From: Rudaea sp. 3F27F6
GTDB taxonomy: Bacteria > Pseudomonadota > Gammaproteobacteria > Xanthomonadales > Rhodanobacteraceae
Length of the DNA stretch: 64,000 nucleotides
NCBI RefSeq assembly: GCF_005503555.1
Contig: NZ_SCNG01000001.1
Coordinates: forward strand, 1,364,001 to 1,428,000
Direction: 5' to 3'
The stretch's first letter is position 1. The number at the start of each line of letters is the position of its first letter. The notes beneath the pieces were generated by a model. That model saw only the letters and a program-made list of their open reading frames with translations, was not told the DNA's origin and did not search any database. Below are positions 1-64,000 of this stretch, in pieces. Made by a program: the position numbers and the translations under genes.

Positions 1-1
1 C

Positions 2-403
2 TTCGCCCTCGACGACAACCAGCTCACGTCGATCGTCCTGCGTCTCGACGCGCTCGGCATCGTCAACTATCGGCCGCCGCGGCGCATCCGCAAACTGACT
101 GCGCGCAATTTCGCCTGGCGCAAGGACGGACCGGTACACGAGTTCTTCGTCGCGCGTGTCGCGCCCGAATTCCTGCGCGCGCGCTTCAACGCGCCGACGG
201 AAGAGTTGCGCTTCATCGGCGGCGTGTTGTCGGCCGCATCGCAGAAGCAGATCAAGGCGGCGATCGAACGTCTCGCGCGCGAATTCGACGAACTTGCCCA
301 CCGCGATGCGCGTCTGCCGCTCGAATCCAAGGACGGCTGCTCGGCGCTGCTCGCGTTCCGTCAGTGGGAATTTTCCGAGTTCACGCGCCTGCGCCGGCCT
401 TAG
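2..403 (+). CDS. C-terminal part of a putative DNA-binding regulator (5' end outside window)
   Basis: An open frame enters from the left edge and ends at TAG 401-403, giving about 133 residues. The visible part begins with a segment like the end of a winged or helix-turn-helix domain (QLTSIVLRLDALGIVNYRPP) and continues into a basic, helical C-terminal region ending FTRLRRP. It resembles, from memory, the C-terminal half of Xanthomonadales regulators annotated as XRE/helix-turn-helix proteins, but the HTH itself lies outside the window, so the family call is tentative. It is convergent with yadH, whose stop is only about 30 bases away. Confidence 0.55.
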   Translation, partial: FALDDNQLTSIVLRLDALGIVNYRPPRRIRKLTARNFAWRKDGPVHEFFVARVAPEFLRARFNAPTEELRFIGGVLSAASQKQIKAAIERLAREFDELAHRDARLPLESKDGCSALLAFRQWEFSEFTRLRRP

Positions 404-433
404 CAGTGCGCCGGCGCGATGGCGCCGCGCTTG

Positions 434-1210
434 TCAGGTGCGCAGGCCGACGCCGCGATGCAGCAGGCTGAGGCAATAGGCCGCGAGCACGACGACAAAG
501 GCGAGCATGACCACGTAGGCCCAGGTCAGGTCGATGTCGGACACGCCGAGAAGGCCGTAGCGGAACGTGTTGACCATGTACAGAATCGGATTGAGATGCG
601 AGATCTCTTTCCACGGCGACGGCAGTTGGGCGACGTTGTAGAACACGCCGCCGAGATAAGTCAGCGGGGTCAGCACGAAGGTCGGGATGATCGCGATGTC
701 GTCGAATTTGCGCGCGTAGATCGAGTTGACGAAGCCGAGCAGGGCGAAGATCACCGCGGCGAGCAGGAAGGTGCTCAGGGTGACGAGTGGGTGATAGAGA
801 TGGATCTTGGTGAAGAACAGGCTGATCAGCAGCACGATCACGCCGACCATGAAACCGCGCAGCACGGCGCCGGTCACATAGCCGGCGAGGATGGTCCAGC
901 TCGGCATCGGCGAGACCAGCATCTCTTCGATGAAGCGCTGGAACTTGGCGCCGAAGAACGAACTGGTGATGTTGCCGTAGGCGTTCTGGATCACCGCCAT
1001 CATGATCAGGCCCGGCGCGATGTATTCGATGTACGAGATACCCGGCGCCATCTCGCCGATGCGGCTGCCGATCAGACTGCCGAAGATGATGAAGTACAGG
1101 GTCATCGTGATCGCCGGCGGCAGCAGGGTCTGCGACCAGATGCGCAGGATGCGCATGACTTCGCGGCGCGCGATCGTGCCGAGCGCGATGAGGTTGGCTT
1201 GGGCGTTCAT
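434..1210 (-). CDS. yadH: ABC-2 type transporter permease, YadH-like
   Basis: 258-residue integral membrane protein and the membrane half of a two-gene ABC exporter with yadG. Several hydrophobic spans are visible, starting with the N-terminal segment around LLPPAITMTLYFIIFG and ending with a helix before the stop. Length and sequence match the E. coli YadH type (ABC-2 permease, PF01061). The ATG at 1208-1210 overlaps the stop of yadG by 4 bases (ATGA), so the two are translationally coupled. A longer open frame running upstream is only a shadow of yadG. The substrate of YadGH systems is not known. Confidence 0.9.
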   Translation of the reverse strand: MNAQANLIALGTIARREVMRILRIWSQTLLPPAITMTLYFIIFGSLIGSRIGEMAPGISYIEYIAPGLIMMAVIQNAYGNITSSFFGAKFQRFIEEMLVSPMPSWTILAGYVTGAVLRGFMVGVIVLLISLFFTKIHLYHPLVTLSTFLLAAVIFALLGFVNSIYARKFDDIAIIPTFVLTPLTYLGGVFYNVAQLPSPWKEISHLNPILYMVNTFRYGLLGVSDIDLTWAYVVMLAFVVVLAAYCLSLLHRGVGLRT

Positions 1211-2175
1211 GCGGCCTCTTTGTTCGTGTTGCCGTTGTCGCTCATGCGGCCTTCGACGAGGCGCACGAACAATTCTTCGAGGCGATTGGCCTTGTTGCGC
1301 ATCGAATTGACCGTGATGCTGTGCGCGCTGAGCGCGGCGAACACGGAATTGAGATCGTGCGCGCGCGACATTTCGGCTTCGATCGTGTGCGAATCGATGC
1401 GCGTGAGCTTGACCTCGTCGACCGTCGGCAGGCCGTCGATCGGATGGGCGAGATCGAAGACGAAAGTTTCGACGTCGAGCTTCGACAGCAGGTTCTTCAT
1501 CGAGGTGTTCTCGATGACGCGGCCGTGGTCGATGATGGTGATGTTGCGGCACAGCTGCTCGGCTTCTTCGAGATAGTGCGTGGTCAGGATCACCGTGGTG
1601 CCGGCCGCGTTGATGCCTTCGATGAATTTCCACATCGAACGGCGGATCTCGATGTCGACGCCTGCGGTCGGCTCGTCGAGGATCAGCAGCTTCGGCTCGT
1701 TCATCATCGCGCGCGCGATCATCAGGCGCCGCTTCATGCCGCCCGAAAGCGTGCGCGTCACCGCGTGCGCCTTGTCCCAGAGCGCAAGCTCCTTGAGGTA
1801 TTTCTCGGCGCGCACGAGCGCGGTCTTGCGCTCGATGCCGTAGAAGCCGGCTTGGTTGACGCAGATGTCGAGCGGCGTTTCAAACAGGTTGAAATTGATT
1901 TCCTGCGGGACGAGGCCGATCTGTTGCATGGCCAGGCCGCGCTCGGTGCGCACCGAGTGGCCGAACACGCGCACATCGCCTTCGCTCGGGTTGACCAGCG
2001 AGGAAATGATGCCGATCAGGGTCGATTTGCCGGCACCGTTAGGGCCGAGCAAGGCATAGAAATCGCCGGCCTGAACGGTGAGGGAAATGCCTTTGAGAGC
2101 TTCGACGCCGGTGGCGTAGGTCTTGCGCAGGTCGGCGACTTGGAGAGCCGGGACGGGTGACAAAGTGTTGCTCAT
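1207..2175 (-). CDS. yadG: ABC transporter ATP-binding protein, YadG-like
   Basis: 322-residue nucleotide-binding subunit energising YadH. Walker A GPNGAGKST lies at residues 44-52, the ABC signature LSGGM at 143-147, Walker B LLILDEP at 163-169 and the switch histidine in LTTHYLEEAEQLC near 200. The stretch NQAGFYGIERK is typical of YadG. After the ATPase core there is a C-terminal extension of about 80 residues. First gene of the yadG-yadH pair. A possible -10 box (TATACT on the minus strand, 2202-2207) sits 26 bases before the start, without a clear -35. Confidence 0.92.
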   Translation of the reverse strand: MSNTLSPVPALQVADLRKTYATGVEALKGISLTVQAGDFYALLGPNGAGKSTLIGIISSLVNPSEGDVRVFGHSVRTERGLAMQQIGLVPQEINFNLFETPLDICVNQAGFYGIERKTALVRAEKYLKELALWDKAHAVTRTLSGGMKRRLMIARAMMNEPKLLILDEPTAGVDIEIRRSMWKFIEGINAAGTTVILTTHYLEEAEQLCRNITIIDHGRVIENTSMKNLLSKLDVETFVFDLAHPIDGLPTVDEVKLTRIDSHTIEAEMSRAHDLNSVFAALSAHSITVNSMRNKANRLEELFVRLVEGRMSDNGNTNKEAA

Positions 2176-2267
2176 GGCTGCTTTGACGGTGCTGAACGCG
2201 TAGTATAGCGGCCTTTGGAAACTCCGATCCGCTCGGAGGCTTCCCGCAGGCCAGGAAGACCTGCTGC

Positions 2268-2292
2268 GAACCGGGCGCGCCGCGCCCGGTTC
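2268..2292. repeat. Perfect 25-base GC-rich palindrome
   Basis: The arms GAACCGGGCGCG and CGCGCCCGGTTC, 12 bases each around one central base, form a perfect inverted repeat in the 220-base divergent gap between yadG and the ferredoxin reductase gene. It could be an operator or a chance GC-rich hairpin. There is no T-run on either side, so it is not a standard terminator. Confidence 0.4.
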
Positions 2293-2396
2293 GACGTAGC
2301 CGAGTCCGGACCTGTGCCGGGCTTTAGCCAGTCCGGAAGATTCGCGGACGGAATTTCCGGATTCACCCCCTTCCCTCTTGCCGATTTGGTTTTCAC

Positions 2397-3146
2397 GTGG
2401 CCGAACATTTCACCCTGCGCCTAGCCGACAGCCGTATGCTCGCCCCGAGCGTGCGCCACCTTTCCTTCGAACGCGCCGACGGTGCGCCGTTCGCCTTTAT
2501 CCCCGGACAGTTCCTGCAGGTGCATTTCCACTACGCCGACGGCAAGCCGACCAAGCGCAGTTATTCGGTCGCAACGATCGGCGCGGGCGATGCGTCGCCG
2601 GTGCAGCGCATCGAAGTCGCCGTGTCCTATGTCGACGGCGGCGCGGCCACCGCGCTGTTCCGCGATCTCGAACACGGCGGCACGATCGAGGCGAGCGGAC
2701 CGTACGGCCGCTTCTGCCTGATGGACCCGGACGCGAACGGACGCTATGTCTTCGTCGCCACCGGCACCGGTGTGACCCCGTACCGCGCGATGCTGCCGCA
2801 ATTGAAAATGCTGTTCGCCAAGCGCGACGTCGAAGTCGCCCTGATCTACGGCGCGCGCAACGAGTCCGAGCTGCTCTACGGCGACGAGTTCGAGGCGTTC
2901 GCGCGCGAGAATCCGCAGTTCCGCTTCTACGCCTGCTTCTCGCGTACGCCGCGCGCAGTGCCGCGCGCGCACGACCGCAACGGCCGCGTACAGGTCGCGC
3001 TCGACGAGATCAAGCCGGATGCGGCGCGCGACATCGCTTATCTCTGCGGCAATCCCGACATGGTCGACCAGGCCTTCAACGCGCTCAAGGAAGCTGGCCT
3101 GCCGGTGCCGCACATCCGCCGCGAGAAATACGTCTCCTCGCGCTGA
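2397..3146 (+). CDS. fpr: Ferredoxin/flavodoxin--NADP+ reductase
   Basis: 249-residue cytosolic FAD enzyme that exchanges electrons between NADP(H) and ferredoxin or flavodoxin. The FAD-binding motif KRSYSVAT is present, then the NADP-binding part with TGTGVTPYRAML and LIYGARNESELLYGDEF, and a C-terminal CGNPDMVDQAF segment typical of bacterial Fpr. The length equals that of E. coli Fpr. The start is GTG at 2397 (GTG GCC GAA CAT), since the domain begins almost immediately afterwards. It stands alone, divergent from yadG and convergent with the pilus operon. Confidence 0.9.
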   Translation: MAEHFTLRLADSRMLAPSVRHLSFERADGAPFAFIPGQFLQVHFHYADGKPTKRSYSVATIGAGDASPVQRIEVAVSYVDGGAATALFRDLEHGGTIEASGPYGRFCLMDPDANGRYVFVATGTGVTPYRAMLPQLKMLFAKRDVEVALIYGARNESELLYGDEFEAFARENPQFRFYACFSRTPRAVPRAHDRNGRVQVALDEIKPDAARDIAYLCGNPDMVDQAFNALKEAGLPVPHIRREKYVSSR

Positions 3147-3166
3147 CGCCGCCGCGCGACGCGGCG

Positions 3167-4162
3167 TCAGTAGTTGACGTTGACCTGGACGATGTCGCTG
3201 TAGGTATCCGGCGTCACGTCGGTGCTTCCGGTGACCTTGGCGTAGACGGTCATGCTTTGCGCCGCACCGCTGCCGGTACCGGCCATGCCGTTGCCGACCG
3301 TCGTCGTCGTCGCCGTGTTGCCCCAAACCGTGGTCAGCGCGGAATTGGAATAGAGCTGATAGGCGATCGTGTCGGTATTCGTCCCGCTGCCTTTCATCTG
3401 GCCGACGCCGGTCGTGCTCGCCGTGTTCAACGACGCCAGGCCGACGTAGTACTTCGTCCCGCTCGAACAGGTCATGCTGATCCCGGTATTGCCCGCGGGC
3501 GGAACCGTGCCCGACGGCACGCTGGTGAAGATGAGGTCGTTGGCGCTCACCGTGCAATTCTTGATCACGTTCGCAGTGACGCGGAAAGTGAAGGGGCCAT
3601 TCACCGTGGTGCCGCCGCAATTCGCCGGCGCGGTCGTACCGGTCTGCTCGTTGATCGTCATCAGCGTGTCGCCGGCGCCGTAGGCGTCCACATAGCTGCC
3701 CGGCGCGACGCCGGTCTGCCCGCCGATCACGCGGCCGTACATGGTCACTGCGCCGGTGCGGGTCTGATTGGCGGGAATGGTCAGGGTGAACGCGTTCGAC
3801 GACCAGCCCATTGCCGGATTTCCGCCCCAGACGTCGCTGCCCCAGACTTGGGTGTGTGCGACGTCTTCGTAGAGCTGAAACTGCAGCGTCCCGGTGCCGG
3901 ACATCTGGCGCGGATTGGTCGGACCGCCGCCCGCTTCGCCGATGCTCAGGCAGATCCGCGCCGAACGCTGCGTGCCAGTGGTGTTCCTGCAACTGTAGGA
4001 AACGCTGCCGTTGACGTCGGTCTGGCTCGACAGCGGATCGACCGAAGAGAACAGCACGTCGGTCGCGCTCAGCGTGCAGGTGATGTTCTGCGCGCGCACG
4101 GCCGGCGCGGCGAACAACAGCAGGCCGAGGAGGGCGAACGCGTAGAACGGCAATTTCCTCAT
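3167..4162 (-). CDS. Two-domain spore coat U (SCPU) fimbrial protein, probable tip adhesin
   Basis: 331 residues with a signal peptide (MRKLPFYAFALLGLLLFAAPAVRAQ) and two SCPU-type domains in tandem. The first starts ITCTLSATDVLFSSV, the second KNCTVSANDLIFTSV; each has the early cysteine and a VTVNY/VNVNY-like end strand. In archaic (Csu-type) chaperone-usher pili the two-domain SCPU subunit encoded last in the operon is the tip adhesin (CsuE); this order is kept here. The start at 4162 is set by a 4-base ATGA overlap with the usher stop. Confidence 0.85.
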   Translation of the reverse strand: MRKLPFYAFALLGLLLFAAPAVRAQNITCTLSATDVLFSSVDPLSSQTDVNGSVSYSCRNTTGTQRSARICLSIGEAGGGPTNPRQMSGTGTLQFQLYEDVAHTQVWGSDVWGGNPAMGWSSNAFTLTIPANQTRTGAVTMYGRVIGGQTGVAPGSYVDAYGAGDTLMTINEQTGTTAPANCGGTTVNGPFTFRVTANVIKNCTVSANDLIFTSVPSGTVPPAGNTGISMTCSSGTKYYVGLASLNTASTTGVGQMKGSGTNTDTIAYQLYSNSALTTVWGNTATTTTVGNGMAGTGSGAAQSMTVYAKVTGSTDVTPDTYSDIVQVNVNY

Positions 4163-6570
4163 GGCTTTTCCTTGCGGCACGGCAGTGGCCCGATCTGCGG
4201 CACGCCGTCGCCTTCTTTGCGGTAGTCGAACTCGGCGCGGCAGGCGCCGCCCGGGCCCTGCACGTCGAGCACGTTGTGCGTTTCAAGCGTGTCGAGATAG
4301 ACGATGCCATCGTAGCCGACCAGGGCCGCGTCGCCGGTCTGCCCGGCGAGGCGCACTTCGCTGCCGAGCGCGAGCGGCTTGCCCGCCGCGTCGACGAGCA
4401 CGATCGTCGCCGCGCGTATCGGCGTGATGCCGAAGCGCACCAGCGTGCCGCTGCGGTCGCCCGGCGTGGCGAAGGTCTTCACCCGGTCGATGCGCACGTC
4501 GGCCGGCAGGTTCATCGGATCGATCGCAAGCTGATTGTTCTGATACGCATTGAGCGGCGTGATCAGCATGAGGCCGTTCGTGTCGGTCTTGCCGAGCACG
4601 CGGTTCTCGAGCTTGACCGGCACATCGGCGATGCCGTCGGTCGAGACCACGGCGAAGGCGTCGTCGATATGGCGCGCGGCGAACAGATGTCCGTCCATGA
4701 AGACCAGCGAGCCGGTCACGTCGGCGTAGGCATAGCGGCTGTCGCCGAGCGCGCTGACGCCAACGGAGTAGCGCCCGGCGCCGCCGAGATAATCGAGTTC
4801 GGCCTGGCCGCCGTTGCGGCCTTCGCCCGCGCTGAGGCTCGCGCGCCAGCCGATGCCGCCTTCCATCGGCGTCGACCGGCTCGCGCTGACCACGGCGGCA
4901 TCGCGGCCGTTGTCGCGGCTCAGGCCCGTGCTCACCGAAGTGTTTCCGCCGAGAGCGAAGCTGAAGCTGAAGAACACGCTGCGGTCTTTGCTCGTGTCGA
5001 GGTTCTGATTCAGCGACAGGCCGAGCGAGGCGTTGCTGCCGACCGCCTTGAACCAGCTCGCGTTCGCGTAGCGCGACGCAGGCTTGCCGATTTCGCGCAG
5101 ATGCAGATAGCCGACGCTGAAGCTGCCGAAGTCCGCAGTGTTGAGACCACCCTGCGCATGCGCGCTGATGCGCGGCGGCGGCGAACCGGACAGCGAGGCG
5201 ACGTCGCGGTAGTTGCCCGAGGTGCGCGTGCCGCCGAGGTTGAGATAGTAGATGTCGCTGCGCCAGTCGTAATTCAGGCTGACCAGCGATCCCGCGCTGC
5301 CGTGATAGTCGCTGCGCGCGTACGCGGCGGAGACGACGCCGAAGCTGCCGATCGCGACGCTGCCGCCGGCGCCGGCGTTGCTCAGTCCGTCGCTCGTTTC
5401 GGCATGCGCCTCGGCGGTGAAGCTGTTGCTGAAGCCGTAGCGCCAGGTGCCGCTCGCCATCGGCTTGCCGGCATAGTCGAACGAACTGAGACCGTAGTTC
5501 TCGCGCACCGCGCCGAGTTCCACTGACCAGTCCGACAGCCCCTGCGCGAGCAGTTGCTGGGTGTTGTACATGGAAAAGTTCAGCGTCGTCGCGCGGCCGA
5601 GCGCGTCGGTCACGACGATCTGCGCGTTGCCGACGCCGTTGACGTTCGGCACCGCGTTGAGCTGGAACGGGCCGGCCGGCACCTGGCCGCTGTATTGCTT
5701 GACCCCGTTGATGTAGAGCTGCACGTCCGACGGCAGCGCGGCCGAGCCGAAGAACGCCGGCAGCGGCGCGGTGATGCGGTACGGCTGCAGGGCGAAGTCT
5801 GTGCCGAACTGGATGCCGCCGATGCGCGTGGCGCGCGACCACGACAGCGCGTCGGTGATCGTGTCGCCGATGCGCAGCGAGAGCATCTGCTCGGGGAACG
5901 AGGTCGTCCACGTCGTGTCGAGGCGGCGGTAGTTGTTGGTCCAGCCGCCGACGTCGTCGTGCGTCGCCTGGGCGAGCGAAGTGAAGCTCAGCACGCCGAA
6001 ACGATCGAACGCGCGCAATTCGGTGAAGGCATTGACGCCCGCGGCGCCGTGTTCGCCGATGGTGCCGTAGAGATCGTAGTTGAGCAGCGCGCCGGGCGAC
6101 GTGGTGACGCGCGGAACGCTGTTCTGCTGCGCATTCAGCACCGTCGAAGGCAGGTCGAGCAGGCCGAGCGGCGCGTCGATCGACAGCGCCTGGCGTCCAG
6201 CGTCGTACTTCGTCTTCACCCCGGCGAGACTGTCCACGCGCAGCGGATCGCCCGCGCCGCTCGGCAGGGTGAAGCCGAGACTGCGCAGCGCGGCCGCGCT
6301 CGCATAGATCGCGCCGTCGTGTTCGCTGAAGCGCCCGAGACCTTTGTCCGCGCCGTTGACCGTCACTTCCAGGTACAGACTCCCGCCGTCCGTATCGGCC
6401 GCCGCGTCGCCTGCGGCGTCGTAGCCCGCTATCGCCGCGGGGGCAGCCGCATCCGCCGCGCCCGTCGATACTTCGAGGGCGAAACCAAGCGAACTGAGGG
6501 AGCTGTAGAGAAGAGTGGCTTCAACGAGGCGGATCGGCCAGCGAAGCGGCTTGCGTCGCTTTTTCACCAT
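4159..6570 (-). CDS. Fimbrial outer-membrane usher protein (archaic chaperone-usher family)
   Basis: 803-residue usher that would form the outer-membrane pore for pilus assembly. After a signal-like segment come an N-terminal domain (LYLEVTVNGADKGLGRF), a long beta-barrel region with aromatic strands, a plug-type stretch (DVQLYINGVKQYSGQVPAGPF) and the C-terminal domain (YDGIVYLDTLETHNVLDV) with two cysteines near the end. ATG at 6568-6570 is chosen because GAGG lies 9 bases upstream; this start lies inside the chaperone gene (50-base overlap). An in-frame ATG 30 bases earlier is also possible. Third gene of the operon. Confidence 0.9.
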   Translation of the reverse strand: MVKKRRKPLRWPIRLVEATLLYSSLSSLGFALEVSTGAADAAAPAAIAGYDAAGDAAADTDGGSLYLEVTVNGADKGLGRFSEHDGAIYASAAALRSLGFTLPSGAGDPLRVDSLAGVKTKYDAGRQALSIDAPLGLLDLPSTVLNAQQNSVPRVTTSPGALLNYDLYGTIGEHGAAGVNAFTELRAFDRFGVLSFTSLAQATHDDVGGWTNNYRRLDTTWTTSFPEQMLSLRIGDTITDALSWSRATRIGGIQFGTDFALQPYRITAPLPAFFGSAALPSDVQLYINGVKQYSGQVPAGPFQLNAVPNVNGVGNAQIVVTDALGRATTLNFSMYNTQQLLAQGLSDWSVELGAVRENYGLSSFDYAGKPMASGTWRYGFSNSFTAEAHAETSDGLSNAGAGGSVAIGSFGVVSAAYARSDYHGSAGSLVSLNYDWRSDIYYLNLGGTRTSGNYRDVASLSGSPPPRISAHAQGGLNTADFGSFSVGYLHLREIGKPASRYANASWFKAVGSNASLGLSLNQNLDTSKDRSVFFSFSFALGGNTSVSTGLSRDNGRDAAVVSASRSTPMEGGIGWRASLSAGEGRNGGQAELDYLGGAGRYSVGVSALGDSRYAYADVTGSLVFMDGHLFAARHIDDAFAVVSTDGIADVPVKLENRVLGKTDTNGLMLITPLNAYQNNQLAIDPMNLPADVRIDRVKTFATPGDRSGTLVRFGITPIRAATIVLVDAAGKPLALGSEVRLAGQTGDAALVGYDGIVYLDTLETHNVLDVQGPGGACRAEFDYRKEGDGVPQIGPLPCRKEKP

Positions 6571-7264
6571 TGACCATCGCCTCGATGTGGCCGCCTGCAC
6601 TAAACGCGGCTTGTGAGATTTTCAGATTCCAGTGCACGCTGGCGCCGGGCAGCGCGTAGCCGACCAGTCCTCCCGCGAGCGTGGTGCGTTGATCGCCGGC
6701 ACCGACGAGGGTCAGATCGGCGATCTGTGCATGACCGTTGCCCTGGTTGCCGAGATCGAGAGTGACGCCCTCGCCGTTGCGGCGGAATGCCCAGACCAGC
6801 TTCGGCGCGACCGCGGCCGCACCGACCGGCTCGACGAACACCGGCACTGAGTAGTGCAGGACGAAGCGCAGACCTTTCTTGACCTTGGTTTCCACCGGCA
6901 GCTCGTCGATCGCGATGCGGTAGGCATCCTCGACCGCGCCCGCACCCGACGGCGGAGCGCCGGTGCGGATCACGCGGATCAGCTGCTTCTCGCCCGGCGC
7001 GAGCTTGAGCATCGGCGGGCTGACGACGAGGCCGCGGGAGGGCGTGAGTTTTTCCTCGCCGCCCTCCTGCGTCCAGTGGAACACGCGCACCTGCGCCTGC
7101 ACGTCGTTGTCGCCGCTGTTCGAGAGCCACAGACCGTCCGCGTTCTGCGTGGGCGTGAGGCTCAGCGACACCGGCGAGACTTGCAGGCCGCTCGCATGCG
7201 CACCGGCCGCCGCGGCGAAGCCGGCGAACAGCGCGATGCAGGAAAGAAAGGTACGCGTCGACAT
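6521..7264 (-). CDS. Periplasmic fimbrial chaperone
   Basis: 247 residues with a clear signal peptide ending in AHA before SGLQVSPVSLSL. The body shows the first PapD-like immunoglobulin domain (LWLSNSGDNDVQAQVRVFHW, LAPGEKQLIRVIR) and the family motif near AYRIAIDELP. Its role is donor-strand complementation of the SCPU subunits in the periplasm and delivery to the usher. It lies between the major subunit gene (10-base gap) and the usher, the usual Csu-type order. Confidence 0.9.
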   Translation of the reverse strand: MSTRTFLSCIALFAGFAAAAGAHASGLQVSPVSLSLTPTQNADGLWLSNSGDNDVQAQVRVFHWTQEGGEEKLTPSRGLVVSPPMLKLAPGEKQLIRVIRTGAPPSGAGAVEDAYRIAIDELPVETKVKKGLRFVLHYSVPVFVEPVGAAAVAPKLVWAFRRNGEGVTLDLGNQGNGHAQIADLTLVGAGDQRTTLAGGLVGYALPGASVHWNLKISQAAFSAGGHIEAMVNGEKATQAASLADPPR

Positions 7265-7274
7265 GGCTTCAGAC

Positions 7275-7796
7275 TCAGTAGGTCACGGTGACCGCGACGA
7301 CGTCGAGGTAGTCCGTCGACGGGGTGACGTCGAGCGCCGCCACTTTGCCGAACACGGTGTGCACCTGGTTGGCCGTGGCCGCGGCGAGACGGTTGCCGCT
7401 CTTCACGTTGCCGCCGGTGCCGGTGGTGTTGCCCCACACGGTGTTCGCGGCGTCCTGGAACAGCGAGTAGGCGACCAGTTCACCGGTCGTCGCGCTCTTC
7501 ATGCTGCCGGTGCCGTTGGCGGTGCCGCCGTTCGCCGCCGAAGGCAGCAGGCCGATGGTGTACGGCGTGTTCTTCGAGCAGGCCACGGTGACCGAACCGT
7601 TGTTGGCGGTGATGTTGGTCGCGGTCGACGCCTGCGAGCCGAAGTCGAGGTCGGTCGTCGTCACCACCGAGCACGTCTTGGTGACGGTCAGCTTGACGTT
7701 GAACTGGCCGGTGGCCGTCGCGGCGGAAACCGACGCCGCGGCGCCGGCGAGGCCGAAGCCGGCGATAAGAGTCGCAAGAGCGAGTTTGGTCTTCAT
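7275..7796 (-). CDS. Major pilus subunit, spore coat U (SCPU) domain protein
   Basis: 173 residues: signal peptide (MKTKLALATLIAGFGLAGAA, cleavage near VSA) and one SCPU domain with TKTCSV near its start and a terminal VVAVTVTY strand. It is first in the four-gene operon, as CsuA/B is in Acinetobacter. The start at 7796 is supported by GGGAG 7 bases upstream; a longer open frame to 8087 has no signal peptide at its start and is not used. No separate minor subunits (CsuA, CsuB) are seen. Confidence 0.88.
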   Translation of the reverse strand: MKTKLALATLIAGFGLAGAAASVSAATATGQFNVKLTVTKTCSVVTTTDLDFGSQASTATNITANNGSVTVACSKNTPYTIGLLPSAANGGTANGTGSMKSATTGELVAYSLFQDAANTVWGNTTGTGGNVKSGNRLAAATANQVHTVFGKVAALDVTPSTDYLDVVAVTVTY

Positions 7797-8068
7797 TTCG
7801 TTACTCCCGATTAGGTCGATTGAGTTGTCGTTGGTGGATCCCGCTGCGGGCGGGAGACGCTTGAACTTGCGTCTCCTCGGGGCAGGTCGCAGGCCCATCT
7901 GCAATCGCCGTGCCAATGAAATACGAATGTAAAGAAACGAAAATCGGTGTAGGTCGTCACAAATTTTCATGAGAGCTGGAACACGTTTCGCGTCGTTATG
8001 TGACGCAGTACGGCAAGTCGGCTGCACCGCAGGCAGTTTGCGAACGCGGTTTCGCCTGTGCACAGCGA

Positions 8069-8086
8069 TGTAAAGCGTGCTTGACA
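8069..8086. promoter_or_regulatory. Operator half-site A of a twin inverted operator
   Basis: TGTAAAGCGTGCTTGACA overlaps the -35 box (TTGACA, 8081-8086) of the promoter for the membrane-protein/HTH pair. Extended by one base on each side, it matches site B (8115-8133) in inverted orientation at 18 of 19 positions, and it is itself an imperfect dyad (14 of 18). It is probably bound by the HTH protein encoded downstream; this is inferred. Confidence 0.7.
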
Positions 8087-8109
8087 CCCGGAACGTCCGT
8101 CGCTACATT
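8081..8109 (+). promoter_or_regulatory. Sigma-70 type promoter for the membrane-protein/HTH operon
   Basis: A perfect -35 TTGACA (8081-8086), a 17-base spacer and -10 TACATT (8104-8109) predict transcription starting near 8116, inside operator site B. The placement predicts strong basal activity held down by a repressor. Confidence 0.7.
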
Positions 8110-8114
8110 GCCCA

Positions 8115-8132
8115 TGTCAAGCATGCTTTACA
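8115..8132. promoter_or_regulatory. Operator half-site B of a twin inverted operator
   Basis: TGTCAAGCATGCTTTACA is a near-perfect dyad (16 of 18) around the palindrome AAGCATGCTT. It lies 46 bases after site A and covers the predicted transcription start. Confidence 0.7.
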
Positions 8133-8176
8133 TGTCGAATCGCCGACCGACACCCCAGCCGAGCAGACCCGCGCAC

Positions 8177-8794
8177 GTGAACCGCAACGCCAACAGGACT
8201 TACCAGCGCCAAGTCATGATCACGATGGCGGCCTACACGCTCATCCTGATTCTGGTCTGGCCGCTCGCGCGCAGCGCGACCGAACTGCCGCAGAAAGTGC
8301 TGCTCGCGCTGACTCCGGTGCTGCCGCTGATCTACGTGATCTGGCTGATGGGCCGGCGCATCTGGACCAGCGACGAACTCGAACAACGCACCCATCTGAT
8401 CGGACTCGGCGCCGCGACCGCGGTCGTGTCGCTGTACAGCCTCATCGGCGGATTCCTCGCCGCAGCCAAGGTGCTGTCGCCGTCGACGAGCGCGGCACTG
8501 CTGCTGTTCGTGTTCCCGATCCTGATGATCTGCTACGGCGGCACGCGCGTCTGGGTCGCGCGCCAGTACGGCGGCGACGCGTTCTGCGAGGACGACGAAG
8601 GCATGCCGCTCTACCTGCGCCTGCTGCTCTGCGCCGCGGTCTTCGCCGCCATCGCAGTCTGGGCGCTGCTGCAAGCCAAGGACGACATGGCGATCGGCGT
8701 CGCCAGCGGCGCCGCGGCGACGCTCGGGGTTGCCGCCGTCTTGCTCTACCTGCGCCGCCGGCGCAAGCAGCGGCGCGACGCGGCGGCCGAATGA
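8177..8794 (+). CDS. Hypothetical multi-pass membrane protein paired with an HTH regulator
   Basis: About 205 residues with some five or six hydrophobic segments (for example MITMAAYTLILILVW, LIYVIWLMG, LLLFVFPILMICYGG) and a basic tail LRRRRKQRRD. No enzymatic motif is visible. It ends in an ATGA overlap with a small HTH gene, a pairing common in bacteria in which the HTH protein controls the operon. Start uncertain: GTG 8177 (VNRNANRTYQRQV) is favoured on protein grounds; in-frame ATGs at 8132 (inside operator B) and 8216 are alternatives, and none has a good ribosome-binding site. It could sense an envelope signal, but nothing in the sequence proves it. Confidence 0.75.
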   Translation: MNRNANRTYQRQVMITMAAYTLILILVWPLARSATELPQKVLLALTPVLPLIYVIWLMGRRIWTSDELEQRTHLIGLGAATAVVSLYSLIGGFLAAAKVLSPSTSAALLLFVFPILMICYGGTRVWVARQYGGDAFCEDDEGMPLYLRLLLCAAVFAAIAVWALLQAKDDMAIGVASGAAATLGVAAVLLYLRRRRKQRRDAAAE

Positions 8795-8988
8795 ACAACA
8801 AGGTGCGTGAACTGCGCGCCGAGCGCGGCTGGTCGCAGGGCGATCTTGCGGAAAAGCTCGATGTCTCGCGGCAGACCGTCAACGCGATCGAAACCGGCAA
8901 GTACGATCCGAGCCTGCCGCTGGCGTTCCGCATCGCCAAACTTTTTCGTCAACCGATCGAATCGATTTTCCAACCGGGGAAGGATTGA
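8791..8988 (+). CDS. Small HTH (Cro/CI, XRE-type) transcriptional regulator
   Basis: 65 residues, almost only a helix-turn-helix domain: VRELRAERGWSQGDLAEKL, then the recognition part VSRQTVNAIETGKYDPSLP, and LAFRIAKLFRQPIESIF. This is the YgzD-like subgroup of minimal XRE proteins usually encoded next to a membrane protein. The ATG at 8791 overlaps the stop of the membrane-protein gene. It is the likely binder of the twin operator at 8069-8132, making the operon self-repressed; this is inference. Confidence 0.9.
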   Translation: MNNKVRELRAERGWSQGDLAEKLDVSRQTVNAIETGKYDPSLPLAFRIAKLFRQPIESIFQPGKD

Positions 8989-8991
8989 AGC

Positions 8992-10560
8992 ATGAGCAAA
9001 CGAAATCTCCTGCGCATCGCCTTGCTGCTCGCCGTTGTCGGCGTGTTTGCATGGAAGCGCTTCACTGCGGCGCCTGCGGACGGCGGCGGCGCGCGCGCGC
9101 CGGCCGCGGCGGCGATTCCGACCAACGCACGCGAGTTCAAACTCGGCGCGCTCACGTTCAAGGCCTGCGATCTGCCGCAAAAAGATTCCGGCGCAACGAC
9201 CGCCGCGTACTGCGCGCCGTTCTCGGTCGCGGAGAACCGCGACGCGCCGGGCGGCCGCAAGATCGACCTCAATCTGGCTTTGATCAAGGCCGAGACCGAG
9301 CGCGCGGACAGCGACATCGTCGTCTTCCTCGCCGGCGGACCGGGCCAGGCCGCGGTCGAGACGTATCCGATCGTCGCCGGCGCGATGGCACCGCTGCGCA
9401 AGCATCATCACATCCTGCTGCTCGACCAGCGCGGCACCGGCAAATCGCATCCGCTCGACTGCGCCGCGGTGGAAGAAGCCGAAAAGCATCCCGACCACAG
9501 CGACGAGGCCGGCAGCGGCATCGATCCGCAGAAGACGCGCGAACTGATGACCCAGTGCCTCGCCGAAGTCGAAAAGAAGGCCGACCCGCGCTACTACACG
9601 ACGACGGTCGCGACGCGCGATCTCGAAGACCTGCGCCAGGCGCTCGGCGCGCCGCAGTTCGATCTGGTCGGCGTTTCCTACGGCACGCGCATGGCCCAGC
9701 AGTATTTGCTGCGCTACCCGGACGGCGTGCGCAGCGTCGTGCTCGACAGCGTCGCGCCGAACGAACTCGTCTTCGGCCAGGAATTCGCGCGCAATCTCGA
9801 AGACTCGCTCAAGGCGCAGTTTGCCGGTTGCGGCAAGAACGCGGCATGCGCGAAAGCCTTCGGCGACTCGTATGCGAGCTTGAAGCAACTGCGCGACAAG
9901 CTGCGCACGCAGCCGGAAAAATACGCTTTGCGCGATCCGACCACGTTCCAGTTCAACGACATCCGCATGAGCGCGAATCGCCTGATCGGCCTCGTGCGCA
10001 TGTTCGCCTACAAACCGGAAACCGCCGCGCTGCTGCCGCTGTCGATCGCCGAAGGACTCAAGGGCAACTACGCGCCGCTGGCCGGGCAGAGTCAGCTGCT
10101 GCTCAACGACATGTCCGGCACGATGAACGGCGGCATGTCGGCGTCGGTGATCTGCGCCGAGGACGCCGCCCTGATCAAGCCCGATCCGAACGACGCCGAC
10201 ACCTTGCTCGGCACCACGCTCACCGACGGCATCGCCGCGCAATGCGCGGTCTGGCCGCACGGTGCGATGCCGGCCGATTTCCACGCGCCGCTCAAGTCCG
10301 ACAAGCCGATCCTCGTCCTCGGCGGCGAGTTCGATCCGGTCACGCCGCCGCGCTACGGCGAGCAGGTGATGAAAGGATTCACCAACGCCAAGCTGATCGT
10401 CGCGCGCGGCCAGGGCCACGGCGTCATGGGCCTCGGCTGCATTCCGAAGCTGGTCGGCGAGTTCGTCGAAAAGCTCGATCCGAACACGCTCGACGCGAAA
10501 TGCGTCGACGCGCTCGGCCCCACCCCCGCCCTGATCAACTTCAACGGAGCCGCGCCATGA
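8992..10560 (+). CDS. Exported or membrane-anchored alpha/beta hydrolase, peptidase S33 (tripeptidyl aminopeptidase-like)
   Basis: 522 residues with an N-terminal hydrophobic segment (residues 5-20; signal peptide or anchor). The hydrolase core has the oxyanion motif GGPG at 115-118, DQRGTGKS near 145-152, the nucleophile elbow GVSYG at 227-231 (Ser229), and late acid and base candidates in LGGEFDPVTPP and GQGHGVMG. Four cysteines in the C-terminal lid/TAP-like part suggest a periplasmic fold. It starts 3 bases after the HTH gene and overlaps the next ABC ATPase start by 4 bases, so a peptidase and an exporter are encoded in one operon. Substrate unknown. Confidence 0.88.
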   Translation: MSKRNLLRIALLLAVVGVFAWKRFTAAPADGGGARAPAAAAIPTNAREFKLGALTFKACDLPQKDSGATTAAYCAPFSVAENRDAPGGRKIDLNLALIKAETERADSDIVVFLAGGPGQAAVETYPIVAGAMAPLRKHHHILLLDQRGTGKSHPLDCAAVEEAEKHPDHSDEAGSGIDPQKTRELMTQCLAEVEKKADPRYYTTTVATRDLEDLRQALGAPQFDLVGVSYGTRMAQQYLLRYPDGVRSVVLDSVAPNELVFGQEFARNLEDSLKAQFAGCGKNAACAKAFGDSYASLKQLRDKLRTQPEKYALRDPTTFQFNDIRMSANRLIGLVRMFAYKPETAALLPLSIAEGLKGNYAPLAGQSQLLLNDMSGTMNGGMSASVICAEDAALIKPDPNDADTLLGTTLTDGIAAQCAVWPHGAMPADFHAPLKSDKPILVLGGEFDPVTPPRYGEQVMKGFTNAKLIVARGQGHGVMGLGCIPKLVGEFVEKLDPNTLDAKCVDALGPTPALINFNGAAP

Positions 10561-11303
10561 TCGAACTGAAGAATCTGCGCAAGACCTTCGGCAGCGGCGA
10601 GAAGAAAGTCGTCGCCGTCGACGGCGTCAGCTTCCTCGCACGCGACGGCGAGATCACCGGCCTGCTCGGTCCGAACGGCGCCGGTAAGACGACGACGCTG
10701 CGCTGCCTCTACACACTGATGCAGCCGGAGTCGGGCCAAGTGCTCGTCGACGGTGTCGACGCGGCGAGCGATCCGCTCAGCGTGCGCCGCAACCTCGGCG
10801 TGCTGCCCGACGCGCGCGGCCTGTACAAGCGCCTGACCTGCCGCGAGAACATCGCCTACTTCGGCCAGCTCCACGGCCTCGACGCGGCGACGATCCGCAC
10901 GCGTACCGACGCCGCGGTGCGCGCGCTCGAAATGGAAGACATCGCCGACCGCCGCACCGAGGGTTTCTCGCAGGGCCAGCGCGTCAAGACCGCGATTGCG
11001 CGCGCGCTGATCCACGATCCGAAGAACGTGATCCTCGACGAGCCGACCAACGGCCTCGACGTGATGGCGACGCGCGCGATGCGCGTCTTCCTCAAGCAAC
11101 TGAAAAACGAAGGCCGCTGCGTGCTGTTCTCCAGCCACATCATGCAGGAGGTCGCCGCGCTGTGCGACCGCATCGTCGTCATCGCCAAGGGCCGCGTCGT
11201 CGCCGACGAATCGCCCGACGCACTGCGCGCGCAAACCGGCGAAGCGAATCTCGAAGACGCGTTCGTCAAACTGATCGGCACCGACGAGGGACTCGCCGCA
11301 TGA
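10557..11303 (+). CDS. ABC transporter ATP-binding protein, NatA-like
   Basis: 248-residue ATPase with Walker A GPNGAGKTTT, signature FSQGQ (a variant of LSGGQ seen in NatA-type proteins), Walker B VILDEPTNGLD and switch histidine in FSSHIMQEV. The sequence around LGVLPDARGLYKRLTCRENI is typical of Na+ efflux ATPases. It overlaps the upstream hydrolase by 4 bases and is followed, after a gap containing a dispersed repeat, by its permease gene. Confidence 0.9.
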   Translation: MIELKNLRKTFGSGEKKVVAVDGVSFLARDGEITGLLGPNGAGKTTTLRCLYTLMQPESGQVLVDGVDAASDPLSVRRNLGVLPDARGLYKRLTCRENIAYFGQLHGLDAATIRTRTDAAVRALEMEDIADRRTEGFSQGQRVKTAIARALIHDPKNVILDEPTNGLDVMATRAMRVFLKQLKNEGRCVLFSSHIMQEVAALCDRIVVIAKGRVVADESPDALRAQTGEANLEDAFVKLIGTDEGLAA

Positions 11304-11347
11304 GCGTGAGCCTTCGCACGTCCGCCCCGTCGCCGCAAACCCCATCG

Positions 11348-11396
11348 CCCTTCCCTCATCCGGCGCTACGCGCCACCTTCTCCCGCGCGGAGAAGG
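11348..11396 (+). repeat. Dispersed ~49-base palindromic repeat, copy 1
   Basis: A block with CCTTCCCTCATCCGGCGCT, a central GGCGC..GCGCC hairpin and CTTCTCCCGCGCGGAGAAGG. A very similar block is at 62989-63038. Its right edge (GAGAAGG) runs straight into the ribosome-binding region (GAAGGAGC) of the permease gene starting at 11410. Confidence 0.75.
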
Positions 11397-11409
11397 AAGG
11401 AGCAAACGC

Positions 11410-12585
11410 ATGAAATCCGCTCTGATCGTTTTTCTCAAAGAAGTCCGCGAGAACCTGCGCGACCGCCGCACCCTGATCAACACCCTGCTCACCGGTCCGC
11501 TGCTCGGGCCGCTGGTGTTCGTGCTGCTGATCAACACCCTGGTGACGCGCGAACTCAACAAGGCCGACGCGCCGCTCAAGCTGCCAGTGATCGGCGCCGA
11601 ACATGCGCCGAATCTGATCGAAGCGCTCAAGCAGCAGCGCATCGAAATCCTGCCGGGCCCGGCCGATGCCGAGCGTGCGGTGCGCGAGCAGGACGCCGAC
11701 GTCGTGCTGCGCATCCCGCCGCAGTACGCCGAGAACTGGGACAAGGGCCAGCCCGCGCAGGTCGAGATGATCCTCGATGAATCGCAACGCGATTCGAGCG
11801 CCGCGGTGCGCCGCGTGCAGGCCACGCTCGAAGCCTACGGTCAGCGCACCGGCGCACTGCGCCTACTCGCGCGCGGCCTGTCGCCGAGCGTGATGAAGCC
11901 GGTCGTGGTTGCCGAGCGCGATCAGTCCACGCCGCAGAGCCGCTCGGGCACGCTGTTCAGCATGCTGCCGTACTTCTTCATTCTCGGCACCTTCCTCGGC
12001 GGCATGGCGCTCGCGATCGACACGACCGCGGGCGAACGCGAACGCCAGTCGCTCGAACCGCTGCTTGCCAATCCGGTTTCGCGCGGGCAAGTTCTGATCG
12101 GCAAACTCGCGGCGACGACCGCGTTCGCGATGACCACGACCCTGCTCAGCATCCTCGCTTTCTCGGTCGCCGGGCATTTCCTGCCGACCGACCGCATCGG
12201 CATGGAACTCGACATCGGCGCCGGCTTCGCCGCACGCGTGCTGTTCGTCATGCTGCCGCTCGCCGTGCTTCTCGCCAGCCTGCAGACCATGGTCGCCGCG
12301 TTCGCCAAGAGCTACCGCGAAGCGCAGACCTATCTGTCGCTGCTGATGTTCGTGCCGGTGATCCCGACGATGATGCTGAGCATCCTGCCGTTCAAGCCGC
12401 AGATGTGGATGTACGCGGTGCCGCTGATGGGCCAGCAGGTTGCGATCACGCGCCTGCTGCGCGGCGAGATGGTCGCGCCGCAAGCGCTACTGCTGTGCTT
12501 TGCCTGCACCGCGCTCGCCGCGCTCGTCGTCTACTTCGTCACCGCGCACATCTACCGCAACGAGCGCCTGGCGATCTCGGCCTGA
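11410..12585 (+). CDS. ABC transporter permease, NatB-like
   Basis: 391-residue membrane protein: one N-terminal helix (LLTGPLLGPLVFVLLINTL), a soluble loop of about 140 residues, then five or six helices (for example MLPYFFILGTFLGGMALAI and LFVMLPLAVLLASLQTMV) ending near TALAALVVYFVTAHIY. This matches the NatB/ABC-2 exporter topology. DTTAGERERQSLEPLLANP is the coupling-helix type motif of the family. The start has GGAG in GAAGGAGC. It would form an exporter with the preceding ATPase; Na+ is the classical substrate of NatAB, but the cargo here is unproven. Confidence 0.9.
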   Translation: MKSALIVFLKEVRENLRDRRTLINTLLTGPLLGPLVFVLLINTLVTRELNKADAPLKLPVIGAEHAPNLIEALKQQRIEILPGPADAERAVREQDADVVLRIPPQYAENWDKGQPAQVEMILDESQRDSSAAVRRVQATLEAYGQRTGALRLLARGLSPSVMKPVVVAERDQSTPQSRSGTLFSMLPYFFILGTFLGGMALAIDTTAGERERQSLEPLLANPVSRGQVLIGKLAATTAFAMTTTLLSILAFSVAGHFLPTDRIGMELDIGAGFAARVLFVMLPLAVLLASLQTMVAAFAKSYREAQTYLSLLMFVPVIPTMMLSILPFKPQMWMYAVPLMGQQVAITRLLRGEMVAPQALLLCFACTALAALVVYFVTAHIYRNERLAISA

Positions 12586-12599
12586 GCGCGCGATGCACG

Positions 12600-12637
12600 C
12601 GCGTCTCCGCCTGCCTTGAGCGGCAGGCGGAGACGCG
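12600..12637. terminator. Strong hairpin after the ABC exporter operon
   Basis: Perfect 16-base arms (CGCGTCTCCGCCTGCC and its complement) with a 6-base loop, 15 bases after the permease stop. There is no T-run, so it is either a transcript-stabilising hairpin or a weak terminator. Confidence 0.5.
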
Positions 12638-12799
12638 CCGCCGCGACGCTCGCCGCCGATACGCCGCACCAGGTCGAAAAGTTTTCGCGTTCGCGGCATA
12701 TCCGCCGGGCATAATCCACGCCGCGATCCGGCACAGCGCGATGCTTCGGCGCGCGCCGCGCAGCGATTGCAACGTTCGGGATTATTCCAGGAGAAGTAC

Positions 12800-14101
12800 A
12801 TGGCAACGGCCATTCGCGGCGCCTTCCTCAGCTACACCGGCAATCCGTTCAAGGACGACGCCGAATCGACCTATCGCCACGAAACCGATGGGCTGATCGT
12901 CATCGATGCGGGCAAGATCGTCTATGCCGGCGCCTGGGACGCGAGCCGCGTTCCGGCCGGAGTGACACCCGAGCATCATCGCGACGGCCTGATCGTGCCG
13001 GGCTTCGTCGATGCGCACGTGCACTATCCGCAGACTCCGATGGTCGGCGCCTACGGCAAGCAGTTGCTCGACTGGCTCAACAAGTACACTTTCGTCACCG
13101 AGCAGCGTTACCACGACAAGGATTTCGCGCGCCGCATCGCGAAGATCTTCCTGCGTGAGCAGTTGCGCGCGGGCGTGACCACGCCGGTCACCTACGCGAC
13201 CGTGCATAGCGAATCGGTCGATGCCTACTTCGAAGAAGCCGAAGCGCTCGGCCTGCGCACCGGCACGGGCAAGGTGCTGATGGACCGCAACGCGCCGCAG
13301 GCGTTGCTCGACACGGCGCAGACCGGCTACGACGAGTCGAAAGCGCTCGCCGCGCGCTGGCATGGCCGCGGCCGCCTGTTCTACGTGGTCACGCCGCGCT
13401 TCGCGCCGACGAGCACGCCGCAACAGCTCGAAGCGGCCGGCGCGCTGTACAAAGAAATCCCCGGCGTCTACATGCAGACGCATCTTTCGGAAAACCAGAA
13501 CGAAGTGCAGTGGGTCACCGAGCTGTTCCCCGATGGCAAAAACTATCTCGACGTCTACGACCGCTACGGCCTCGTCGGCCCGCGCGCGCTGTTCGGCCAC
13601 GCCGTGCATCTGGTCGAAGCGGAATGGAAACGCCTCGCTGAATCGGGCGCCGCCGTCGTGCATTGCCCGACCTCGAACCTGTTCCTCGGCTCGGGCCTGT
13701 TCAATCTCGAACGTGCGCTGGTGTCGAGCAACCCGGTGCGCACCGCGCTCGGCTCCGACGTCGGCGGCGGCACCAGCCTGTCGCCGCTGATCACCCTCAA
13801 CGAGGCCTACAAGATAGCGCAACTGCGTGGCTTTCCGCTCTCCGCGCATCAGGCTTTCTATCTCGCCACGCTCGGCTCGGCGCGCGCGATCTACCAGGAT
13901 GCCCACATCGGCAGCATCGAAGCCGGCAAGGACGCCGACCTCGCCGTGCTCGACTTCGCCGCGACGCCGCTGCTCGCCGAACGCCAGTCCTACGCGCAGA
14001 CGCTCGAAGAACAACTCTTCGTGCTGATGACGCTCGGCGATGACCGCGCGATCAAGGCAACCTACGTCGCTGGGCGCAAGGTCCACGCGCGCGACGCCTG
14101 A
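12800..14101 (+). CDS. guaD: Guanine deaminase
   Basis: 433-residue amidohydrolase converting guanine to xanthine and ammonia (purine salvage/catabolism), cytosolic. Metal ligands are visible in FVDAHVHYPQ, in YMQTHLSENQNE, in LFGHAVHL and in the aspartate of ALGSDVGGGT; PTSNLFLGSGLF is characteristic of guanine deaminases. ATG 12800 is chosen because AGGAGA precedes it by about 6 bases; an in-frame start at 12767 is less likely. Single gene, with a possible CATAAT -10 box at 12710-12715. Confidence 0.95.
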   Translation: MATAIRGAFLSYTGNPFKDDAESTYRHETDGLIVIDAGKIVYAGAWDASRVPAGVTPEHHRDGLIVPGFVDAHVHYPQTPMVGAYGKQLLDWLNKYTFVTEQRYHDKDFARRIAKIFLREQLRAGVTTPVTYATVHSESVDAYFEEAEALGLRTGTGKVLMDRNAPQALLDTAQTGYDESKALAARWHGRGRLFYVVTPRFAPTSTPQQLEAAGALYKEIPGVYMQTHLSENQNEVQWVTELFPDGKNYLDVYDRYGLVGPRALFGHAVHLVEAEWKRLAESGAAVVHCPTSNLFLGSGLFNLERALVSSNPVRTALGSDVGGGTSLSPLITLNEAYKIAQLRGFPLSAHQAFYLATLGSARAIYQDAHIGSIEAGKDADLAVLDFAATPLLAERQSYAQTLEEQLFVLMTLGDDRAIKATYVAGRKVHARDA

Positions 14102-14197
14102 TCCGGCGCGCGACAGCGCGCCCGCGTAATACGTTTGTCACAGCGCCCCCGTTATCGTGCCGCCACTTCCACGGCGCCGCGGCACGGGTGCGCATCG

Positions 14198-15352
14198 ATG
14201 CATATCGCCGACATCACCTTGTTCTTCGCACCGCACTCCGGCGGCGTGAAGCGCTATCTGTTGGCCAAGCATCGGCACTTGGCCGGACGCACCGGCGTGC
14301 GCCACAGCCTGCTCGTGCCGGGCACGACGACGGCCGAGATCGAGCCCGGCGTGTACGCGCGCGCCGAGTGGAGCATCCCGTGCGCGGGCGGCTATCGCGT
14401 GCCGCTGCGGCGCTCGCTCTGGCGCCGCGCGCTCGTCGAGCTCAAAGCCGACGTGATCGAAGTCGGCGATCCCTATCATCTCGCCTGGACCGCGCTCGAC
14501 GCGGCGCGCGAATGCGGCGCGATGACCGTCGCGTTCGCCCACTCCGACCTGCCGCGCATGATCGCGAGCCGCTTCGGCCGCTTCGCCGGACGCGCCGCCG
14601 ATGCCTACCTGCGCCGGCTCTATTCGCGCTTCGATCTGGTCCAGGCGCCGAGCCGCCTGATCGCGCAGCGCCTGCGCGACAGCGGTATCGCGCGCATCGT
14701 CGTGCAGCCGCTCGGCGTCGATGCGGACCTGTTTCATCCGTCGCGGCGCGACGCGGCATTGCGCACGGAACTCGGCCTCGGCGACGACGTGCACCTCTCG
14801 ATCTTCGCCGGACGTATGGCGCGCGAGAAGGACGTGCCGCTGCTGCTGCGCACCTTCGCCCGGCTTGGGCCGCGGCATCACCTGATCCTCGTCGGCGGCG
14901 AGAAGCGCAGCGCGCTGTCGGCCAACGCGACGATGCTCGCCTACGAGCAGGATCCCGCGCGCCTCGCGCGCCTGCTCGCGAGCGCCGACGCGCTCGTGCA
15001 TGCGGGCGCACTGGAAACTTTCGGCCTCATCGTCGTCGAAGCGATGGCCTGCGGCCTGCCGGTGATCGGCGTGCGCGCGGGCGCGCTGCCCGAGCTGATC
15101 GACGACCAGGTCGGCGCACTCGCCGAAGCCGGCGACGTCGATTCGCTCTGCGCGGCGATCGAAAAAGTCTACGCGGGCGACGTCGCGCGGCTCGGCCGCC
15201 AGGCACGCCTGCGCGTCGAGCGCCGCTACGCCTGGACCAGCGTGTTCGACCTGCAGCTCGAACGCTACGCACGCCTGCTGCGCACGCGCACGCATCCGTC
15301 GCTCGGCGTCGAGCACGCGTCCGAACCGGCCGACGCGCCGAGCCCGCCGTGA
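14198..15352 (+). CDS. Glycosyltransferase family 4 (GT-B fold)
   Basis: 384 residues. The N-terminal half begins MHIADITLFFAPHSGGVKRYL, with the GG-V-x-Y/R donor/acceptor start typical of family 4 enzymes. The C-terminal half has FAGRMAREKDVPLLLRTFA and the nucleotide-sugar motif ETFGLIVVEAMACGLPVIG (the EX7E element). It would transfer a sugar from a nucleotide sugar to an envelope lipid or glycan. It overlaps the next gene by 4 bases (GTGA) and heads a three-gene operon with a deacetylase-like protein and a flippase-like membrane protein. Confidence 0.9.
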   Translation: MHIADITLFFAPHSGGVKRYLLAKHRHLAGRTGVRHSLLVPGTTTAEIEPGVYARAEWSIPCAGGYRVPLRRSLWRRALVELKADVIEVGDPYHLAWTALDAARECGAMTVAFAHSDLPRMIASRFGRFAGRAADAYLRRLYSRFDLVQAPSRLIAQRLRDSGIARIVVQPLGVDADLFHPSRRDAALRTELGLGDDVHLSIFAGRMAREKDVPLLLRTFARLGPRHHLILVGGEKRSALSANATMLAYEQDPARLARLLASADALVHAGALETFGLIVVEAMACGLPVIGVRAGALPELIDDQVGALAEAGDVDSLCAAIEKVYAGDVARLGRQARLRVERRYAWTSVFDLQLERYARLLRTRTHPSLGVEHASEPADAPSPP

Positions 15353-16143
15353 GCGCACAACTCTGCATTGCCCTGCACGACGTGGCGCCGGCAACGTGGC
15401 CGCAATGCGCGCGCCTGCTCGAACTCGTCGATGGACTCGGCGCACCGCCGTTGACCTTGCTCGTCGTGCCCGACTGGCACGACCGCGGCCGCATCGATGC
15501 GGCGCCCGACTTTCTGCGCGCTATCGATGCGCGCATCGCGCGCGGCGACGAGGTCGCTCTGCACGGTTATCGCCATCGCGACGACGCGCCCGCGCCGCGC
15601 TCGCCGGCCGCGTGGCTGCGCCGCCGTGTACTGACCGCGGGCGAAGGCGAATTCGCCGAACTCGGCGAAGAAGATGCGCATGCGCGTCTCTGCGCCGGGC
15701 TCGACCTGCTGCGCGGCCGCGGCTGGACCGTCGACGGCTTCGTGCCGCCGGCGTGGCTCGCCGGCGCGGGCACGCGGCGCGCACTGCGCCGCACGAACCT
15801 GCGCTGGACATCGACGCATACCACGCTTGTCGCGCTCGACGGCGGCAGCGAAACGCGCATCGCCGCACCCTGCCTGACCGCATCGCCGCGCTCGGCGTGG
15901 CGACGCGCAGCGAGCCGCGCGTTCCTGCGCACCGGCCTGCGCTGGACCGCGCGTGCGCCGTTGCTGCGCGTCGGCCTGCATCCGGCCGATGCCGAACATG
16001 CCGACCTCGTCGCCTGCTGGCGCGACGTATTCGGCGCACTGTTGCGCGATCGCACGGCGTTGACCAAGTCGCGGGTCGTTGCCGCCGTGGTCCGCGATCG
16101 CGCCAATCCGGAGGCCGCCGTCTCCGGCGGCGCAGCAGGTTAA
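15349..16143 (+). CDS. DUF2334 polysaccharide-deacetylase-like protein
   Basis: 264 residues starting with GTG at 15349. It opens with LCIALHDVAPATWP, the start of DUF2334 proteins, and has EVALHGYRHRDD (the HGxxH metal motif of NodB-like deacetylases) and GFVPPAWLAG. This suggests a metal-dependent deacetylase of a glycan or glycolipid, although the family's chemistry is not well established. The GTG overlaps the glycosyltransferase stop; the next gene follows after 4 bases, so all three are probably co-expressed. Confidence 0.85.
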   Translation: MSAQLCIALHDVAPATWPQCARLLELVDGLGAPPLTLLVVPDWHDRGRIDAAPDFLRAIDARIARGDEVALHGYRHRDDAPAPRSPAAWLRRRVLTAGEGEFAELGEEDAHARLCAGLDLLRGRGWTVDGFVPPAWLAGAGTRRALRRTNLRWTSTHTTLVALDGGSETRIAAPCLTASPRSAWRRAASRAFLRTGLRWTARAPLLRVGLHPADAEHADLVACWRDVFGALLRDRTALTKSRVVAAVVRDRANPEAAVSGGAAG

Positions 16144-16147
16144 GCCC

Positions 16148-17158
16148 ATGCGCCGCGCCGGCACTTTCCTGATCTTCGTCGCCCTCGTCGTCGCGCTGAT
16201 CGTGCCGATCTGGCTCGGCGGACGTCATGCGCTGTTCACCAGTTTCGATCTGCCGACTCACGCGTATCTGTACATGCTCGTACTCGTGCTGTTCGGCTGG
16301 GCGATGCGCGCGCTCAAGCAGTGGCTGCTGATCCAACGGCTCGGATTGCGCGTCGGCATCTGGCGCAACTTCGCCATCTCGCTCGCCACCGACTTCGCGT
16401 TTCTCGCCACGCCGGGCGGTGTCGGCGGCTATGCGGCCGGCATCTACTACATGCGCGGCATCGGCGCCTCGTATGCGCAGGCGACCGCGATCTCGGCCGC
16501 CGACCAAGTGCTCGACCTGATGTTCTTCGCGATCGCGATGCCGGTCGCCGCGCTGTGCCTGTCGCAGACTGCCGAGCTATCGCCGCTGCTCGCCCACGGC
16601 GCCGCGTTCGGCGGCATCGGCGCGCTCGCCCTGCTCGTCGTCCTCGTGCTCGCGCGACGGCCGCTCGGCGCGTGGTTCTTCGGCCCGCGCGGACCGATCG
16701 AGCGCATCGGCTTTCTGCGTCGGCGCCGCGAAACCCTGCGCGGTTTCGTCAACAACGTGCTCGCGCAGACCCAGGTGCTGATGCGCGGCTCGCCTGCCTA
16801 CTTCGCCCTCGCGTTCGCCTCGACCGCAGTGCAGTGGCTCGCGCGCTACGGCGTGCTCTGGCTGATCCTCGCCGAACTCGATGCCTACGTGCCGTTCTCG
16901 CTCGTGCTGCTGTTGCAGGGCGTCGTCCTGCACGTCGCGCAATGGACCGGCATGCCGGCCGGCGGCGGCGGTGCCGACCTCGGCCTCGCCGCGACGCTCG
17001 CGCCGTTCGTCTCGACCACGGCGATCGCGAGCGCCTTGCTGCTCTGGCGCATCGCGACCTTGTACCTGAGCCTTCTCGCCGGCGTGATCTCGATCGCGAT
17101 GCTGCGCCTGCGCAGCAAGCGACGCGGACTGACGCAGATCGGCCCCGATCAGGCCTGA
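16148..17158 (+). CDS. Lysylphosphatidylglycerol synthase-like transmembrane (UPF0104) protein
   Basis: 336-residue membrane protein with about eight hydrophobic spans and the family motif FAISLATDFAFLATPGGVGGY followed by YYMRGIGASYAQATAISAADQVLD. It lacks the soluble aminoacyl-transferase domain of MprF and resembles the flippase half only. Together with the GT4 and DUF2334 genes it may move or modify a glycolipid; this is inferred from context. ATG 16148 is directly after the previous stop. Confidence 0.85.
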   Translation: MRRAGTFLIFVALVVALIVPIWLGGRHALFTSFDLPTHAYLYMLVLVLFGWAMRALKQWLLIQRLGLRVGIWRNFAISLATDFAFLATPGGVGGYAAGIYYMRGIGASYAQATAISAADQVLDLMFFAIAMPVAALCLSQTAELSPLLAHGAAFGGIGALALLVVLVLARRPLGAWFFGPRGPIERIGFLRRRRETLRGFVNNVLAQTQVLMRGSPAYFALAFASTAVQWLARYGVLWLILAELDAYVPFSLVLLLQGVVLHVAQWTGMPAGGGGADLGLAATLAPFVSTTAIASALLLWRIATLYLSLLAGVISIAMLRLRSKRRGLTQIGPDQA

Positions 17159-17255
17159 GCACCGCGACGACGCCAGGCCCTCGCCGACCCGACTCCGCTT
17201 AGACCGCGCGATGAGCGCCTTGGAAACCCTGCGTGACCGCCCCCCAAAAAAAGAA

Positions 17256-17288
17256 CCGGCGGCTAGGGGGGTGCCGCCGGGTCAGCTT
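17256..17288 (-). terminator. Rho-independent terminator of the giant repeat-protein gene
   Basis: Stem CCGGCGGC / GCCGCCGG (17256-17263 and 17273-17280) followed, on the minus strand, by TTCTTTTTTTGG (complement of 17245-17256). It lies about 45 bases after the stop at 17324. Confidence 0.75.
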
Positions 17289-17323
17289 CCTTGCTGAACT
17301 CTTCGTGCTTATGCGAAACGCGC

Positions 17324-20300
17324 TCAGCGCCGACGCCGGGCCTGCTCGGCTCGGCGCCGCACCGACAGCAGCATTACCAGCGCCATGAGGATCAAGGTCC
17401 AGGTCGTCGTCGCCGGCACCTTGGCGATATCGGCAGGAGGACCGGGATCATCGACCGTACCCGTTACCGCCGCCGTGCACGGCGGCGTCTGCCCGTTCGC
17501 GCAGGTGCCCTCTGCGGGCGGCGTGACGCTGGCGATATTCGTAACGCTTTGCGGCGGCGTCGCTTCGACCTGCGCGCTGATCGCATAGATCAGGCTCGAT
17601 CCGGCCGGGAAGGTCGCGATCGTCGCGTTGATCGCGCCGCTGCCGCTCGCACTCGGGCATTGTGCGCCGCCGCTTGCGCTGCAGGTCCAGCTCGCACTGG
17701 CGATGCCGAGCGGCAACGGATCGCTGACGCTGCTGCCCGACGCATCGACCGTGCCGCTGTTGCGCACGGTGACGACGTAGCCGACGTTGCCGCTCGGTTC
17801 GAGCACGGTGCTGCTTGCGCTCTTGGCGATATCGACCTGGGCCTTCGCCGCCGGCGTGGTCACCGTCGACGTGCATGGCGGCGTCTGCCCGCCCGCGCAT
17901 GTGCCGCCGCCCGGCGGAGTGACCGACGCGACGTTGACGATATTCGCCGGCGGATTCGCCGCGACCGTCGCGGTCACCGTGTAGACCAGGCTCGATCCGG
18001 CCGGGAACACGGCCAGCGTCGCATTGATCGCACCGCTGCCGCTCGCCGCGGGACATTGCGCACCGCCGTTCGCCGTGCAAGTCCAGGTCGCGCTCGCGAT
18101 GCCTGCGGGCAGCGGATCGGCGAGCGTCGCTCCTGCGGCGTCGGCACTCCCGACATTACTCGCCGTGACCGTGTAGGTGATCGTACCGCCGGCCGTCGCG
18201 CTCGTCGCCGTCGTGGTCTTGCTGATCGCGACGGTCGGCGCAACCGGGGTCGTCACCTTGGACGTGCACGGCGGCGTCTGGCCACTCGCGCAGGTGCCGC
18301 CGCCGGGCGGAGTGACCGACGCGACGTTGACGATATTTGCCGGCGGATTCGCCGCGGCGGTTGCGGTCACCGTGTAGACCAGGCCCGATCCGGCCGGGAA
18401 CACGGCCAGCGTCGCGCTGATCGCACCGCTGCCGCTCGCCGCGGGACATTGCGCACCGCCGTTCGCCGCGCAGGTCCAGGTTGCGCTCGCGATGCCCGCA
18501 GGCAGCGGATCGGCGAGCGTCGTGCCGGCGCCGTCGACGGCGCCGAGGTTGGTCGCCGCCACCGTGTACACGATCGTGCCGTTGGCCGCGACGCGCGTCG
18601 CCGAGGTCGTCTTCGACACGCCGACGACCGGCCCGGGCGGCGTGATCGCTGTTGACGTGCACGGCGGCGCCTGGCCGTTGGCGCAGCCGCCGCCGTTCGG
18701 CGGTGTCGTCGTCGCAACGTTGACGATGCTCGCCGGCGGCGTGGCGCTGACCGTCGCGGTGATCGTGTAAGTCAGGCTCGCTGCGGAAGCGAACGGCGCG
18801 GCGACGGTTTCGTCGAGCGCGCCGCTGCCGCTCGCGTGCGGGCACTGCACGCCGCCCGAGGCGGCGCAGGTCCAGCTCGCCGCGGTGATACCGGCCGGCA
18901 ACGGATCGCTGATGCGCGTGCCGCCTGCGTCAACCGTGCCGGCGTTGCTCACGACCACGCTGTAGGTCAGCGTGCCGCCCGCGGGCACGACGGTCTGCGT
19001 CGTGCTCTTGCGGATGTCGATCAGCGGCGTCACCGGCGTGGTGACGGTGGCGTTGCACGGCGGCGCGCTTCCGTCCGCGCAGGCGCCGCCGCCGGGCGGG
19101 GTCACCGTCGCGACGTTGACGATGTTCGCCGGCGGATTCGCCGCGACCGTCGCGGTGACCGTGTAGACCAGGTTCGATCCGACCGGGAACGCCGCGATCG
19201 TCGCATTGATCGCACCGCTGCCGCTCGCGCTCGGACATTGCGCGCCGCCGTTCGCCACGCAGGTCCAGGTCGCACTCGCGACACCTGCCGGCAGCGGGTC
19301 GGCCAGCGTCGCGCCCGCCGCATCGACGACGCCGGTATTGCTCGCCGTCACCGTGTAGACGATCGTGCCGTTCGGCGCGACGCCGGTCGCCGTCGTGATC
19401 TTGGCGATGCCGACCTGCGGCTTGGGCACATAGGCGTTGCTCGCGGTCAGCGCCAGGCTCGCCGCCGAAGCGACACTGAGATTCTGCAGCGCGCCCGGAT
19501 TGGACAGGACGAAGTTCGGATCGCCGCCCGACTCGACGATGTCGTAGTGGCACGCGGTGCTGCCGTCGCCCTGCACGGGCGGCACGTTGGCGAAGCTGCC
19601 GGTCGCACCGGCCGCGAGCACGAGTGGATTCGGCGTCACGCCGGCGACGGAACAGCCGTCGGTCGGCGTCAGGGTGAAGCTCCACTGCGCGCCCGCTGCG
19701 GGCGTGCCGCCACTGGTCTGCTTGGTCAGCGCGATACTGCCCGGCGCAACGACGGTGAGATCGCCATAGGTAAAGCACGGATTCTGATTGTTCGCGCAGG
19801 CCACCGGACCGCCGCCGACGTCGGCCTGCAGGATCGCGTTGCGGTACTGCCCCGTCGCGCTCGCGACGAGCTGATAGGTGACGTCGCAGTAGGCGTTGGC
19901 CGGCACGCTGATCGCGCTCAACTGGGTCTGGTCGTTTGCCGTGCCCGCGATCGTCGTGTTCGAGCCAAGCGCGCAGCCCGCCGCGGAATTCGCCGCGAGC
20001 GCCACGCTGCCGGGCACGATCTGCCAGGTGGCGTTCGGCGGCGCGAGATAGCCTTGCGGCACCACGCCGTTCGGATAACCGCCGCTCGGATTGATGCGGT
20101 CGAGCACGTCGATATTGCCGATCGCGCCGGCCGTCGTGTTGAGCACGCGCACCGTCGCCGTGACCGGCTGGCCGATCGTCGCGGTCGCCGGCGCGATCGA
20201 CTTCACCACGGCCGAGGCCGGCACACCGACGATCGTCGCACTCGCGTCGCCGACGTTGGTCGCGCCTTCGCTCGTGGTCACCGTGCCGCCCGCGATGACG

Positions 20301-23041
20301 TTGGTCACCGGCGCGTTCGCCGTGGTCAACTGCACGTCGACGCTGATCGTGCACGAGCCGCTCGGCGCCAGCACGATGCCGGCGACCGACAGCACCGGCG
20401 GCGTCGCGCTCGACAGGCTCGCGTTCGCCGGTGCACCCGTGCTGCCTGCGCTACAAACCACTTGGACGTTCGGATTCGCCGCGGCGATCAGCCCGGCCGG
20501 GAACGCGTCCTGGAACGACACGTTGTTGAGCGTCGCGCCGTTGGCGGTCTGCGGATTGGCGACGACGATGCTCATGCTCGTGGTTTCGCCCGCGGTGACG
20601 GTCGCCTGTGCGAACGACTTCGACACGGCGATGCTCAGGTCGCCGACCGAAAGTGTGGCCGTGTTCGAGGACTGTGTGTTCGAGATGCCCTGATCACTGC
20701 TCATGCTGCCCGCAACGATCTGGTTCGGATAATTCGCCGACTGCGGCTGCCCGGCCGCTTGCTGCACGTACACGTCGAGCACGCAGGTGCCCGGGTTGAC
20801 CGGCGATCCGGTCGCGGCAGGCACGCCCGCGTTGGCGATGGTCAGCACGGTCTGGCCGTTGACTACGTCCGAACTCAGGCTCGCCGCGCCGCAGTCGGCC
20901 GAGAACGCCGGGCTGCCGTTGCCGGCGAGGACCAGGCCCGCGGGCAGCGGGTCCTGGTAGCTGACGCCGGTCAGCGGCATCGCGTTGACGTTGGTCAGGG
21001 TGATCTTGAGATCGGCGACGCCGTTCGGCGCGACCGTGGTCGGATAGAACGACTTGCGGATCGTCACGCCGTCATTGACCACCAGGGTGACGCCGTCGGA
21101 CGGCCCGGCGGAAAAGCCGACGTTGTTCGCGGCGAGGACGCCGGTCACGCTGTCGGCGCCGAGCGCGTCGTGATAGGTGCCGAGCGAGTCGGTGATCGGC
21201 GCGGTCGCATCGATGTAGACCGGAAAGCTGATCACGCAGGTGCCCGGATTGATGCTGCCGTCGGACTGCGCCGCGGCCGCCGGCACGCTCGTGTTGGCGA
21301 ACTGCAGATTGAGCGTCGTCGCCGTCGATCCCGTCGCGGTCACCGTGCCGAGGCTGCAGGTCTGCGCCGTCGTGTTCGCATATGCGCCGTAGGTGACGTT
21401 CTGTGCGACCGTGGCCGGATCGATGCGCAGCGAACGCCCGGCGATGTTGGTGAAGCCGGCCGAGTCGAGCACGTCGCTCAAGGTCGCCAGATTCAGCGCG
21501 CTCGTGGTCAGCGTGTTCTCGACCGCGACGAAGACATAGGCTACTTCCTGCGTCGCCGGAGCGGCCGGCCGGGTCACGCGCAAATAAGTGTTGAACGGCG
21601 GATTGCCCGGCATCCACGGCGCGGTCGACAGGCGCTTGTACAGGTTCGGCTTGTAGTTGCCCGGGCCGCCGCCGTTCGAGATCGTGTTGACCGAAAGCGT
21701 GGCCGACGCGGCATTGCCGTTGCTCGTCGGCGTGGTGCCGTTGGCGCCGCCGGTGCCGGTCACCGTGTTGACGCCGAGCTGGTTGACGTAGGCGCCGGCC
21801 GTGCTGCCGCGCACCCAGACGACGATCTGGCAGCTGCCGTTCGCCGCGATGCTGCCGCTCGCGACATCGAGCGCGCCGGCGCCGTCGGTCACGTTGGCGT
21901 GATTGAAGTTGCACGAGTCGGACACCACCGGTGCGCTGCCGCCCGCGGAGGCGTCGAGGACGAAACCGGGGCCGCCCGGAAAGGCGTCGTTGAACGCGAG
22001 ATTGCTGACCGGATACTGGGTCGGGTTGCTGATCTGGATCGTCATCGTCGTCGGCGAACCGTCGACGAAGACGTTGCCCGCGGCGAAGCTCTTCGTCACC
22101 GACAACTGATTCTGCACGCTCAGCGTCGCGTTGATCGGCGACGTGTTCGCTGCCGCGGCGCCGCGCTGGCTGCTGGTTACCGCGCCGACCGGAATCGTAT
22201 TGACCGCATTGCCGGTCGACGCCGGCGCCTGCACGCCGACGACAACGGTGCAGGTCGCGCCGGCCGCGAGCGTCGCGCCGGTGATGCCGACACTGGACGC
22301 GCCTGAGGCGGCGGAGAGCGTCGCACCGCCGCAGCCGGTCGCGCTCGGCGCGGGTGTGGACAGCAGGGTCATGCCGTTCGGCAGCGCATCGGTATAGGCG
22401 ACGCCATCCATGGCGAAATTGTTCGGGTTGGCGATATTGATCGTCAGCGTGACCGGGCCGCCGGTCGCGCTCGTCGACGGCGAGAAGTTCTTGTTGCCGT
22501 TGAGTGGCGCCATGTTCTGCACGGTCAGGCTGTTGCTCGCGCTCGTCGCCGCGTTGACCTGATTGCCGCCGACCGACGCCGAGACCGCGGTCGGTGCGAG
22601 CGTCGTCGGATAGGTCTGTCCCGCCGAGGCATAGCTCGTGACGAGATACTTGACCACGCAGACGCCGGCCTGGCCGGCGTTGATGCCGGGCACGCTGCCG
22701 CCGCCGAGACCGTAGCTGCCGCCTGACGGGCCGCCGTTGCCGGACGGCGTGCCGCCGCAATTCGGTTCGCCGGAAGGCCCGGTGCCGCTGCCGTAACCGA
22801 CGATCTGTAAACCGGCCGGCAAGGTCGAGTCGATCGCGAGAGCGCTGGCGGCCGCCGAATTGTTGTTGACCACGTAAATCGTCATCACCGCCGCGTCGCC
22901 CGGCGCGATGACATTGGGATCGAAAGCCAGATTCGTGATCAGGGGGTTCTGCGCCTGCGCGGCGAACGAAGCGGAAAGACCGGAAATGCTGAAAAGAAGC
23001 GCGCAAAGGCCACGCGCCAAGCCGCGATCGACAGAAAACAT
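17324..23041 (-). CDS. Giant secreted DUF11-repeat surface protein with IPTL-CTERM-like tail
   Basis: 1905 residues. A signal peptide (cleavage near AAQAQ) is followed by many beta-sandwich modules. The N-terminal two thirds hold diverged DUF11/DUF7933-like modules (NKNFSPSTSATGGPVTLTI, SVTKSFAAGNVF, IRKSFYPTTVAPNGVADL and others) and one prealbumin-like module (IALTKQTSGGTPAAGAQWSF). The last ~650 residues are five tandem modules of about 131 residues with WTCxAxGGxQCP and ASGSGA. The C-terminus VPATTTWTLILMALVMLLSVRRR is a hydrophobic helix plus basic cluster of the IPTL-CTERM/PEP-CTERM sorting type. Cysteines suggest disulfides. Probably an adhesive or matrix protein at the cell surface. 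The start has GAGG 11 bases upstream. Single gene with its own terminator. Confidence 0.88.
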   Translation of the reverse strand: MFSVDRGLARGLCALLFSISGLSASFAAQAQNPLITNLAFDPNVIAPGDAAVMTIYVVNNNSAAASALAIDSTLPAGLQIVGYGSGTGPSGEPNCGGTPSGNGGPSGGSYGLGGGSVPGINAGQAGVCVVKYLVTSYASAGQTYPTTLAPTAVSASVGGNQVNAATSASNSLTVQNMAPLNGNKNFSPSTSATGGPVTLTINIANPNNFAMDGVAYTDALPNGMTLLSTPAPSATGCGGATLSAASGASSVGITGATLAAGATCTVVVGVQAPASTGNAVNTIPVGAVTSSQRGAAAANTSPINATLSVQNQLSVTKSFAAGNVFVDGSPTTMTIQISNPTQYPVSNLAFNDAFPGGPGFVLDASAGGSAPVVSDSCNFNHANVTDGAGALDVASGSIAANGSCQIVVWVRGSTAGAYVNQLGVNTVTGTGGANGTTPTSNGNAASATLSVNTISNGGGPGNYKPNLYKRLSTAPWMPGNPPFNTYLRVTRPAAPATQEVAYVFVAVENTLTTSALNLATLSDVLDSAGFTNIAGRSLRIDPATVAQNVTYGAYANTTAQTCSLGTVTATGSTATTLNLQFANTSVPAAAAQSDGSINPGTCVISFPVYIDATAPITDSLGTYHDALGADSVTGVLAANNVGFSAGPSDGVTLVVNDGVTIRKSFYPTTVAPNGVADLKITLTNVNAMPLTGVSYQDPLPAGLVLAGNGSPAFSADCGAASLSSDVVNGQTVLTIANAGVPAATGSPVNPGTCVLDVYVQQAAGQPQSANYPNQIVAGSMSSDQGISNTQSSNTATLSVGDLSIAVSKSFAQATVTAGETTSMSIVVANPQTANGATLNNVSFQDAFPAGLIAAANPNVQVVCSAGSTGAPANASLSSATPPVLSVAGIVLAPSGSCTISVDVQLTTANAPVTNVIAGGTVTTSEGATNVGDASATIVGVPASAVVKSIAPATATIGQPVTATVRVLNTTAGAIGNIDVLDRINPSGGYPNGVVPQGYLAPPNATWQIVPGSVALAANSAAGCALGSNTTIAGTANDQTQLSAISVPANAYCDVTYQLVASATGQYRNAILQADVGGGPVACANNQNPCFTYGDLTVVAPGSIALTKQTSGGTPAAGAQWSFTLTPTDGCSVAGVTPNPLVLAAGATGSFANVPPVQGDGSTACHYDIVESGGDPNFVLSNPGALQNLSVASAASLALTASNAYVPKPQVGIAKITTATGVAPNGTIVYTVTASNTGVVDAAGATLADPLPAGVASATWTCVANGGAQCPSASGSGAINATIAAFPVGSNLVYTVTATVAANPPANIVNVATVTPPGGGACADGSAPPCNATVTTPVTPLIDIRKSTTQTVVPAGGTLTYSVVVSNAGTVDAGGTRISDPLPAGITAASWTCAASGGVQCPHASGSGALDETVAAPFASAASLTYTITATVSATPPASIVNVATTTPPNGGGCANGQAPPCTSTAITPPGPVVGVSKTTSATRVAANGTIVYTVAATNLGAVDGAGTTLADPLPAGIASATWTCAANGGAQCPAASGSGAISATLAVFPAGSGLVYTVTATAAANPPANIVNVASVTPPGGGTCASGQTPPCTSKVTTPVAPTVAISKTTTATSATAGGTITYTVTASNVGSADAAGATLADPLPAGIASATWTCTANGGAQCPAASGSGAINATLAVFPAGSSLVYTVTATVAANPPANIVNVASVTPPGGGTCAGGQTPPCTSTVTTPAAKAQVDIAKSASSTVLEPSGNVGYVVTVRNSGTVDASGSSVSDPLPLGIASASWTCSASGGAQCPSASGSGAINATIATFPAGSSLIYAISAQVEATPPQSVTNIASVTPPAEGTCANGQTPPCTAAVTGTVDDPGPPADIAKVPATTTWTLILMALVMLLSVRRRAEQARRRR
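17450..19420 (-). repeat. Five tandem ~393-base coding repeats inside the giant protein gene
   Basis: Equivalent blocks recur at 393-base spacing (for example GTCACC..GACGTGCA at 17859 and 18252), that is 131 codons. The third and fourth modules (as read in the protein) are nearly identical in DNA over long stretches; the first, second and fifth are more diverged. Such DNA repeats allow recombination that changes module number. Confidence 0.85.
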
Positions 23042-23073
23042 CGAGCCACCTCGGCAAGATCAAAGGAAATTAA

Positions 23074-23089
23074 TGTGATTTCTATCACA
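23074..23089. promoter_or_regulatory. CRP/Clp-type box 1
   Basis: TGTGATTTCTATCACA matches the CRP consensus TGTGA-N6-TCACA exactly, 33-48 bases before the start codon of the giant repeat-protein gene. Xanthomonads have the CRP-like regulator Clp, which recognises a similar motif. Confidence 0.6.
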
Positions 23090-23096
23090 AAAATAA

Positions 23097-23112
23097 TGTG
23101 AATCAAATCACA
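23097..23112. promoter_or_regulatory. CRP/Clp-type box 2
   Basis: TGTGAATCAAATCACA is a second exact TGTGA-N6-TCACA site, centred 23 bases from box 1 (about two helical turns). The outer bases of the two boxes (AATGTGATTT and AAATCACATT) are also complementary, so the region could form one larger dyad. No convincing -10/-35 pair could be assigned. Confidence 0.6.
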
Positions 23113-23480
23113 TTTTCTCGATCCACAGAAAAAGCCAGGGCAAGGCGCGGCCGGAGCGGCGGCCGGAAATCGTGGCGGATTTTTGCGCTGGCGCGGGGCC
23201 GGGCGGCGGTTTCAGGGGAGTTCGCGCCGTGCCTCTGCCCCGATTTGCAGTGGAGCCGCAGCAGGTCGGCGGTTTCCGCGCGCGCTTAGGGGGAGTCCGG
23301 CACGCGTCGCGCCGGGTAACGCAAGCCTTGGCCGCAGTCCAGCGCCACCCTTATGCGCCCGCAGCAGCTTCTCGCACACATGCGAGGGACAGCGTCGAAT
23401 TCTTCCGCGCTACCGGCAAACGCCCACGACGAAACGGCTCGTGCACGGCCGCAGCCGGGACGACCGTACTGATCCCAACT
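23113..23480. other. Gene-free stretch between the giant protein gene and the GT2 gene
   Basis: 368 bases upstream of the CRP-type boxes and downstream of the glycosyltransferase stop. I see only short unsupported open frames, no ribosome-binding site followed by a convincing protein, and no clear terminator. Confidence 0.5.
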
Positions 23481-24263
23481 TCAGGAAGCCGGCTGGTCGA
23501 CGACGACCGGCGGCACCGTGCGCGAGCGCCGCAGATTGCCGAGCATAAGGCCGCCGCGCAGCAGGCGGCCGGCGATCATGCGCGTGATGCGGGTGACATC
23601 GCGGAACGGCTTGAAGTGGCTCGCGCGCCGCTCTTCTTCGTAGCTGGCCTTGATCGGCACCGATACCGCATGGATGCCGCGCGCGGCACATTCGATGAGG
23701 ATTTCGCTCTCGAACACGAAGCCGTCGTGCGGCAGCGCGAGCGCCGTCTCGATCGCGCTGCGCGGGTAGTAGCGCTGGCCGCTCTGCGAATCGACGATGC
23801 GCTGGCCGCAGGCCCACGACACCCAAAAGTCGGCCTGTTCGTTGCCGAAGCGGTTCTTGTCCGGCTGCGCGTCCTTGCCGAGCAGGCGCGCGCCGATGAC
23901 GATGTGGTTCGGATACTGTGCCGCGGCCGCGAGCAGGCGCGGCAGGTCGGCGGCGTCGTGCTGGCCGTCGCCGTCCATGGTCAATACGCCGTCGGCGCCG
24001 AGCTTGCGCGCCAGCTCGAAGCCGTCGCGCAGGGCCATCGCCTTGCCCTGCGGCGACGCATGGCGGATGCGCTCGATCGGCAGGTCGGCGACCGCCGCGC
24101 TGGTGCCGTCGCTCGATCCGTCGTCGACGATGATCACGCGCGCGCAGTAGCGCAACGCGGACTCGACCACGCCGCGAATCGCGCGCTCCTCGTTCAACGC
24201 CGGAATCACGACGACGCCGGCCGGCGCCGTATTCCGCGCAGCCTGTGCTTGCTCCCCGGTCAA
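23481..24263 (-). CDS. Glycosyltransferase family 2 of the ketosynthase cluster
   Basis: 260-residue GT-A enzyme: VVVIPALNEERAIRGVV, then VIIVDDGSSDGTSA, the DxD-type motif MDGDGQHD, and the acceptor-region segment SGQRYYPRSAI. No transmembrane helix is obvious, so it is probably cytosolic or peripheral. It overlaps the chain-length-factor gene by 4 bases, so it is co-translated with the ketosynthase pair. Such glycosyltransferases occur in aryl-polyene/xanthomonadin-type clusters, where they may modify the lipid carrying the polyene. Confidence 0.88.
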   Translation of the reverse strand: MTGEQAQAARNTAPAGVVVIPALNEERAIRGVVESALRYCARVIIVDDGSSDGTSAAVADLPIERIRHASPQGKAMALRDGFELARKLGADGVLTMDGDGQHDAADLPRLLAAAAQYPNHIVIGARLLGKDAQPDKNRFGNEQADFWVSWACGQRIVDSQSGQRYYPRSAIETALALPHDGFVFESEILIECAARGIHAVSVPIKASYEEERRASHFKPFRDVTRITRMIAGRLLRGGLMLGNLRRSRTVPPVVVDQPAS

Positions 24264-25075
24264 AACGAAATCTCCAAATGCAGTGCTGATGGCGGTAAAT
24301 CTTTGTCGCCGTGCAGGGCGAAGTCAAACCCCGCTGCCGCACCGCTTGCAAGAGCGTTCAGCAAAGGCAGGGCCGCGGCCGCGGGATTGCGCCCGCGCAA
24401 GGCCTCCAGCGCGGCCGGCAGCGGCACCGATTCGGCCACGGCGCGGTCGTGCACGGACAGGCGCAGGCGCGCCACGCCGGCCGTCGAGGGCGGCGCCAGA
24501 ACGAAGCCGGCGCCGAACGGCTGGTCGCAGGCGACCACGTCGGCGAGCGGCCCGGCCGCGGCAACGTCGAACGCGGCGAACAGCACCGGCACGCCCTCGG
24601 CCGCGGCAAGCGTCGCCGCTTCGAGCATGCCGTTTGCGAACGTCGCCGGCCCCGCGCTCAGCGCGGTCGACGAGGCCATGCAGCCGCTCGCGATCGTCCA
24701 GTAGCCGGCCGGCGCATTGTGTACCGAGTTGTGGAACTTGGTCGGCGACAGCTCGAACGGCGCGCGCGCGAGCACGGCGCAAAGATAATCGTTGATCGCA
24801 AGATCGCCGTAGCTCGACGCGAACACGTTCGGCAGGTCGCGCGGCGCGCGGCGCGCCATCGCGCAGGCCTCTTCGGCGACGGCGAGCGCGAGCAGGACCG
24901 ACTCGGGTGCGCGGCGGCGCTCGTTGGCCGCGAGCAGCGCGGGCGCAGGCCGCACGAGCGGCTCGGCAGAAAGCGCGCGCGCGCCGTTGAACACCTCGCG
25001 CGCCGAGGCCCAGTCGGGCATGCCGGGCGCACGCACGCCGACGCCTTCGATCGCCAGTTCGAGCGTCGCGCTCAC
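24260..25075 (-). CDS. Beta-ketoacyl synthase chain length factor (aryl-polyene type)
   Basis: 271 residues beginning GTG at 25075, overlapping the ketosynthase stop (GTGA). It matches the Ketoacyl-synt_2 family: LAIEGVGVRAPGMPDW near the start, FASSYGDL, KFHNSVHNAPAGYWTIASGCMASSTALS, and a C-terminal part with VPVLFAAFDV. It lacks the full Cys-His-His arrangement of an active condensing enzyme and is expected to pair with the adjacent synthase and set chain length, as in aryl-polyene systems. Confidence 0.88.
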   Translation of the reverse strand: MSATLELAIEGVGVRAPGMPDWASAREVFNGARALSAEPLVRPAPALLAANERRRAPESVLLALAVAEEACAMARRAPRDLPNVFASSYGDLAINDYLCAVLARAPFELSPTKFHNSVHNAPAGYWTIASGCMASSTALSAGPATFANGMLEAATLAAAEGVPVLFAAFDVAAAGPLADVVACDQPFGAGFVLAPPSTAGVARLRLSVHDRAVAESVPLPAALEALRGRNPAAAALPLLNALASGAAAGFDFALHGDKDLPPSALHLEISF

Positions 25076-26286
25076 AGCGCGTCCGCCCGGGCGAAGGCGA
25101 GGCAGCAGTTGTTGCCGCCGAAACCGAACGAATTGGACAGGGCGATGCGCAGATCCGCTTCGGCGTTGTCGATGCGGATCTGCGGCCCGCAGACCGGATC
25201 GAGGTCGCGCGTGGTCAGCAGGCCCGGCGCAAGCCCGCGTTCGAGCGCGATCAGGGAGATCGCGGCTTCGAGGATGCCGGCCGCGCCGAGCGTGTGCCCA
25301 GTCCAACCCTTGGTCGAACTGGCGCGCGTCGCTGCGGGGAAACGGCGCGCAATCAATGCCGCCTCGACCTCGTCGTTCTGCCGACTCGCGGTGCCGTGCA
25401 GGTTGATGTAATCGACCTGATCGGCGCGAATGCCGGCGCGCGCTAGCGCATCGTCGAGCGCGCGCTCCGCGCCGGCGCCCTGCGGGTGCGGAGCGGACAT
25501 GTGATGCGCGTCACTCGATTCGCCGCAACCGATCAGCAGTTTTGCCGCTTTTTCCACTTTTCCACTTTGCGGCATGCGTTCGAGGATGGCGAAACCCGCG
25601 GCCTCGCCGAGCGAGAGGCCGCTGCGGTTCGCGTCGAACGGCCGGCATGCCTGGCGCGAGACGAGTTCGAGCGAATTGAAGCCGAACAGCACGCTGTCAC
25701 AGAGGGTGTCGACGCCGCCGACGACGACCGCATCGGCGAGGCCGGTGCGCAGCAGGCGCTCGGCGCTGGCAAATACTTTTGCGCTCGACGAGCAGGCCGT
25801 GGCGATGGTCAGGCACGGGCCGGACAGACCGAGCGCATGCTGCACGAACAAGCCGAGCGCGTGCGGCTGGTGCACCTCGCTGCGGCGCTGGTCAGCGCGG
25901 AAGCGGCCCTGCGCGTCGAGTTCGCGGTAGGCGCGTTCGGTCTCGCCGATGCTCGACGTCGAGGTGCCGAGCACGAGCGCGATGCGCGCCGCACCGACGC
26001 GTTCGCGCAGTGCATGCGCGCGATCGAGGAAACCGTCTTGATTGAGGCCGAGCCAGGCGAGGCGATGATTGCGCGAATCGAAACGCGCGAGCGCATCCGG
26101 CAGGACAATCTGCTCCAGGCTTTCGATGCGGCCGATCTTGCATTCGAGCGGCTGGGTCGAGAAGGTGTTGTCGGTCAGGCCGCCGCGGCGCGTTTCGAGC
26201 GCGCGCGCAATCGCCTCCGACCCATGCCCGGCGGCGCAGGTAGCGGTATAGGCGGTGACGGCAAGCGGCGCAATGCGGGCTGGCAA
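25072..26286 (-). CDS. Beta-ketoacyl-ACP synthase (aryl-polyene/xanthomonadin type)
   Basis: About 404 residues with the complete condensing-enzyme triad: Cys in TIATACSSSAKV, His in INLHGTASRQND and His in STKGWTGHTLGAAG; LSNSFGFGGNN is the terminal glycine motif. It would elongate an acyl-ACP chain together with the chain length factor. The start is uncertain: the protein should begin just before IAPLAVTAYTATC, and TTG at 26286 fits the usual length, but there is no clear ribosome-binding site; further upstream in-frame codons run into the divergent YdcF gene. First gene of a KS-CLF-GT2 operon. Confidence 0.85.
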   Translation of the reverse strand: MPARIAPLAVTAYTATCAAGHGSEAIARALETRRGGLTDNTFSTQPLECKIGRIESLEQIVLPDALARFDSRNHRLAWLGLNQDGFLDRAHALRERVGAARIALVLGTSTSSIGETERAYRELDAQGRFRADQRRSEVHQPHALGLFVQHALGLSGPCLTIATACSSSAKVFASAERLLRTGLADAVVVGGVDTLCDSVLFGFNSLELVSRQACRPFDANRSGLSLGEAAGFAILERMPQSGKVEKAAKLLIGCGESSDAHHMSAPHPQGAGAERALDDALARAGIRADQVDYINLHGTASRQNDEVEAALIARRFPAATRASSTKGWTGHTLGAAGILEAAISLIALERGLAPGLLTTRDLDPVCGPQIRIDNAEADLRIALSNSFGFGGNNCCLAFARADAL

Positions 26287-26356
26287 GTAAAGCGTGCGGA
26301 AGCGAAAATACGGTGATGAAGTATAGGTTTGCGCGGCGAGAAGCCGCAACGTGGCG

Positions 26357-27049
26357 ATGAACATCGTGCCGGATTGCCTGCGGCGCGGGCCGTGGCGGCA
26401 TCTGTCCGATCTCGACGTGCTGCACTCGCTCGCCATCGCCGTGCTCGCCTGCGTCGCCAGCGGCGGCCTGTTGTTCGTCTGGTATTTCGTGCGCAGTTTG
26501 GCGATTGCGCGGCACGCACCGACGACGATGCAGCGCGCGCGCACCTTGCTCGTGTTCGGCAAGCGCCTGGTCGGCGGCCATGCCGATGCGGACTATCTCG
26601 CACGCATCAGCCGCGCGCACGAGCAGATCGCCGCGCGGCGCTGCGAACGCGTGTTCCTGCTCGGCGGCGCCGACACGGGTCCCACTGAGGCCGCGGTCGC
26701 AGACGCGGAGCTGCGCCGGCTCGGCCTGCCCGCGGGGATCGAGGTGATCCTCGAACAGAGTTCGGTCGACACGCTGGAAAACCTGCGCAACGCGCGCGAT
26801 CTGCTCGCGGCATATGGCCGCACGCCGGTTGCGCTGCTGTCGAGCCGCTACCATCTCGCGCGCTGTGCCTTGCTCGCGCGCCAGCTCCGCTTCGATTTCG
26901 AGCTGGTCGCGGCCGAGGATCGTTTCGTGCCGAGCTGCGCGCGGCTGCGGCGTCTCGCGCTCGAAGCGGGTTACATTCTCTGGGCCGACATCGGCACGCG
27001 CTGGGCGCGCCTGATCGGCAACCGGCGCATGCTCGAACGCGTGACGTGA
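26357..27049 (+). CDS. YdcF/SanA-like (DUF218) envelope protein
   Basis: 230 residues (229-232 depending on start; GTG 26351 is the alternative). A membrane helix (LAIAVLACVASGGLLFVWYFV) is followed by a DUF218 domain: LLVFGKRLVGG, RVFLLGGADTG, LEQSSVDTLENLRNARDLL and LLSSRYHLARCALLA. The E..S.T..N pattern is diagnostic of YdcF/ElyC/SanA proteins, implicated in envelope integrity, though their chemistry is unclear. It is divergent from the ketosynthase, with a shared control region of about 70 bases. Confidence 0.85.
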   Translation: MNIVPDCLRRGPWRHLSDLDVLHSLAIAVLACVASGGLLFVWYFVRSLAIARHAPTTMQRARTLLVFGKRLVGGHADADYLARISRAHEQIAARRCERVFLLGGADTGPTEAAVADAELRRLGLPAGIEVILEQSSVDTLENLRNARDLLAAYGRTPVALLSSRYHLARCALLARQLRFDFELVAAEDRFVPSCARLRRLALEAGYILWADIGTRWARLIGNRRMLERVT

Positions 27050-27114
27050 TGTTGACGCTCATCCGCGAGCGCGGGAACCAAGCAGCGGCTTTGCACCGCC
27101 GCGCCGCTCGATAA

Positions 27115-28050
<936 letters not shown>

Positions 28051-28097
28051 GCCTCGGCAGCGCAACGAAGCACGTGCGCTGCAATGTCGGCGCGTCC

Positions 28098-29684
28098 CTA
28101 GCCGCGCCGCGCCGTCGCGGCCGCTGCCGGCGCCGCTGGCAACAGTGACAGCAGAAACAGGATGGCCGCGAGCACCACATACGCCGCGGTGAATTGCCAG
28201 ACCAAGGCGCGCGCGCCGGCCTGCAGGGTCCACGGCAGATAGATCGTGCCGATCGGATCGACCGAATGGATGATGCCGAACGCGGTCAGCGCGGCACCGG
28301 CGAGCAGGATCGCCGCGGCCTTGCGCGGACGATGGTCGATCAGGGCGACGACGAAGCTGGCCCAGACCATCGAGGTGATGATGAAGCCGTTGCCGAGAAT
28401 GAAGGTGACCGCCATGACCGGCAGGCCGCCGTCGCCGTTCACGTATAACTGCGCGAATTGTTCCGGCGCCACGACGGTCGGGTCGCCGAGCTTGATCGCG
28501 ACCATGCGCGCAATCGCCGGGAAGAACGCCATCACCACGGCGGCGAAATATTTCTGCGGCGTCGCCTCGAACGCCTGCATGGTGATCAGGATCGCGATGT
28601 AGATCAGGATCGGCGCGAGCACGCAAAGCGGAATCAGCTCGACCAGGTTGGACAGATAACCGAACACACCGCCGAGGCCCACGAAAAGACCGGCAAGCAA
28701 GGTGTAGGCATGGCGCGCGCCCATCGCGCGGAACGCCGGCTGGCCGATGTACGGCGTGGTCTGGGCGACGCCGCCGCAGATGCCGGCAACCAGGGTCGCG
28801 ATCGCCTCGGTCAGCAGAATGTCGCGCACGCGATAGTCGTCGCCGGCCGCGCGTGCGCTTTCGGTGACGTTGATGCCGCCGACGACCATGAGCAGGCCGA
28901 ACGGCAGGATCACGGCGAGATACGGCAAGGTGTACTTGAGCCCTTCGACGAAACCGAGATTCGGCCACGGCAGGTTGAAGCGCAGCGTCGGCGTACTCGG
29001 CGCGTGAAAGCCCGAGCCGAGCAGATCGAACGGGCCGAGCACGTAGTACAGCGCGACGCCGACGACGACCGAGAACAGCACGCCCGGAATGCGCCACGGC
29101 AGCGGCGCATGTGCGACCAGCGCATAGAGCACGATGCCGAGACAGGCGAGGCCGACGATCGGCACGCGCAGAATGTCGACGAGCGGGAAGAAACCCATCA
29201 GCACGAGGGCGATGCCGGCGATCGAGCCGAGCAGTCCCGCGCGCGGCACGTTGCGCATCACCCAGTCGCCGAAGAACGAGAGGATCGTCTTGAGCACGCC
29301 CATGACCACGAGCGCGGCCATGCCGAGCTTCCAGGTCGCATCGGCCGCGGTCATCTCGTCCATGCCTTGCTGCTTGAACGCGAGGAAGGCCGGGCCGAGC
29401 ACGAGCAGGCCAAGGCCGATCGTCGTCGGCGTGTCGATGCCGAGCGGCATCGCGCAGGCGTCGGGCCGGCCACTGCGCAGGGCCATGCGTGTATAGACGA
29501 AGTTGCCGACCAGGGCACCGAGCGCGGTGCCCGGAAACATCTTGGTGAAGATGATCTCGGCCGGAAAATGAAAGATGCCGATCAGCGCGCCCGAGAGAAA
29601 GGCGAGCACGGCGACGTTGTCGACGACAAGGCCGATGAAGCCGTTGACGTCGCCCGGGGCGATGCGCAATTTCATTGCAGTCAT
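28098..29684 (-). CDS. NCS2-like (xanthine/uracil/AzgA superfamily) permease
   Basis: About 528 residues with 12 or more hydrophobic spans. NVAVLAFLSGALIGIFHFP near the N-terminus and the block GGINVTESARAAGDDYRVRDILLTEAIATLVAGICGGVAQTTPYIGQPAF match NCS2-type transporters, where the TTPY region and the following helix line the substrate site. The substrate cannot be told. The start at 29684 lies one base after the stop of the lipoprotein gene; ATGs at 29699 and 29675 are alternatives. Likely co-transcribed with the DUF3574 lipoprotein. Confidence 0.8.
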   Translation of the reverse strand: MTAMKLRIAPGDVNGFIGLVVDNVAVLAFLSGALIGIFHFPAEIIFTKMFPGTALGALVGNFVYTRMALRSGRPDACAMPLGIDTPTTIGLGLLVLGPAFLAFKQQGMDEMTAADATWKLGMAALVVMGVLKTILSFFGDWVMRNVPRAGLLGSIAGIALVLMGFFPLVDILRVPIVGLACLGIVLYALVAHAPLPWRIPGVLFSVVVGVALYYVLGPFDLLGSGFHAPSTPTLRFNLPWPNLGFVEGLKYTLPYLAVILPFGLLMVVGGINVTESARAAGDDYRVRDILLTEAIATLVAGICGGVAQTTPYIGQPAFRAMGARHAYTLLAGLFVGLGGVFGYLSNLVELIPLCVLAPILIYIAILITMQAFEATPQKYFAAVVMAFFPAIARMVAIKLGDPTVVAPEQFAQLYVNGDGGLPVMAVTFILGNGFIITSMVWASFVVALIDHRPRKAAAILLAGAALTAFGIIHSVDPIGTIYLPWTLQAGARALVWQFTAAYVVLAAILFLLSLLPAAPAAAATARRG

Positions 29685-29685
29685 G

Positions 29686-30150
29686 TCAGAACGAGACATC
29701 CGCAGGCTGGGTCACGCGCAGCACGGACAGATCACCCGTCTCCTTCTTCCACGCCGCGCGGATCGCTTCGAGATCGGCGCGCTGCTTCGGCGCGTCGGCG
29801 TGCAGCAGCATGATCACTTTCGAGTGCAGACGTTCGATTTTGTTCTGGCCCTGTGTCCGCCATTGGCCGTAAACGTCGTATACGCTCAGACCGTCGGGAA
29901 AGCGCGGCGTCACTTCGCGGTCGAGAAAGTCGCGCCAGCGCTTCTCGTTTGCGGCGGTGTTGGCCTCGTCGCCCTGCTCGGAAATCACGCCGACGCCGAA
30001 ATACAGTTCGGTGCGCACCCAGTTTTTCGTCGCATCGGGATGCGCGGCGTCGCCGACCAGCGTGCTCGCCGCGGAATGCGATTGCGGCGTCGTGGTCGCG
30101 CACGCGGAGAGCAACGCGCCGAACAGCATAAGCGCAATAAGTTTTTTCAT
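29686..30150 (-). CDS. DUF3574 lipoprotein
   Basis: 154 residues with a lipoprotein signal (MKKLIALMLFGALLSAC; lipobox LSAC). The mature part has WVRTELYFGVGV, FLDREVTPRFPDGLSVYDVYGQW and SKVIMLLHAD, the conserved core of DUF3574. Expected to be anchored to a periplasm-facing membrane; function unknown. Divergent from the TonB receptor gene (95-base gap) and immediately upstream of the NCS2-like permease. Confidence 0.88.
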   Translation of the reverse strand: MKKLIALMLFGALLSACATTTPQSHSAASTLVGDAAHPDATKNWVRTELYFGVGVISEQGDEANTAANEKRWRDFLDREVTPRFPDGLSVYDVYGQWRTQGQNKIERLHSKVIMLLHADAPKQRADLEAIRAAWKKETGDLSVLRVTQPADVSF

Positions 30151-30245
30151 ATGGACGTCTATTTCACAGCGTGACCGAGTTGCCTAGTATTGGTCGTTTA
30201 TGCGCCGCGGCGCAACCGCGCCCCTTTATCCTTGTGGAAATAACG

Positions 30246-32699
30246 ATGAAAGAAAACGTCACTTCGGCATCGCGCCGCCCGCTGTTCAGCGCGATCGCCG
30301 CCCTGCTCGCCGCCGTTCCCGCGGCCCACGCCCAGCAAGCGCCCGATGCGCAGACTGCCAGTCTCGACACCGTCGTGGTCACCGGCACGCGTGCGCGCAA
30401 CCGCACCGTGCTCGATTCGACTTCGCCCATTGACGTCGTCACCGCCGACGACCTGAAAGCGGCCGGCGCGATCAACGGCGAACTCGGCCAGGCGCTGCAA
30501 ACCCTGCTGCCTTCGCTGAATTTCCCGCGCCAGTCGAACGCGGGCGGCGCCGACATGGTGCGCTCGGCGCAGCTGCGCGGCCTTTCGCCCGACCAGGTGC
30601 TCGTACTGATCAACGGCAAACGCGTGCACACCTCGGCGCTCGTGCAGACCGAATCGACCACCGGGCTCGGCACCACGCCGGTCGATCTCAACGCGATTCC
30701 GATCTCGGCGGTCAAGCGCATCGAAGTGCTGCGCGACGGCGCTGGCGCGCAGTACGGTTCCGACGCCATCGCCGGTGTGATCAATATCATTCTCGACGAC
30801 GCGCCGCACGGCGGCGAAGTGACGACGAGCTACGGCGCATACCACACCGATTTCGAGCCGACCCACCGCACCATCACCGACGGCCAGAGCCGCTATCTGA
30901 GCGCGAAGTTCGGCACGACGCTCGGCGCGGAGACCGGCGGTTTTCTACGCGGCGGCGTCGAACTCAACAATCACAACGCGACCAATCGCGCGGGCTTCGA
31001 CAATTTCGCCGGCTCTTCGACGCCGGACAATCTCGCGCTGCAGGGCAAGGTCAACTACGCCGCGGGCGATCCCAAACTCGAAAACTATTCCGGCTGGCTC
31101 AACGCCGCGCTGCCGCTGTCCGACGCGGCGACGCTGTACGCGTTCGGCACTTACGCGCACCGGCATTCGACCGGCGACGCGTTCTTCCGCTACCCCGACG
31201 ACGCGGCCAACGTGAAGTCGATCTATCCGTACGGCTATCGTCCGGTCGGCCTCGGCAGCAGCGACGACTTCCAGGGTTCGGCCGGCGTGCGCGGCCGCCT
31301 CGGCGAATGGGACTACGACGCCAGCCTGACCTACGGCGACAACGATTTCGACTACGGCCTGCGCAACTCGCTCAACGCCTCACTCGGCACCGCGAGCCCG
31401 ACTTCGTTCAAAACCGGCAAGTACGAGTTCGCGCAGACCGTCGCCAACTTCGATGCAACGCGTGGAGTGAACTTCGGCGGCCGCGACTACACCTTCGCCG
31501 TCGGCGCCGAACTGCGCCACGAGTGCTTCCAGACGCGCCCGGGCGATCCCGCGTCGTATGCGATCGGCCCGGTCAAGGGTGTGCCGGTCGGCGCCCAAGC
31601 CGGCGCGAACCTCACTCCGGCCGATGCCGCCGACGTCTCGCGCAACGTGCAGGGCGTCTACGCGGAACTGTCCGGCAACGCCACCGACGCCCTGTTCATC
31701 GACGCAGCCGTGCGCTACGAGCACTACAACGACTTCGGCAGCACGACCAACGGCAAACTCAGCGCGCGCTACGAGATCACGCCGGAATTCGCCCTGCGCG
31801 GCGCGGTGTCGACCAACTTCCGCGCACCGTCACTCTCGCAGATCGGCTTCGAGTCGACTTCGACCGGCTACGACAGCGCCGGCAACCTGATCAATTCGCG
31901 CATCCTGTCGGTCGACAACCCGATCGCGCGCGCACTCGGCGCCAAGTCGCTGACGCCGGAGAAGTCGCACAACTACAGCATCGGCTTCACCGCGACGCCG
32001 GCCGAGAAGTTCGACGTGTCGCTCGACATCTACAAGACCGACATCGACAACCGCGTCGTGCTCTCCGAGCAGATCGGCGGCGACGCGCTGACCCAGTTCA
32101 TCGACACGCATTTCGGTATCCCCGGCGTGCAGGCGGTGAACTTCTTCACCAACGCCGTCGATACGAGCACCAAGGGCGCCGACCTCGTCGCCAACTACCG
32201 CCTGCCGCTCTACGACGGCACCCTGACCCTGACCGGCTCGTACAGCTACGCCGACACCAAGATCGAACGCGTCGCCGCGACGCCGTCCGAACTCGTCGCG
32301 CTCGGCAACGACAACGTCCTGTTCGGCCTGCAGGCGCGCAACATCCTCACCAACGCTGCGCCACACAACCGCGGCATCCTCTCCGCGCGTTGGGCCGACT
32401 CGAAATGGTCCCTGCTCGGCCGCGCCACGCGCCAGGGCGCAACGACGCGCGTGTTCGACTTCGGCGGCGGCTTCACGCCGACGCAGACCTACTCGGCGAA
32501 GTGGCAGTTCGATGCCGAGGTCGAATACAAATTCACTCCGGACTTCTCCGTCGCGTTCGGCGCAATCAACCTGACCGACAACTACCCGACGCGCTCGAAC
32601 AGCAACATCAACTACTTCGGCAATCTGCCGTACGACATTATTTCGCCGATTGGATTTAATGGGGCGTATTACTACGCGCGGGCGCGGTTTACATTCTGA
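30246..32699 (+). CDS. TonB-dependent outer-membrane receptor
   Basis: 817 residues: signal peptide (cleavage near AHAQQ), a TonB-box-like stretch SLDTVVVTGTRAR, a plug domain (SPIDVVTADDLKAAG, RSAQLRGLSPDQVLVLINGKRVH, RIEVLRDGAGAQYGSDAIAGVINIIL) and a long beta-barrel ending in an aromatic strand YYARARFTF. The plug resembles the large group of xanthomonad receptors used for sugars, metals or peptides; no ligand can be named. ATG 30246 precedes the signal peptide directly. Confidence 0.93.
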   Translation: MKENVTSASRRPLFSAIAALLAAVPAAHAQQAPDAQTASLDTVVVTGTRARNRTVLDSTSPIDVVTADDLKAAGAINGELGQALQTLLPSLNFPRQSNAGGADMVRSAQLRGLSPDQVLVLINGKRVHTSALVQTESTTGLGTTPVDLNAIPISAVKRIEVLRDGAGAQYGSDAIAGVINIILDDAPHGGEVTTSYGAYHTDFEPTHRTITDGQSRYLSAKFGTTLGAETGGFLRGGVELNNHNATNRAGFDNFAGSSTPDNLALQGKVNYAAGDPKLENYSGWLNAALPLSDAATLYAFGTYAHRHSTGDAFFRYPDDAANVKSIYPYGYRPVGLGSSDDFQGSAGVRGRLGEWDYDASLTYGDNDFDYGLRNSLNASLGTASPTSFKTGKYEFAQTVANFDATRGVNFGGRDYTFAVGAELRHECFQTRPGDPASYAIGPVKGVPVGAQAGANLTPADAADVSRNVQGVYAELSGNATDALFIDAAVRYEHYNDFGSTTNGKLSARYEITPEFALRGAVSTNFRAPSLSQIGFESTSTGYDSAGNLINSRILSVDNPIARALGAKSLTPEKSHNYSIGFTATPAEKFDVSLDIYKTDIDNRVVLSEQIGGDALTQFIDTHFGIPGVQAVNFFTNAVDTSTKGADLVANYRLPLYDGTLTLTGSYSYADTKIERVAATPSELVALGNDNVLFGLQARNILTNAAPHNRGILSARWADSKWSLLGRATRQGATTRVFDFGGGFTPTQTYSAKWQFDAEVEYKFTPDFSVAFGAINLTDNYPTRSNSNINYFGNLPYDIISPIGFNGAYYYARARFTF

Positions 32700-33765
32700 C
32701 GGTCGAGGGTTGTTTTTTGTTTTCGATGGCAATTCGTTATATCTCGTCGATTGCTCTGCTCGTCATTCCCGCGTGCTTCTAGCGGGGCTCTCAACAGCCG
32801 CAGGGCTGGTCATCCAGCGACTTTGCTTTGGCTCTTTGGCGTTTAAAGAGCAGAGCTTCCACTCGTCCTGCGGACGAGCGGGTTACTTTTCTTCTACAGC
32901 GAAGAAAAGTAACCAAAAGACGCCGCCCCAGAACATTGCGCCCTTCGGGCTCCTGCCCGAAGGGTCCGCGTCAGCGGCCGGGTTCCGCTAATTGCACATC
33001 CCTGTGCAATAGCGGAATCGGCGCGATCCATCGCGCCGACCCTGCGGGCCTTTTCGTCCGCTGCCGCCGCAATGTAATGGGGACCCGGAGAAGCCACAGC
33101 AGCGCGCATCGTGCGCGCCAGAGCAAGAAGCAGGCACTCCGCGGATGGCTCTTGATCCGTCTTTTGATTCTGGGTCCCCGTCAGCCGCGGCGAGGGCATG
33201 ACGGATTCGCCCATAGGGTCGCGCGCAGGATGCGCGCGAGTTCGCGAATGGACACGGATGTCCATCGAGCGAACCCCGGCATGACTTCGCGAACCGCCGT
33301 AGGCGGCGCGGCTCCCGGGGCGGCGTTTCTTTGGTTACTTTCTTGTCGCTGTAGACAAGAAAGTAACCCGCTCGTCCGCAGGACGAGTGGAAGCCCTTGC
33401 TTTTAGACCAACAAAAAACCAAAGCAAAGTCGCTGGATTCCCGCTAAGAGCACGCGGGAATGACGAGCAGAGGCAAGAGCTGGATTCCTGCTTTCGCAGG
33501 AATGACGAGCGAAAGAAGCAACACGGGGGCGCGAGGAATCGCGTTCTACGACGCCCCGTCGGCAACTGCGGCTACCGCCGCCATCGCGGCGACAGCCGTG
33601 CGCCAATCGCCCAATCGACATTAGCGAAACTAATATTCACCAGAAACAGGCAACGGCAGCGCCAAGTCAGCGCCTAACTCAACGCAGAACGCGAAGAATC
33701 AGAAGGCGTTACAGAGGAGAGAAGAGCCCCCCGCGCCGCGCGCGGAAGACACCGCAAGGAAAACG
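32700..33765. other. Gene-free region of about 1.07 kb, mostly a nested inverted repeat
   Basis: No convincing gene in any frame; the open frames present lie across the inverted repeat and have repeat-derived composition. The region holds the element at 32754-33472, then a short repeat-like stretch (CTGGATTCCTGCTTTCGCAGGAATGAC at 33480 onward) and about 250 bases of unremarkable DNA before the NlpC/P60 gene stop. Confidence 0.7.
32754..33472. repeat. ~719-base nested inverted-repeat element
   Basis: The left arm 32754-32929 and right arm 33317-33472 are complementary over most of their length: CTCTGCTCGTCATTCCCGCG, CCAGCGACTTTGCTTTGG, GCTTCCACTCGTCCTGCGGA, GGTTACTTT..CTACAGCG and the end GCCGCCCC. 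The left arm has an extra ~24 bases. Within each arm a smaller perfect hairpin (GGTTACTTTTCTT / AAGAAAAGTAACC at 32881-32914) recurs. The centre holds more hairpins (32941-32964 and 32985-33014). No transposase is present. Confidence 0.8.
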
Positions 33766-34410
33766 TCAGACCGTGACGTGAACGCGGCGCGCGCCGGCCC
33801 AGCGCTTGGCCCAGTACGGGCTGGCGAGTTCGTCGACGCGGACGCGCTTGCCCGGCGACGGCGAATGGATGAAGCGGCCTTCACCCATGTAGATGCCGAC
33901 GTGGGTGATGCGATTGCGCACGCCGAAGAAGACGAGGTCGCCGACCTTGAGTTCGTCGCGGCCGATCTTGTCGCCGCTGTGGAACTGGCTCGGTGCGTCG
34001 TACGGAAGTTCGAGGCCGTAGGTCTTGCTGTAGACGTAGTGGGTGAAGCCCGAGCAGTCGAAGCCGGTGTCTGGATCGCGGCCGGCGCGGCGATAGCGGA
34101 TGTCGCGCAGGGTCATGGCGAAATCGGCGACGCGCTTGCGCGGGGTCTTGTAGATCGCGCGCTCGATGACCTGTTCCATCGTCGCGGCGAAGCCCGCGTC
34201 GGTATCGAGCCCCGGTTTGGCGGCAAGCGGCACGCGTACGGCGACCGGCGCCGCTACGAACGGGCGGTACTGCGGAACGACTTGATCGAGCGAGAACGCG
34301 GCGGAGCGCGCTGCGGGAGACGGGGAAACCTGGACCTGGGCAAACGACGAAATCGGCGCGACTACGGCAAAAGCGAGCACGACAAAACGGACGATTCGAG
34401 TTTGCAACAT
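33766..34410 (-). CDS. NlpC/P60 family cell-wall hydrolase (C40)
   Basis: 214 residues with a signal peptide (cleavage near SFAQ). The C-terminal NlpC/P60 domain has the catalytic Cys in TGFDCSGFTHYVY, His in NRITHVGIYMG and a third polar residue, His, in RFIHSPSPGK. It would cut peptide cross-bridges of peptidoglycan in the periplasm. Single gene; its downstream side borders the inverted-repeat region. Confidence 0.92.
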   Translation of the reverse strand: MLQTRIVRFVVLAFAVVAPISSFAQVQVSPSPAARSAAFSLDQVVPQYRPFVAAPVAVRVPLAAKPGLDTDAGFAATMEQVIERAIYKTPRKRVADFAMTLRDIRYRRAGRDPDTGFDCSGFTHYVYSKTYGLELPYDAPSQFHSGDKIGRDELKVGDLVFFGVRNRITHVGIYMGEGRFIHSPSPGKRVRVDELASPYWAKRWAGARRVHVTV

Positions 34411-34563
34411 GGTCGGTGTTCCCCCTGAAGCGGACGGTGGAGCGACAAACGAAGGGGCGACCCTAGCAAACGACTTGTTCGGATTCTGTTAATAAACCGT
34501 TCAGTTCAAGAACGCTGGTGGTAAAACAACCACTCGATCACAGAAGAGTGATGGAAATCGCAG

Positions 34564-35571
34564 TCACACCCGGTAGTAGTTCCGATACCAGGCGACGAAT
34601 TGCGCAATTCCGGTTTCGATCGGCGTCGATGGCGTGTAGCCGGTGTCGCGCGTCAGCTCCTCGACGTCGGCATAGGTGTCGGGAACGTCGCCCGGCTGCA
34701 GCGGCAGCAGGATCTTCTCGGCCTTGCGCCCGGTGCACTCCTCGATGACTTCGATGTAGCGCGCCAGTTTCACCGGCTGGTTGTTGCCGATGTTGTAGAC
34801 GCGATACGGCGCGCTCGACGTGCCCGGATTCGGCGCGAGCGGATCGAACGCGGGATCGGGCGACGGCACCTTGTCCAAGGTCCGCACGACGCCCTCGACG
34901 ATGTCGTCGATGTAGGTGAAGTCGCGCGAGTGGTCGCCGTGGTTGAACACTTCGATCGGCTCGCCTTTGAGAATGCGGCTGACGAACAGGAACGGCGACA
35001 TGTCCGGCCGGCCCCACGGCCCGTACACGGTGAAGAAGCGCAGGCCGACGGTCGGCAGGCCGTAGAGATGGCTATAAGTGTGCGCCATCAGTTCGTTGGC
35101 CTTCTTCGTCGCCGCGTAGAGGCTGACCGGATGATCGACCGCATCGCGCACCGAGAACGGCAGCTTGCGGTTGGCGCCGTACACCGAACTCGACGAGGCG
35201 TAGACGAGGTTCTCGACGCCACCGTACCGGCAGGCTTCGAGAATGTTGATGAAACCGACTAGGTTGGAATCGACATAGGCGCGCGGGTTCTCGCGCGAAT
35301 AGCGCACGCCGGCCTGCGCGCCGAGATTGACCACGCGTTGCGGCACGAACTCGGCGAAAACGCGATCGACCGCATCGCGGTCTTCGAGTGCGCCCTTGAC
35401 GAAGCGGAAATTCGCCTGCGGCGTCAGCCGCGCGAGCCGTGCTTGTTTCAGCGCCGGATCGTAGTAGTCGTTGAGGTTGTCGTAGCCGAACACCTCGTCG
35501 CCGCGCGCGAGCAGGCGCTCGCTCAGGGCCGCGCCGATAAAGCCGGCCGCGCCGGTGACCAGTACACGCAT
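34564..35571 (-). CDS. NAD-dependent nucleotide-sugar epimerase, UDP-glucuronate 4-epimerase-like
   Basis: 335-residue short-chain-type epimerase: Rossmann motif [12 protein letters not shown] at the start, [18 protein letters not shown] (typical of CapI-like UDP-glucuronate epimerases), active-site tyrosine and lysine in [11 protein letters not shown], and [15 protein letters not shown]. It would supply UDP-galacturonate for lipopolysaccharide or capsule. The next gene upstream on the same strand is a UDP-sugar dehydrogenase, separated by about 100 bases that contain a palindromic repeat. Confidence 0.9.
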
Positions 35572-35596
35572 GGGATTTCTCGATAGGAGCGCGATT

Positions 35597-35657
35597 CATC
35601 GCGCCGCGTACTTTATCTCAACCGCGCAAAACCCGGCGCGACGAATCGCGCCCTACG
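35597..35657. repeat. Short palindromic intergenic repeat between the two sugar-nucleotide genes
   Basis: GGAGCGCGATTCATCGCGCC near 35586-35605 and GGCGCGACGAATCGCGCCCTA near 35636-35656 are inverted, related copies of a REP-type sequence lying between the epimerase start and the dehydrogenase stop. Confidence 0.45.
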
Positions 35658-35669
35658 CGCAACGCGTGC

Positions 35670-36992
35670 TCACAAGCGGTCGTCCACTGCCTCGCGCGGC
35701 AGCACCTGCTTGACGTCGAACACGACGCCGCCCGGCTTGACCAAGGCGCGAATGCCGTCGGCACCGAGTTCGAGGAACAGCGTGTGCGCGACGGCGAGGA
35801 TCACCGCGTCGTATTTCTCGCCGTCGAGCCGCGACAACATTTCGATGCCGTATTCGCGGCGCGCCTCGTCGTCGTCGGCAAACGGATCGTAGACATCGAC
35901 CTGCGCGTCGTAGCCGGCCAGCTCGGCGATCATGTCGGCGACGCGCGTGTTGCGCAGGTCGGGACAGTTCTCCTTGAAGGCGAGACCGAGCACGAGCATG
36001 CGCGCACCGGCGATGTGGATGCGCCGGCGCGCGAGCAGCTTGACCACGCGCTGCGCCACGTGCGCGGCCATGCCGTCGTTGATGCGCCGCCCGGACAGGA
36101 TCACCTCGGGGTGATAGCCGACTTCCTGCGCCTTGTGCGTCAGGTAGTACGGATCGACGCCGATGCAGTGGCCGCCGACCAGGCCGGGCCGGAACGGCAG
36201 GAAGTTCCATTTCGTCCCCGCCGCGGCGAGCACGTCGGCCGTATCGAGGTTGAGACGATGGCAGATCAGGGCGATCTCGTTGATCAGCGAAATGTTGAGA
36301 TCGCGCTGGGTGTTCTCGATCACCTTGGCCATCTCAGCGACGCGGATGTTCGGCGCGCGGTAAGTGCCGGCGTGCACGATCTCGCGGTAGAGCGCGTCGA
36401 CGAATTCGGCCGCGGCCGGTGTCGAGCCCGAGGTGATCTTGAGAATATTTTCGAGCCGCCGCTGCTTGTCGCCCGGATTGATGCGCTCGGGGCTGTAGCC
36501 GGTGTAGAAGTCGACGTTGTGCTTGAGGCCCGATTCGCGCTCGATCAGCGGCACGCAGACTTCCTCGGTTGCGCCGGGGTAGACGGTGGACTCGAAGATC
36601 GCCACGCCGCCGCGGCGGATCGCCCGGCCGATCGCGCGGCTCGCGGCCTGCAGCGGGCCGAGATCGGGTCGCTTGGCCGCATCGATCGGTGTCGGCACGG
36701 TGACGATGAAGACGTCGCTGCCGGCAAGGTCGGCCGGATCGATGCTCAGTCTCAACTTGGCTGCGGCGCGCAGTTCATCGGGCGAAGTTTCGCCGGTGCG
36801 GTCGTGGCCGCGGCGCAGTTCGTCCACGCGCACAGCGTCGATATCGAAACCGAGTGTCGGCCGGCTGCGGCCGAAGGCCACGGCGAGCGGCAGGCCGACG
36901 TAGCCGAGACCGATCACGGCGAGTTTGGCTTCTGCGAGTTGGGGCACGGCGGCGTCGGACATCGAAACTTTTCCAGAATTGGCTAGAACCAT
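35670..36992 (-). CDS. tviB: UDP-sugar 6-dehydrogenase, TviB/WbpA-like
   Basis: 440 residues: NAD-binding VIGLGYVGLPLAVAFG, TVPTPIDAAKRPDL, ESTVYPGATEEVCVP, the catalytic region with NPGDKQ and RPGLVGGHCIGVDPYY (active-site Cys in GGHC), and the C-terminal LGLAFKENCPDLRNT. Closest in pattern to Salmonella TviB (UDP-GlcNAc dehydrogenase), though UDP-glucose or other UDP-HexNAc cannot be excluded. Start ATG 36992 has AGGGA 6 bases upstream; ATG 36962 (MSDAAV) is an alternative. The very long open frame beyond is not coding. Confidence 0.88.
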   Translation of the reverse strand: MVLANSGKVSMSDAAVPQLAEAKLAVIGLGYVGLPLAVAFGRSRPTLGFDIDAVRVDELRRGHDRTGETSPDELRAAAKLRLSIDPADLAGSDVFIVTVPTPIDAAKRPDLGPLQAASRAIGRAIRRGGVAIFESTVYPGATEEVCVPLIERESGLKHNVDFYTGYSPERINPGDKQRRLENILKITSGSTPAAAEFVDALYREIVHAGTYRAPNIRVAEMAKVIENTQRDLNISLINEIALICHRLNLDTADVLAAAGTKWNFLPFRPGLVGGHCIGVDPYYLTHKAQEVGYHPEVILSGRRINDGMAAHVAQRVVKLLARRRIHIAGARMLVLGLAFKENCPDLRNTRVADMIAELAGYDAQVDVYDPFADDDEARREYGIEMLSRLDGEKYDAVILAVAHTLFLELGADGIRALVKPGGVVFDVKQVLPREAVDDRL

Positions 36993-37052
36993 GCTTGTTC
37001 CCTTTATAGCTGAGCCGGGAAAAGCGTTTGCAGAATGAACCACGAAGTACAC

Positions 37053-37114
37053 AGAACGCAGAGAAAGAAAACCAAGAGGGAGATTGAAACCGCTCTCTAT
37101 GTTCTCTGCGTTCT
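37053..37114. repeat. Inverted repeat in the tviB/LOG divergent gap
   Basis: Perfect 13-base arms AGAACGCAGAGAA (37053-37065) and TTCTCTGCGTTCT (37102-37114) with a 36-base loop, in sequence resembling dispersed ACCACGAAGTACAC-type repeats. Confidence 0.55.
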
Positions 37115-37179
37115 CCGTCGTTGAAGCTGTTCGATCCGTTCCATCAACCGATCGAACGCGCACGAATAAACGAACCACC

Positions 37180-37208
37180 TTCGGTCGCGCGCAGCATACG
37201 CGTAGAAT
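37180..37208 (+). promoter_or_regulatory. Possible promoter of the LOG-type gene
   Basis: -35-like TTCGGT (37180-37185), a 17-base spacer and -10 TAGAAT (37203-37208), 28 bases before the start codon at 37237. Confidence 0.4.
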
Positions 37209-37236
37209 GCGCCGCCTCGAAAGATCGGAAACCTCC

Positions 37237-37818
37237 ATGCGCATCTGCGTCTACGCCGCCTCCAGCCGCTACTGCGACCGCGTTTATATCGACGCGGCGC
37301 GTGAACTCGGCGCCACGCTCGCGCGCGAACAGTGCCAGATCGTCTACGGCGGCGGCGCGGTCGGGCTCATGGGCGCCCTCGCCGACGGCGCGCTCGACGC
37401 GGGCGGCGAGGTGATCGGCATTATTCCGCGCTTCATGACCGAAGTGGAGTGGCAACATCCGGGCGTCGCCAATCTCGAAGTCGTCGAGGACATGCGCGAG
37501 CGCAAGCACAAGCTGCTGACCGGCTCCGACGCGGTGATCGCCCTGCCCGGCGGCAGCGGCACGCTCGAAGAGCTGTTCGAGGCGATCACGCTCAAGCGCC
37601 TCGGCATCTACTTCAATCCGATCGTGCTGCTCAATATCCGCGACTTCTACACGCCGCTGCAGGCGTTCATGCGCCAGATGATCGAACAGCGCTTCATGAA
37701 TACCGAACATCTGGACATGTGGTCGCTGGTCGATACCGTCGCCGAAGCGCTGCCGCGCGCCCGTGCCACGCCGCGCTGGCGCGAGGATGCGCGCGCGCAT
37801 GCGGCGGTGAAGGCTTAA
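37237..37818 (+). CDS. TIGR00730/LOG family nucleotide 5'-monophosphate phosphoribohydrolase
   Basis: 193 residues with the family signature: QIVYGGGAVGLMGALADGALDAGG and ALPGGSGTLEELFEAITLKRLG (PGGxGTxxE). LOG proteins hydrolyse cytokinin riboside monophosphates or other nucleotide monophosphates to base plus ribose phosphate; the true bacterial substrate is often uncertain. ATG 37237 matches the conserved N-terminus MRICVYAAS; the longer open frame upstream is not supported. Confidence 0.93.
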   Translation: MRICVYAASSRYCDRVYIDAARELGATLAREQCQIVYGGGAVGLMGALADGALDAGGEVIGIIPRFMTEVEWQHPGVANLEVVEDMRERKHKLLTGSDAVIALPGGSGTLEELFEAITLKRLGIYFNPIVLLNIRDFYTPLQAFMRQMIEQRFMNTEHLDMWSLVDTVAEALPRARATPRWREDARAHAAVKA

Positions 37819-37828
37819 CTCGATTTCC

Positions 37829-37851
37829 TCCCTTCTCCGCGGGAGAAGGGA
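37829..37851. terminator. Palindrome between convergent LOG and TfoX-C genes
   Basis: TCCCTTCTCC / GGAGAAGGGA arms (10 bases) around a 3-base loop in the 39-base convergent gap. It may serve as a bidirectional terminator; T-runs are weak. It is related to the end of the dispersed repeat at 11348 and 62989. Confidence 0.45.
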
Positions 37852-37857
37852 ACGCAT

Positions 37858-38292
37858 TCAGTCGAAGCGGTTGTTGGCGCCGTCGCCACCGGAGTGCGAC
37901 GCGCCATCGGCGTCGTCGAGAAACCCCGACGAATGCGCCTCGCCTTCCTCGCTCGACGTGTTCGCTCCCTGCGATTCGCCTGCGCTGCGGTCGGCCTGCT
38001 TCTGCCAGCGCGTCTTGATCGGATTGGCCGCTTCGGCCGCTTCCGCGCCGGCAAGCAAGGCCGCCTTGCGTTCGTCCGGCAGGTCGGCCCAATGGCAATC
38101 GACCAGCGCGCCTTCGAGTGCGTAGAGCAGGTTCAGGCTCGGGCGGAAGCCGGCGCGCTTGACCTTCATGAACGCTTCCACGGCGCCGAGGCGGACGAGG
38201 TCCTCCTGCGTGCGCACGCCGACCTGGCGCAGCCACGCGGCCGATTTCGGCCCGACGTTGCGGATTTTTCCTGCGGTGTCTTTCGCTGCCAT
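37858..38292 (-). CDS. TfoX C-terminal domain protein
   Basis: 144 residues. The first 90 match the TfoX C-terminal family: IRNVGPKSAAWLRQVGVRTQEDLVRLGAVEAFMKVKRAGF and PSLNLLYALEGALVDCHWADLP. The remaining 50 residues are low-complexity and acidic. The TfoX N-terminal domain is absent; such stand-alone proteins are common, and the helix-hairpin-helix-like fold may bind DNA or protein. Function not established. Confidence 0.88.
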   Translation of the reverse strand: MAAKDTAGKIRNVGPKSAAWLRQVGVRTQEDLVRLGAVEAFMKVKRAGFRPSLNLLYALEGALVDCHWADLPDERKAALLAGAEAAEAANPIKTRWQKQADRSAGESQGANTSSEEGEAHSSGFLDDADGASHSGGDGANNRFD

Positions 38293-38308
38293 CGCCGTTC
38301 CTGTTGTT

Positions 38309-38800
38309 TCAATCGCCGAGCAGCGACTGCAGATAAATGTTCGCCAACGTCTCCATGCCGGCCCGGTCGTCGTCGTCGAAGCGCGCGAGTTCGGGGCTGT
38401 CGACGTCGAACACGCCGATCAGTTTGCCGTCGGCAACGAGCGGCACGACGATTTCCGAGCGCGAAGCCGCATCGCAGGCGATATGCCCCGGAAACGCATG
38501 CACGTCGCGCACGACCTGGGTCGTTCGCGTCGTGGCCGCCGCGCCGCAGACGCCCTTGTCGAGCGCGATGCGCACGCAGGCCGGCTTGCCCTGGAACGGG
38601 CCGACCACGAGTTCGCTGCCGTCGAAGAAATAGAACCCGGCCCAGTTGAGGTCGGGCAAGGCGCCGTAAACGAGCGCGGCGAAGTTCGCCGCGTTGGCGA
38701 TGCGGTCGCGCTCGCCGTGCAGCAGACCGTGCGCCTGCTCGGCGAGTTCGGCGTACTGCTCGGATTTGCTTGCGGATTGAAGTGCGGCAGCGGTGAACAT
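38309..38800 (-). CDS. msrC: Free methionine-(R)-sulfoxide reductase (GAF domain)
   Basis: 163 residues, a single GAF domain with the three cysteines typical of fRMsr: in GKPACVRIALDKGVCGAAA and in GHIACDAASRSEIVVPL. It reduces free L-methionine-(R)-sulfoxide in the cytosol. ATG 38800 is chosen because the domain starts soon after; ATG 38815 is possible. It lies 16 bases upstream of the TfoX-C protein gene on the same strand. Confidence 0.93.
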   Translation of the reverse strand: MFTAAALQSASKSEQYAELAEQAHGLLHGERDRIANAANFAALVYGALPDLNWAGFYFFDGSELVVGPFQGKPACVRIALDKGVCGAAATTRTTQVVRDVHAFPGHIACDAASRSEIVVPLVADGKLIGVFDVDSPELARFDDDDRAGMETLANIYLQSLLGD

Positions 38801-38912
38801 GGGCGGGCTCGTCAAAGTCGATCCATTCTACTCCAGCGCCCCACTCCGGCGCCGACTTTGCTTTGCGCCTGTCAGCGCCTATGCTGCCGCCTCGTCCGCG
38901 CCGAGCCGCCCC

Positions 38913-39644
38913 ATGCCGACTTCGCCCGCTCTGAAAAATGCGATGCGCATCCGCCGCCACCAACCATCGCGGCTGGAAAGTTTCGTCGACGCCTCGTTCG
39001 CTTTTGCGATCACCCTGGTCGTGATCGCGGTCGGGCATATTCCGAGTTCCGTGCCCGAAATGCTGCGCGCGCTGCACGGCCTGCCGACGTTCGCGGTCTG
39101 CTTCCTCCTGCTCGCGCGCATCTGGCTCGCGCACCGCAACTGGAGCCGCTACTACGACCTGGAAGACACGCCGACGGTCACACTGAGCCTGGCCCTCGTC
39201 TTCGTCGTGCTGGTCTTCGTCTATCCGATGCGCGTGCTGTTCGCCCAGGCATTGCTCGGCTGGAGCGGCAACTGGCTGTCGGACGGCAGCGTCGCCCCGC
39301 TCGACACCATCGACGAACTGCGCGCGGCCTACACCGTTTTCGGCTGCGGCTTTGCCGCGGTCGCGGCGATTTTCGTCCTGCTGCACGCGCACGCGCTGCG
39401 CTGCGCGGAGCGCATCGGCCTCGACGCGGGCGAACGCATCTATACGCGCATGGGCATGTACGATTGGATCGGACACGTCGCCGTCTGCCTGCTTTCGATC
39501 GCGCTCGCGCGCTGGCTGCCGATGCGCAACGTCTTCGAGTTCTCGCTGCCCGGTTTCGTCTACGTGCTGACCGCTCTTACCGCGTGGATATCGGGCAGCC
39601 GCTCGCGCATCGCGTTCGCACGCCTGTCCCCCTCCGACCTATGA
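38913..39644 (+). CDS. TMEM175/DUF1211-type membrane protein (putative K+ channel)
   Basis: 243 residues. The first helix bears the family motif as RLESFVDASFAFAITLVVIAV (compare RxxxFSDxVFAIAxTLL), then about five more helices follow, so one TMEM175-type repeat. Bacterial members form leaky potassium channels; function here is inferred. Note that the motif carries V-D-A-S where most have S-D-A-V. ATG 38913 is used. The stop overlaps bioD by 4 bases. Confidence 0.8.
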   Translation: MPTSPALKNAMRIRRHQPSRLESFVDASFAFAITLVVIAVGHIPSSVPEMLRALHGLPTFAVCFLLLARIWLAHRNWSRYYDLEDTPTVTLSLALVFVVLVFVYPMRVLFAQALLGWSGNWLSDGSVAPLDTIDELRAAYTVFGCGFAAVAAIFVLLHAHALRCAERIGLDAGERIYTRMGMYDWIGHVAVCLLSIALARWLPMRNVFEFSLPGFVYVLTALTAWISGSRSRIAFARLSPSDL

Positions 39645-40330
39645 AACATTCCAGCGTCTACATCACCGGCACCGATACCGGCGTCGGCAAAAGTCTCGTC
39701 TCCGCGAGCCTGCTCGCCGCGCTCAACGCGCGCGGCGCGCGCGCCGTCGGCATGAAGCCGATCGCCAGCGGCAGCGAGTCCACACCGGCCGGCCTGCGCA
39801 ATGCCGACGCGGAACTGCTGCTCGCGCACGGTGCGGGCAAGCCGGCCTACGCCGAGGTCAATCCCTACACCTTCGCCGATCCGATCGCGCCGCACCTTGC
39901 CGCGGCCGATCAGGGCGTGGAGATCGAGGTCGCGCGCATCCGCAGCGCGTTCACCACGTTGTCCGCGAATGCCGACATCGCCGTCGTCGAAGGCGTCGGT
40001 GGCTGGATGGCGCCGCTCGGTCCGCGCCTGATGCAGGCAGACTTGGCGCGCGCGCTCGGATTGCCGGCGATCCTCGTCGTCGGCCTGCGCCTCGGCTGCA
40101 TCAACCATGCGCTGCTCAGCGCACGCGCGATCGAAGCCGACGGCATCGAGCTGGTCGGTTGGATCGGCAGCGGCATCGATGCGCAGATGGCACGGCGCGA
40201 GGACAATCTCGCCACGCTCGGCGAACGCCTGCGCGCACCGTGCCTCGGCGTGCTGCCACACGACACCGCGCCCGATCCCGCCGCGCTCGCTGCGTATCTC
40301 GGCGCGGCCTGCGACCGGCTGCTGCGCTGA
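39641..40330 (+). CDS. bioD: Dethiobiotin synthetase
   Basis: 229 residues: P-loop ITGTDTGVGKSLVS at the start, MKPIASGSE, VEGVGGWMAPL and LVVGLRLGCINHALL, all typical of BioD. It forms dethiobiotin from 7,8-diaminopelargonate, CO2 and ATP in biotin synthesis. The ATG at 39641 overlaps the upstream gene and the stop is directly followed by the next ATG, so it is translated in an operon with two membrane proteins rather than with other bio genes. Confidence 0.95.
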   Translation: MKHSSVYITGTDTGVGKSLVSASLLAALNARGARAVGMKPIASGSESTPAGLRNADAELLLAHGAGKPAYAEVNPYTFADPIAPHLAAADQGVEIEVARIRSAFTTLSANADIAVVEGVGGWMAPLGPRLMQADLARALGLPAILVVGLRLGCINHALLSARAIEADGIELVGWIGSGIDAQMARREDNLATLGERLRAPCLGVLPHDTAPDPAALAAYLGAACDRLLR

Positions 40331-41701
40331 ATGAGCGCGATGTCCTCGGCATCACGACCGTGGTGGCCGCTGGCCTGGGTCGCGCTCGCCGGCATCGTCT
40401 TCGTCGCCGCGTGCTACTACCCCGGCGCGATGTCCTACGACAGCGCGGTGATCTGGTCGCAGGCGCGCGGCGCGCCGAGCACGAACATCTACGGTGCCGG
40501 CTTGCGCTGGCTGTGGCAGTTGACCGACAGGATCTGGAGCGGACCAGCGCCGCCGTTCCTGATCCAGCTCACGCTGTTGTGGAGCGGTCTGACGCTGATT
40601 GCGCGCGCACTCGAATGCTCGCTCGCTGCGCGCATCGCATTTATGCTCGTCGCCGCGTTCGCACCGGTGGTTTTCGTGTTGCTCGCGCATGTGTGGAGCG
40701 ACGTGTTGCTGCTCGCCACGCTGGCCTTCGCGGTCGGCGCGTTGCTGCGTTGGCGCGACGACAAACAGGCGGGCTGGCTGATCGCGTTCTGGATCGCGCT
40801 CGCCATCGCCGCGACCCTGCGCCACAACGCCCTGCCGGCGCTGCTGCCGCTGGTCGCCTACGCCGTCTGGCTGCATCTCGAACCGCGCGCGATCGAACCG
40901 CGGCGCAAACGCGGCGTGCTCGTCGGCGCCGTGGTCGCGCTGTGCCTCGGCTTGAACGCGATCGGCGGACTCAGCGTGCTGTCCGCGCAACTACGCGTGC
41001 CGATCTGGCCGGCGACCGCGATCTGGGATCTCGCCGGCATGTCGCTCGAAGCGGACGAAGTGCTGCTGCCCGCGCCGGTGCGCAGGCCGGAACTGACGCT
41101 CGACGATCTGCGTGCGGCCTACGCGCCCTACACCAACGTGCCGATTTTCTCCACGACGCACGGCCGCGTGATCGGGCCGTACTTCCTTCCGCCCGATCCG
41201 GCTCCGGCGGTGCTGCTCCGAGCGTGGCCCGAAGCGATCACCGCGCATCCGCGCGCTTACCTTGCCCATCGCCTGCGTCTGACCGCGGCCTTGTTCGGCA
41301 GCAAGCCGCGTGCGTGGCCGCACGAACTCGTCTACGTCGACGAGGAAATCCACTTCGGCGACAACCCGCCGGTGGCTCGCAATGACTCGCCGCTGCACGC
41401 CGCATGTATCCGCGTTGCCGAAGCGCTGCGCGATACGGTCGCGCTCGCGGCGTGGCCGTACCTTGTAATAAGCCTCTTCGCTTTCGCCGTCGCCTGGCGC
41501 CGGCGCACTCAAGCGAATGCGCAGGCAGCGCTCGCCGTGCTCGCGAGCGGTCTCGCCTACGCCGCGCCGCTGCCGCTGATCGCACCGTCGGCCGAACTGC
41601 GCTACTTGGGCTGGACCTGCCTCGCCGCAATGATCGGCGCCGCGCTTGCGCTCGCTAGCACGGCACAGGCGCGCAGAAGCCGGGAACAGGCGAACTGGTA
41701 G
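40331..41701 (+). CDS. Hypothetical polytopic membrane protein, GT-C glycosyltransferase-like
   Basis: 456 residues with roughly ten hydrophobic spans. An early loop YYPGAMSYDSAVIWSQARG carries an acidic residue after the first helix, the arrangement seen in GT-C (PMT/ArnT-like) enzymes, and a soluble loop of about 100 residues lies after two thirds of the protein. No specific family is recognised. The ATG touches the bioD stop, so it is translationally coupled to bioD. Confidence 0.7.
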   Translation: MSAMSSASRPWWPLAWVALAGIVFVAACYYPGAMSYDSAVIWSQARGAPSTNIYGAGLRWLWQLTDRIWSGPAPPFLIQLTLLWSGLTLIARALECSLAARIAFMLVAAFAPVVFVLLAHVWSDVLLLATLAFAVGALLRWRDDKQAGWLIAFWIALAIAATLRHNALPALLPLVAYAVWLHLEPRAIEPRRKRGVLVGAVVALCLGLNAIGGLSVLSAQLRVPIWPATAIWDLAGMSLEADEVLLPAPVRRPELTLDDLRAAYAPYTNVPIFSTTHGRVIGPYFLPPDPAPAVLLRAWPEAITAHPRAYLAHRLRLTAALFGSKPRAWPHELVYVDEEIHFGDNPPVARNDSPLHAACIRVAEALRDTVALAAWPYLVISLFAFAVAWRRRTQANAQAALAVLASGLAYAAPLPLIAPSAELRYLGWTCLAAMIGAALALASTAQARRSREQANW

Positions 41702-41734
41702 ACTTGGGGCTTCGCCGGAAATAAGGAGTTGCCC

Positions 41735-42082
41735 ATGTCCAAGCAGGCGTTCTTCATCGTCGTCCCCGATCTTGCCAAAGCGCGCGGGCAGGTTCCCACG
41801 CTGTCGTACACCGGCGGTTCGGCCGAAGGCTTCGCCACCGAATTGCAGGCCGCCTTGCGCGAGCCGGGATTGTGGGAGCGCTGGCGCTCGATGCAGCCCG
41901 ATCCGGACGCAGTCGATCCGCTGCTTGGCGCGAGCGATGCGCAGGCCGTGGTCGAGGCGCATCAATCCGATCTGCATTGCGACGTGAAGATCGTCACCTC
42001 GCTGCCGCACGCGGTGATAAAGCATCGCCTCGGCCTGCTGATCGGCGCGCACTGGACTCTGCGCGACGTCAGCGCGGCCTGA
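41735..42082 (+). CDS. Small conserved hypothetical protein
   Basis: 115 residues, soluble, with no transmembrane segment or signal peptide. It starts MSKQAFFIVVPDLAKARGQVPTLSY and contains WERWRSMQPDPDAV and KHRLGLLIGAHWTLRDVSAA. A good ribosome-binding site (AAGGAG, 6 bases before ATG 41735) supports it as a real gene. I do not recognise the family. It follows the GT-C-like gene after 33 bases. Confidence 0.7.
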   Translation: MSKQAFFIVVPDLAKARGQVPTLSYTGGSAEGFATELQAALREPGLWERWRSMQPDPDAVDPLLGASDAQAVVEAHQSDLHCDVKIVTSLPHAVIKHRLGLLIGAHWTLRDVSAA

Positions 42083-42253
42083 GATCGCGCTCACAGAATC
42101 GAAGCGCGGTCGGGCCCGGCCGCGCGCTTCGCCGAGCAGATAGGAAAAACGGCACATGCCCGCCGCACCGCAACATCGCTACGCTGCGCGTTCGCCTCGC
42201 GCCCGCACGAGCGCCTTCCTTTTCACCGCCATCCTGTACGGGGAAATTCTTCC

Positions 42254-44422
42254 ATGCTTCGACTTCGACCGATCGTCCTCGCCATGAGCATCGCCTTCAG
42301 CGCGCACGCGCAGCCACCGCAGAAACCCGCCGAGCCGGCCAAGAGCGCCGATGCCGCCAAGGCGGTCAATCCGTTCTTCGCCGCGAGCACGCTGCAGTAC
42401 CAGGCGCCGCCGTTCGACAAGATCAAGGACAGCGACTACGCGCCGGCCTTCGACGAAGGCATGAAGCTGCAGATCGCCGAAGTCGAGACGATCGCGAACC
42501 AGAGCGCAGCGCCGACCTTCGACAACACCATCGTCGCGCTCGAACGCACCGGCCAGACGCTGACGCGCGTGTCCAAGGTGTTCTTCGCCCTCGCCCAGGC
42601 GAACACCAACGACGACATCCAGAAGATTCAGGAAGACTACGCGCCGAAACTCGCCGCGCACCAGGACGCGATCTTCCTCAACGGCAAGCTCTATGCGCGC
42701 GTGAAGAAGCTCTATGAAGGCCGCGCCGCACTCGGCCTCGACGCGGAATCGTCGCGCCTGCTCGACCGCTATCACCTCGCCTTCGTCCGCGCCGGCGCCG
42801 AGTTGTCCGCGGCCGACCAGACCAAGCTCAAGGACCTCAACAAGGAAGAGTCTTCACTGCAGACCGCGTTTCAGCAGAAGCTGCTCGCCGCGACCAAGGC
42901 CGGCGCGCTCGTCGTCGACGACAAGGCGCAGCTCAAGGGCTACAACGACGGCGATCTCGCCGCCGCGCTCGAAGCGGGCAAGAACCGCAAGCTAGACGGC
43001 AAGTACGTCGTCGCGCTGCAGAACACGACCCAGCAGCCGGCGCAGGAATCGCTCGCCGACCGCGCCACGCGCGAGAAGCTGTTCAAGGCCTCGATCGACC
43101 GCGCCGAACACGGCGACGGCAACGACACGCGCGCGACGATCCAGCGCCTCGCCGAACTGCGCGTGCAGAAAGCCAACCTGCTCGGCTTCAAGACCTGGGC
43201 CGACTACGGTCTCGCCGACCAGATGGCGAAGAAGCCCGAGAACGCGATCAAGCTGATGACCGACATCGTGCCGATGGCCGTCGCCAAGGCCAAGGACGAA
43301 GCCGCAGGCATGCAGAAACTGGTCGACGAGCAGAAGGGCGGCTTCAAGCTCGCACCGTGGGACTGGCAGTACTACTCCGAGCAGGTGCGCAAGAAAAACT
43401 ACGATCTCGACCAGAACGAGATCAAGCAGTACTTCGAACTCGACAGCGTGCTGCAGAACGGCGTGTTCTTCGCCGCGAACAAGCTCTACGGCGTGACCTT
43501 CAAGGAGCGCCACGACCTGCCGGTCTACCAGCCCGACGTGCGCGTGTTCGAGATGTTCGACACCGACGGCAAGTCGATGGCGTTGTTCTATGCCGACTAC
43601 TTCAAGCGCGACAACAAGTCCGGCGGCGCGTGGATGGACAGCTTCGTCGATCAGAACAATTTGCTCGGCACGCGTCCGGTCGTGTTCAACGTCTGCAACT
43701 TCACCAAGCCGGCGCCCGGTCAGCCCGCGCTGATCAGCCACGACGACGCGATCACCATGTTCCACGAGTTCGGCCATGCGTTGCACGGCCTGTTCTCGAA
43801 CGTGAAGTATCCGTATCTCGCCGGCACCAACGTGCCGCGCGACTTCGTCGAGTTCCCCTCGCAGTTCAACGAGCACTGGGCCGACGAGCCGAGCGTGTTC
43901 GCCAATTACGCCAAACACTACAAGACCGGCGCGCCGATGCCGGCCGAACTGGTCGCCAAGATCAAGAAGGCCGGCACTTACGGCCAGGGCTTCGCCACGA
44001 CCGAATACCTCGGCGCCGCCTTGCTCGACCAGGCCTGGCACAGCCTGCCGAAGGACAGCACGAAGCAGGACGTCGACAAGTTCGAGACTGCAGCGCTTAC
44101 GCGCTATCACGTCGACTACGCGCTCGTGCCGCCGCGCTATCGCACCAGCTACTTCGCCCACATCTGGGGCGGCGGCTACTCGGCCGGCTACTACGCCTAC
44201 CTGTGGACCGCCGTGCTGCGCGACGACGCCTACTACTGGTTCAAGGAACACGGCGGCATGACCCGCGAGAACGGCCAGCGCTTCCGCGACATGGTTCTCT
44301 CGCGCGGCGGCACCGAGGAGACCGACGCGCTCTACCGCGCCTGGCGCGGCCGCGATCCAAGCGTCGAGCCGCTGCTCGAAGTGCGCGGCCTGAAGCCGGC
44401 AAAAGCGGACAAGTCGAAGTAA
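42254..44422 (+). CDS. M3 family zinc metallopeptidase (Dcp-like), exported copy
   Basis: 722 residues with a signal peptide (cleavage near SAHA). The C-terminal half has the zinc motif MFHEFGHALHGLF (HEXXH) and downstream PSQFNEHWADEP with the third ligand, plus YFAHIWGGGYSAGYYAYLW that closes the active site in oligopeptidase A/Dcp enzymes. It should cleave peptides in the periplasm (peptidyl-dipeptidase type). It is the first of a tandem pair of paralogues whose C-terminal DNA is almost identical. Confidence 0.93.
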   Translation: MLRLRPIVLAMSIAFSAHAQPPQKPAEPAKSADAAKAVNPFFAASTLQYQAPPFDKIKDSDYAPAFDEGMKLQIAEVETIANQSAAPTFDNTIVALERTGQTLTRVSKVFFALAQANTNDDIQKIQEDYAPKLAAHQDAIFLNGKLYARVKKLYEGRAALGLDAESSRLLDRYHLAFVRAGAELSAADQTKLKDLNKEESSLQTAFQQKLLAATKAGALVVDDKAQLKGYNDGDLAAALEAGKNRKLDGKYVVALQNTTQQPAQESLADRATREKLFKASIDRAEHGDGNDTRATIQRLAELRVQKANLLGFKTWADYGLADQMAKKPENAIKLMTDIVPMAVAKAKDEAAGMQKLVDEQKGGFKLAPWDWQYYSEQVRKKNYDLDQNEIKQYFELDSVLQNGVFFAANKLYGVTFKERHDLPVYQPDVRVFEMFDTDGKSMALFYADYFKRDNKSGGAWMDSFVDQNNLLGTRPVVFNVCNFTKPAPGQPALISHDDAITMFHEFGHALHGLFSNVKYPYLAGTNVPRDFVEFPSQFNEHWADEPSVFANYAKHYKTGAPMPAELVAKIKKAGTYGQGFATTEYLGAALLDQAWHSLPKDSTKQDVDKFETAALTRYHVDYALVPPRYRTSYFAHIWGGGYSAGYYAYLWTAVLRDDAYYWFKEHGGMTRENGQRFRDMVLSRGGTEETDALYRAWRGRDPSVEPLLEVRGLKPAKADKSK

Positions 44423-44445
44423 ACTTCCGCCACCACGCAACACAC

Positions 44446-44475
44446 CGTCGCGCCGCTCTGCGGCGCGACGTTTTT
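44446..44475 (+). terminator. Intrinsic terminator between the two M3 peptidase genes
   Basis: Perfect 11-base arms CGTCGCGCCGC / GCGGCGCGACG with a 3-base loop and a TTTTTC tail, 24 bases after the first stop and 15 bases before the second start codon. Confidence 0.85.
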
Positions 44476-44490
44476 CAGCCGAGGCAATCC

Positions 44491-46755
44491 ATGTTCCGCA
44501 TCCGTCCGATCCTTGCCGCTTTGACCGTCGTCCTCGTCGCGTCCTGCTCGACCGTGGCCGACAAGCCCGCCGCCGATACCGCCGATAAAGCCGCCGGAAA
44601 GAAAGACAAAGACAGCGCCATCGCTAGCGATATCACCGACCCGCTGCCGGGCAATCCGTTCGCCGAAAAGAGCGCCCTGCCGTTCGAGGCGCCGCAGTTC
44701 GACCGCATCCGCGACGGCGATTTCCAGCCCGCGATCGAAGAAGGCATGCGCCGTCAGATCGCCGAAATCGAGCGCATCGCCAACAACAAAGAACCGGCGA
44801 CGTTCGACAACACTCTCGTCGCGATGGAAAAGTCCGGCGCGCTGCTGACACGCGTGAGCCGCGTGTTCTCCGCGCTCGCGCAGGCGAACACCAACGACGT
44901 CCTCCAGCGCGTGCAAAAAGAAGAAGCGCCGAAACTCGCCGCGCACCAGGACGCGATTTATCTCAACGCCAAGCTGTTCACGCGCGTGAAGACCCTCTAC
45001 GCCAAGCGCGATACGCTCGGCCTCGACGCCGAATCGTCGCGTCTGCTCGAGCGCTACTATCGCCTGTTCGTGCGCGCCGGCGCAGAGCTGTCGTCCGACG
45101 ACCAGGGCAAACTGCGCGACTACAACAAGGAACTGTCGTCGCTGTCGACCGAGTTCCGCAGCAAGCTGCTCGCCGCGACCAAGGCCGGCGCTCTCGTCGC
45201 CGACGACAAGACCGACCTGGCCGGCCTGTCGGAAAGCGATCTCGCCGCCGCGCTTGAAGCCGGCCGCACGCGCATGACGCCCGGCAAATACGTGATCCCG
45301 CTGCAGAACACCACGCAGCAGCCCGCACTCGCCTCGCTGCAGAAGCGCGACACGCGCGAGAAGCTGTTCAACTCGTCGATCCTGCGCGCCGAGCGCTACG
45401 ACGACAACGACACGCGCAAGACCATCACGCGCACCGCCGAACTGCGCGCGGAGAAAGCCAAGCTGCTCGGCTACGACACCTGGGCGGCCTATGTGCTCGA
45501 CGACCAGATGGCGAAGAAGCCCGAGAAGGCGATCAAGCTGATGACCGACATGGTCCCGGCCGCGGTCGACAAGGCGAAGAACCAGGCACGCGAGATGGAA
45601 AAGATCGCGAAGAAGGACGGCATCCAGTTCAAGCCCTGGGATCTGAAGTTCTACTCGCCCAGTGCGAAGAAGGAAGGCGGCGCGCTGCGCCCGTGGGACT
45701 GGGACTACTACGCCGAGCAGGTGCGCAAGAGCCGCTTCCAGCTCGACGCCGAGGAGATCAAGCAGTACTTCGAACTCGACAGCGTGCTGCAGAACGGCGT
45801 GTTCTTCGCCGCGAACAAGCTCTACGGTGTGACCTTCAAGGAACGCAAGGACATTCCGGTCTACCAGCGCGACGTGCGCGTGTTCGAAGTGTTCGATGAA
45901 GACGGCACCTCGATCGCCTTGTTCTACGCCGACTACTTCAAGCGCGACAACAAAGCCGGTGGCGCCTGGGCGACCGCGTTTGTCGGCCAGTCGACCCTGC
46001 TCGAGCAGAAGCCGGTCATCACCAACACCTGCAACTTCACCAAGCCCGCGCCGGGCCAGCCCGCGCTGCTGAGCCGCGACGACGTGATCACGATGTTCCA
46101 CGAATTCGGCCATGCGCTGCACGGCATGTTCTCGAACGTGAAGTACCCGCTGCTCGGCGGTACCAGCGTGCCGCGCGACTTCGTCGAGTTCCCCTCGCAG
46201 TTCAACGAGCACTGGGCCGACGAGCCGAGCGTGTTCGCCAACTACGCCAAGCACTACAAGACCGGCGAAGCGATGCCGGCGGCGCTCGCCGCGCGCATCC
46301 GCGAGGCGGGCATGTACGACCAGGGTTTCGCCACCACCGAATATCTCGGCGCCGCCCTGCTCGACATGGCCTGGCATACCCTGCCGCGCTCGCTGACCAT
46401 CGTCGACAACACCGACGCCTTCGAGCGCACCGCGCTGAAGAAGTACGACGTCGACTACGCGCTCGTGCCGCCGCGCTATCGCACCAGCTACTTCGCCCAC
46501 ATCTGGGGCGGCGGCTACTCGGCCGGCTACTACGCCTACCTGTGGACCGCCGTGCTGCGCGACGACGCCTATTACTGGTTCAAGGAACACGGCGGTATGA
46601 CCCGCGAGAACGGCCAGCGCTTCCGCGACATGGTTCTTTCGCGCGGCGGCACTCAGGAAACCGACGCGCTGTACCGCGCCTGGCGCGGCCGCGACCCAAG
46701 CGTCGAGCCACTGCTCGAAGTGCGGGGCCTGAAGCCGGCGGCAAAGACCCGCTAA
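44491..46755 (+). CDS. M3 family zinc metallopeptidase (Dcp-like), lipoprotein copy
   Basis: 754 residues. Unlike its neighbour it carries a lipoprotein signal (MFRIRPILAALTVVLVASC; Cys in ASC) and a charged linker rich in K and D, so it should be membrane-tethered in the periplasm. HEXXH is in TMFHEFGHALHGMF and the closing motif YFAHIWGGGYSAGYY is identical to copy 1. It has an extra segment of about 20 residues (PWDLKFYSPSAKKEGGALR) just before PWDWDYYAEQVRKS, which looks like a partial duplication of that motif. GAGG precedes ATG 44491. Confidence 0.93.
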   Translation: MFRIRPILAALTVVLVASCSTVADKPAADTADKAAGKKDKDSAIASDITDPLPGNPFAEKSALPFEAPQFDRIRDGDFQPAIEEGMRRQIAEIERIANNKEPATFDNTLVAMEKSGALLTRVSRVFSALAQANTNDVLQRVQKEEAPKLAAHQDAIYLNAKLFTRVKTLYAKRDTLGLDAESSRLLERYYRLFVRAGAELSSDDQGKLRDYNKELSSLSTEFRSKLLAATKAGALVADDKTDLAGLSESDLAAALEAGRTRMTPGKYVIPLQNTTQQPALASLQKRDTREKLFNSSILRAERYDDNDTRKTITRTAELRAEKAKLLGYDTWAAYVLDDQMAKKPEKAIKLMTDMVPAAVDKAKNQAREMEKIAKKDGIQFKPWDLKFYSPSAKKEGGALRPWDWDYYAEQVRKSRFQLDAEEIKQYFELDSVLQNGVFFAANKLYGVTFKERKDIPVYQRDVRVFEVFDEDGTSIALFYADYFKRDNKAGGAWATAFVGQSTLLEQKPVITNTCNFTKPAPGQPALLSRDDVITMFHEFGHALHGMFSNVKYPLLGGTSVPRDFVEFPSQFNEHWADEPSVFANYAKHYKTGEAMPAALAARIREAGMYDQGFATTEYLGAALLDMAWHTLPRSLTIVDNTDAFERTALKKYDVDYALVPPRYRTSYFAHIWGGGYSAGYYAYLWTAVLRDDAYYWFKEHGGMTRENGQRFRDMVLSRGGTQETDALYRAWRGRDPSVEPLLEVRGLKPAAKTR

Positions 46756-46767
46756 CTCAAGGCGCTC

Positions 46768-46823
46768 TTAATTTTTGAATTTCCCACACTTAACTAGCGA
46801 ATAACGGGGTTTAATTTTAGAAT
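46768..46823 (+). promoter_or_regulatory. Long-spaced direct repeats upstream of the wHTH-ATPase-STAS gene
   Basis: TTAATTTTTGAAT (46768-46780) and TTAATTTTAGAAT (46811-46823) differ at one of 13 positions and are 43 bases apart (about four helical turns), in the only AT-rich stretch nearby. TAGAAT in the second could be a -10 box. The gene starts 7 bases after the second repeat. Likely operator or promoter elements, perhaps bound by the gene's own HTH. Confidence 0.5.
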
Positions 46824-46829
46824 CCAGGA

Positions 46830-47879
46830 ATGGCCAGACCGAGCCGTTCCAAGGAAATCGAAACCGCCCTGTTGCAGGCGGTCGCCAGCCATCCGCGCGA
46901 TTTGGTGGGCATGGTGGCCGCGCAACTGGGCTTATCGAGCGCAAGAATTACCAACGAAGTGCGCTCGCTGGTCGCGCAAGGCTATCTGGCAAAGGCGGGA
47001 TCGACACGTCCTACCTATAGCCTCGGACACAATCGACGCTTCGAGCACACCTATCGACGCGAAGGACTGGCCGAACATCTCGTGTGGCAGGAAAATCTCC
47101 TTCCACTGTTGCGTGATGTGCCGCGAAACGTGCTCGACATCGCGCAGCACGGCGTGACCGAGATGGTCAACAACGCGATCGACCATTCCGATGCCACGTC
47201 GATCATCGTCGGCATGGACCTTCGCGACGGTCACTTGTCCCTCACGGTCGCCGACGACGGTATCGGCATCTTCCGCAAGATTTCACGCGCGCTGCAACTG
47301 CCCGATGAACGCCTCGCGCTACTGGAATTGTCCAAGGGCAAGTTCACCACCGATCCGCAGCGGCATTCCGGCGAGGGCGTGTTCTTCACCTCGCGGATGT
47401 TCGACGATTTCCAGATCATCTCGGGCGGATTGGCATTCGATCACGCGGAAAAGCGCACAGACATGCTGATCGACATCGACTCGGCGCCCAAAGCAGGCAC
47501 TCTGGTTCGCATGGCGATCAGTACCACCTCGACGCGCACCGCGAGCGAAGTGTTCAAAGAGTATTCCAGCGGCCCCGATGACTATGCTTTCGCCAAGACC
47601 ATCGTTCCCGTGCGTCTGGTGCAAATCGGCGACGAAAATCTGGTGTCGCGCTCACAAGCCAAGCGCGTCCTGCAACGGGTGGAAAAATTTCGTCACGTCG
47701 TCTTCGACTTCGAGGGCATTCTCACCATCGGTCAGGCATTTGCCGACGAAATATTCCGCGTGTTCGCCTTGGCGCACCCGGAAGTGGAACTGATCGCAAC
47801 GCACGCCGTTCCCGAAGTGCAGCAAATGATTCGACGCGCCGAAGTCGCGCGAGACGAAACGGCGGCCAACTCTCTCTGA
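46830..47879 (+). CDS. wHTH - GHKL ATPase - STAS-like (DUF4325) fusion protein
   Basis: 349 residues in three parts. Residues 1-65 form a winged-helix DNA-binding domain (LLQAVASHPRDLVGMVAAQ, RITNEVRSLVAQGYLAKAG). Residues 85-235 form a GHKL/histidine-kinase-type ATPase: N box EMVNNAIDHSDA at 111-122, G1 DDGIGIF at 142-148, G2 GEGVFFT at 181-187. Residues 255-335 form a STAS-like DUF4325 domain (FRHVVFDFEGILTIGQAFADEIFRVF). There is no phospho-acceptor dimerisation domain, so it is not a standard sensor kinase; it recalls an anti-sigma-factor-type kinase plus its STAS partner fused to DNA binding. The SD-like AGGA abuts ATG 46830 too closely for normal use. Stand-alone gene, convergent with gshA. 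Confidence 0.85.
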   Translation: MARPSRSKEIETALLQAVASHPRDLVGMVAAQLGLSSARITNEVRSLVAQGYLAKAGSTRPTYSLGHNRRFEHTYRREGLAEHLVWQENLLPLLRDVPRNVLDIAQHGVTEMVNNAIDHSDATSIIVGMDLRDGHLSLTVADDGIGIFRKISRALQLPDERLALLELSKGKFTTDPQRHSGEGVFFTSRMFDDFQIISGGLAFDHAEKRTDMLIDIDSAPKAGTLVRMAISTTSTRTASEVFKEYSSGPDDYAFAKTIVPVRLVQIGDENLVSRSQAKRVLQRVEKFRHVVFDFEGILTIGQAFADEIFRVFALAHPEVELIATHAVPEVQQMIRRAEVARDETAANSL

Positions 47880-47890
47880 TTTGCAGCGGC

Positions 47891-49267
47891 TCAGTAAGCG
47901 AACTCGCCGAACAGCGGATCGACGCTGCCCTGCCACGGCCCGTGGAACAGTTCGAGCTTGCGCTCCGCCGGCGTCTGGTTCGCTTCGACATATTCGATCA
48001 GCGGCTCGATGAAGACGGCTTCGGTCGCGCCGGTCGCGTTGAGGCGGTTGCGCCGCGCGAGGCCCTGGCCGGAAATCTTCAGCGCTTCGCGCGCGAGTTC
48101 GCGCACCGTGGCGCCGCGGAACGGCAGCTTGAGCGCGTGCTTCGGCACGCCGTCGCGCAGGGCGTGGCGTTCGGCGAGGCTGAAATCCTTGACCAAGTCC
48201 CAGGCCGCGTCGAGCGAGGTCTGGTCGTAGAGCAGGCCGACCCAGAACGCCGGCAGCGCGCAGAGCCGGCCCCAGCGGCCGCCATCGGCGCCGCGCATTT
48301 CCAGATACTTTTTCAATCGCACTTCGGGGAAGGCCGTGGTCATGTGATCGGCCCAGTCCTTCATCGTCGGCTTGGTGCCCGGCAGCTCGGCGAGGTCGCC
48401 GGCGAGGAATTTGCGGAACGATTTGCCGGCGAGGTCGAGGTACTTGCCGTCGCGATAGCTGAAGTACATCGGCACGTCGAGCAGGTAGTCGACGTAGCGC
48501 TCGTAGCCGAAGCCGTCGTCGAAGACGAAATCGAGCATGCCGGTGCGGTCGGGATCGGTGTCGGTCCAGATGTGCGAGCGGTAGGAGAGATAGCCGTTCG
48601 GCTTGCCTTCGGTGAACGGCGAGTCGGCGAACAACGCGGTCGCGATCGGCTGCAGCGCGAGCGAAACGCGGAATTTCTTCACCATGTCGGCTTCGTCGGC
48701 GAAGTCGAGGTTGACCTGCACCGTGCAGGTGCGCGTCATCATGTCGAGGCCGAGCTTGCCGACCTTGGGCATGTAGTCGCGCATGATGCGGTAGCGGCCC
48801 TTTGGCATCCACGGCATGTCGGCGCGCGTCCACTTCGGCTGGAAGCCCATGCCGAAAAATCCGAGCCGCAACTCGTCGGCGACGGTCTTGACCTCGTGCA
48901 GATGGCCGGTCACTTCCTCGCAGGTTTCGTGGATCGTGCGCAGTTGGCCGCCGGAAAGCTCGAGCTGGCCGGCCGGCTCGAGCGTGATCGAGCCATCGCC
49001 GCGCGAGAGCGCGATGACATTGGTCGCACCGTCCACGGTCTCGCTGATCGGCGCCCAGCCGAAGCGCGTCAGGCCCTGCAGCATCGCGCCGATGCCTTGC
49101 GGGCCCTCGTATGTCGGCGGACGCAGGTCGTCGAGGCGGAAACCGAATTTCTCGTGCTCGGTGCCGATGCGCCACGCCTCGGGCGTGCGCGCGCCGGACG
49201 CGACGTACTCCACGAGCTGGTCGCGGCTTTCGATCGGGGTTTCTTTTACCGCGCTGGGTCCGGACAT
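47891..49267 (-). CDS. gshA: Glutamate--cysteine ligase (plant/proteobacterial type)
   Basis: 458 residues; first step of glutathione synthesis (gamma-glutamylcysteine from Glu, Cys and ATP), cytosolic. Characteristic stretches are [40 protein letters not shown] and [17 protein letters not shown]-like ([15 protein letters not shown]). This is the GCS2-related class found in alpha- and some gammaproteobacteria and plants, not the E. coli type. No gshB is in the window. Confidence 0.95.
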
Positions 49268-49409
49268 GAGTTCGCGTGCGTGGGATGGAGGGAGGCCGAA
49301 CGCGGCCGCTATTCGATTCTAGCGACCGGAGACGACCGCAAAGGCAGATAGGGGCGAAGCCCCGGAACAAAAGACCCCCGCAACCGCGACAAACTTACGC
49401 CGCAGCGTA

Positions 49410-50012
49410 TCAGTTCCGTGACAGCAACGCGGTCAAGGCCGTGCGCGCTTCGTCGAGGCCGACCTTGTTCTGCGCGGAGAACAGCTGCGCGGTCGCGTCC
49501 GATCCGGAGGCGACGATCTCCTTGTGCACCAGGGCGAGCGTGCGCGCCGCCTCGCTGCGCGCGAGCTTGTCGGCCTTGGTCAGCAGCACGTGGCAGGCGA
49601 GGCCGATGTCCTGGCAGTAGGCGAGCATCTGGCGGTCGAATTCTTTGAGCGGATGGCGGCTGTCGACGATCAGAACCACGCCGTGCAGCGATTCGCGCTC
49701 GCGCAGATAGCGGTCGATCACCGCGCGCCAGCGCTCGCGCATCGCCTCGGGCACCTTGGCGTAGCCGTAGCCCGGCAGGTCGACGAGGCGGCGCCCGTCG
49801 TCGATCGCGAAGACGTTGAGCAACTGCGTGCGCCCGGGCGTCTTCGAGGTGCGCGCGAGGCCCGACTGGTCGCAGATCGCGTTGAGCGCGCTCGACTTGC
49901 CCGCGTTGGACCGCCCGGCAAAGGCGATCTCGGCCCCCGAATCCGCCGGCATCTGGCGCAATTCGGCGGCACTGGTGAGAAAAGCGGCGGCGCGGAAAGG
50001 ATTGTGCTTCAT
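49410..50012 (-). CDS. engB: Ribosome biogenesis GTP-binding protein EngB/YihA
   Basis: 200 residues: G1 AGRSNAGKSSALN, G2/switch TSKTPGRTQLLN, G3 DLPGYGYAKV, G4 LTKADKL and G5-like FSAQNKVG (usually SSxxKxG). Essential GTPase for 50S assembly or cell-cycle steps in many bacteria. The true start is ATG 50012; the open frame upstream overlaps the divergent cytochrome c4 promoter region. Confidence 0.96.
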   Translation of the reverse strand: MKHNPFRAAAFLTSAAELRQMPADSGAEIAFAGRSNAGKSSALNAICDQSGLARTSKTPGRTQLLNVFAIDDGRRLVDLPGYGYAKVPEAMRERWRAVIDRYLRERESLHGVVLIVDSRHPLKEFDRQMLAYCQDIGLACHVLLTKADKLARSEAARTLALVHKEIVASGSDATAQLFSAQNKVGLDEARTALTALLSRN

Positions 50013-50132
50013 GGTCTGATGTTCACGGGTTTGACCGCCGCCAAGCGCGGCTGAGATAATTCGTCGGTTACGCCTGCCGGCTGGGGTTCGCCGCTGCGCC
50101 GGCATCGTTGCGCTTTCTTCGGAGTGAAGTGT

Positions 50133-50789
50133 ATGAGCTTTCGGTACGTGATTGGCATGGCTGTCCTGCTCGGTGCGGGCGTGGCGCAGGCCGCGGACAA
50201 GCCCATCGTCGGCGACGCCACGGCCGGCGCGGCCAAGGCAGCCACCTGCGGCGCCTGCCACGGCGCCGACGGCAATCCGGCCATGGCGCAGTATCCGAAA
50301 CTCGCCGGCCAGGGCGAAAACTACATCGCGCGCCAGACCGATCTGATCAAAACCGGCAAGCGCCAGAACCCGGTCATGGTCGGCTTCGTCGCCAACCTGA
50401 GCCTGCAGGATATGCACGACATCGGCGCATTCTACGCGACCAAGACCTCGCTGCCCGGCGTCGCCGACCAGACCCTGGTCGCGCGCGGACAGGCGCTGTA
50501 CCGCGGCGGCAACGCCGACAGCCGCACCCCGGCCTGCATGGCCTGCCACGGGCCGGACGGCCGCGGCAATCCGGGCGCGATGTATCCGCAGCTCGGCGGT
50601 CAGTTCGCCGACTACACCACGGCCAAGCTCAAGGCGTTCCGCGACGGCCAGCCGTTCACCGACGACGAGCACGGCAAGATCATGACCAGCGTGGCCAAGC
50701 CGCTCAGCGACGCCGACATCGCCGCGCTCGCGAGCTACATCGAAGGCCTGCACGCGGCGACGCCGAAGACGGCCGAAGTCGCGAAGTAG
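50133..50789 (+). CDS. Di-heme cytochrome c4
   Basis: 218 residues with a signal peptide (cleavage near AQAA) and two c-type heme sites, CGACH and CMACH, each followed by the methionine-bearing half of a cytochrome c4 domain (PVMVGFVANLSLQDM and KIMTSVAKPLSDADIAAL). Periplasmic electron carrier to terminal oxidases. ATG 50133 has GGAG 8 bases upstream; a GTG 9 bases earlier is less likely. Divergent from engB, the arrangement common in pseudomonads and xanthomonads. Confidence 0.95.
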   Translation: MSFRYVIGMAVLLGAGVAQAADKPIVGDATAGAAKAATCGACHGADGNPAMAQYPKLAGQGENYIARQTDLIKTGKRQNPVMVGFVANLSLQDMHDIGAFYATKTSLPGVADQTLVARGQALYRGGNADSRTPACMACHGPDGRGNPGAMYPQLGGQFADYTTAKLKAFRDGQPFTDDEHGKIMTSVAKPLSDADIAALASYIEGLHAATPKTAEVAK

Positions 50790-50859
50790 TCCATTCCGGT
50801 TCTCGCCGGAGCAGGACGCCGGCGGAAACTTTCCGCGCCGGCCAGCGTCAGTATCCCGT

Positions 50860-50889
50860 GGCACCGCCGGTCGTATCGGCGGTGCCATT
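50860..50889 (+). terminator. Terminator-like hairpin after cytochrome c4
   Basis: GGCACCGCC / GGCGGTGCC arms (9 bases, 9-base loop) followed by ATTTCG, 70 bases after the c4 stop and 26 bases before the dsbA start codon. The T-tail is weak, so partial read-through is likely. Confidence 0.5.
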
Positions 50890-50914
50890 TCGTTATTGCT
50901 GCAAAGGAATCTTC

Positions 50915-51610
50915 ATGTTCGCCCGTCTGCTGACCGCGCTTTTCGCTTCCGCCGTTATCGCCCCGCTCGCCCAGGCGCAGGCACCCGCCGCCGCTCCGGC
51001 CTGGAAAGAAGGCACTCATTATTTCGTCGTCGAGCCGACCGTGCCGAGTGAATCGGGTGACGGCAAGATCGAAGTCACCGAAGTGTTTTCCTACGGCTGC
51101 CCGGCCTGCAACTTCTTCTACCCGACGATCAACAAGCTCAAGAAGGCGCTGCCGCCGAACGCGGTGATGAACTTCGTGCCGGCCTCGTTCAATCCGAGCG
51201 AAGACTGGCCGATGTTCCAGCGCGCCTATCTGACCGCGGTGACGCTCGGCATCGCGGAAAAATCGCACGACGCGATGTTCGATGCGGTGTGGAAGCCGAA
51301 TGCCCCGCTCGCGATCATGAACCCCGACGGACGCACGCTGAAGAAGCCGCTGCCGTCGATCGAAGACGCGGCGAAGTTCTATGCGCAGTACGGCGTCAAG
51401 GCCGAAGATTTCGTCGCGACGGCGAATTCGTTTGCGATCAATGCGAAGATGAAACGCGCCGACGCCTTCCTCAAGGCGACGATGACCGACTCGACGCCGA
51501 CCATCGTCGTCGGCGGCAAGTATCGTTTCAACCCCGGCTCGGCCGGCGGCGAAGACAAAGTCGTGCCGTTGACGCTGTATCTGATCCAGCAGGCCGCAAG
51601 CGCCAAGTAA
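50915..51610 (+). CDS. dsbA: Thiol:disulfide interchange protein, DsbA family (CPAC active site)
   Basis: 231 residues with a signal peptide (cleavage near AQAQ). The thioredoxin-fold active site is CPAC in VFSYGCPACNFFYP; a cis-proline follows in DSTPTIVV. DsbA enzymes usually have CPHC, so the dipeptide differs. Periplasmic oxidation of protein thiols is the expected role. AAGGA precedes ATG 50915. It is followed after 32 bases by a second DsbA-like gene. Confidence 0.9.
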   Translation: MFARLLTALFASAVIAPLAQAQAPAAAPAWKEGTHYFVVEPTVPSESGDGKIEVTEVFSYGCPACNFFYPTINKLKKALPPNAVMNFVPASFNPSEDWPMFQRAYLTAVTLGIAEKSHDAMFDAVWKPNAPLAIMNPDGRTLKKPLPSIEDAAKFYAQYGVKAEDFVATANSFAINAKMKRADAFLKATMTDSTPTIVVGGKYRFNPGSAGGEDKVVPLTLYLIQQAASAK

Positions 51611-51642
51611 GCCCTCACGCCCACGTCGTATCCGGAGCCGCC

Positions 51643-52365
51643 ATGTTCAAACGCCTTGCCTTCCTGTTCCTCGCCATGCTCGCAGTGTCCGCCTGCAACG
51701 GCGACAAGAGCGCGACCGCCGCTCCGGCCGCGAAGAATGCCGCGAGCACGCCGGCTGCGCCTGCTGCGGCGACGGCCGCTTCGGCTGCTACGCCGGCGCG
51801 CGAATGGCAGCTCGGCTCCGACTACTATTTGATCGATCCGCGCGTGCCGACCTCGACCGGCGACAAGGTCGAAGTCGCCGAAGTGTTCTCCTACGCCTGC
51901 CCGCACTGCGCGCACTTCCAGCCGACGATGGACGAACTCAAGGCCAAGCTGCCGGCGAACGCGCAGATCGTTCTGATCCCGGCCGTGTTCAATCCGCAGT
52001 GGGAGCCGTTCGCGCGGGCGTTCTACACGGCGCGTGCGCTCGGCCTGCTCGACAAGACTCACGTCGCCCTGTTCGAAGCGCTGCACACCGAGCACCAGCC
52101 GCTGTATTCGATCGACTCGCTCGCGAACTTCTACAGCAAGTACGGCGCGGATCCGAAGTCGTTCCTCGCCACGGCCAACTCCTTCGTCATCGACAGCCAG
52201 ATCGCGAACGGCAACCGCCTCGTCACTTCCTACGGCGTCGGCTCGACGCCGACGCTGGTGATCAACGGCAAGTACCGCGTCGAGATGAGCGCCGAGAAAA
52301 ATATCGGACCGAAGGAAGCGCTCGACATCGCCCTGATGCTGGTCAAGCAGGAAAGCGCCAAGTAA
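51643..52365 (+). CDS. DsbA-like thiol:disulfide interchange lipoprotein (CPHC active site)
   Basis: 240 residues: lipoprotein signal with lipobox VSAC (MFKRLAFLFLAMLAVSAC), an Ala/Pro-rich linker of about 35 residues, then a DsbA domain with CPHC in FSYACPHCAHF and the cis-proline in GSTPTLVI. Membrane-tethered periplasmic oxidoreductase. Its canonical CPHC contrasts with the CPAC of the soluble paralogue just upstream, suggesting divided roles. Confidence 0.9.
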   Translation: MFKRLAFLFLAMLAVSACNGDKSATAAPAAKNAASTPAAPAAATAASAATPAREWQLGSDYYLIDPRVPTSTGDKVEVAEVFSYACPHCAHFQPTMDELKAKLPANAQIVLIPAVFNPQWEPFARAFYTARALGLLDKTHVALFEALHTEHQPLYSIDSLANFYSKYGADPKSFLATANSFVIDSQIANGNRLVTSYGVGSTPTLVINGKYRVEMSAEKNIGPKEALDIALMLVKQESAK

Positions 52366-52492
52366 GCGTTCGATTTATCGAACCCGTTTCCTCGCATCGA
52401 GCAAAGGCCGGGCGCCGTGAATCGCGCCCGCGTGCACAGCGCCTCGTGATCGCCTTCTTGCGATCGTCACGCCCGCGCCGTAGGCTCGCGGT

Positions 52493-53305
52493 GTGTCCGC
52501 CGTCGTAAAAACCCCCGCCGACAAATCCGCATCCGCAGACTCGCGCCTGCGGATCATGAGCTGCAACATCCTCGCGGGCGGCAGCGTGCGCAAGTACCGG
52601 CACTATGTCACCGAGGGCTGGAAGCAGGTGCTGCCGATGCGCAGCAAGCGCGAGAATCTCGACCGCTTCGCCGCTCTGCTCGCCGGTTTCGACATTGTCG
52701 GTTTGCAGGAAGCCGATGCCGGCTCGCTGCGCTCGGGCTTTCTCAATCAGACCGAATACCTCGCCGAAGGCGCAGGATTCCCGTACTGGAGCCACCAGCC
52801 GAACCGCAAGATCGCGCAGTTCGCCGCATCGAGCAACGGCCTGCTGACGCGGCTCAAGCCCGCCGAAGTGCGCGACTATGCACTGCCGAGCCGCATTCCG
52901 GGACGCGGCGCGATGTGGGTACGCTTCGACCTCGACGGCGCCGACTTGATCGTGGTCGTCGTGCACCTGTCGCTCGGCCCGCAGTCGCGCGCGCGCCAGC
53001 TCAATTTCATCGCCGACCTGATCTGGGCGAGCCCGCACGCCGTGTTGATGGGCGACTTCAATTGCGCGCTCGACAGTCCGGAAATGACCCAGTTGCTGCG
53101 CCGCACGGGACTGACCCCGGCGCATGGCACGCCGCCGCCGACTTTTCCGAGCTGGCGGCCGCGGCGCGCGATCGACCATATCCTCGTCTCGGAAAAAATG
53201 CAGATCGAGTCCGTGTACACCGTGCCGCATGCGGTTTCCGATCATTTGCCGATCGCCGCCGAGGTGCGCTTGCCGGCGCCGCTGCGCCTGCCGCCGGGGC
53301 GTTGA
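52493..53305 (+). CDS. Endonuclease/exonuclease/phosphatase (EEP) family protein
   Basis: 270 residues, cytosolic, with the EEP metal and catalytic motifs in order: RIMSCNIL, IVGLQEADAG, VVVHLSLGPQSRARQ, LMGDFNC, IDHILVS and the terminal SDHLPI. The substrate (DNA, RNA, phospholipid headgroup or inositol phosphate) cannot be told. Start GTG at 52493, since RIMSCN lies close to the N-terminus. It follows the DsbA lipoprotein after about 130 bases with a small hairpin (GTTCGATTTATCGAAC, about 52368). Confidence 0.88.
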   Translation: MSAVVKTPADKSASADSRLRIMSCNILAGGSVRKYRHYVTEGWKQVLPMRSKRENLDRFAALLAGFDIVGLQEADAGSLRSGFLNQTEYLAEGAGFPYWSHQPNRKIAQFAASSNGLLTRLKPAEVRDYALPSRIPGRGAMWVRFDLDGADLIVVVVHLSLGPQSRARQLNFIADLIWASPHAVLMGDFNCALDSPEMTQLLRRTGLTPAHGTPPPTFPSWRPRRAIDHILVSEKMQIESVYTVPHAVSDHLPIAAEVRLPAPLRLPPGR

Positions 53306-53543
53306 ACGCATTCGCGGATGACTGCTGCGCGCATACCCGGCATCGCTCATCGTCGATCGATCGCAGTCATGCAGACGACGACAACGCCCCGAGAATTACA
53401 ATAGGATCAGCGCAATACACAGGCCAGTATCTACATCAGCCGCAAAAGCTGCGCCGGCCGCGCCGTCCGGAACTTCGGCGTTTGCTTGAAGTTCATTGAG
53501 CTGTCCCGAAACACATCGAACTCATCTCCTGATTCCTCTGCAC

Positions 53544-55559
53544 ATGATTCGCCGAACGTCCCTCGCCATCCGTCTTCTCTCCCTGCCCTGCCTGGTCGCG
53601 GTTTCCACGGCCGCCGTCGCCGACAGCGCCGAACTCGTGCGCCAGCGCGAACAGTTCCCAGCCGTGTGGGAGCTGGCCAAGCGCGATCCGACCGGCAGCT
53701 GGGCCAAGCTCGCCTCTGGCCTGGAGACGTATCCGCTCTATCCGTATCTCGGCCTCGCCTCGATGCAGCGCCGCGTCAAGGACGTCAAACCCGACGAAGC
53801 CGCGGCCTTTCTCAAGGCGTGGCCCGATTCGCTGCCGGCGACGATCCTGCGCGAAACCTATCTGCCCGAACTGGCGAAGCGCCAGGACTGGAAAAACTAT
53901 CTCGCGCTCTACGACGAAGACACGCGCAATCGCGAACTGCGCTGCAACGCGCTGCAGGCGAAGCTCGCGCTCGGCCAGAAAATCGATTTCGCCAAGGACT
54001 ATCAATCGCTCTGGCTCAGCGCCAACACGCTGCCCGACGCCTGCGACGCAGCGACGAGCTGGGCGCGCGCGCAGGGCAAGCTGACCCCGGCGCTGGTCTG
54101 GCAGCGCATCGAACTCGCTTCGGGCAAGGCCGCGAATGCCGGCGTGGTCGCCTCGCTCGCGCCACTGCTCGACGGCGCCGACAAGACCGCGGCCGAACAT
54201 ATCGCCCTCGCCCTGCGCGATCCGGGCGCCGCACTCAAGCAGGCGAACGGTTGGCCCGATACGCCGCGCTCGCGCGATGCGATCGCCATCGCCGTCGAAC
54301 GCCTCGCCAAGCGCGATGCGGACACTGCCGATGCGAAATGGTCGGCGCTGAGTACCCAATTCCACTTCGATAAAAATCAGCAGGGTCGCGCGCTGCGTAC
54401 GATCGCGCTGTATCGCGCGTCGAGCTATTCGCCCGATGCGTTCGCGCGCCTGACCGCGCTGCCTGCCGACCTTGCCGACGACGCGACGCGTGAATGGCGC
54501 GTGCGTTCGGCGCTCGCGGCGGGCGATTTCAAGGCGACGCTCGCTGCGCTCGACATCATGCCCACGAGTCAGCGCGAGGATTCGCGCTGGCGCTATCTGC
54601 GCGGCCGCGTGCTCGCGAAGCTCAATCGCAAGGACGAAGCGAACGCGCTGTTCCGCTCGCTTTCGGGCGAAGCGAATTTCTTCGGCTTTCTCGCCGCCGA
54701 CCAGATCGACGCGGGCTACACGATCTGCAGCAACGAGTTGCCGAGCGACAAGAACGCCGAAGCCGCGCTGCGCAAAGACCGCAACCTCGCACGCGCATTC
54801 GAGTTCTTCGCCATCGACCGGCTCAGCGAAGCGCGCCGCGAATGGGATTTCGCCCAGAGCGGGCTCGACACCGAACAGCGCCGCCAGGCAATCGCACTCG
54901 CCTCGAAGCAGGGCTGGCTCGACCGCGCCGTCTACGCCTTCACCCAGGGCGACGACATGCGTTTGTATACTTTGCGCTTCCCGCTTGCGCGCAAGGACCA
55001 GATTCTGCGCGACGCGAAGAACGGCGGCGTTGAACCGGCGTGGGCCTATGCGATCATCCGCGCCGAAAGCGCATGGACCAGCGACGCGCGCTCCGGCGCG
55101 AACGCCTACGGCCTTATGCAGCTTCTGCCCGGCACGGCCAAACAGCTCGCCGCCGCCGAAGGCGTGTCGTACAGCGGCGCGAGCGACCTGTTCGATCCCG
55201 ACACCAACATCCGCCTCGGCACCGTCTATCTCGGCAAAGTCGCCGCGCGCTTCGACGGAAGCCCCTGGCTCGGCAGCGCCGCGTACAACGCCGGACCGGT
55301 GCCGGTCGATAAATGGGTCAACGCACGTGACAACCTCGATCCCGATTTCTTCATCGAGACGATCCCGTACAAGGAAACGCGCGAATACGTTTCGCGCGTG
55401 CTCGCGTTCAGCGTGATCTACGATTGGCGCTTGAACGGCTCGACCCTGCCGCTGTCCTCGCGCCTGCCGCGCATCGGCCAGACCTACGAGCCGCCCGGCG
55501 AGAAAGCTGTGCGCAAGGCGGTGACCTGTCCCGCCGCGAAAGACGCCCACGCACCGTAG
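53544..55559 (+). CDS. slt: Soluble lytic murein transglycosylase
   Basis: 671 residues with a signal peptide (cleavage near AVAD). The long alpha-helical superhelix (U/L domain) occupies residues 30-480. The C-terminal lysozyme-like domain has the catalytic glutamate in AYAIIRAESAWTSDARSGANAYGLMQLLPGTAKQ and the closing motif WLGSAAYNAGPVPVDKWV. It cleaves peptidoglycan glycan strands to 1,6-anhydro products in the periplasm. ATG 53544 is used because the signal peptide begins there. No ribosome-binding site is obvious. Confidence 0.95.
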   Translation: MIRRTSLAIRLLSLPCLVAVSTAAVADSAELVRQREQFPAVWELAKRDPTGSWAKLASGLETYPLYPYLGLASMQRRVKDVKPDEAAAFLKAWPDSLPATILRETYLPELAKRQDWKNYLALYDEDTRNRELRCNALQAKLALGQKIDFAKDYQSLWLSANTLPDACDAATSWARAQGKLTPALVWQRIELASGKAANAGVVASLAPLLDGADKTAAEHIALALRDPGAALKQANGWPDTPRSRDAIAIAVERLAKRDADTADAKWSALSTQFHFDKNQQGRALRTIALYRASSYSPDAFARLTALPADLADDATREWRVRSALAAGDFKATLAALDIMPTSQREDSRWRYLRGRVLAKLNRKDEANALFRSLSGEANFFGFLAADQIDAGYTICSNELPSDKNAEAALRKDRNLARAFEFFAIDRLSEARREWDFAQSGLDTEQRRQAIALASKQGWLDRAVYAFTQGDDMRLYTLRFPLARKDQILRDAKNGGVEPAWAYAIIRAESAWTSDARSGANAYGLMQLLPGTAKQLAAAEGVSYSGASDLFDPDTNIRLGTVYLGKVAARFDGSPWLGSAAYNAGPVPVDKWVNARDNLDPDFFIETIPYKETREYVSRVLAFSVIYDWRLNGSTLPLSSRLPRIGQTYEPPGEKAVRKAVTCPAAKDAHAP

Positions 55560-55802
55560 GGGCGCGATTTACGACTTCGCCCGCTGTCTCATCGCCTGCA
55601 TGATGCGGTTCCGTGGGCGTGGATGCTGTGCCGCCGCACCACGTGTGCCTCGATCCGTCGTGGCCCGGCCCGCGCAACTGCAACCACACCGTTCGGCACT
55701 GCGCTGCTCGGCGAACTGGTGCCGCCGATCAGCTCCGGCGTCGGCACGGCGCGGCCAACGAGTCCTTGTCGGAATCGACCAGACGTCGCGCATAATGCGC
55801 GC

Positions 55803-57032
55803 ATGAACGTCTATCTCGTCGGCGGCGCGGTGCGCGACCGCCTGCTCGGCATCCCCGTCAAGGATCGCGACTACGTCGTCGTCGGCGCGACGCCGGACGA
55901 CATGCTGCGCGCCGGCTACAAGCCGGTCGGCAAGGACTTCCCCGTGTTTCTGCATCCGCAGACGCACGAGGAGTACGCGCTCGCACGCACCGAACGCAAG
56001 ACCGGGCGCGGCTATCACGCGTTCGCGTTCGACACCGCGGCCAGCGTGACGCTCGAAGACGACCTGCGCCGCCGCGATCTCACCATCAACGCGATCGCAG
56101 AAGACGAACACGGCGGCCTGATCGATCCGTTCGGCGGCGTGCGCGACCTCGAAGCGAAAATCCTGCGTCACGTCTCGCCCGCATTCGCCGAAGACCCCGT
56201 GCGCGTGCTGCGCGTGGCGCGCTTCGCCGCGCGCTACGCCGATCGCGGTTTCCGCATCGCCGATGAAACAATCGCGCTGATGCGCGGCATGGTCGCCGAC
56301 GGCGAAGTCGATCATCTCGTGCCCGAACGGGTCTGGGCCGAGACGCAGAAGGCGTTGAGCGAGAAGACGCCGAGCGCGTTCGTGCGCGCTTTGCGCGATA
56401 CCGGCGCGCTGCGCGTGCTTTTTGCCGAGGTCGATGCACTTTACGGCGTGCCGCAGCGCGCCGAATTCCACCCCGAAATCGACACCGGCGTGCATATCGA
56501 ACTCGTCGTCGACATGGCCGCGCACCTCGCTCCGGGCAATGCCCTGATCGGTTACTGCGCGCTCGTGCACGACCTCGGCAAAGCGCTGACGCCACAGGAC
56601 GTTCTGCCCAAACACATCGGCCACGAACATCGCGGGCTCGCGCCGATCGAGGCGATGAATGCGCGGCTCAAGGTGCCGACCGAATACGCGGCGCTCGCTC
56701 TGCTCGTCTGCAAACTGCACCTGCTCGCGCACACGGCGCTCGAATTGAAACCCGCCACCGTACTCGGCGTGTTCGAACAACTCGACGCATTCCGCAAACC
56801 CGAGCGCGTCGAGCAATTCCTTACCACTTGCGAGGCAGACAAGCGCGGGCGCAAGGGCCTTAGCGAATCCGCCTATCCGCAGGGTGACTATCTGCGCCGC
56901 GCCTTCGCTGCCGCAGCCAAGGTCAACGCGAAAACGTTCGTTGACCTTGGCCTGCAGGGCCCAGCGGTCGGCGATGCGATACGCCGGGCGCGCGTTGATG
57001 CGATCTCGAACTTGAAAAGCGAGAGCGGTTGA
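55803..57032 (+). CDS. cca: CCA tRNA nucleotidyltransferase (HD-domain, multifunctional type)
   Basis: 409 residues: nucleotidyltransferase head [14 protein letters not shown] and [10 protein letters not shown] (the DxD metal site), [25 protein letters not shown], and an HD domain with [13 protein letters not shown] and HEHRGLAPI. It adds and repairs the CCA end of tRNAs; the HD domain adds phosphohydrolase activity in the E. coli type. The stop codon is formed by the first bases of a palindromic repeat (57029). A CATAAT box at 55791-55796 is a possible -10. Confidence 0.96.
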
Positions 57033-57429
57033 CCACGGATTTACACTGAAGAACGACAAAGAACACGGATCGACACGAATGGTGCATTTTCCGCACAGAG
57101 CTTTCTTGATCCGTGCCAATCGGCTCTTATCCGTGGTGATCCGTGGTCAACGCTTTTCCGAGAGCAATTGACCACGGATTTACACGGAAGGACCGCAAAG
57201 AACACGGATCGACACGGATAGTGCATTTTCCACACGCGCATTTCCTGATCCGTGTCGATCGGCTCTTATCCGTGCTGATCCGCGGTCAACGCTTCTTCAA
57301 GAGAAGTTGACCACGGATTTACACGGAAGGACGGCAAAGAACACGGATCGACGCGAATGGTGCATTTTCCGCACAGAGCATTTCTTGATCTGTGCCGATC
57401 GGCTCTTATCCGTGGTGATCCGTGGTCAA
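57029..57429. repeat. Three tandem copies of a ~122-base palindromic repeat
   Basis: Copies at 57029-57150, 57168-57289 and 57307-57429, separated by 17-base spacers (139-base period). Each begins TTGACCACGGAT and ends ATCCGTGGTCAA or a near match, with inner blocks such as AACACGGATCGACACG and GCATTTTCC..CACA. This fills the 393-base gap between convergent cca and the MidA-type gene, and supplies both stop codons. Confidence 0.9.
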
Positions 57430-58568
57430 CGCTTCTCCAAGCGCATCACACGAAACTTCTCGCCCATCTCGCTCGGCAAGGTCAAACGCTTTACCTGCTG
57501 CGCGAGCGCATAGCGAGAGGCTTCGTCGGCCGCATTCTCGTACGCCTGTGCGAATACCTCGTCGAGGCCGTTGGCGATCAGGAACTGAGCCTGCGTGGCG
57601 TGTTCCGCCACGCGCAGTCCTGCCTTTGCAGACGCGCGCGCGAGCGCATCGAAATCGACCCACGCCGTGATGTCCTGCAAACCCGGCAGAATCAGCGGAT
57701 CATTGTGCGCGCGGTGGCGATAGTGGCAGCGCAATGTGCCCGCGTGGCGCGACGGATCGTAGTAGTCGCCATGCGCATAGCCGTAGTCGATAAACCACGC
57801 GCTGCCGTTTTCGAGCGTGCGCGTCACCTCGTCTAGCCAGGGATCGAGCAGGACGCAGATTTCGGAGAGATACGGTCGCGGCAAATCCGCGAGCCGTTCG
57901 CCGAGCGCGCGCTCAACCGCGGCTTGCAGTGCCGCATCCGCAGCCGCTTCGCGCCAGACGAAACGTCCATCTTCATCGAAAGCCACCGCACGCGCGGACA
58001 AACCTTCGTCGCGCAGGGCAAACGCACGCACCGGCAGCGCGTCGATCACTTCGTTCGCGATCAAGGCTCCGCGCCACGGCGTGTCGGGCGGCGCATCGAG
58101 CCAGTCGACGCGATCGGCGAGATGCGCACAGCGCGCAGCGAGCGTATCGCGCTGCCGCGCACGCAGGTCAGCGCTGCGTTCGAGCAAGCGGTAGCGGGCC
58201 GGCAGCGCATCGAGACGCTCCAGCTCGAGCAGCAGTTCCGCGGCAAGCGCCGCGGTGCCGGGGCCAAGTTCCACAAGGTCGCGTCCAGAGTCGGCGTTGC
58301 CATTGCGCAACTCGGGCGCCAGCGCGCGTGCGAGACAGCGCGCGAACACCGAACCCAGCTCGGGCGCGGTAACGAAGTCGCCCGCGGCACCGAATTTCGT
58401 CGTGCCCGCGCTGTAGTATCCGAGTCCCGGCGCGTACAAGGCGAGTTCCATGTAGCGCGCGAAATCGAGTGCGCCGCCGGCGCGGTCGATCTCGGTACGG
58501 ATGCGTTCGGCGACGCGTTCGCTGTGCGCGCGTTCGTCGGGAGTAGGTTCTGGCAATTCGACGTGCAT
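57426..58568 (-). CDS. SAM-dependent methyltransferase, MidA/NDUFAF7 family
   Basis: 380 residues of the DUF185 family: FARYMELALYAPGLGYYSAG, KFGAAGDFVTAPELGSVFARCLA, the SAM motif VELGPGTAALAAELL, GALIANEVIDALPV, and a late WFIDYGYAHGDYYDPSRHAGTLRCHYRH. Mitochondrial NDUFAF7 methylates an arginine of complex I; bacterial targets are unproven. The stop codon lies in the outer arm of the palindromic repeat array. Divergent from the pteridine reductase. Confidence 0.92.
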   Translation of the reverse strand: MHVELPEPTPDERAHSERVAERIRTEIDRAGGALDFARYMELALYAPGLGYYSAGTTKFGAAGDFVTAPELGSVFARCLARALAPELRNGNADSGRDLVELGPGTAALAAELLLELERLDALPARYRLLERSADLRARQRDTLAARCAHLADRVDWLDAPPDTPWRGALIANEVIDALPVRAFALRDEGLSARAVAFDEDGRFVWREAAADAALQAAVERALGERLADLPRPYLSEICVLLDPWLDEVTRTLENGSAWFIDYGYAHGDYYDPSRHAGTLRCHYRHRAHNDPLILPGLQDITAWVDFDALARASAKAGLRVAEHATQAQFLIANGLDEVFAQAYENAADEASRYALAQQVKRLTLPSEMGEKFRVMRLEKR

Positions 58569-58676
58569 GCTCGGCTATGAAAAAATCGTCATGAAAGGAT
58601 GAGCCTTGCGCAGTGACGCGATTTGTCGCACCGCCGCGCAAGCAAAAGCATACCGGTATCCTGAGGGAACGAGGCA

Positions 58677-59426
58677 ATGAACGCAGTCAAAAACGAACGC
58701 CCCGTCGTTCTGATCACTGGCGCCGCCAAGCGCGTCGGCGCAGTGATCGCACGCACGCTGCACGATGCCGGCTACGATCTTGCGCTGCATTACCGCCGTT
58801 CGCGCGAAGAGATGGATGCGCTGAGCGCCGAACTCGAAGCGCAGCGCGCGAACAGCACGCTGGCGCTGCAGGCTGAGCTGGCCGAGATCGAAAACCTGCC
58901 GAAGCTGATCGACTCCGTCGTTGCCCGCTACGGCCGCCTCGATGGCATCGTCAACAACGCGTCCACGTTCTATCCGACCCCGATCGGCAGCGTTGCCGTC
59001 CAACAATGGAATGAGTTGTTTGCGAGCAATGCGCAGGCACCGTTCTTTCTCGCTCAGGCCGCGGCGCCGCATTTGCGCAGCGCGCGCGGCAGCATCGTCA
59101 GCATCGTCGATATCTACGCGCAGCACCCGCTCGCGCAGCATCCGGTCTATTCGATGGCCAAGGCGGCGCTGGCTGCGATGACGCGTGCGCTCGCGCGCGA
59201 ACTCGCGCCCGACGTGCGCGTGAACGCGATCGCGCCCGGCGCGATCCTCTGGCCCGCATCGGGCAAGGCCGCCGCCGATCAGTCCGATCTGCTGGCGCGC
59301 ACGCCGCTCGGCCGCATCGGCACGCCCGCCGACGTCGCCACCGCCGCGCTGTTCCTGCTGCGTGAGGCGAAGTTCACGACCGGGCAGATTCTCAGCGTCG
59401 ACGGCGGCCGCGAACTCGTCGTCTAA
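58677..59426 (+). CDS. Pteridine reductase (SDR family)
   Basis: 249 residues. The cofactor motif TGAAKRVG has arginine in place of the usual glycine pattern (TGxxxRxG), diagnostic of PTR1-like enzymes; NNAS, SIVSIVDIYAQHP and the catalytic YSMAK follow, with VNAIAPGAILWP. It reduces biopterin/dihydrofolate-type pteridines with NADPH and can back up dihydrofolate reductase. AGGGA and GAGG precede ATG 58677. It lies near folK and folB, in keeping with a folate role. Confidence 0.92.
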   Translation: MNAVKNERPVVLITGAAKRVGAVIARTLHDAGYDLALHYRRSREEMDALSAELEAQRANSTLALQAELAEIENLPKLIDSVVARYGRLDGIVNNASTFYPTPIGSVAVQQWNELFASNAQAPFFLAQAAAPHLRSARGSIVSIVDIYAQHPLAQHPVYSMAKAALAAMTRALARELAPDVRVNAIAPGAILWPASGKAAADQSDLLARTPLGRIGTPADVATAALFLLREAKFTTGQILSVDGGRELVV

Positions 59427-59436
59427 CCGCGCCGCG

Positions 59437-60306
59437 TCAGCGGTTGCGGAAAATGCCGTCCTGCTGCTTCGGCTGGAACGCGTTCGCGATCAGGGCCTGG
59501 TCGAATCCCGGGCTGGTGGCACCTTCCTCGGCATAGCGATAGATCGCCGCGGCATAGATGCCTTGCAGTGCGGACTGCACGAGCGCGATCAGGATCACCG
59601 CGAGCACGATCAGGGCACATACCGCGCCGATCGCGACGGCGGACTGCGAACCGATCGCCGGGATCACGAGCAGCACACCGACCAGGACCACAACGACACT
59701 GAGCAGACCGAAGACGACGCCGATGCCGACGTTGCCGAGCAGGTTCTCACCCCAAGTGCGCTTGAGCAATTCGGCGCTGTGCTTGATCGCATCGACCGGG
59801 CCGACGTCGCTATTGACCAGGATCGGCACGACGAGAAACGTCGCCAGCGACCAGGCCATGCCGATCAGGCCGATGACCCAGCGGCCGATGAATCCCGCGC
59901 GTTCCTGCAGTGAGCGCAGGATCATGCCGACCGTCGCCGCGATCGCCGCGTAGCCGAGGATCGCCGGCAGGCGCGCCTTCGCCGCGTTGAAGCCATCGGC
60001 CAGCGTCGGCTCGCCGCCGCGCAGGCGGATCAACGCCGCTGCGACCAGGGCCGAATTGAAGAAAATGATGACCGAGTACTGCACGAGATAGAACGCGAAC
60101 AGCAGCAGTGCGCGGCCCGGTGTCAGATGGTCGCCCATATTGCGCGTGAACACGCCTGCAAACGCGGCAGGCACGAAGAAGCTCGCCGCCACGATCACCG
60201 TGCACACCGCCGACAAAGCCGGATAGACGAGCAGTTTCTTGTCTTCTTTGAGTACCGCGGCGCTGGCCTTGACCAGGATCCAGCTGCGCGAAAGTTTCTC
60301 GAACAT
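59437..60306 (-). CDS. DUF6159-like integral membrane protein
   Basis: 289 residues with six predicted helices, beginning MFEKLSRSWILVKASAAVLKEDKKLLVYPALS, a start typical of DUF6159 proteins, and ending in a soluble tail of about 35 residues. Function unknown. ATG 60306 is used; the long open frame upstream belongs to a shadow of folK. It is convergent with the pteridine reductase and 83 bases downstream of folK on the same strand. Confidence 0.78.
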   Translation of the reverse strand: MFEKLSRSWILVKASAAVLKEDKKLLVYPALSAVCTVIVAASFFVPAAFAGVFTRNMGDHLTPGRALLLFAFYLVQYSVIIFFNSALVAAALIRLRGGEPTLADGFNAAKARLPAILGYAAIAATVGMILRSLQERAGFIGRWVIGLIGMAWSLATFLVVPILVNSDVGPVDAIKHSAELLKRTWGENLLGNVGIGVVFGLLSVVVVLVGVLLVIPAIGSQSAVAIGAVCALIVLAVILIALVQSALQGIYAAAIYRYAEEGATSPGFDQALIANAFQPKQQDGIFRNR

Positions 60307-60389
60307 CACCTCACTCCCCAGGTTGGTCGCCAGCGGTTTTGTAGCATCGCCGCGCGCTGCGGTAAAGCGGGGCAAGTCACGTTTCGCGG

Positions 60390-60872
60390 CTACAGGCTTA
60401 CCGGCCGTATCGACTCGTCGGCCGGCGCATGCTCGGCCCAGAGCGTCGCCAGAGTTTTGCCGGAAATCGGATGCACCGCGTCGGGCGCGATATCGACGAG
60501 CGGTTTGAGCACGAAGGCGTGCTTCAATTCGGACCGCGGCAGTTCGAGATGGCCTTCGCCCTGCATCACGAGATCGTCGTAGAGCACGATGTCGACGTCG
60601 AGCGTGCGCGAAGAGAAGCGCGGCACGTCGCGGCGGCGGCCTTGACGGTCTTCGAGCGCATGCAGCCAGTCGTTCAGCGCGACGGGTTCGAGATCGGTGT
60701 CGATCGCGACGGCGAGATTGAAGAAATCCGGCCCGTCGAAGCCGACCGCCTTGCAGCGATACGCCGGCGAAACAACGATGGCGCCGAAGCGCGCACGCAG
60801 TTCGGCGAGTGCCGCTCGCAGGTTCTTTTCCGGTTCGAGATTCGAGCCGAGGCTCAGGTAAGCACGGCTCAT
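60390..60872 (-). CDS. folK: 2-amino-4-hydroxy-6-hydroxymethyldihydropteridine pyrophosphokinase
   Basis: 160 residues, the usual HPPK length: YLSLGSNLEPEKNLRAAL, FNLAVAIDTDL, and the signature RFSSRTLDVDIVLYDD with LPRSELKHAFVLKPLVDIAPD. It transfers pyrophosphate from ATP to the pterin in folate synthesis. The start overlaps the folB stop by 4 bases, so both are one transcription unit. Confidence 0.96.
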   Translation of the reverse strand: MSRAYLSLGSNLEPEKNLRAALAELRARFGAIVVSPAYRCKAVGFDGPDFFNLAVAIDTDLEPVALNDWLHALEDRQGRRRDVPRFSSRTLDVDIVLYDDLVMQGEGHLELPRSELKHAFVLKPLVDIAPDAVHPISGKTLATLWAEHAPADESIRPVSL

Positions 60873-61231
60873 GCGGCGGGCTTGCTGCCGCGCTCGATGA
60901 CGACGCCGACCGATTTCGCACCACGCACTGCGCCGGGCTTGGCCAGCTTCAGGCGCAGCCAGGGCACCTTGAACTCGCTCAGCACGATTTCCGCGCAGCG
61001 TTCGGCCAGGGTTTCGACGAGCTCGAAATGGGCGCCTTCGACGAAGGCGATAAGGCGCTTCGACACAGCCTTGTAGTCGAGCGTGTCGTCGATGCGGTCG
61101 GTCGCGGCCGGCTTGCGGTTGTCGAAGGCCATTTCCAGATCGAGAGCGACGACTTGGCGGATTTTGCGCTCCCAGTCGTAGATGCCGATGACGGTTTCGA
61201 TGCGCAGGTCTTCGATGAAAACTGTATCCAT
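60869..61231 (-). CDS. folB: Dihydroneopterin aldolase
   Basis: 120 residues: IEDLRIETVIGIYDWERKIRQ, LDYKAVSKRLIAFVEGAHFELVETLAERCAEIVL and LKLAKPGAVRGAKSVGVVIER, with the catalytic Glu and Lys of the family. It cleaves dihydroneopterin to the HPPK substrate. ATG 61231 is the conserved start, but a 19-unit heptamer repeat ends only 6 bases upstream, so there is no ordinary ribosome-binding site; an open frame also runs on through the repeat in phase, giving a possible extension of about 57 residues of HRSPFTV repeats. Confidence 0.93.
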   Translation of the reverse strand: MDTVFIEDLRIETVIGIYDWERKIRQVVALDLEMAFDNRKPAATDRIDDTLDYKAVSKRLIAFVEGAHFELVETLAERCAEIVLSEFKVPWLRLKLAKPGAVRGAKSVGVVIERGSKPAA

Positions 61232-61237
61232 TGGGTC

Positions 61238-61370
61238 GTGAGCGGTGAGCGGTGAGCGGTGAGCGGTGAGCGGTGAGCGGTGAGCGGTGAGCGGTGAGCG
61301 GTGAACGGTGAACGGTGAACGGTGAACGGTGAACGGTGAACGGTGAACGGTGAACGGTGAACGGTGAACG
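61238..61370. repeat. 19-unit heptanucleotide tandem repeat at the folB start
   Basis: Nine GTGAGCG units (61238-61300) followed by ten GTGAACG units (61301-61370), 133 bases with no interruption, 6 bases from the folB start codon. Because 7 is not a multiple of 3, each unit gained or lost shifts the reading frame. Confidence 0.95.
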
Positions 61371-61387
61371 GTGAAAGTATAAAGCTC

Positions 61388-61494
61388 GTCATTCCAGCGC
61401 AAGCAGGGCTTTCAACAGCCGCAGGGCTGGTCATCCAGCTCTTTTTGCATCAGGTGAACGGCAAAGGCTGGATTCCAGCTTGCGCTGGAATGAC
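61388..61494. repeat. Inverted-repeat element related to the 32.8-33.5 kb element
   Basis: Perfect 17-base arms GTCATTCCAGCGCAAGC (61388-61404) and its complement (61478-61494). Inside, 28 bases starting TCAACAGCCGCAGGG (61412-61439) are identical to 32791-32818. It lies between tsaD and folB. Confidence 0.8.
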
Positions 61495-61513
61495 CTGGAA
61501 TGACATCGAAAGA

Positions 61514-62563
61514 TCAGCCGATCGCGGCGAGGCTTTCCAGATCCCAGCGCGGCGCGACTTTGATCTGCGGCCCTTCGCGCAAGCCCGCTTCGAGGCGCAA
61601 CGCGCCGGCCAACGCGATCATCGCGCCGTTGTCGGTGCAGAACTCGGGGCGCGGGAAGTAGACGCGGAAACCTTCGCGTTCGGCGGCTTCGGCCAGCTGC
61701 GCGCGCAGGCGCTTGTTCGCACCAACGCCGCCGGCGATGACCAGCCGGCGCGCGCCGGTCTGCGCGAGCGCGCGGCGGCACTTGATCGCCAGCGTATCGA
61801 CGATCGCCTCCTCGAAGCCGCGCGCGATATCGGCCTTGGCGCCCGGCGCCTGCGCATTCGCCTGATAGGCGAGCAGCACCTGGGTTTTCAGCCCGGAGAA
61901 ACTGAAGTCGAGGCCCGGCCGGTCGGTCATCGGCCGCGAGAATTTGAACCGCCCCGGCTCGCCCGATTCGGCCAGTTTGGCCAGCGCCGGGCCGCCCGGA
62001 TACGGCAGGCCCATCAGTTTGGCGGTCTTGTCGAAGGCTTCGCCGGCGGCGTCGTCGAGGGTGTCGCCGAGCAGACGGTAGGCGCCGATGCCGCTGACCT
62101 CGATCAGCATCGAATGGCCGCCCGAGACGAGCAGGGCCACATACGGCGGCTCTGGCGGATCGGCTTCGAGCATCGGCGCAAGCAAGTGTCCTTCCATGTG
62201 GTGGACGCCGATCGCGGGTACGTCGAGCGCCCAGGCCAGCGAGCGAGCGCAGGCCGCGCCGACCAGCAGGGCACCGACGAGGCCGGGGCCGGAAGTGTAG
62301 GCCACGCCGCCGAGGTCACGCAGGCTCATGCCGGCCTTGCGCAGGGTTTCGCGGATCAGCGGCAGCAGCTTGCGCACGTGGTCGCGGCTGGCCAGCTCGG
62401 GCACGACGCCGCCATAATCCGCGTGCATCTTGATCTGGCTGTAGAGCGTATGCGCCAGCAGACCGCCGCGTACGTCATAGACGGCCACGCCGGTTTCGTC
62501 GCACGAGGTTTCGACCCCGAGAACGGGGCGCAAGACAGGGATTGCGTTTGATTCGGTATTCAC
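61514..62563 (-). CDS. tsaD: tRNA N6-adenosine threonylcarbamoyltransferase
   Basis: About 349 residues; makes t6A37 in ANN-decoding tRNAs with TsaB/TsaE. Conserved motifs: [27 protein letters not shown] (metal-binding HxxxH), [33 protein letters not shown] and [10 protein letters not shown]. Start: GTG at 62563 is preferred since the family begins just before [10 protein letters not shown] and rpsU diverges 55 bases away; ATG 62602 would leave only 16 bases for two promoters. Confidence 0.95.
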
Positions 62564-62571
62564 GTTAAAAT
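62542..62571 (+). promoter_or_regulatory. Possible rpsU promoter
   Basis: TTGCGT (62542-62547), an 18-base spacer and TAAAAT (62566-62571), about 48 bases before the rpsU start codon, overlapping the start of the divergent tsaD gene. Confidence 0.4.
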
Positions 62572-62618
62572 GCGCGGCTCTTCGCCCAGTATGGGCAATC
62601 ATTCGACTCGGAGTTTAC

Positions 62619-62834
62619 ATGCCCAGCGTCAAAGTTCGCGAGAACGAGCCTTTTGAGTTCGCTCTGCGCCGCTTCAAGCGCACTTGCGAAAAGGCCGGCG
62701 TCCTGGCCGAGACCCGCAAGCGCGAGTTCTACGAAAAGCCGACCCAGGAACGCAAGCGTAAGGCCGCCGCGGCGGTGAAGCGCCATCTGCGCCGTGTGTC
62801 GCGCGACGTGACCAAGCGCCAGCGTCTGTACTGA
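62619..62834 (+). CDS. rpsU: Small ribosomal subunit protein bS21
   Basis: 71 residues, the exact usual length, very basic: [28 protein letters not shown], then [24 protein letters not shown]. It binds the 30S platform near the anti-SD region. A ribosome-binding site CGGAG lies 6 bases before ATG 62619. It diverges from tsaD as in most gammaproteobacteria and is followed by a strong terminator. Confidence 0.98.
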
Positions 62835-62862
62835 TCTGCTGACGTAACAAGCGTCTTTCAAG

Positions 62863-62899
62863 ACGGCCGGTCGCGTACCCACGTGACCGGCCGTTTTTG
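62863..62899 (+). terminator. Intrinsic terminator of rpsU
   Basis: Arms ACGGCCGGTC (62863-62872) and GACCGGCCGT (62885-62894) with a TTTTTGTTTTTC tail. Confidence 0.88.
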
Positions 62900-62988
62900 T
62901 TTTTCTTCTCCCCCGGCGGGAGAAGGTGCCCGGAAGGGGGCACAAGGGAAAGCCTCGCGCGATTCGGCGACGCTACTGCCCTGAGAGC

Positions 62989-63038
62989 CCCTTCCCTCAT
63001 CCGGCGCTTCGCGCCACCTTCTTCCGCGGGGAGAAGGG
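62989..63038 (+). repeat. Dispersed ~49-base palindromic repeat, copy 2
   Basis: CCCTTCCCTCATCCGGCGCT with a GGCGC..GCGCC core and CTTCTTCCGCGGGGAGAAGG, matching 11348-11396 at nearly all positions. It ends 17 bases before the yqeY start codon. Confidence 0.75.
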
Positions 63039-63054
63039 GAGACAAGGATTTGCC

Positions 63055-63507
63055 ATGACCCTCAAAGCCCAGCTTACCGACGACATGAAAACCGCGATGA
63101 AGTCCGGCGACCGCCCGCGCCTGGAAGTCATCCGCCTGATCAACGCCGCGATCAAGCAGCGCGAAGTCGACGAGCGCATCGTCCTCGACGACGCGACCGT
63201 GCTCGGCGTGCTCGAAAAAATGCTCAAGCAGCGCCGCGACTCGATCACCCAGTTCGAGGCCGCCGGCCGCACCGATCTCGCCGACAAGGAGAAATTCGAA
63301 GTCGGCGTGATCCAGCATTACCTGCCGGCCCAGCTCAGCGCCGAGGAAGTCGATGCGGCCATCGCCGCCGCGATCGCCGAATCGGGCGCGACCGGCGCCA
63401 AGGACATGGGCAAGGTCATGGGCCTGGTCAAGCCCAAGGTCGCCGGGCGCACCGACATGGGCAAGCTGTCGGAGCTGGTCAAAGCCAAGCTCGCGACGCT
63501 CGGCTGA
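63055..63507 (+). CDS. yqeY: GatB/YqeY domain protein
   Basis: 150 residues of the YqeY family: MKTAMKSGDRPRLEVIRLINAAIKQREVDER, MLKQRRDSITQFEAAGRTDLADKEKFEVGVIQHYLP and a C-terminal GKVMGLVKPKVAGRTDMGKLSELVK. It resembles the tRNA-binding tail domain of GatB; function in free form is not settled. AAGGA precedes ATG 63055. It follows rpsU, but dnaG, its usual next neighbour, is not found directly downstream. Confidence 0.95.
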   Translation: MTLKAQLTDDMKTAMKSGDRPRLEVIRLINAAIKQREVDERIVLDDATVLGVLEKMLKQRRDSITQFEAAGRTDLADKEKFEVGVIQHYLPAQLSAEEVDAAIAAAIAESGATGAKDMGKVMGLVKPKVAGRTDMGKLSELVKAKLATLG

Positions 63508-63547
63508 TCGATTTCGCTCCGCGAGGAGCACTGCAAGGAGACGTGCC

Positions 63548-63789
63548 ATGAAACACTACGCCAAGCTCCACGACCGCGATTGCTTTCGAGGTCATCAGTA
63601 AGCGTCGCAAAGGCTATCCCTCGGAAACCCGGGTCAAACGAGGCTATCGCGTCGTACACGGGGACAAAGAGCTGCTGGAAAAGCTCGGCCGCAACGATCC
63701 GTGCCCTTGCGGTTCGATGCGGAGGTTTAAGGAATTGCTGCCTGCGTCTCGGCCGTTTCGACGGCGCCGAACGCGACGACTACTTTTAG
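63548..63789 (+). pseudogene. Frameshifted small SEC-C motif protein gene
   Basis: A strong ribosome-binding site (AAGGAG) precedes ATG 63548, but the first frame ([17 protein letters not shown]) stops at 63599. Read in the next frame the DNA gives [16 protein letters not shown], then [19 protein letters not shown] and [12 protein letters not shown], a SEC-C zinc motif. A third frame then continues [19 protein letters not shown] to TAG 63787-63789, completing the CxCx(n)CC pattern. Two single-base shifts (near 63578 and 63731) would restore one protein of about 80 residues. Either a recent pseudogene or sequencing errors. Confidence 0.8.
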
Positions 63790-63802
63790 AGATTGAAAAC
63801 GA

Positions 63803-63825
63803 AGCCGGGCTTGCCCGGCTTTTTC
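63803..63825 (+). terminator. Intrinsic terminator after the SEC-C gene
   Basis: AGCCGGG / CCCGGCT arms with a 4-base loop and a TTTTTC tail, overlapping the stop region of the opposite-strand regulator. Confidence 0.8.
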
Positions 63826-64000
63826 ATTTGCGCCCGCGGCGCAATAGGTCGCGCAACTCTCTTTCACCGTCGGCGGTAAACAGCACCGCACGCGACTGCC
63901 GGGCGCGGCGCGCCCAGCCGAGGGCGAAGAATCGATCGAGCAGGGCCGCGCCGAGCGATCCGGCGAGGTGATGGCGCCGCGCGCTCCAGTCCAGGCAGGT
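63824..64000 (-). CDS. C-terminal part of an ArsR-like winged-helix regulator (5' end outside window)
   Basis: 58 residues enter from the right edge: [52 protein letters not shown]. The CLDWSxRRxHLAG start and the TxxGxxxL end match the C-terminal extension of a group of ArsR-family regulators (winged HTH proteins with an added domain). Stop at 63824-63826. The DNA-binding part is outside the window. Confidence 0.75.

Follow-up and report, generated by a model that had tools for sequence, protein, structure and literature searches.

The closest described relatives of the locus reported here are CapK/CapS and VapKSC, and its parts and signalling kit are already known from these systems (PMC13373217). 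In CapK/CapS (EMBO J, 2026), CapK carries its domains in the order HTH-STAS-GHKL, and CapS is a STAS-wHTH protein with an essential serine. The STAS repressor lets go of DNA when it is phosphorylated, CapK is activated by ssDNA via a conserved aromatic residue, W68, and CapK/CapS precede immune operons (PMC13373217). The kit of CapK/CapS and VapKSC, described in 2026 (PMC13373217), is a two-gene version, consisting of a STAS-GHKL kinase and a stand-alone DUF4325 protein. VapKSC itself comprises three genes, including one for a PIN toxin, and lacks a DNA-binding domain; VapS is a DUF4325 homologue with a GHKL kinase partner, and its phospho-acceptor is S48 (PMC13373217).

We analysed a 64,000-nucleotide stretch of DNA from Rudaea sp. 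3F27F6 (hereafter, the window), in which a single gene encodes a 349-residue protein with a winged helix, a GHKL ATPase and a STAS-like domain (Table 1). In common with CapK/CapS, a SpoIIAB-type GHKL kinase, a STAS domain and a winged helix are found in one regulatory unit, the helix-turn-helix is N-terminal to the kinase, and the upstream sequence suggests autoregulation. However, CapK/CapS are two proteins, encoded by a kinase gene followed by a gene for the STAS-wHTH repressor, whereas here a single gene encodes one chain in the order wHTH-GHKL-STAS-like. The essential serine of CapS is replaced by glutamine, and direct repeats are found in place of the CapK/CapS palindromes. SpoIIAB/SpoIIAA and RsbW/RsbV share with the protein the GHKL fold, an ExxNNAxxH-type N box and the STAS fold, but are separate proteins with a sigma factor partner, a serine acceptor and no winged helix. 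The N-terminal fold is that of IclR/MarR-type regulators, but the effector domain of these proteins is absent, and the putative binding sites are tandem direct repeats 21/22 bp apart. We found no description of the single-chain wHTH-GHKL-STAS-like arrangement in a search that covered open papers. New in this locus, as far as these papers show, are the joining of all parts in one chain, the missing acceptor serine, and a putative private operator array with almost no other target.

Table 1. Features of the gene and its upstream region (positions are those of the window)
Feature	Position	Strand	Remarks
Operator-like repeat copy 1, TTAATTTTTGAAT	46768..46780	+	begins at -62 relative to the ATG
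Operator-like repeat copy 2, TTAACTAGCGAAT	46790..46802	+	starts at -40
Operator-like repeat copy 3, TTAATTTTAGAAT	46811..46823	+	starts at -19
CDS	46830..47879	+	ATG start, 349 aa; three-domain protein with wHTH, GHKL ATPase and DUF4325 (STAS-like)
Winged helix-turn-helix, residues 1-66	46830..47027	+	Pfam MarR_2/HTH_IclR; helices and wing strands of the model
Recognition helix, residues ~36-48			part of the winged helix-turn-helix
W86 codon	47085..47087	+	helix preceding the GHKL domain; invariant in 80/80 members
GHKL ATPase/kinase domain, SpoIIAB type, residues 97-235	47118..47534	+	Pfam, conserved boxes, Foldseek
STAS-like domain (DUF4325), residues 246-345	47565..47864	+	Pfam, Foldseek of separate model
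Q302 codon	47733..47735	+	position of phosphorylated Ser48 of VapS; Gln in 80/80 members

The open reading frame is real, and its three domains were confirmed by sequence profiles and by a predicted structure. Pfam placed DUF4325 (PF14213) at residues 276-329 (E = 7e-13; 48.5 bits against a cut-off of 23), HATPase_c_2 at residues 97-197 (E = 3e-8, with HATPase_c at 2e-7), and MarR_2/HTH_IclR at residues 11-56 (E = 1e-5 to 1e-4), where the HTH_IclR match was slightly above its own threshold and the MarR_2 match slightly below. An AlphaFold model, computed with 40 family members as input, had a mean pLDDT of 86.7 and showed a winged helix with helices at residues 7-17, 25-33 and 37-49 and wing strands at 53-56 and 62-65. 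When the whole chain was searched with Foldseek, the top PDB match was SpoIIAB (1L0O, 1TIL), and the N-terminus matched IclR-type regulators. Residues 246-345, modelled separately, were led by matches to STAS domains (RsbS, prestin, SpoIIAA), which were weak (best E = 0.018, TM ~0.5-0.6). The fusion proposed in the preliminary description was therefore borne out by profiles and model alike, and neither of the outcomes named beforehand as speaking against it, the lack of a STAS-like fold in the C-terminal part or of a DNA-binding fold at the N-terminus, was seen.

Relatives were searched for in one genome per species, and 80 full-length proteins were kept from 373 confirmed candidates. The family thus has at least 80 full-length members, ~43-75% identical, in Pseudomonadota, Acidobacteriota, Myxococcota, Planctomycetota, Chloroflexota, Verrucomicrobiota and other phyla. 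The N box (E111, N114/N115, H119), the G1 box (D142-G-I-G-I, with G144/G146) and the G2 box (G181-E-G183) are intact, as had been claimed, and with the fold they place the domain among SpoIIAB-type GHKL proteins; N115, H119, D142, G144, G146, G181 and G183 are invariant across the 80 members, and E111 is nearly so. Pfam detected no histidine-acceptor domain (DHp/HisKA) in the 349 residues, again in keeping with the earlier claim, and the protein does not qualify as a sensor histidine kinase. The statement that anti-sigma kinases and STAS antagonists are normally separate proteins needs to be qualified, since GHKL-DUF4325 fusions recur and the family is old and widespread. At some loci (L021, L095/L105, L096), the GHKL and DUF4325 parts are out of frame with each other, or DUF4325 occurs by itself.

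The preliminary description had suggested that the protein may control its own gene, and the region between 46760 and 46830 supports this indirectly, in that it contains three phased repeats which are a hallmark of the family. The positions of the three copies relative to the start codon recur in most of the window's clade, and almost all members have 2-5 direct repeats within 120 bp upstream. When repeats were sought up to 120 bp from the start, the best direct-repeat period was 21 or 22 bp at 71/79 family loci, compared to 122/782 (16%) of other genes of the same loci, used as controls (Fisher p = 4e-42, a value which overstates independence because the family members are related). The direct-repeat matches upstream of control genes turned out to be unrelated low-complexity or coding repeats. 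Pooled autocorrelation of the upstream regions showed peaks at 21, 22 and 43 bp only, and in an even draw of members across the phylum the best repeat was 21/22 bp in 4/5, with modest scores. Repeat sequence covaries with the recognition helix. In class B, where the copy is (TA)AGGTTGACAAT, 41/42 members have an R-Q-A recognition helix (mostly RQAVNKH), which is absent from class A, the class of the window's clade. A third kind of site (e.g. CCTTTAAGAAAA with an inverted copy) accompanies a different recognition helix at L041, L045, L051, L074, L077, L031 and L035.

We searched whole genomes for the paired repeat, allowing up to three mismatches and using reversed patterns as controls. Paired copies lay upstream of the gene in each of the 14 class-B genomes, and likewise wherever a class-A genome yielded a match. 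Two three-mismatch matches away from the gene (in genomes G557 and G097) were no more than the reversed-pattern controls gave, and the exact three-copy class-B array was absent from all 398 evenly drawn genomes of the phylum. Other regulated genes were considered as candidates, but the fetched loci and the whole-genome searches gave essentially just the gene's own array. As would be expected of an autoregulated DNA-binding regulator, a family-specific conserved site is thus seen at the predicted promoter of the gene itself. This amounts to strong indirect evidence for autoregulation, and an autoregulator with a private operator is the simplest reading of these sequences.

TTGACA and TACAAT are frequent in the repeats, so that some of the class-B pattern could be due to overlap with promoter hexamers. 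On this reading the repeats would be promoter elements that overlap, not operators, and the protein would be a kinase or anti-sigma factor for an unlinked partner. In class B, the TTGACA of a copy does lie 17-18 bp from the GACAAT of the following copy, and the domain is SpoIIAB-like; however, this leaves unexplained why there are 2-5 copies, as well as the 43-bp harmonic, the sequence of class A, the covariation with the recognition helix, the near absence of the array at other genes and its occurrence in phage coding sequence, and we regard it as unlikely.

The STAS-like domain reads G301-Q302-A303 where phosphorylated relatives have serine or threonine. In stand-alone DUF4325 proteins, helix 2 begins with Ser or Thr; many of these proteins are encoded beside a GHKL protein whose N-terminal region is STAS-like, and some of them also beside a PIN-like protein, as in VapKSC. 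VapS (PDB 9Z7O) was found by the stand-alone DUF4325 profile (E = 2e-15), and in the alignment the A-S-P-F serine, S48 once the tag is allowed for, pairs with Q302. The protein therefore differs at helix 2 from phosphorylated STAS antagonists of the SpoIIAA/RsbV/CapS/VapS type. By this sequence comparison the canonical phospho-acceptor is missing from the domain, and because Q302 is glutamine in all 80 members its canonical serine phosphorylation is unlikely. For DUF4325/GHKL proteins in general, a mechanism based on serine phosphorylation should not be taken for granted. At L117, L120, L132, L133 and L137 (also L123), two-gene modules of a GHKL kinase and a DUF4325 protein are followed by a protein of ~140-220 residues, with no PIN toxin; several of these small third proteins have a hydrophobic N-terminus, and the modules are possibly a VapKSC-like system with a different effector.

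These data weigh against the one-protein partner switch put forward in the preliminary description, in which the GHKL domain would phosphorylate a STAS-like domain, either its own or that of an adjacent chain, and so toggle DNA binding. The kinase residues are intact, the domain kit equals that of CapK plus CapS (PMC13373217), and phosphorylation may occur elsewhere, for example at the conserved S273 or S275. However, with glutamine in 80/80 members, and Gly and Ala on either side, at the position of the acceptor Ser/Thr, such a switch appears improbable.

A local role was considered next to the self-regulating one, in which the protein, like CapK/CapS upstream of their immune operons (PMC13373217), would control an adjacent operon and the neighbour would be the output. 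The genes around family members vary by lineage and are mostly housekeeping; those downstream follow no pattern (hemA, mqnA, dus, cox2, jetD and others) and, in roughly half of the loci sampled from other clades than that of the window, face the opposite way, as does gshA in the window. As the downstream gene often lies on the opposite strand, we take the gene to be a one-gene unit. An operon partner was dismissed, the downstream genes being random with no conserved adjoining gene, and the claim that the gene has no partner holds: it is solitary, and present in one copy in the host genome. Association with defence islands, for which the preliminary description had proposed a survey of neighbours, was likewise dismissed, as no defence family recurs among 103 immediate neighbours (PADLOC, Pfam). 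One neighbour in the sample, Wadjet JetD, would suit a local regulator; yet with random neighbours and an array that precedes the gene itself, control of an adjacent operon is quite improbable.

The gene is patchily distributed in the bacterial family to which the window belongs, with ~14 full-length copies among 148 genomes. In several genomes of the same genus, the upstream peptidase and the downstream gshA are conserved with merely ~80-105 bp separating them, and at L180, also of this genus, the upstream repeats are retained while the first two-thirds of the gene are gone. This patchy presence, the empty sites and the decayed copy indicate that the gene is accessory, and comes and goes.

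Relatives of the gene are also encoded by 8 viral contigs, and tail J, holin, endolysin or CI-repressor genes lie nearby in the gene-bearing records that were checked. No protein match to the gene, and no array beyond chance, was found in cultured phages and plasmids. Three-copy class-B arrays were found in 29 viral stretches, compared to 7 for a pattern with 24/25-bp spacing and 4 with 18/19-bp spacing. Eight of the 29 matches were viral minisatellites and were discounted; with minisatellites and duplicates removed, 18 non-redundant viral arrays stood against 1 (24/25 bp) and 0 (18/19 bp). A flanking TAAG, only partly within the search pattern, is present in ~70% of the viral copies. Array sites include the interval that separates a scaffold-like gene from a P22-like coat gene, and a position ahead of a large terminase gene. 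Six viral records that were retrieved for the most part have one array apiece. The array-bearing contigs are uncultured and many are fragments. None of those tested encoded a member of the family, although the same search recovered four positive controls.

The putative class-A operator matched 14 viral stretches, all with period 21 though 20 was also permitted. A separate mixed-orientation pattern gave no match. One class-A viral group has its array within an AAA+ gene; the spacing is 22/21, as in the host, because of which the copies are read in different frames (IVKL, DCKV). Within the array 1/39 positions vary, compared to 167/433 outside, a contrast which is partly an artefact because exact matches were selected. 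The class-A pattern having been a selection criterion, conservation within copies is only partly independent evidence; what is independent are the third copies, which were not selected for, and the use of two reading frames. These observations suggest that phage-borne arrays titrate the host protein, as decoys, or serve to borrow it, and arrays in viruses lacking the gene point to a conflict of bacteria and viruses that has so far not been described. We consider it very improbable that the protein-array complex is instead structural, for instance in tethering or segregating replicons, with phages borrowing it via their own array: phased direct repeats, one array per genome, and gene-less phage arrays independent of gene context would fit, but ~14 full-length copies in 148 genomes together with losses at the same site show that it is dispensable, and no motor partner was seen.

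Taking together the domains, the predicted catalytic residues, the missing acceptor, the phased arrays, their near-uniqueness per genome and the gene-less viral arrays, all of them features of sequence, we favour, with some confidence, a solitary self-repressing GHKL/STAS-like switch or sensor, with parts akin to CapK/CapS and VapKSC, that is engaged in host-phage conflict. The winged helix would bind head-to-tail on three direct repeats two helical turns apart, and the bound protein would cover its own promoter and start region and turn its transcription off; we infer repression rather than activation. The GHKL domain, with its predicted ATP-binding and catalytic residues intact, is probably the switch: a signal and ATP would loosen the array-bound oligomer, and the level of the protein would rise. 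The STAS-like domain, which has no canonical phosphorylation site, more likely acts in regulation or sensing, as a fixed partner of the GHKL domain to which it is joined. As no other operator was found, the useful output is probably the activity of the accumulated protein rather than the transcription of other genes. By analogy with CapK, the trigger may be ssDNA or DNA damage, and W86 (or F309) would be a candidate counterpart of CapK W68 and VapK F54.

The most likely setting for such a self-repressing switch would be host-phage conflict, in which the gene travels with prophages as accessory cargo and some of the phages without it use a single array as a decoy, or as a means of borrowing the host regulator. 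More tentatively, the protein could be an undescribed anti-phage (or phage-sensing) factor that is answered by phage 'operator decoys', one array per phage genome. If this is true, decoy arrays placed between genes or within coding sequence titrate or redirect a host protein. The gene-less phage arrays make an unannotated gene a testable case of host-phage conflict over operator DNA, and the array can serve as a sequence tag for finding such genes and the phages that meet them.

The junction between the M3 peptidase gene and gshA (L173-L187) resembles a spot for accessory genes. It is empty in some genomes of the genus; in others, on inspection by eye, it holds a decayed family copy or other genes, among them a deiminase-like gene and an AbrB/PIN-like pair. 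Elsewhere in the window, positions 42254-46755 contain what we take to be two adjoining M3-family peptidase genes with near-identical C-terminal parts, apparently a tandem duplication, and positions ~50900-52365 presumably encode a tandem pair of DsbA-like thiol-disulfide exchange proteins, with the motifs FSYGCPAC and FSYACPHC.
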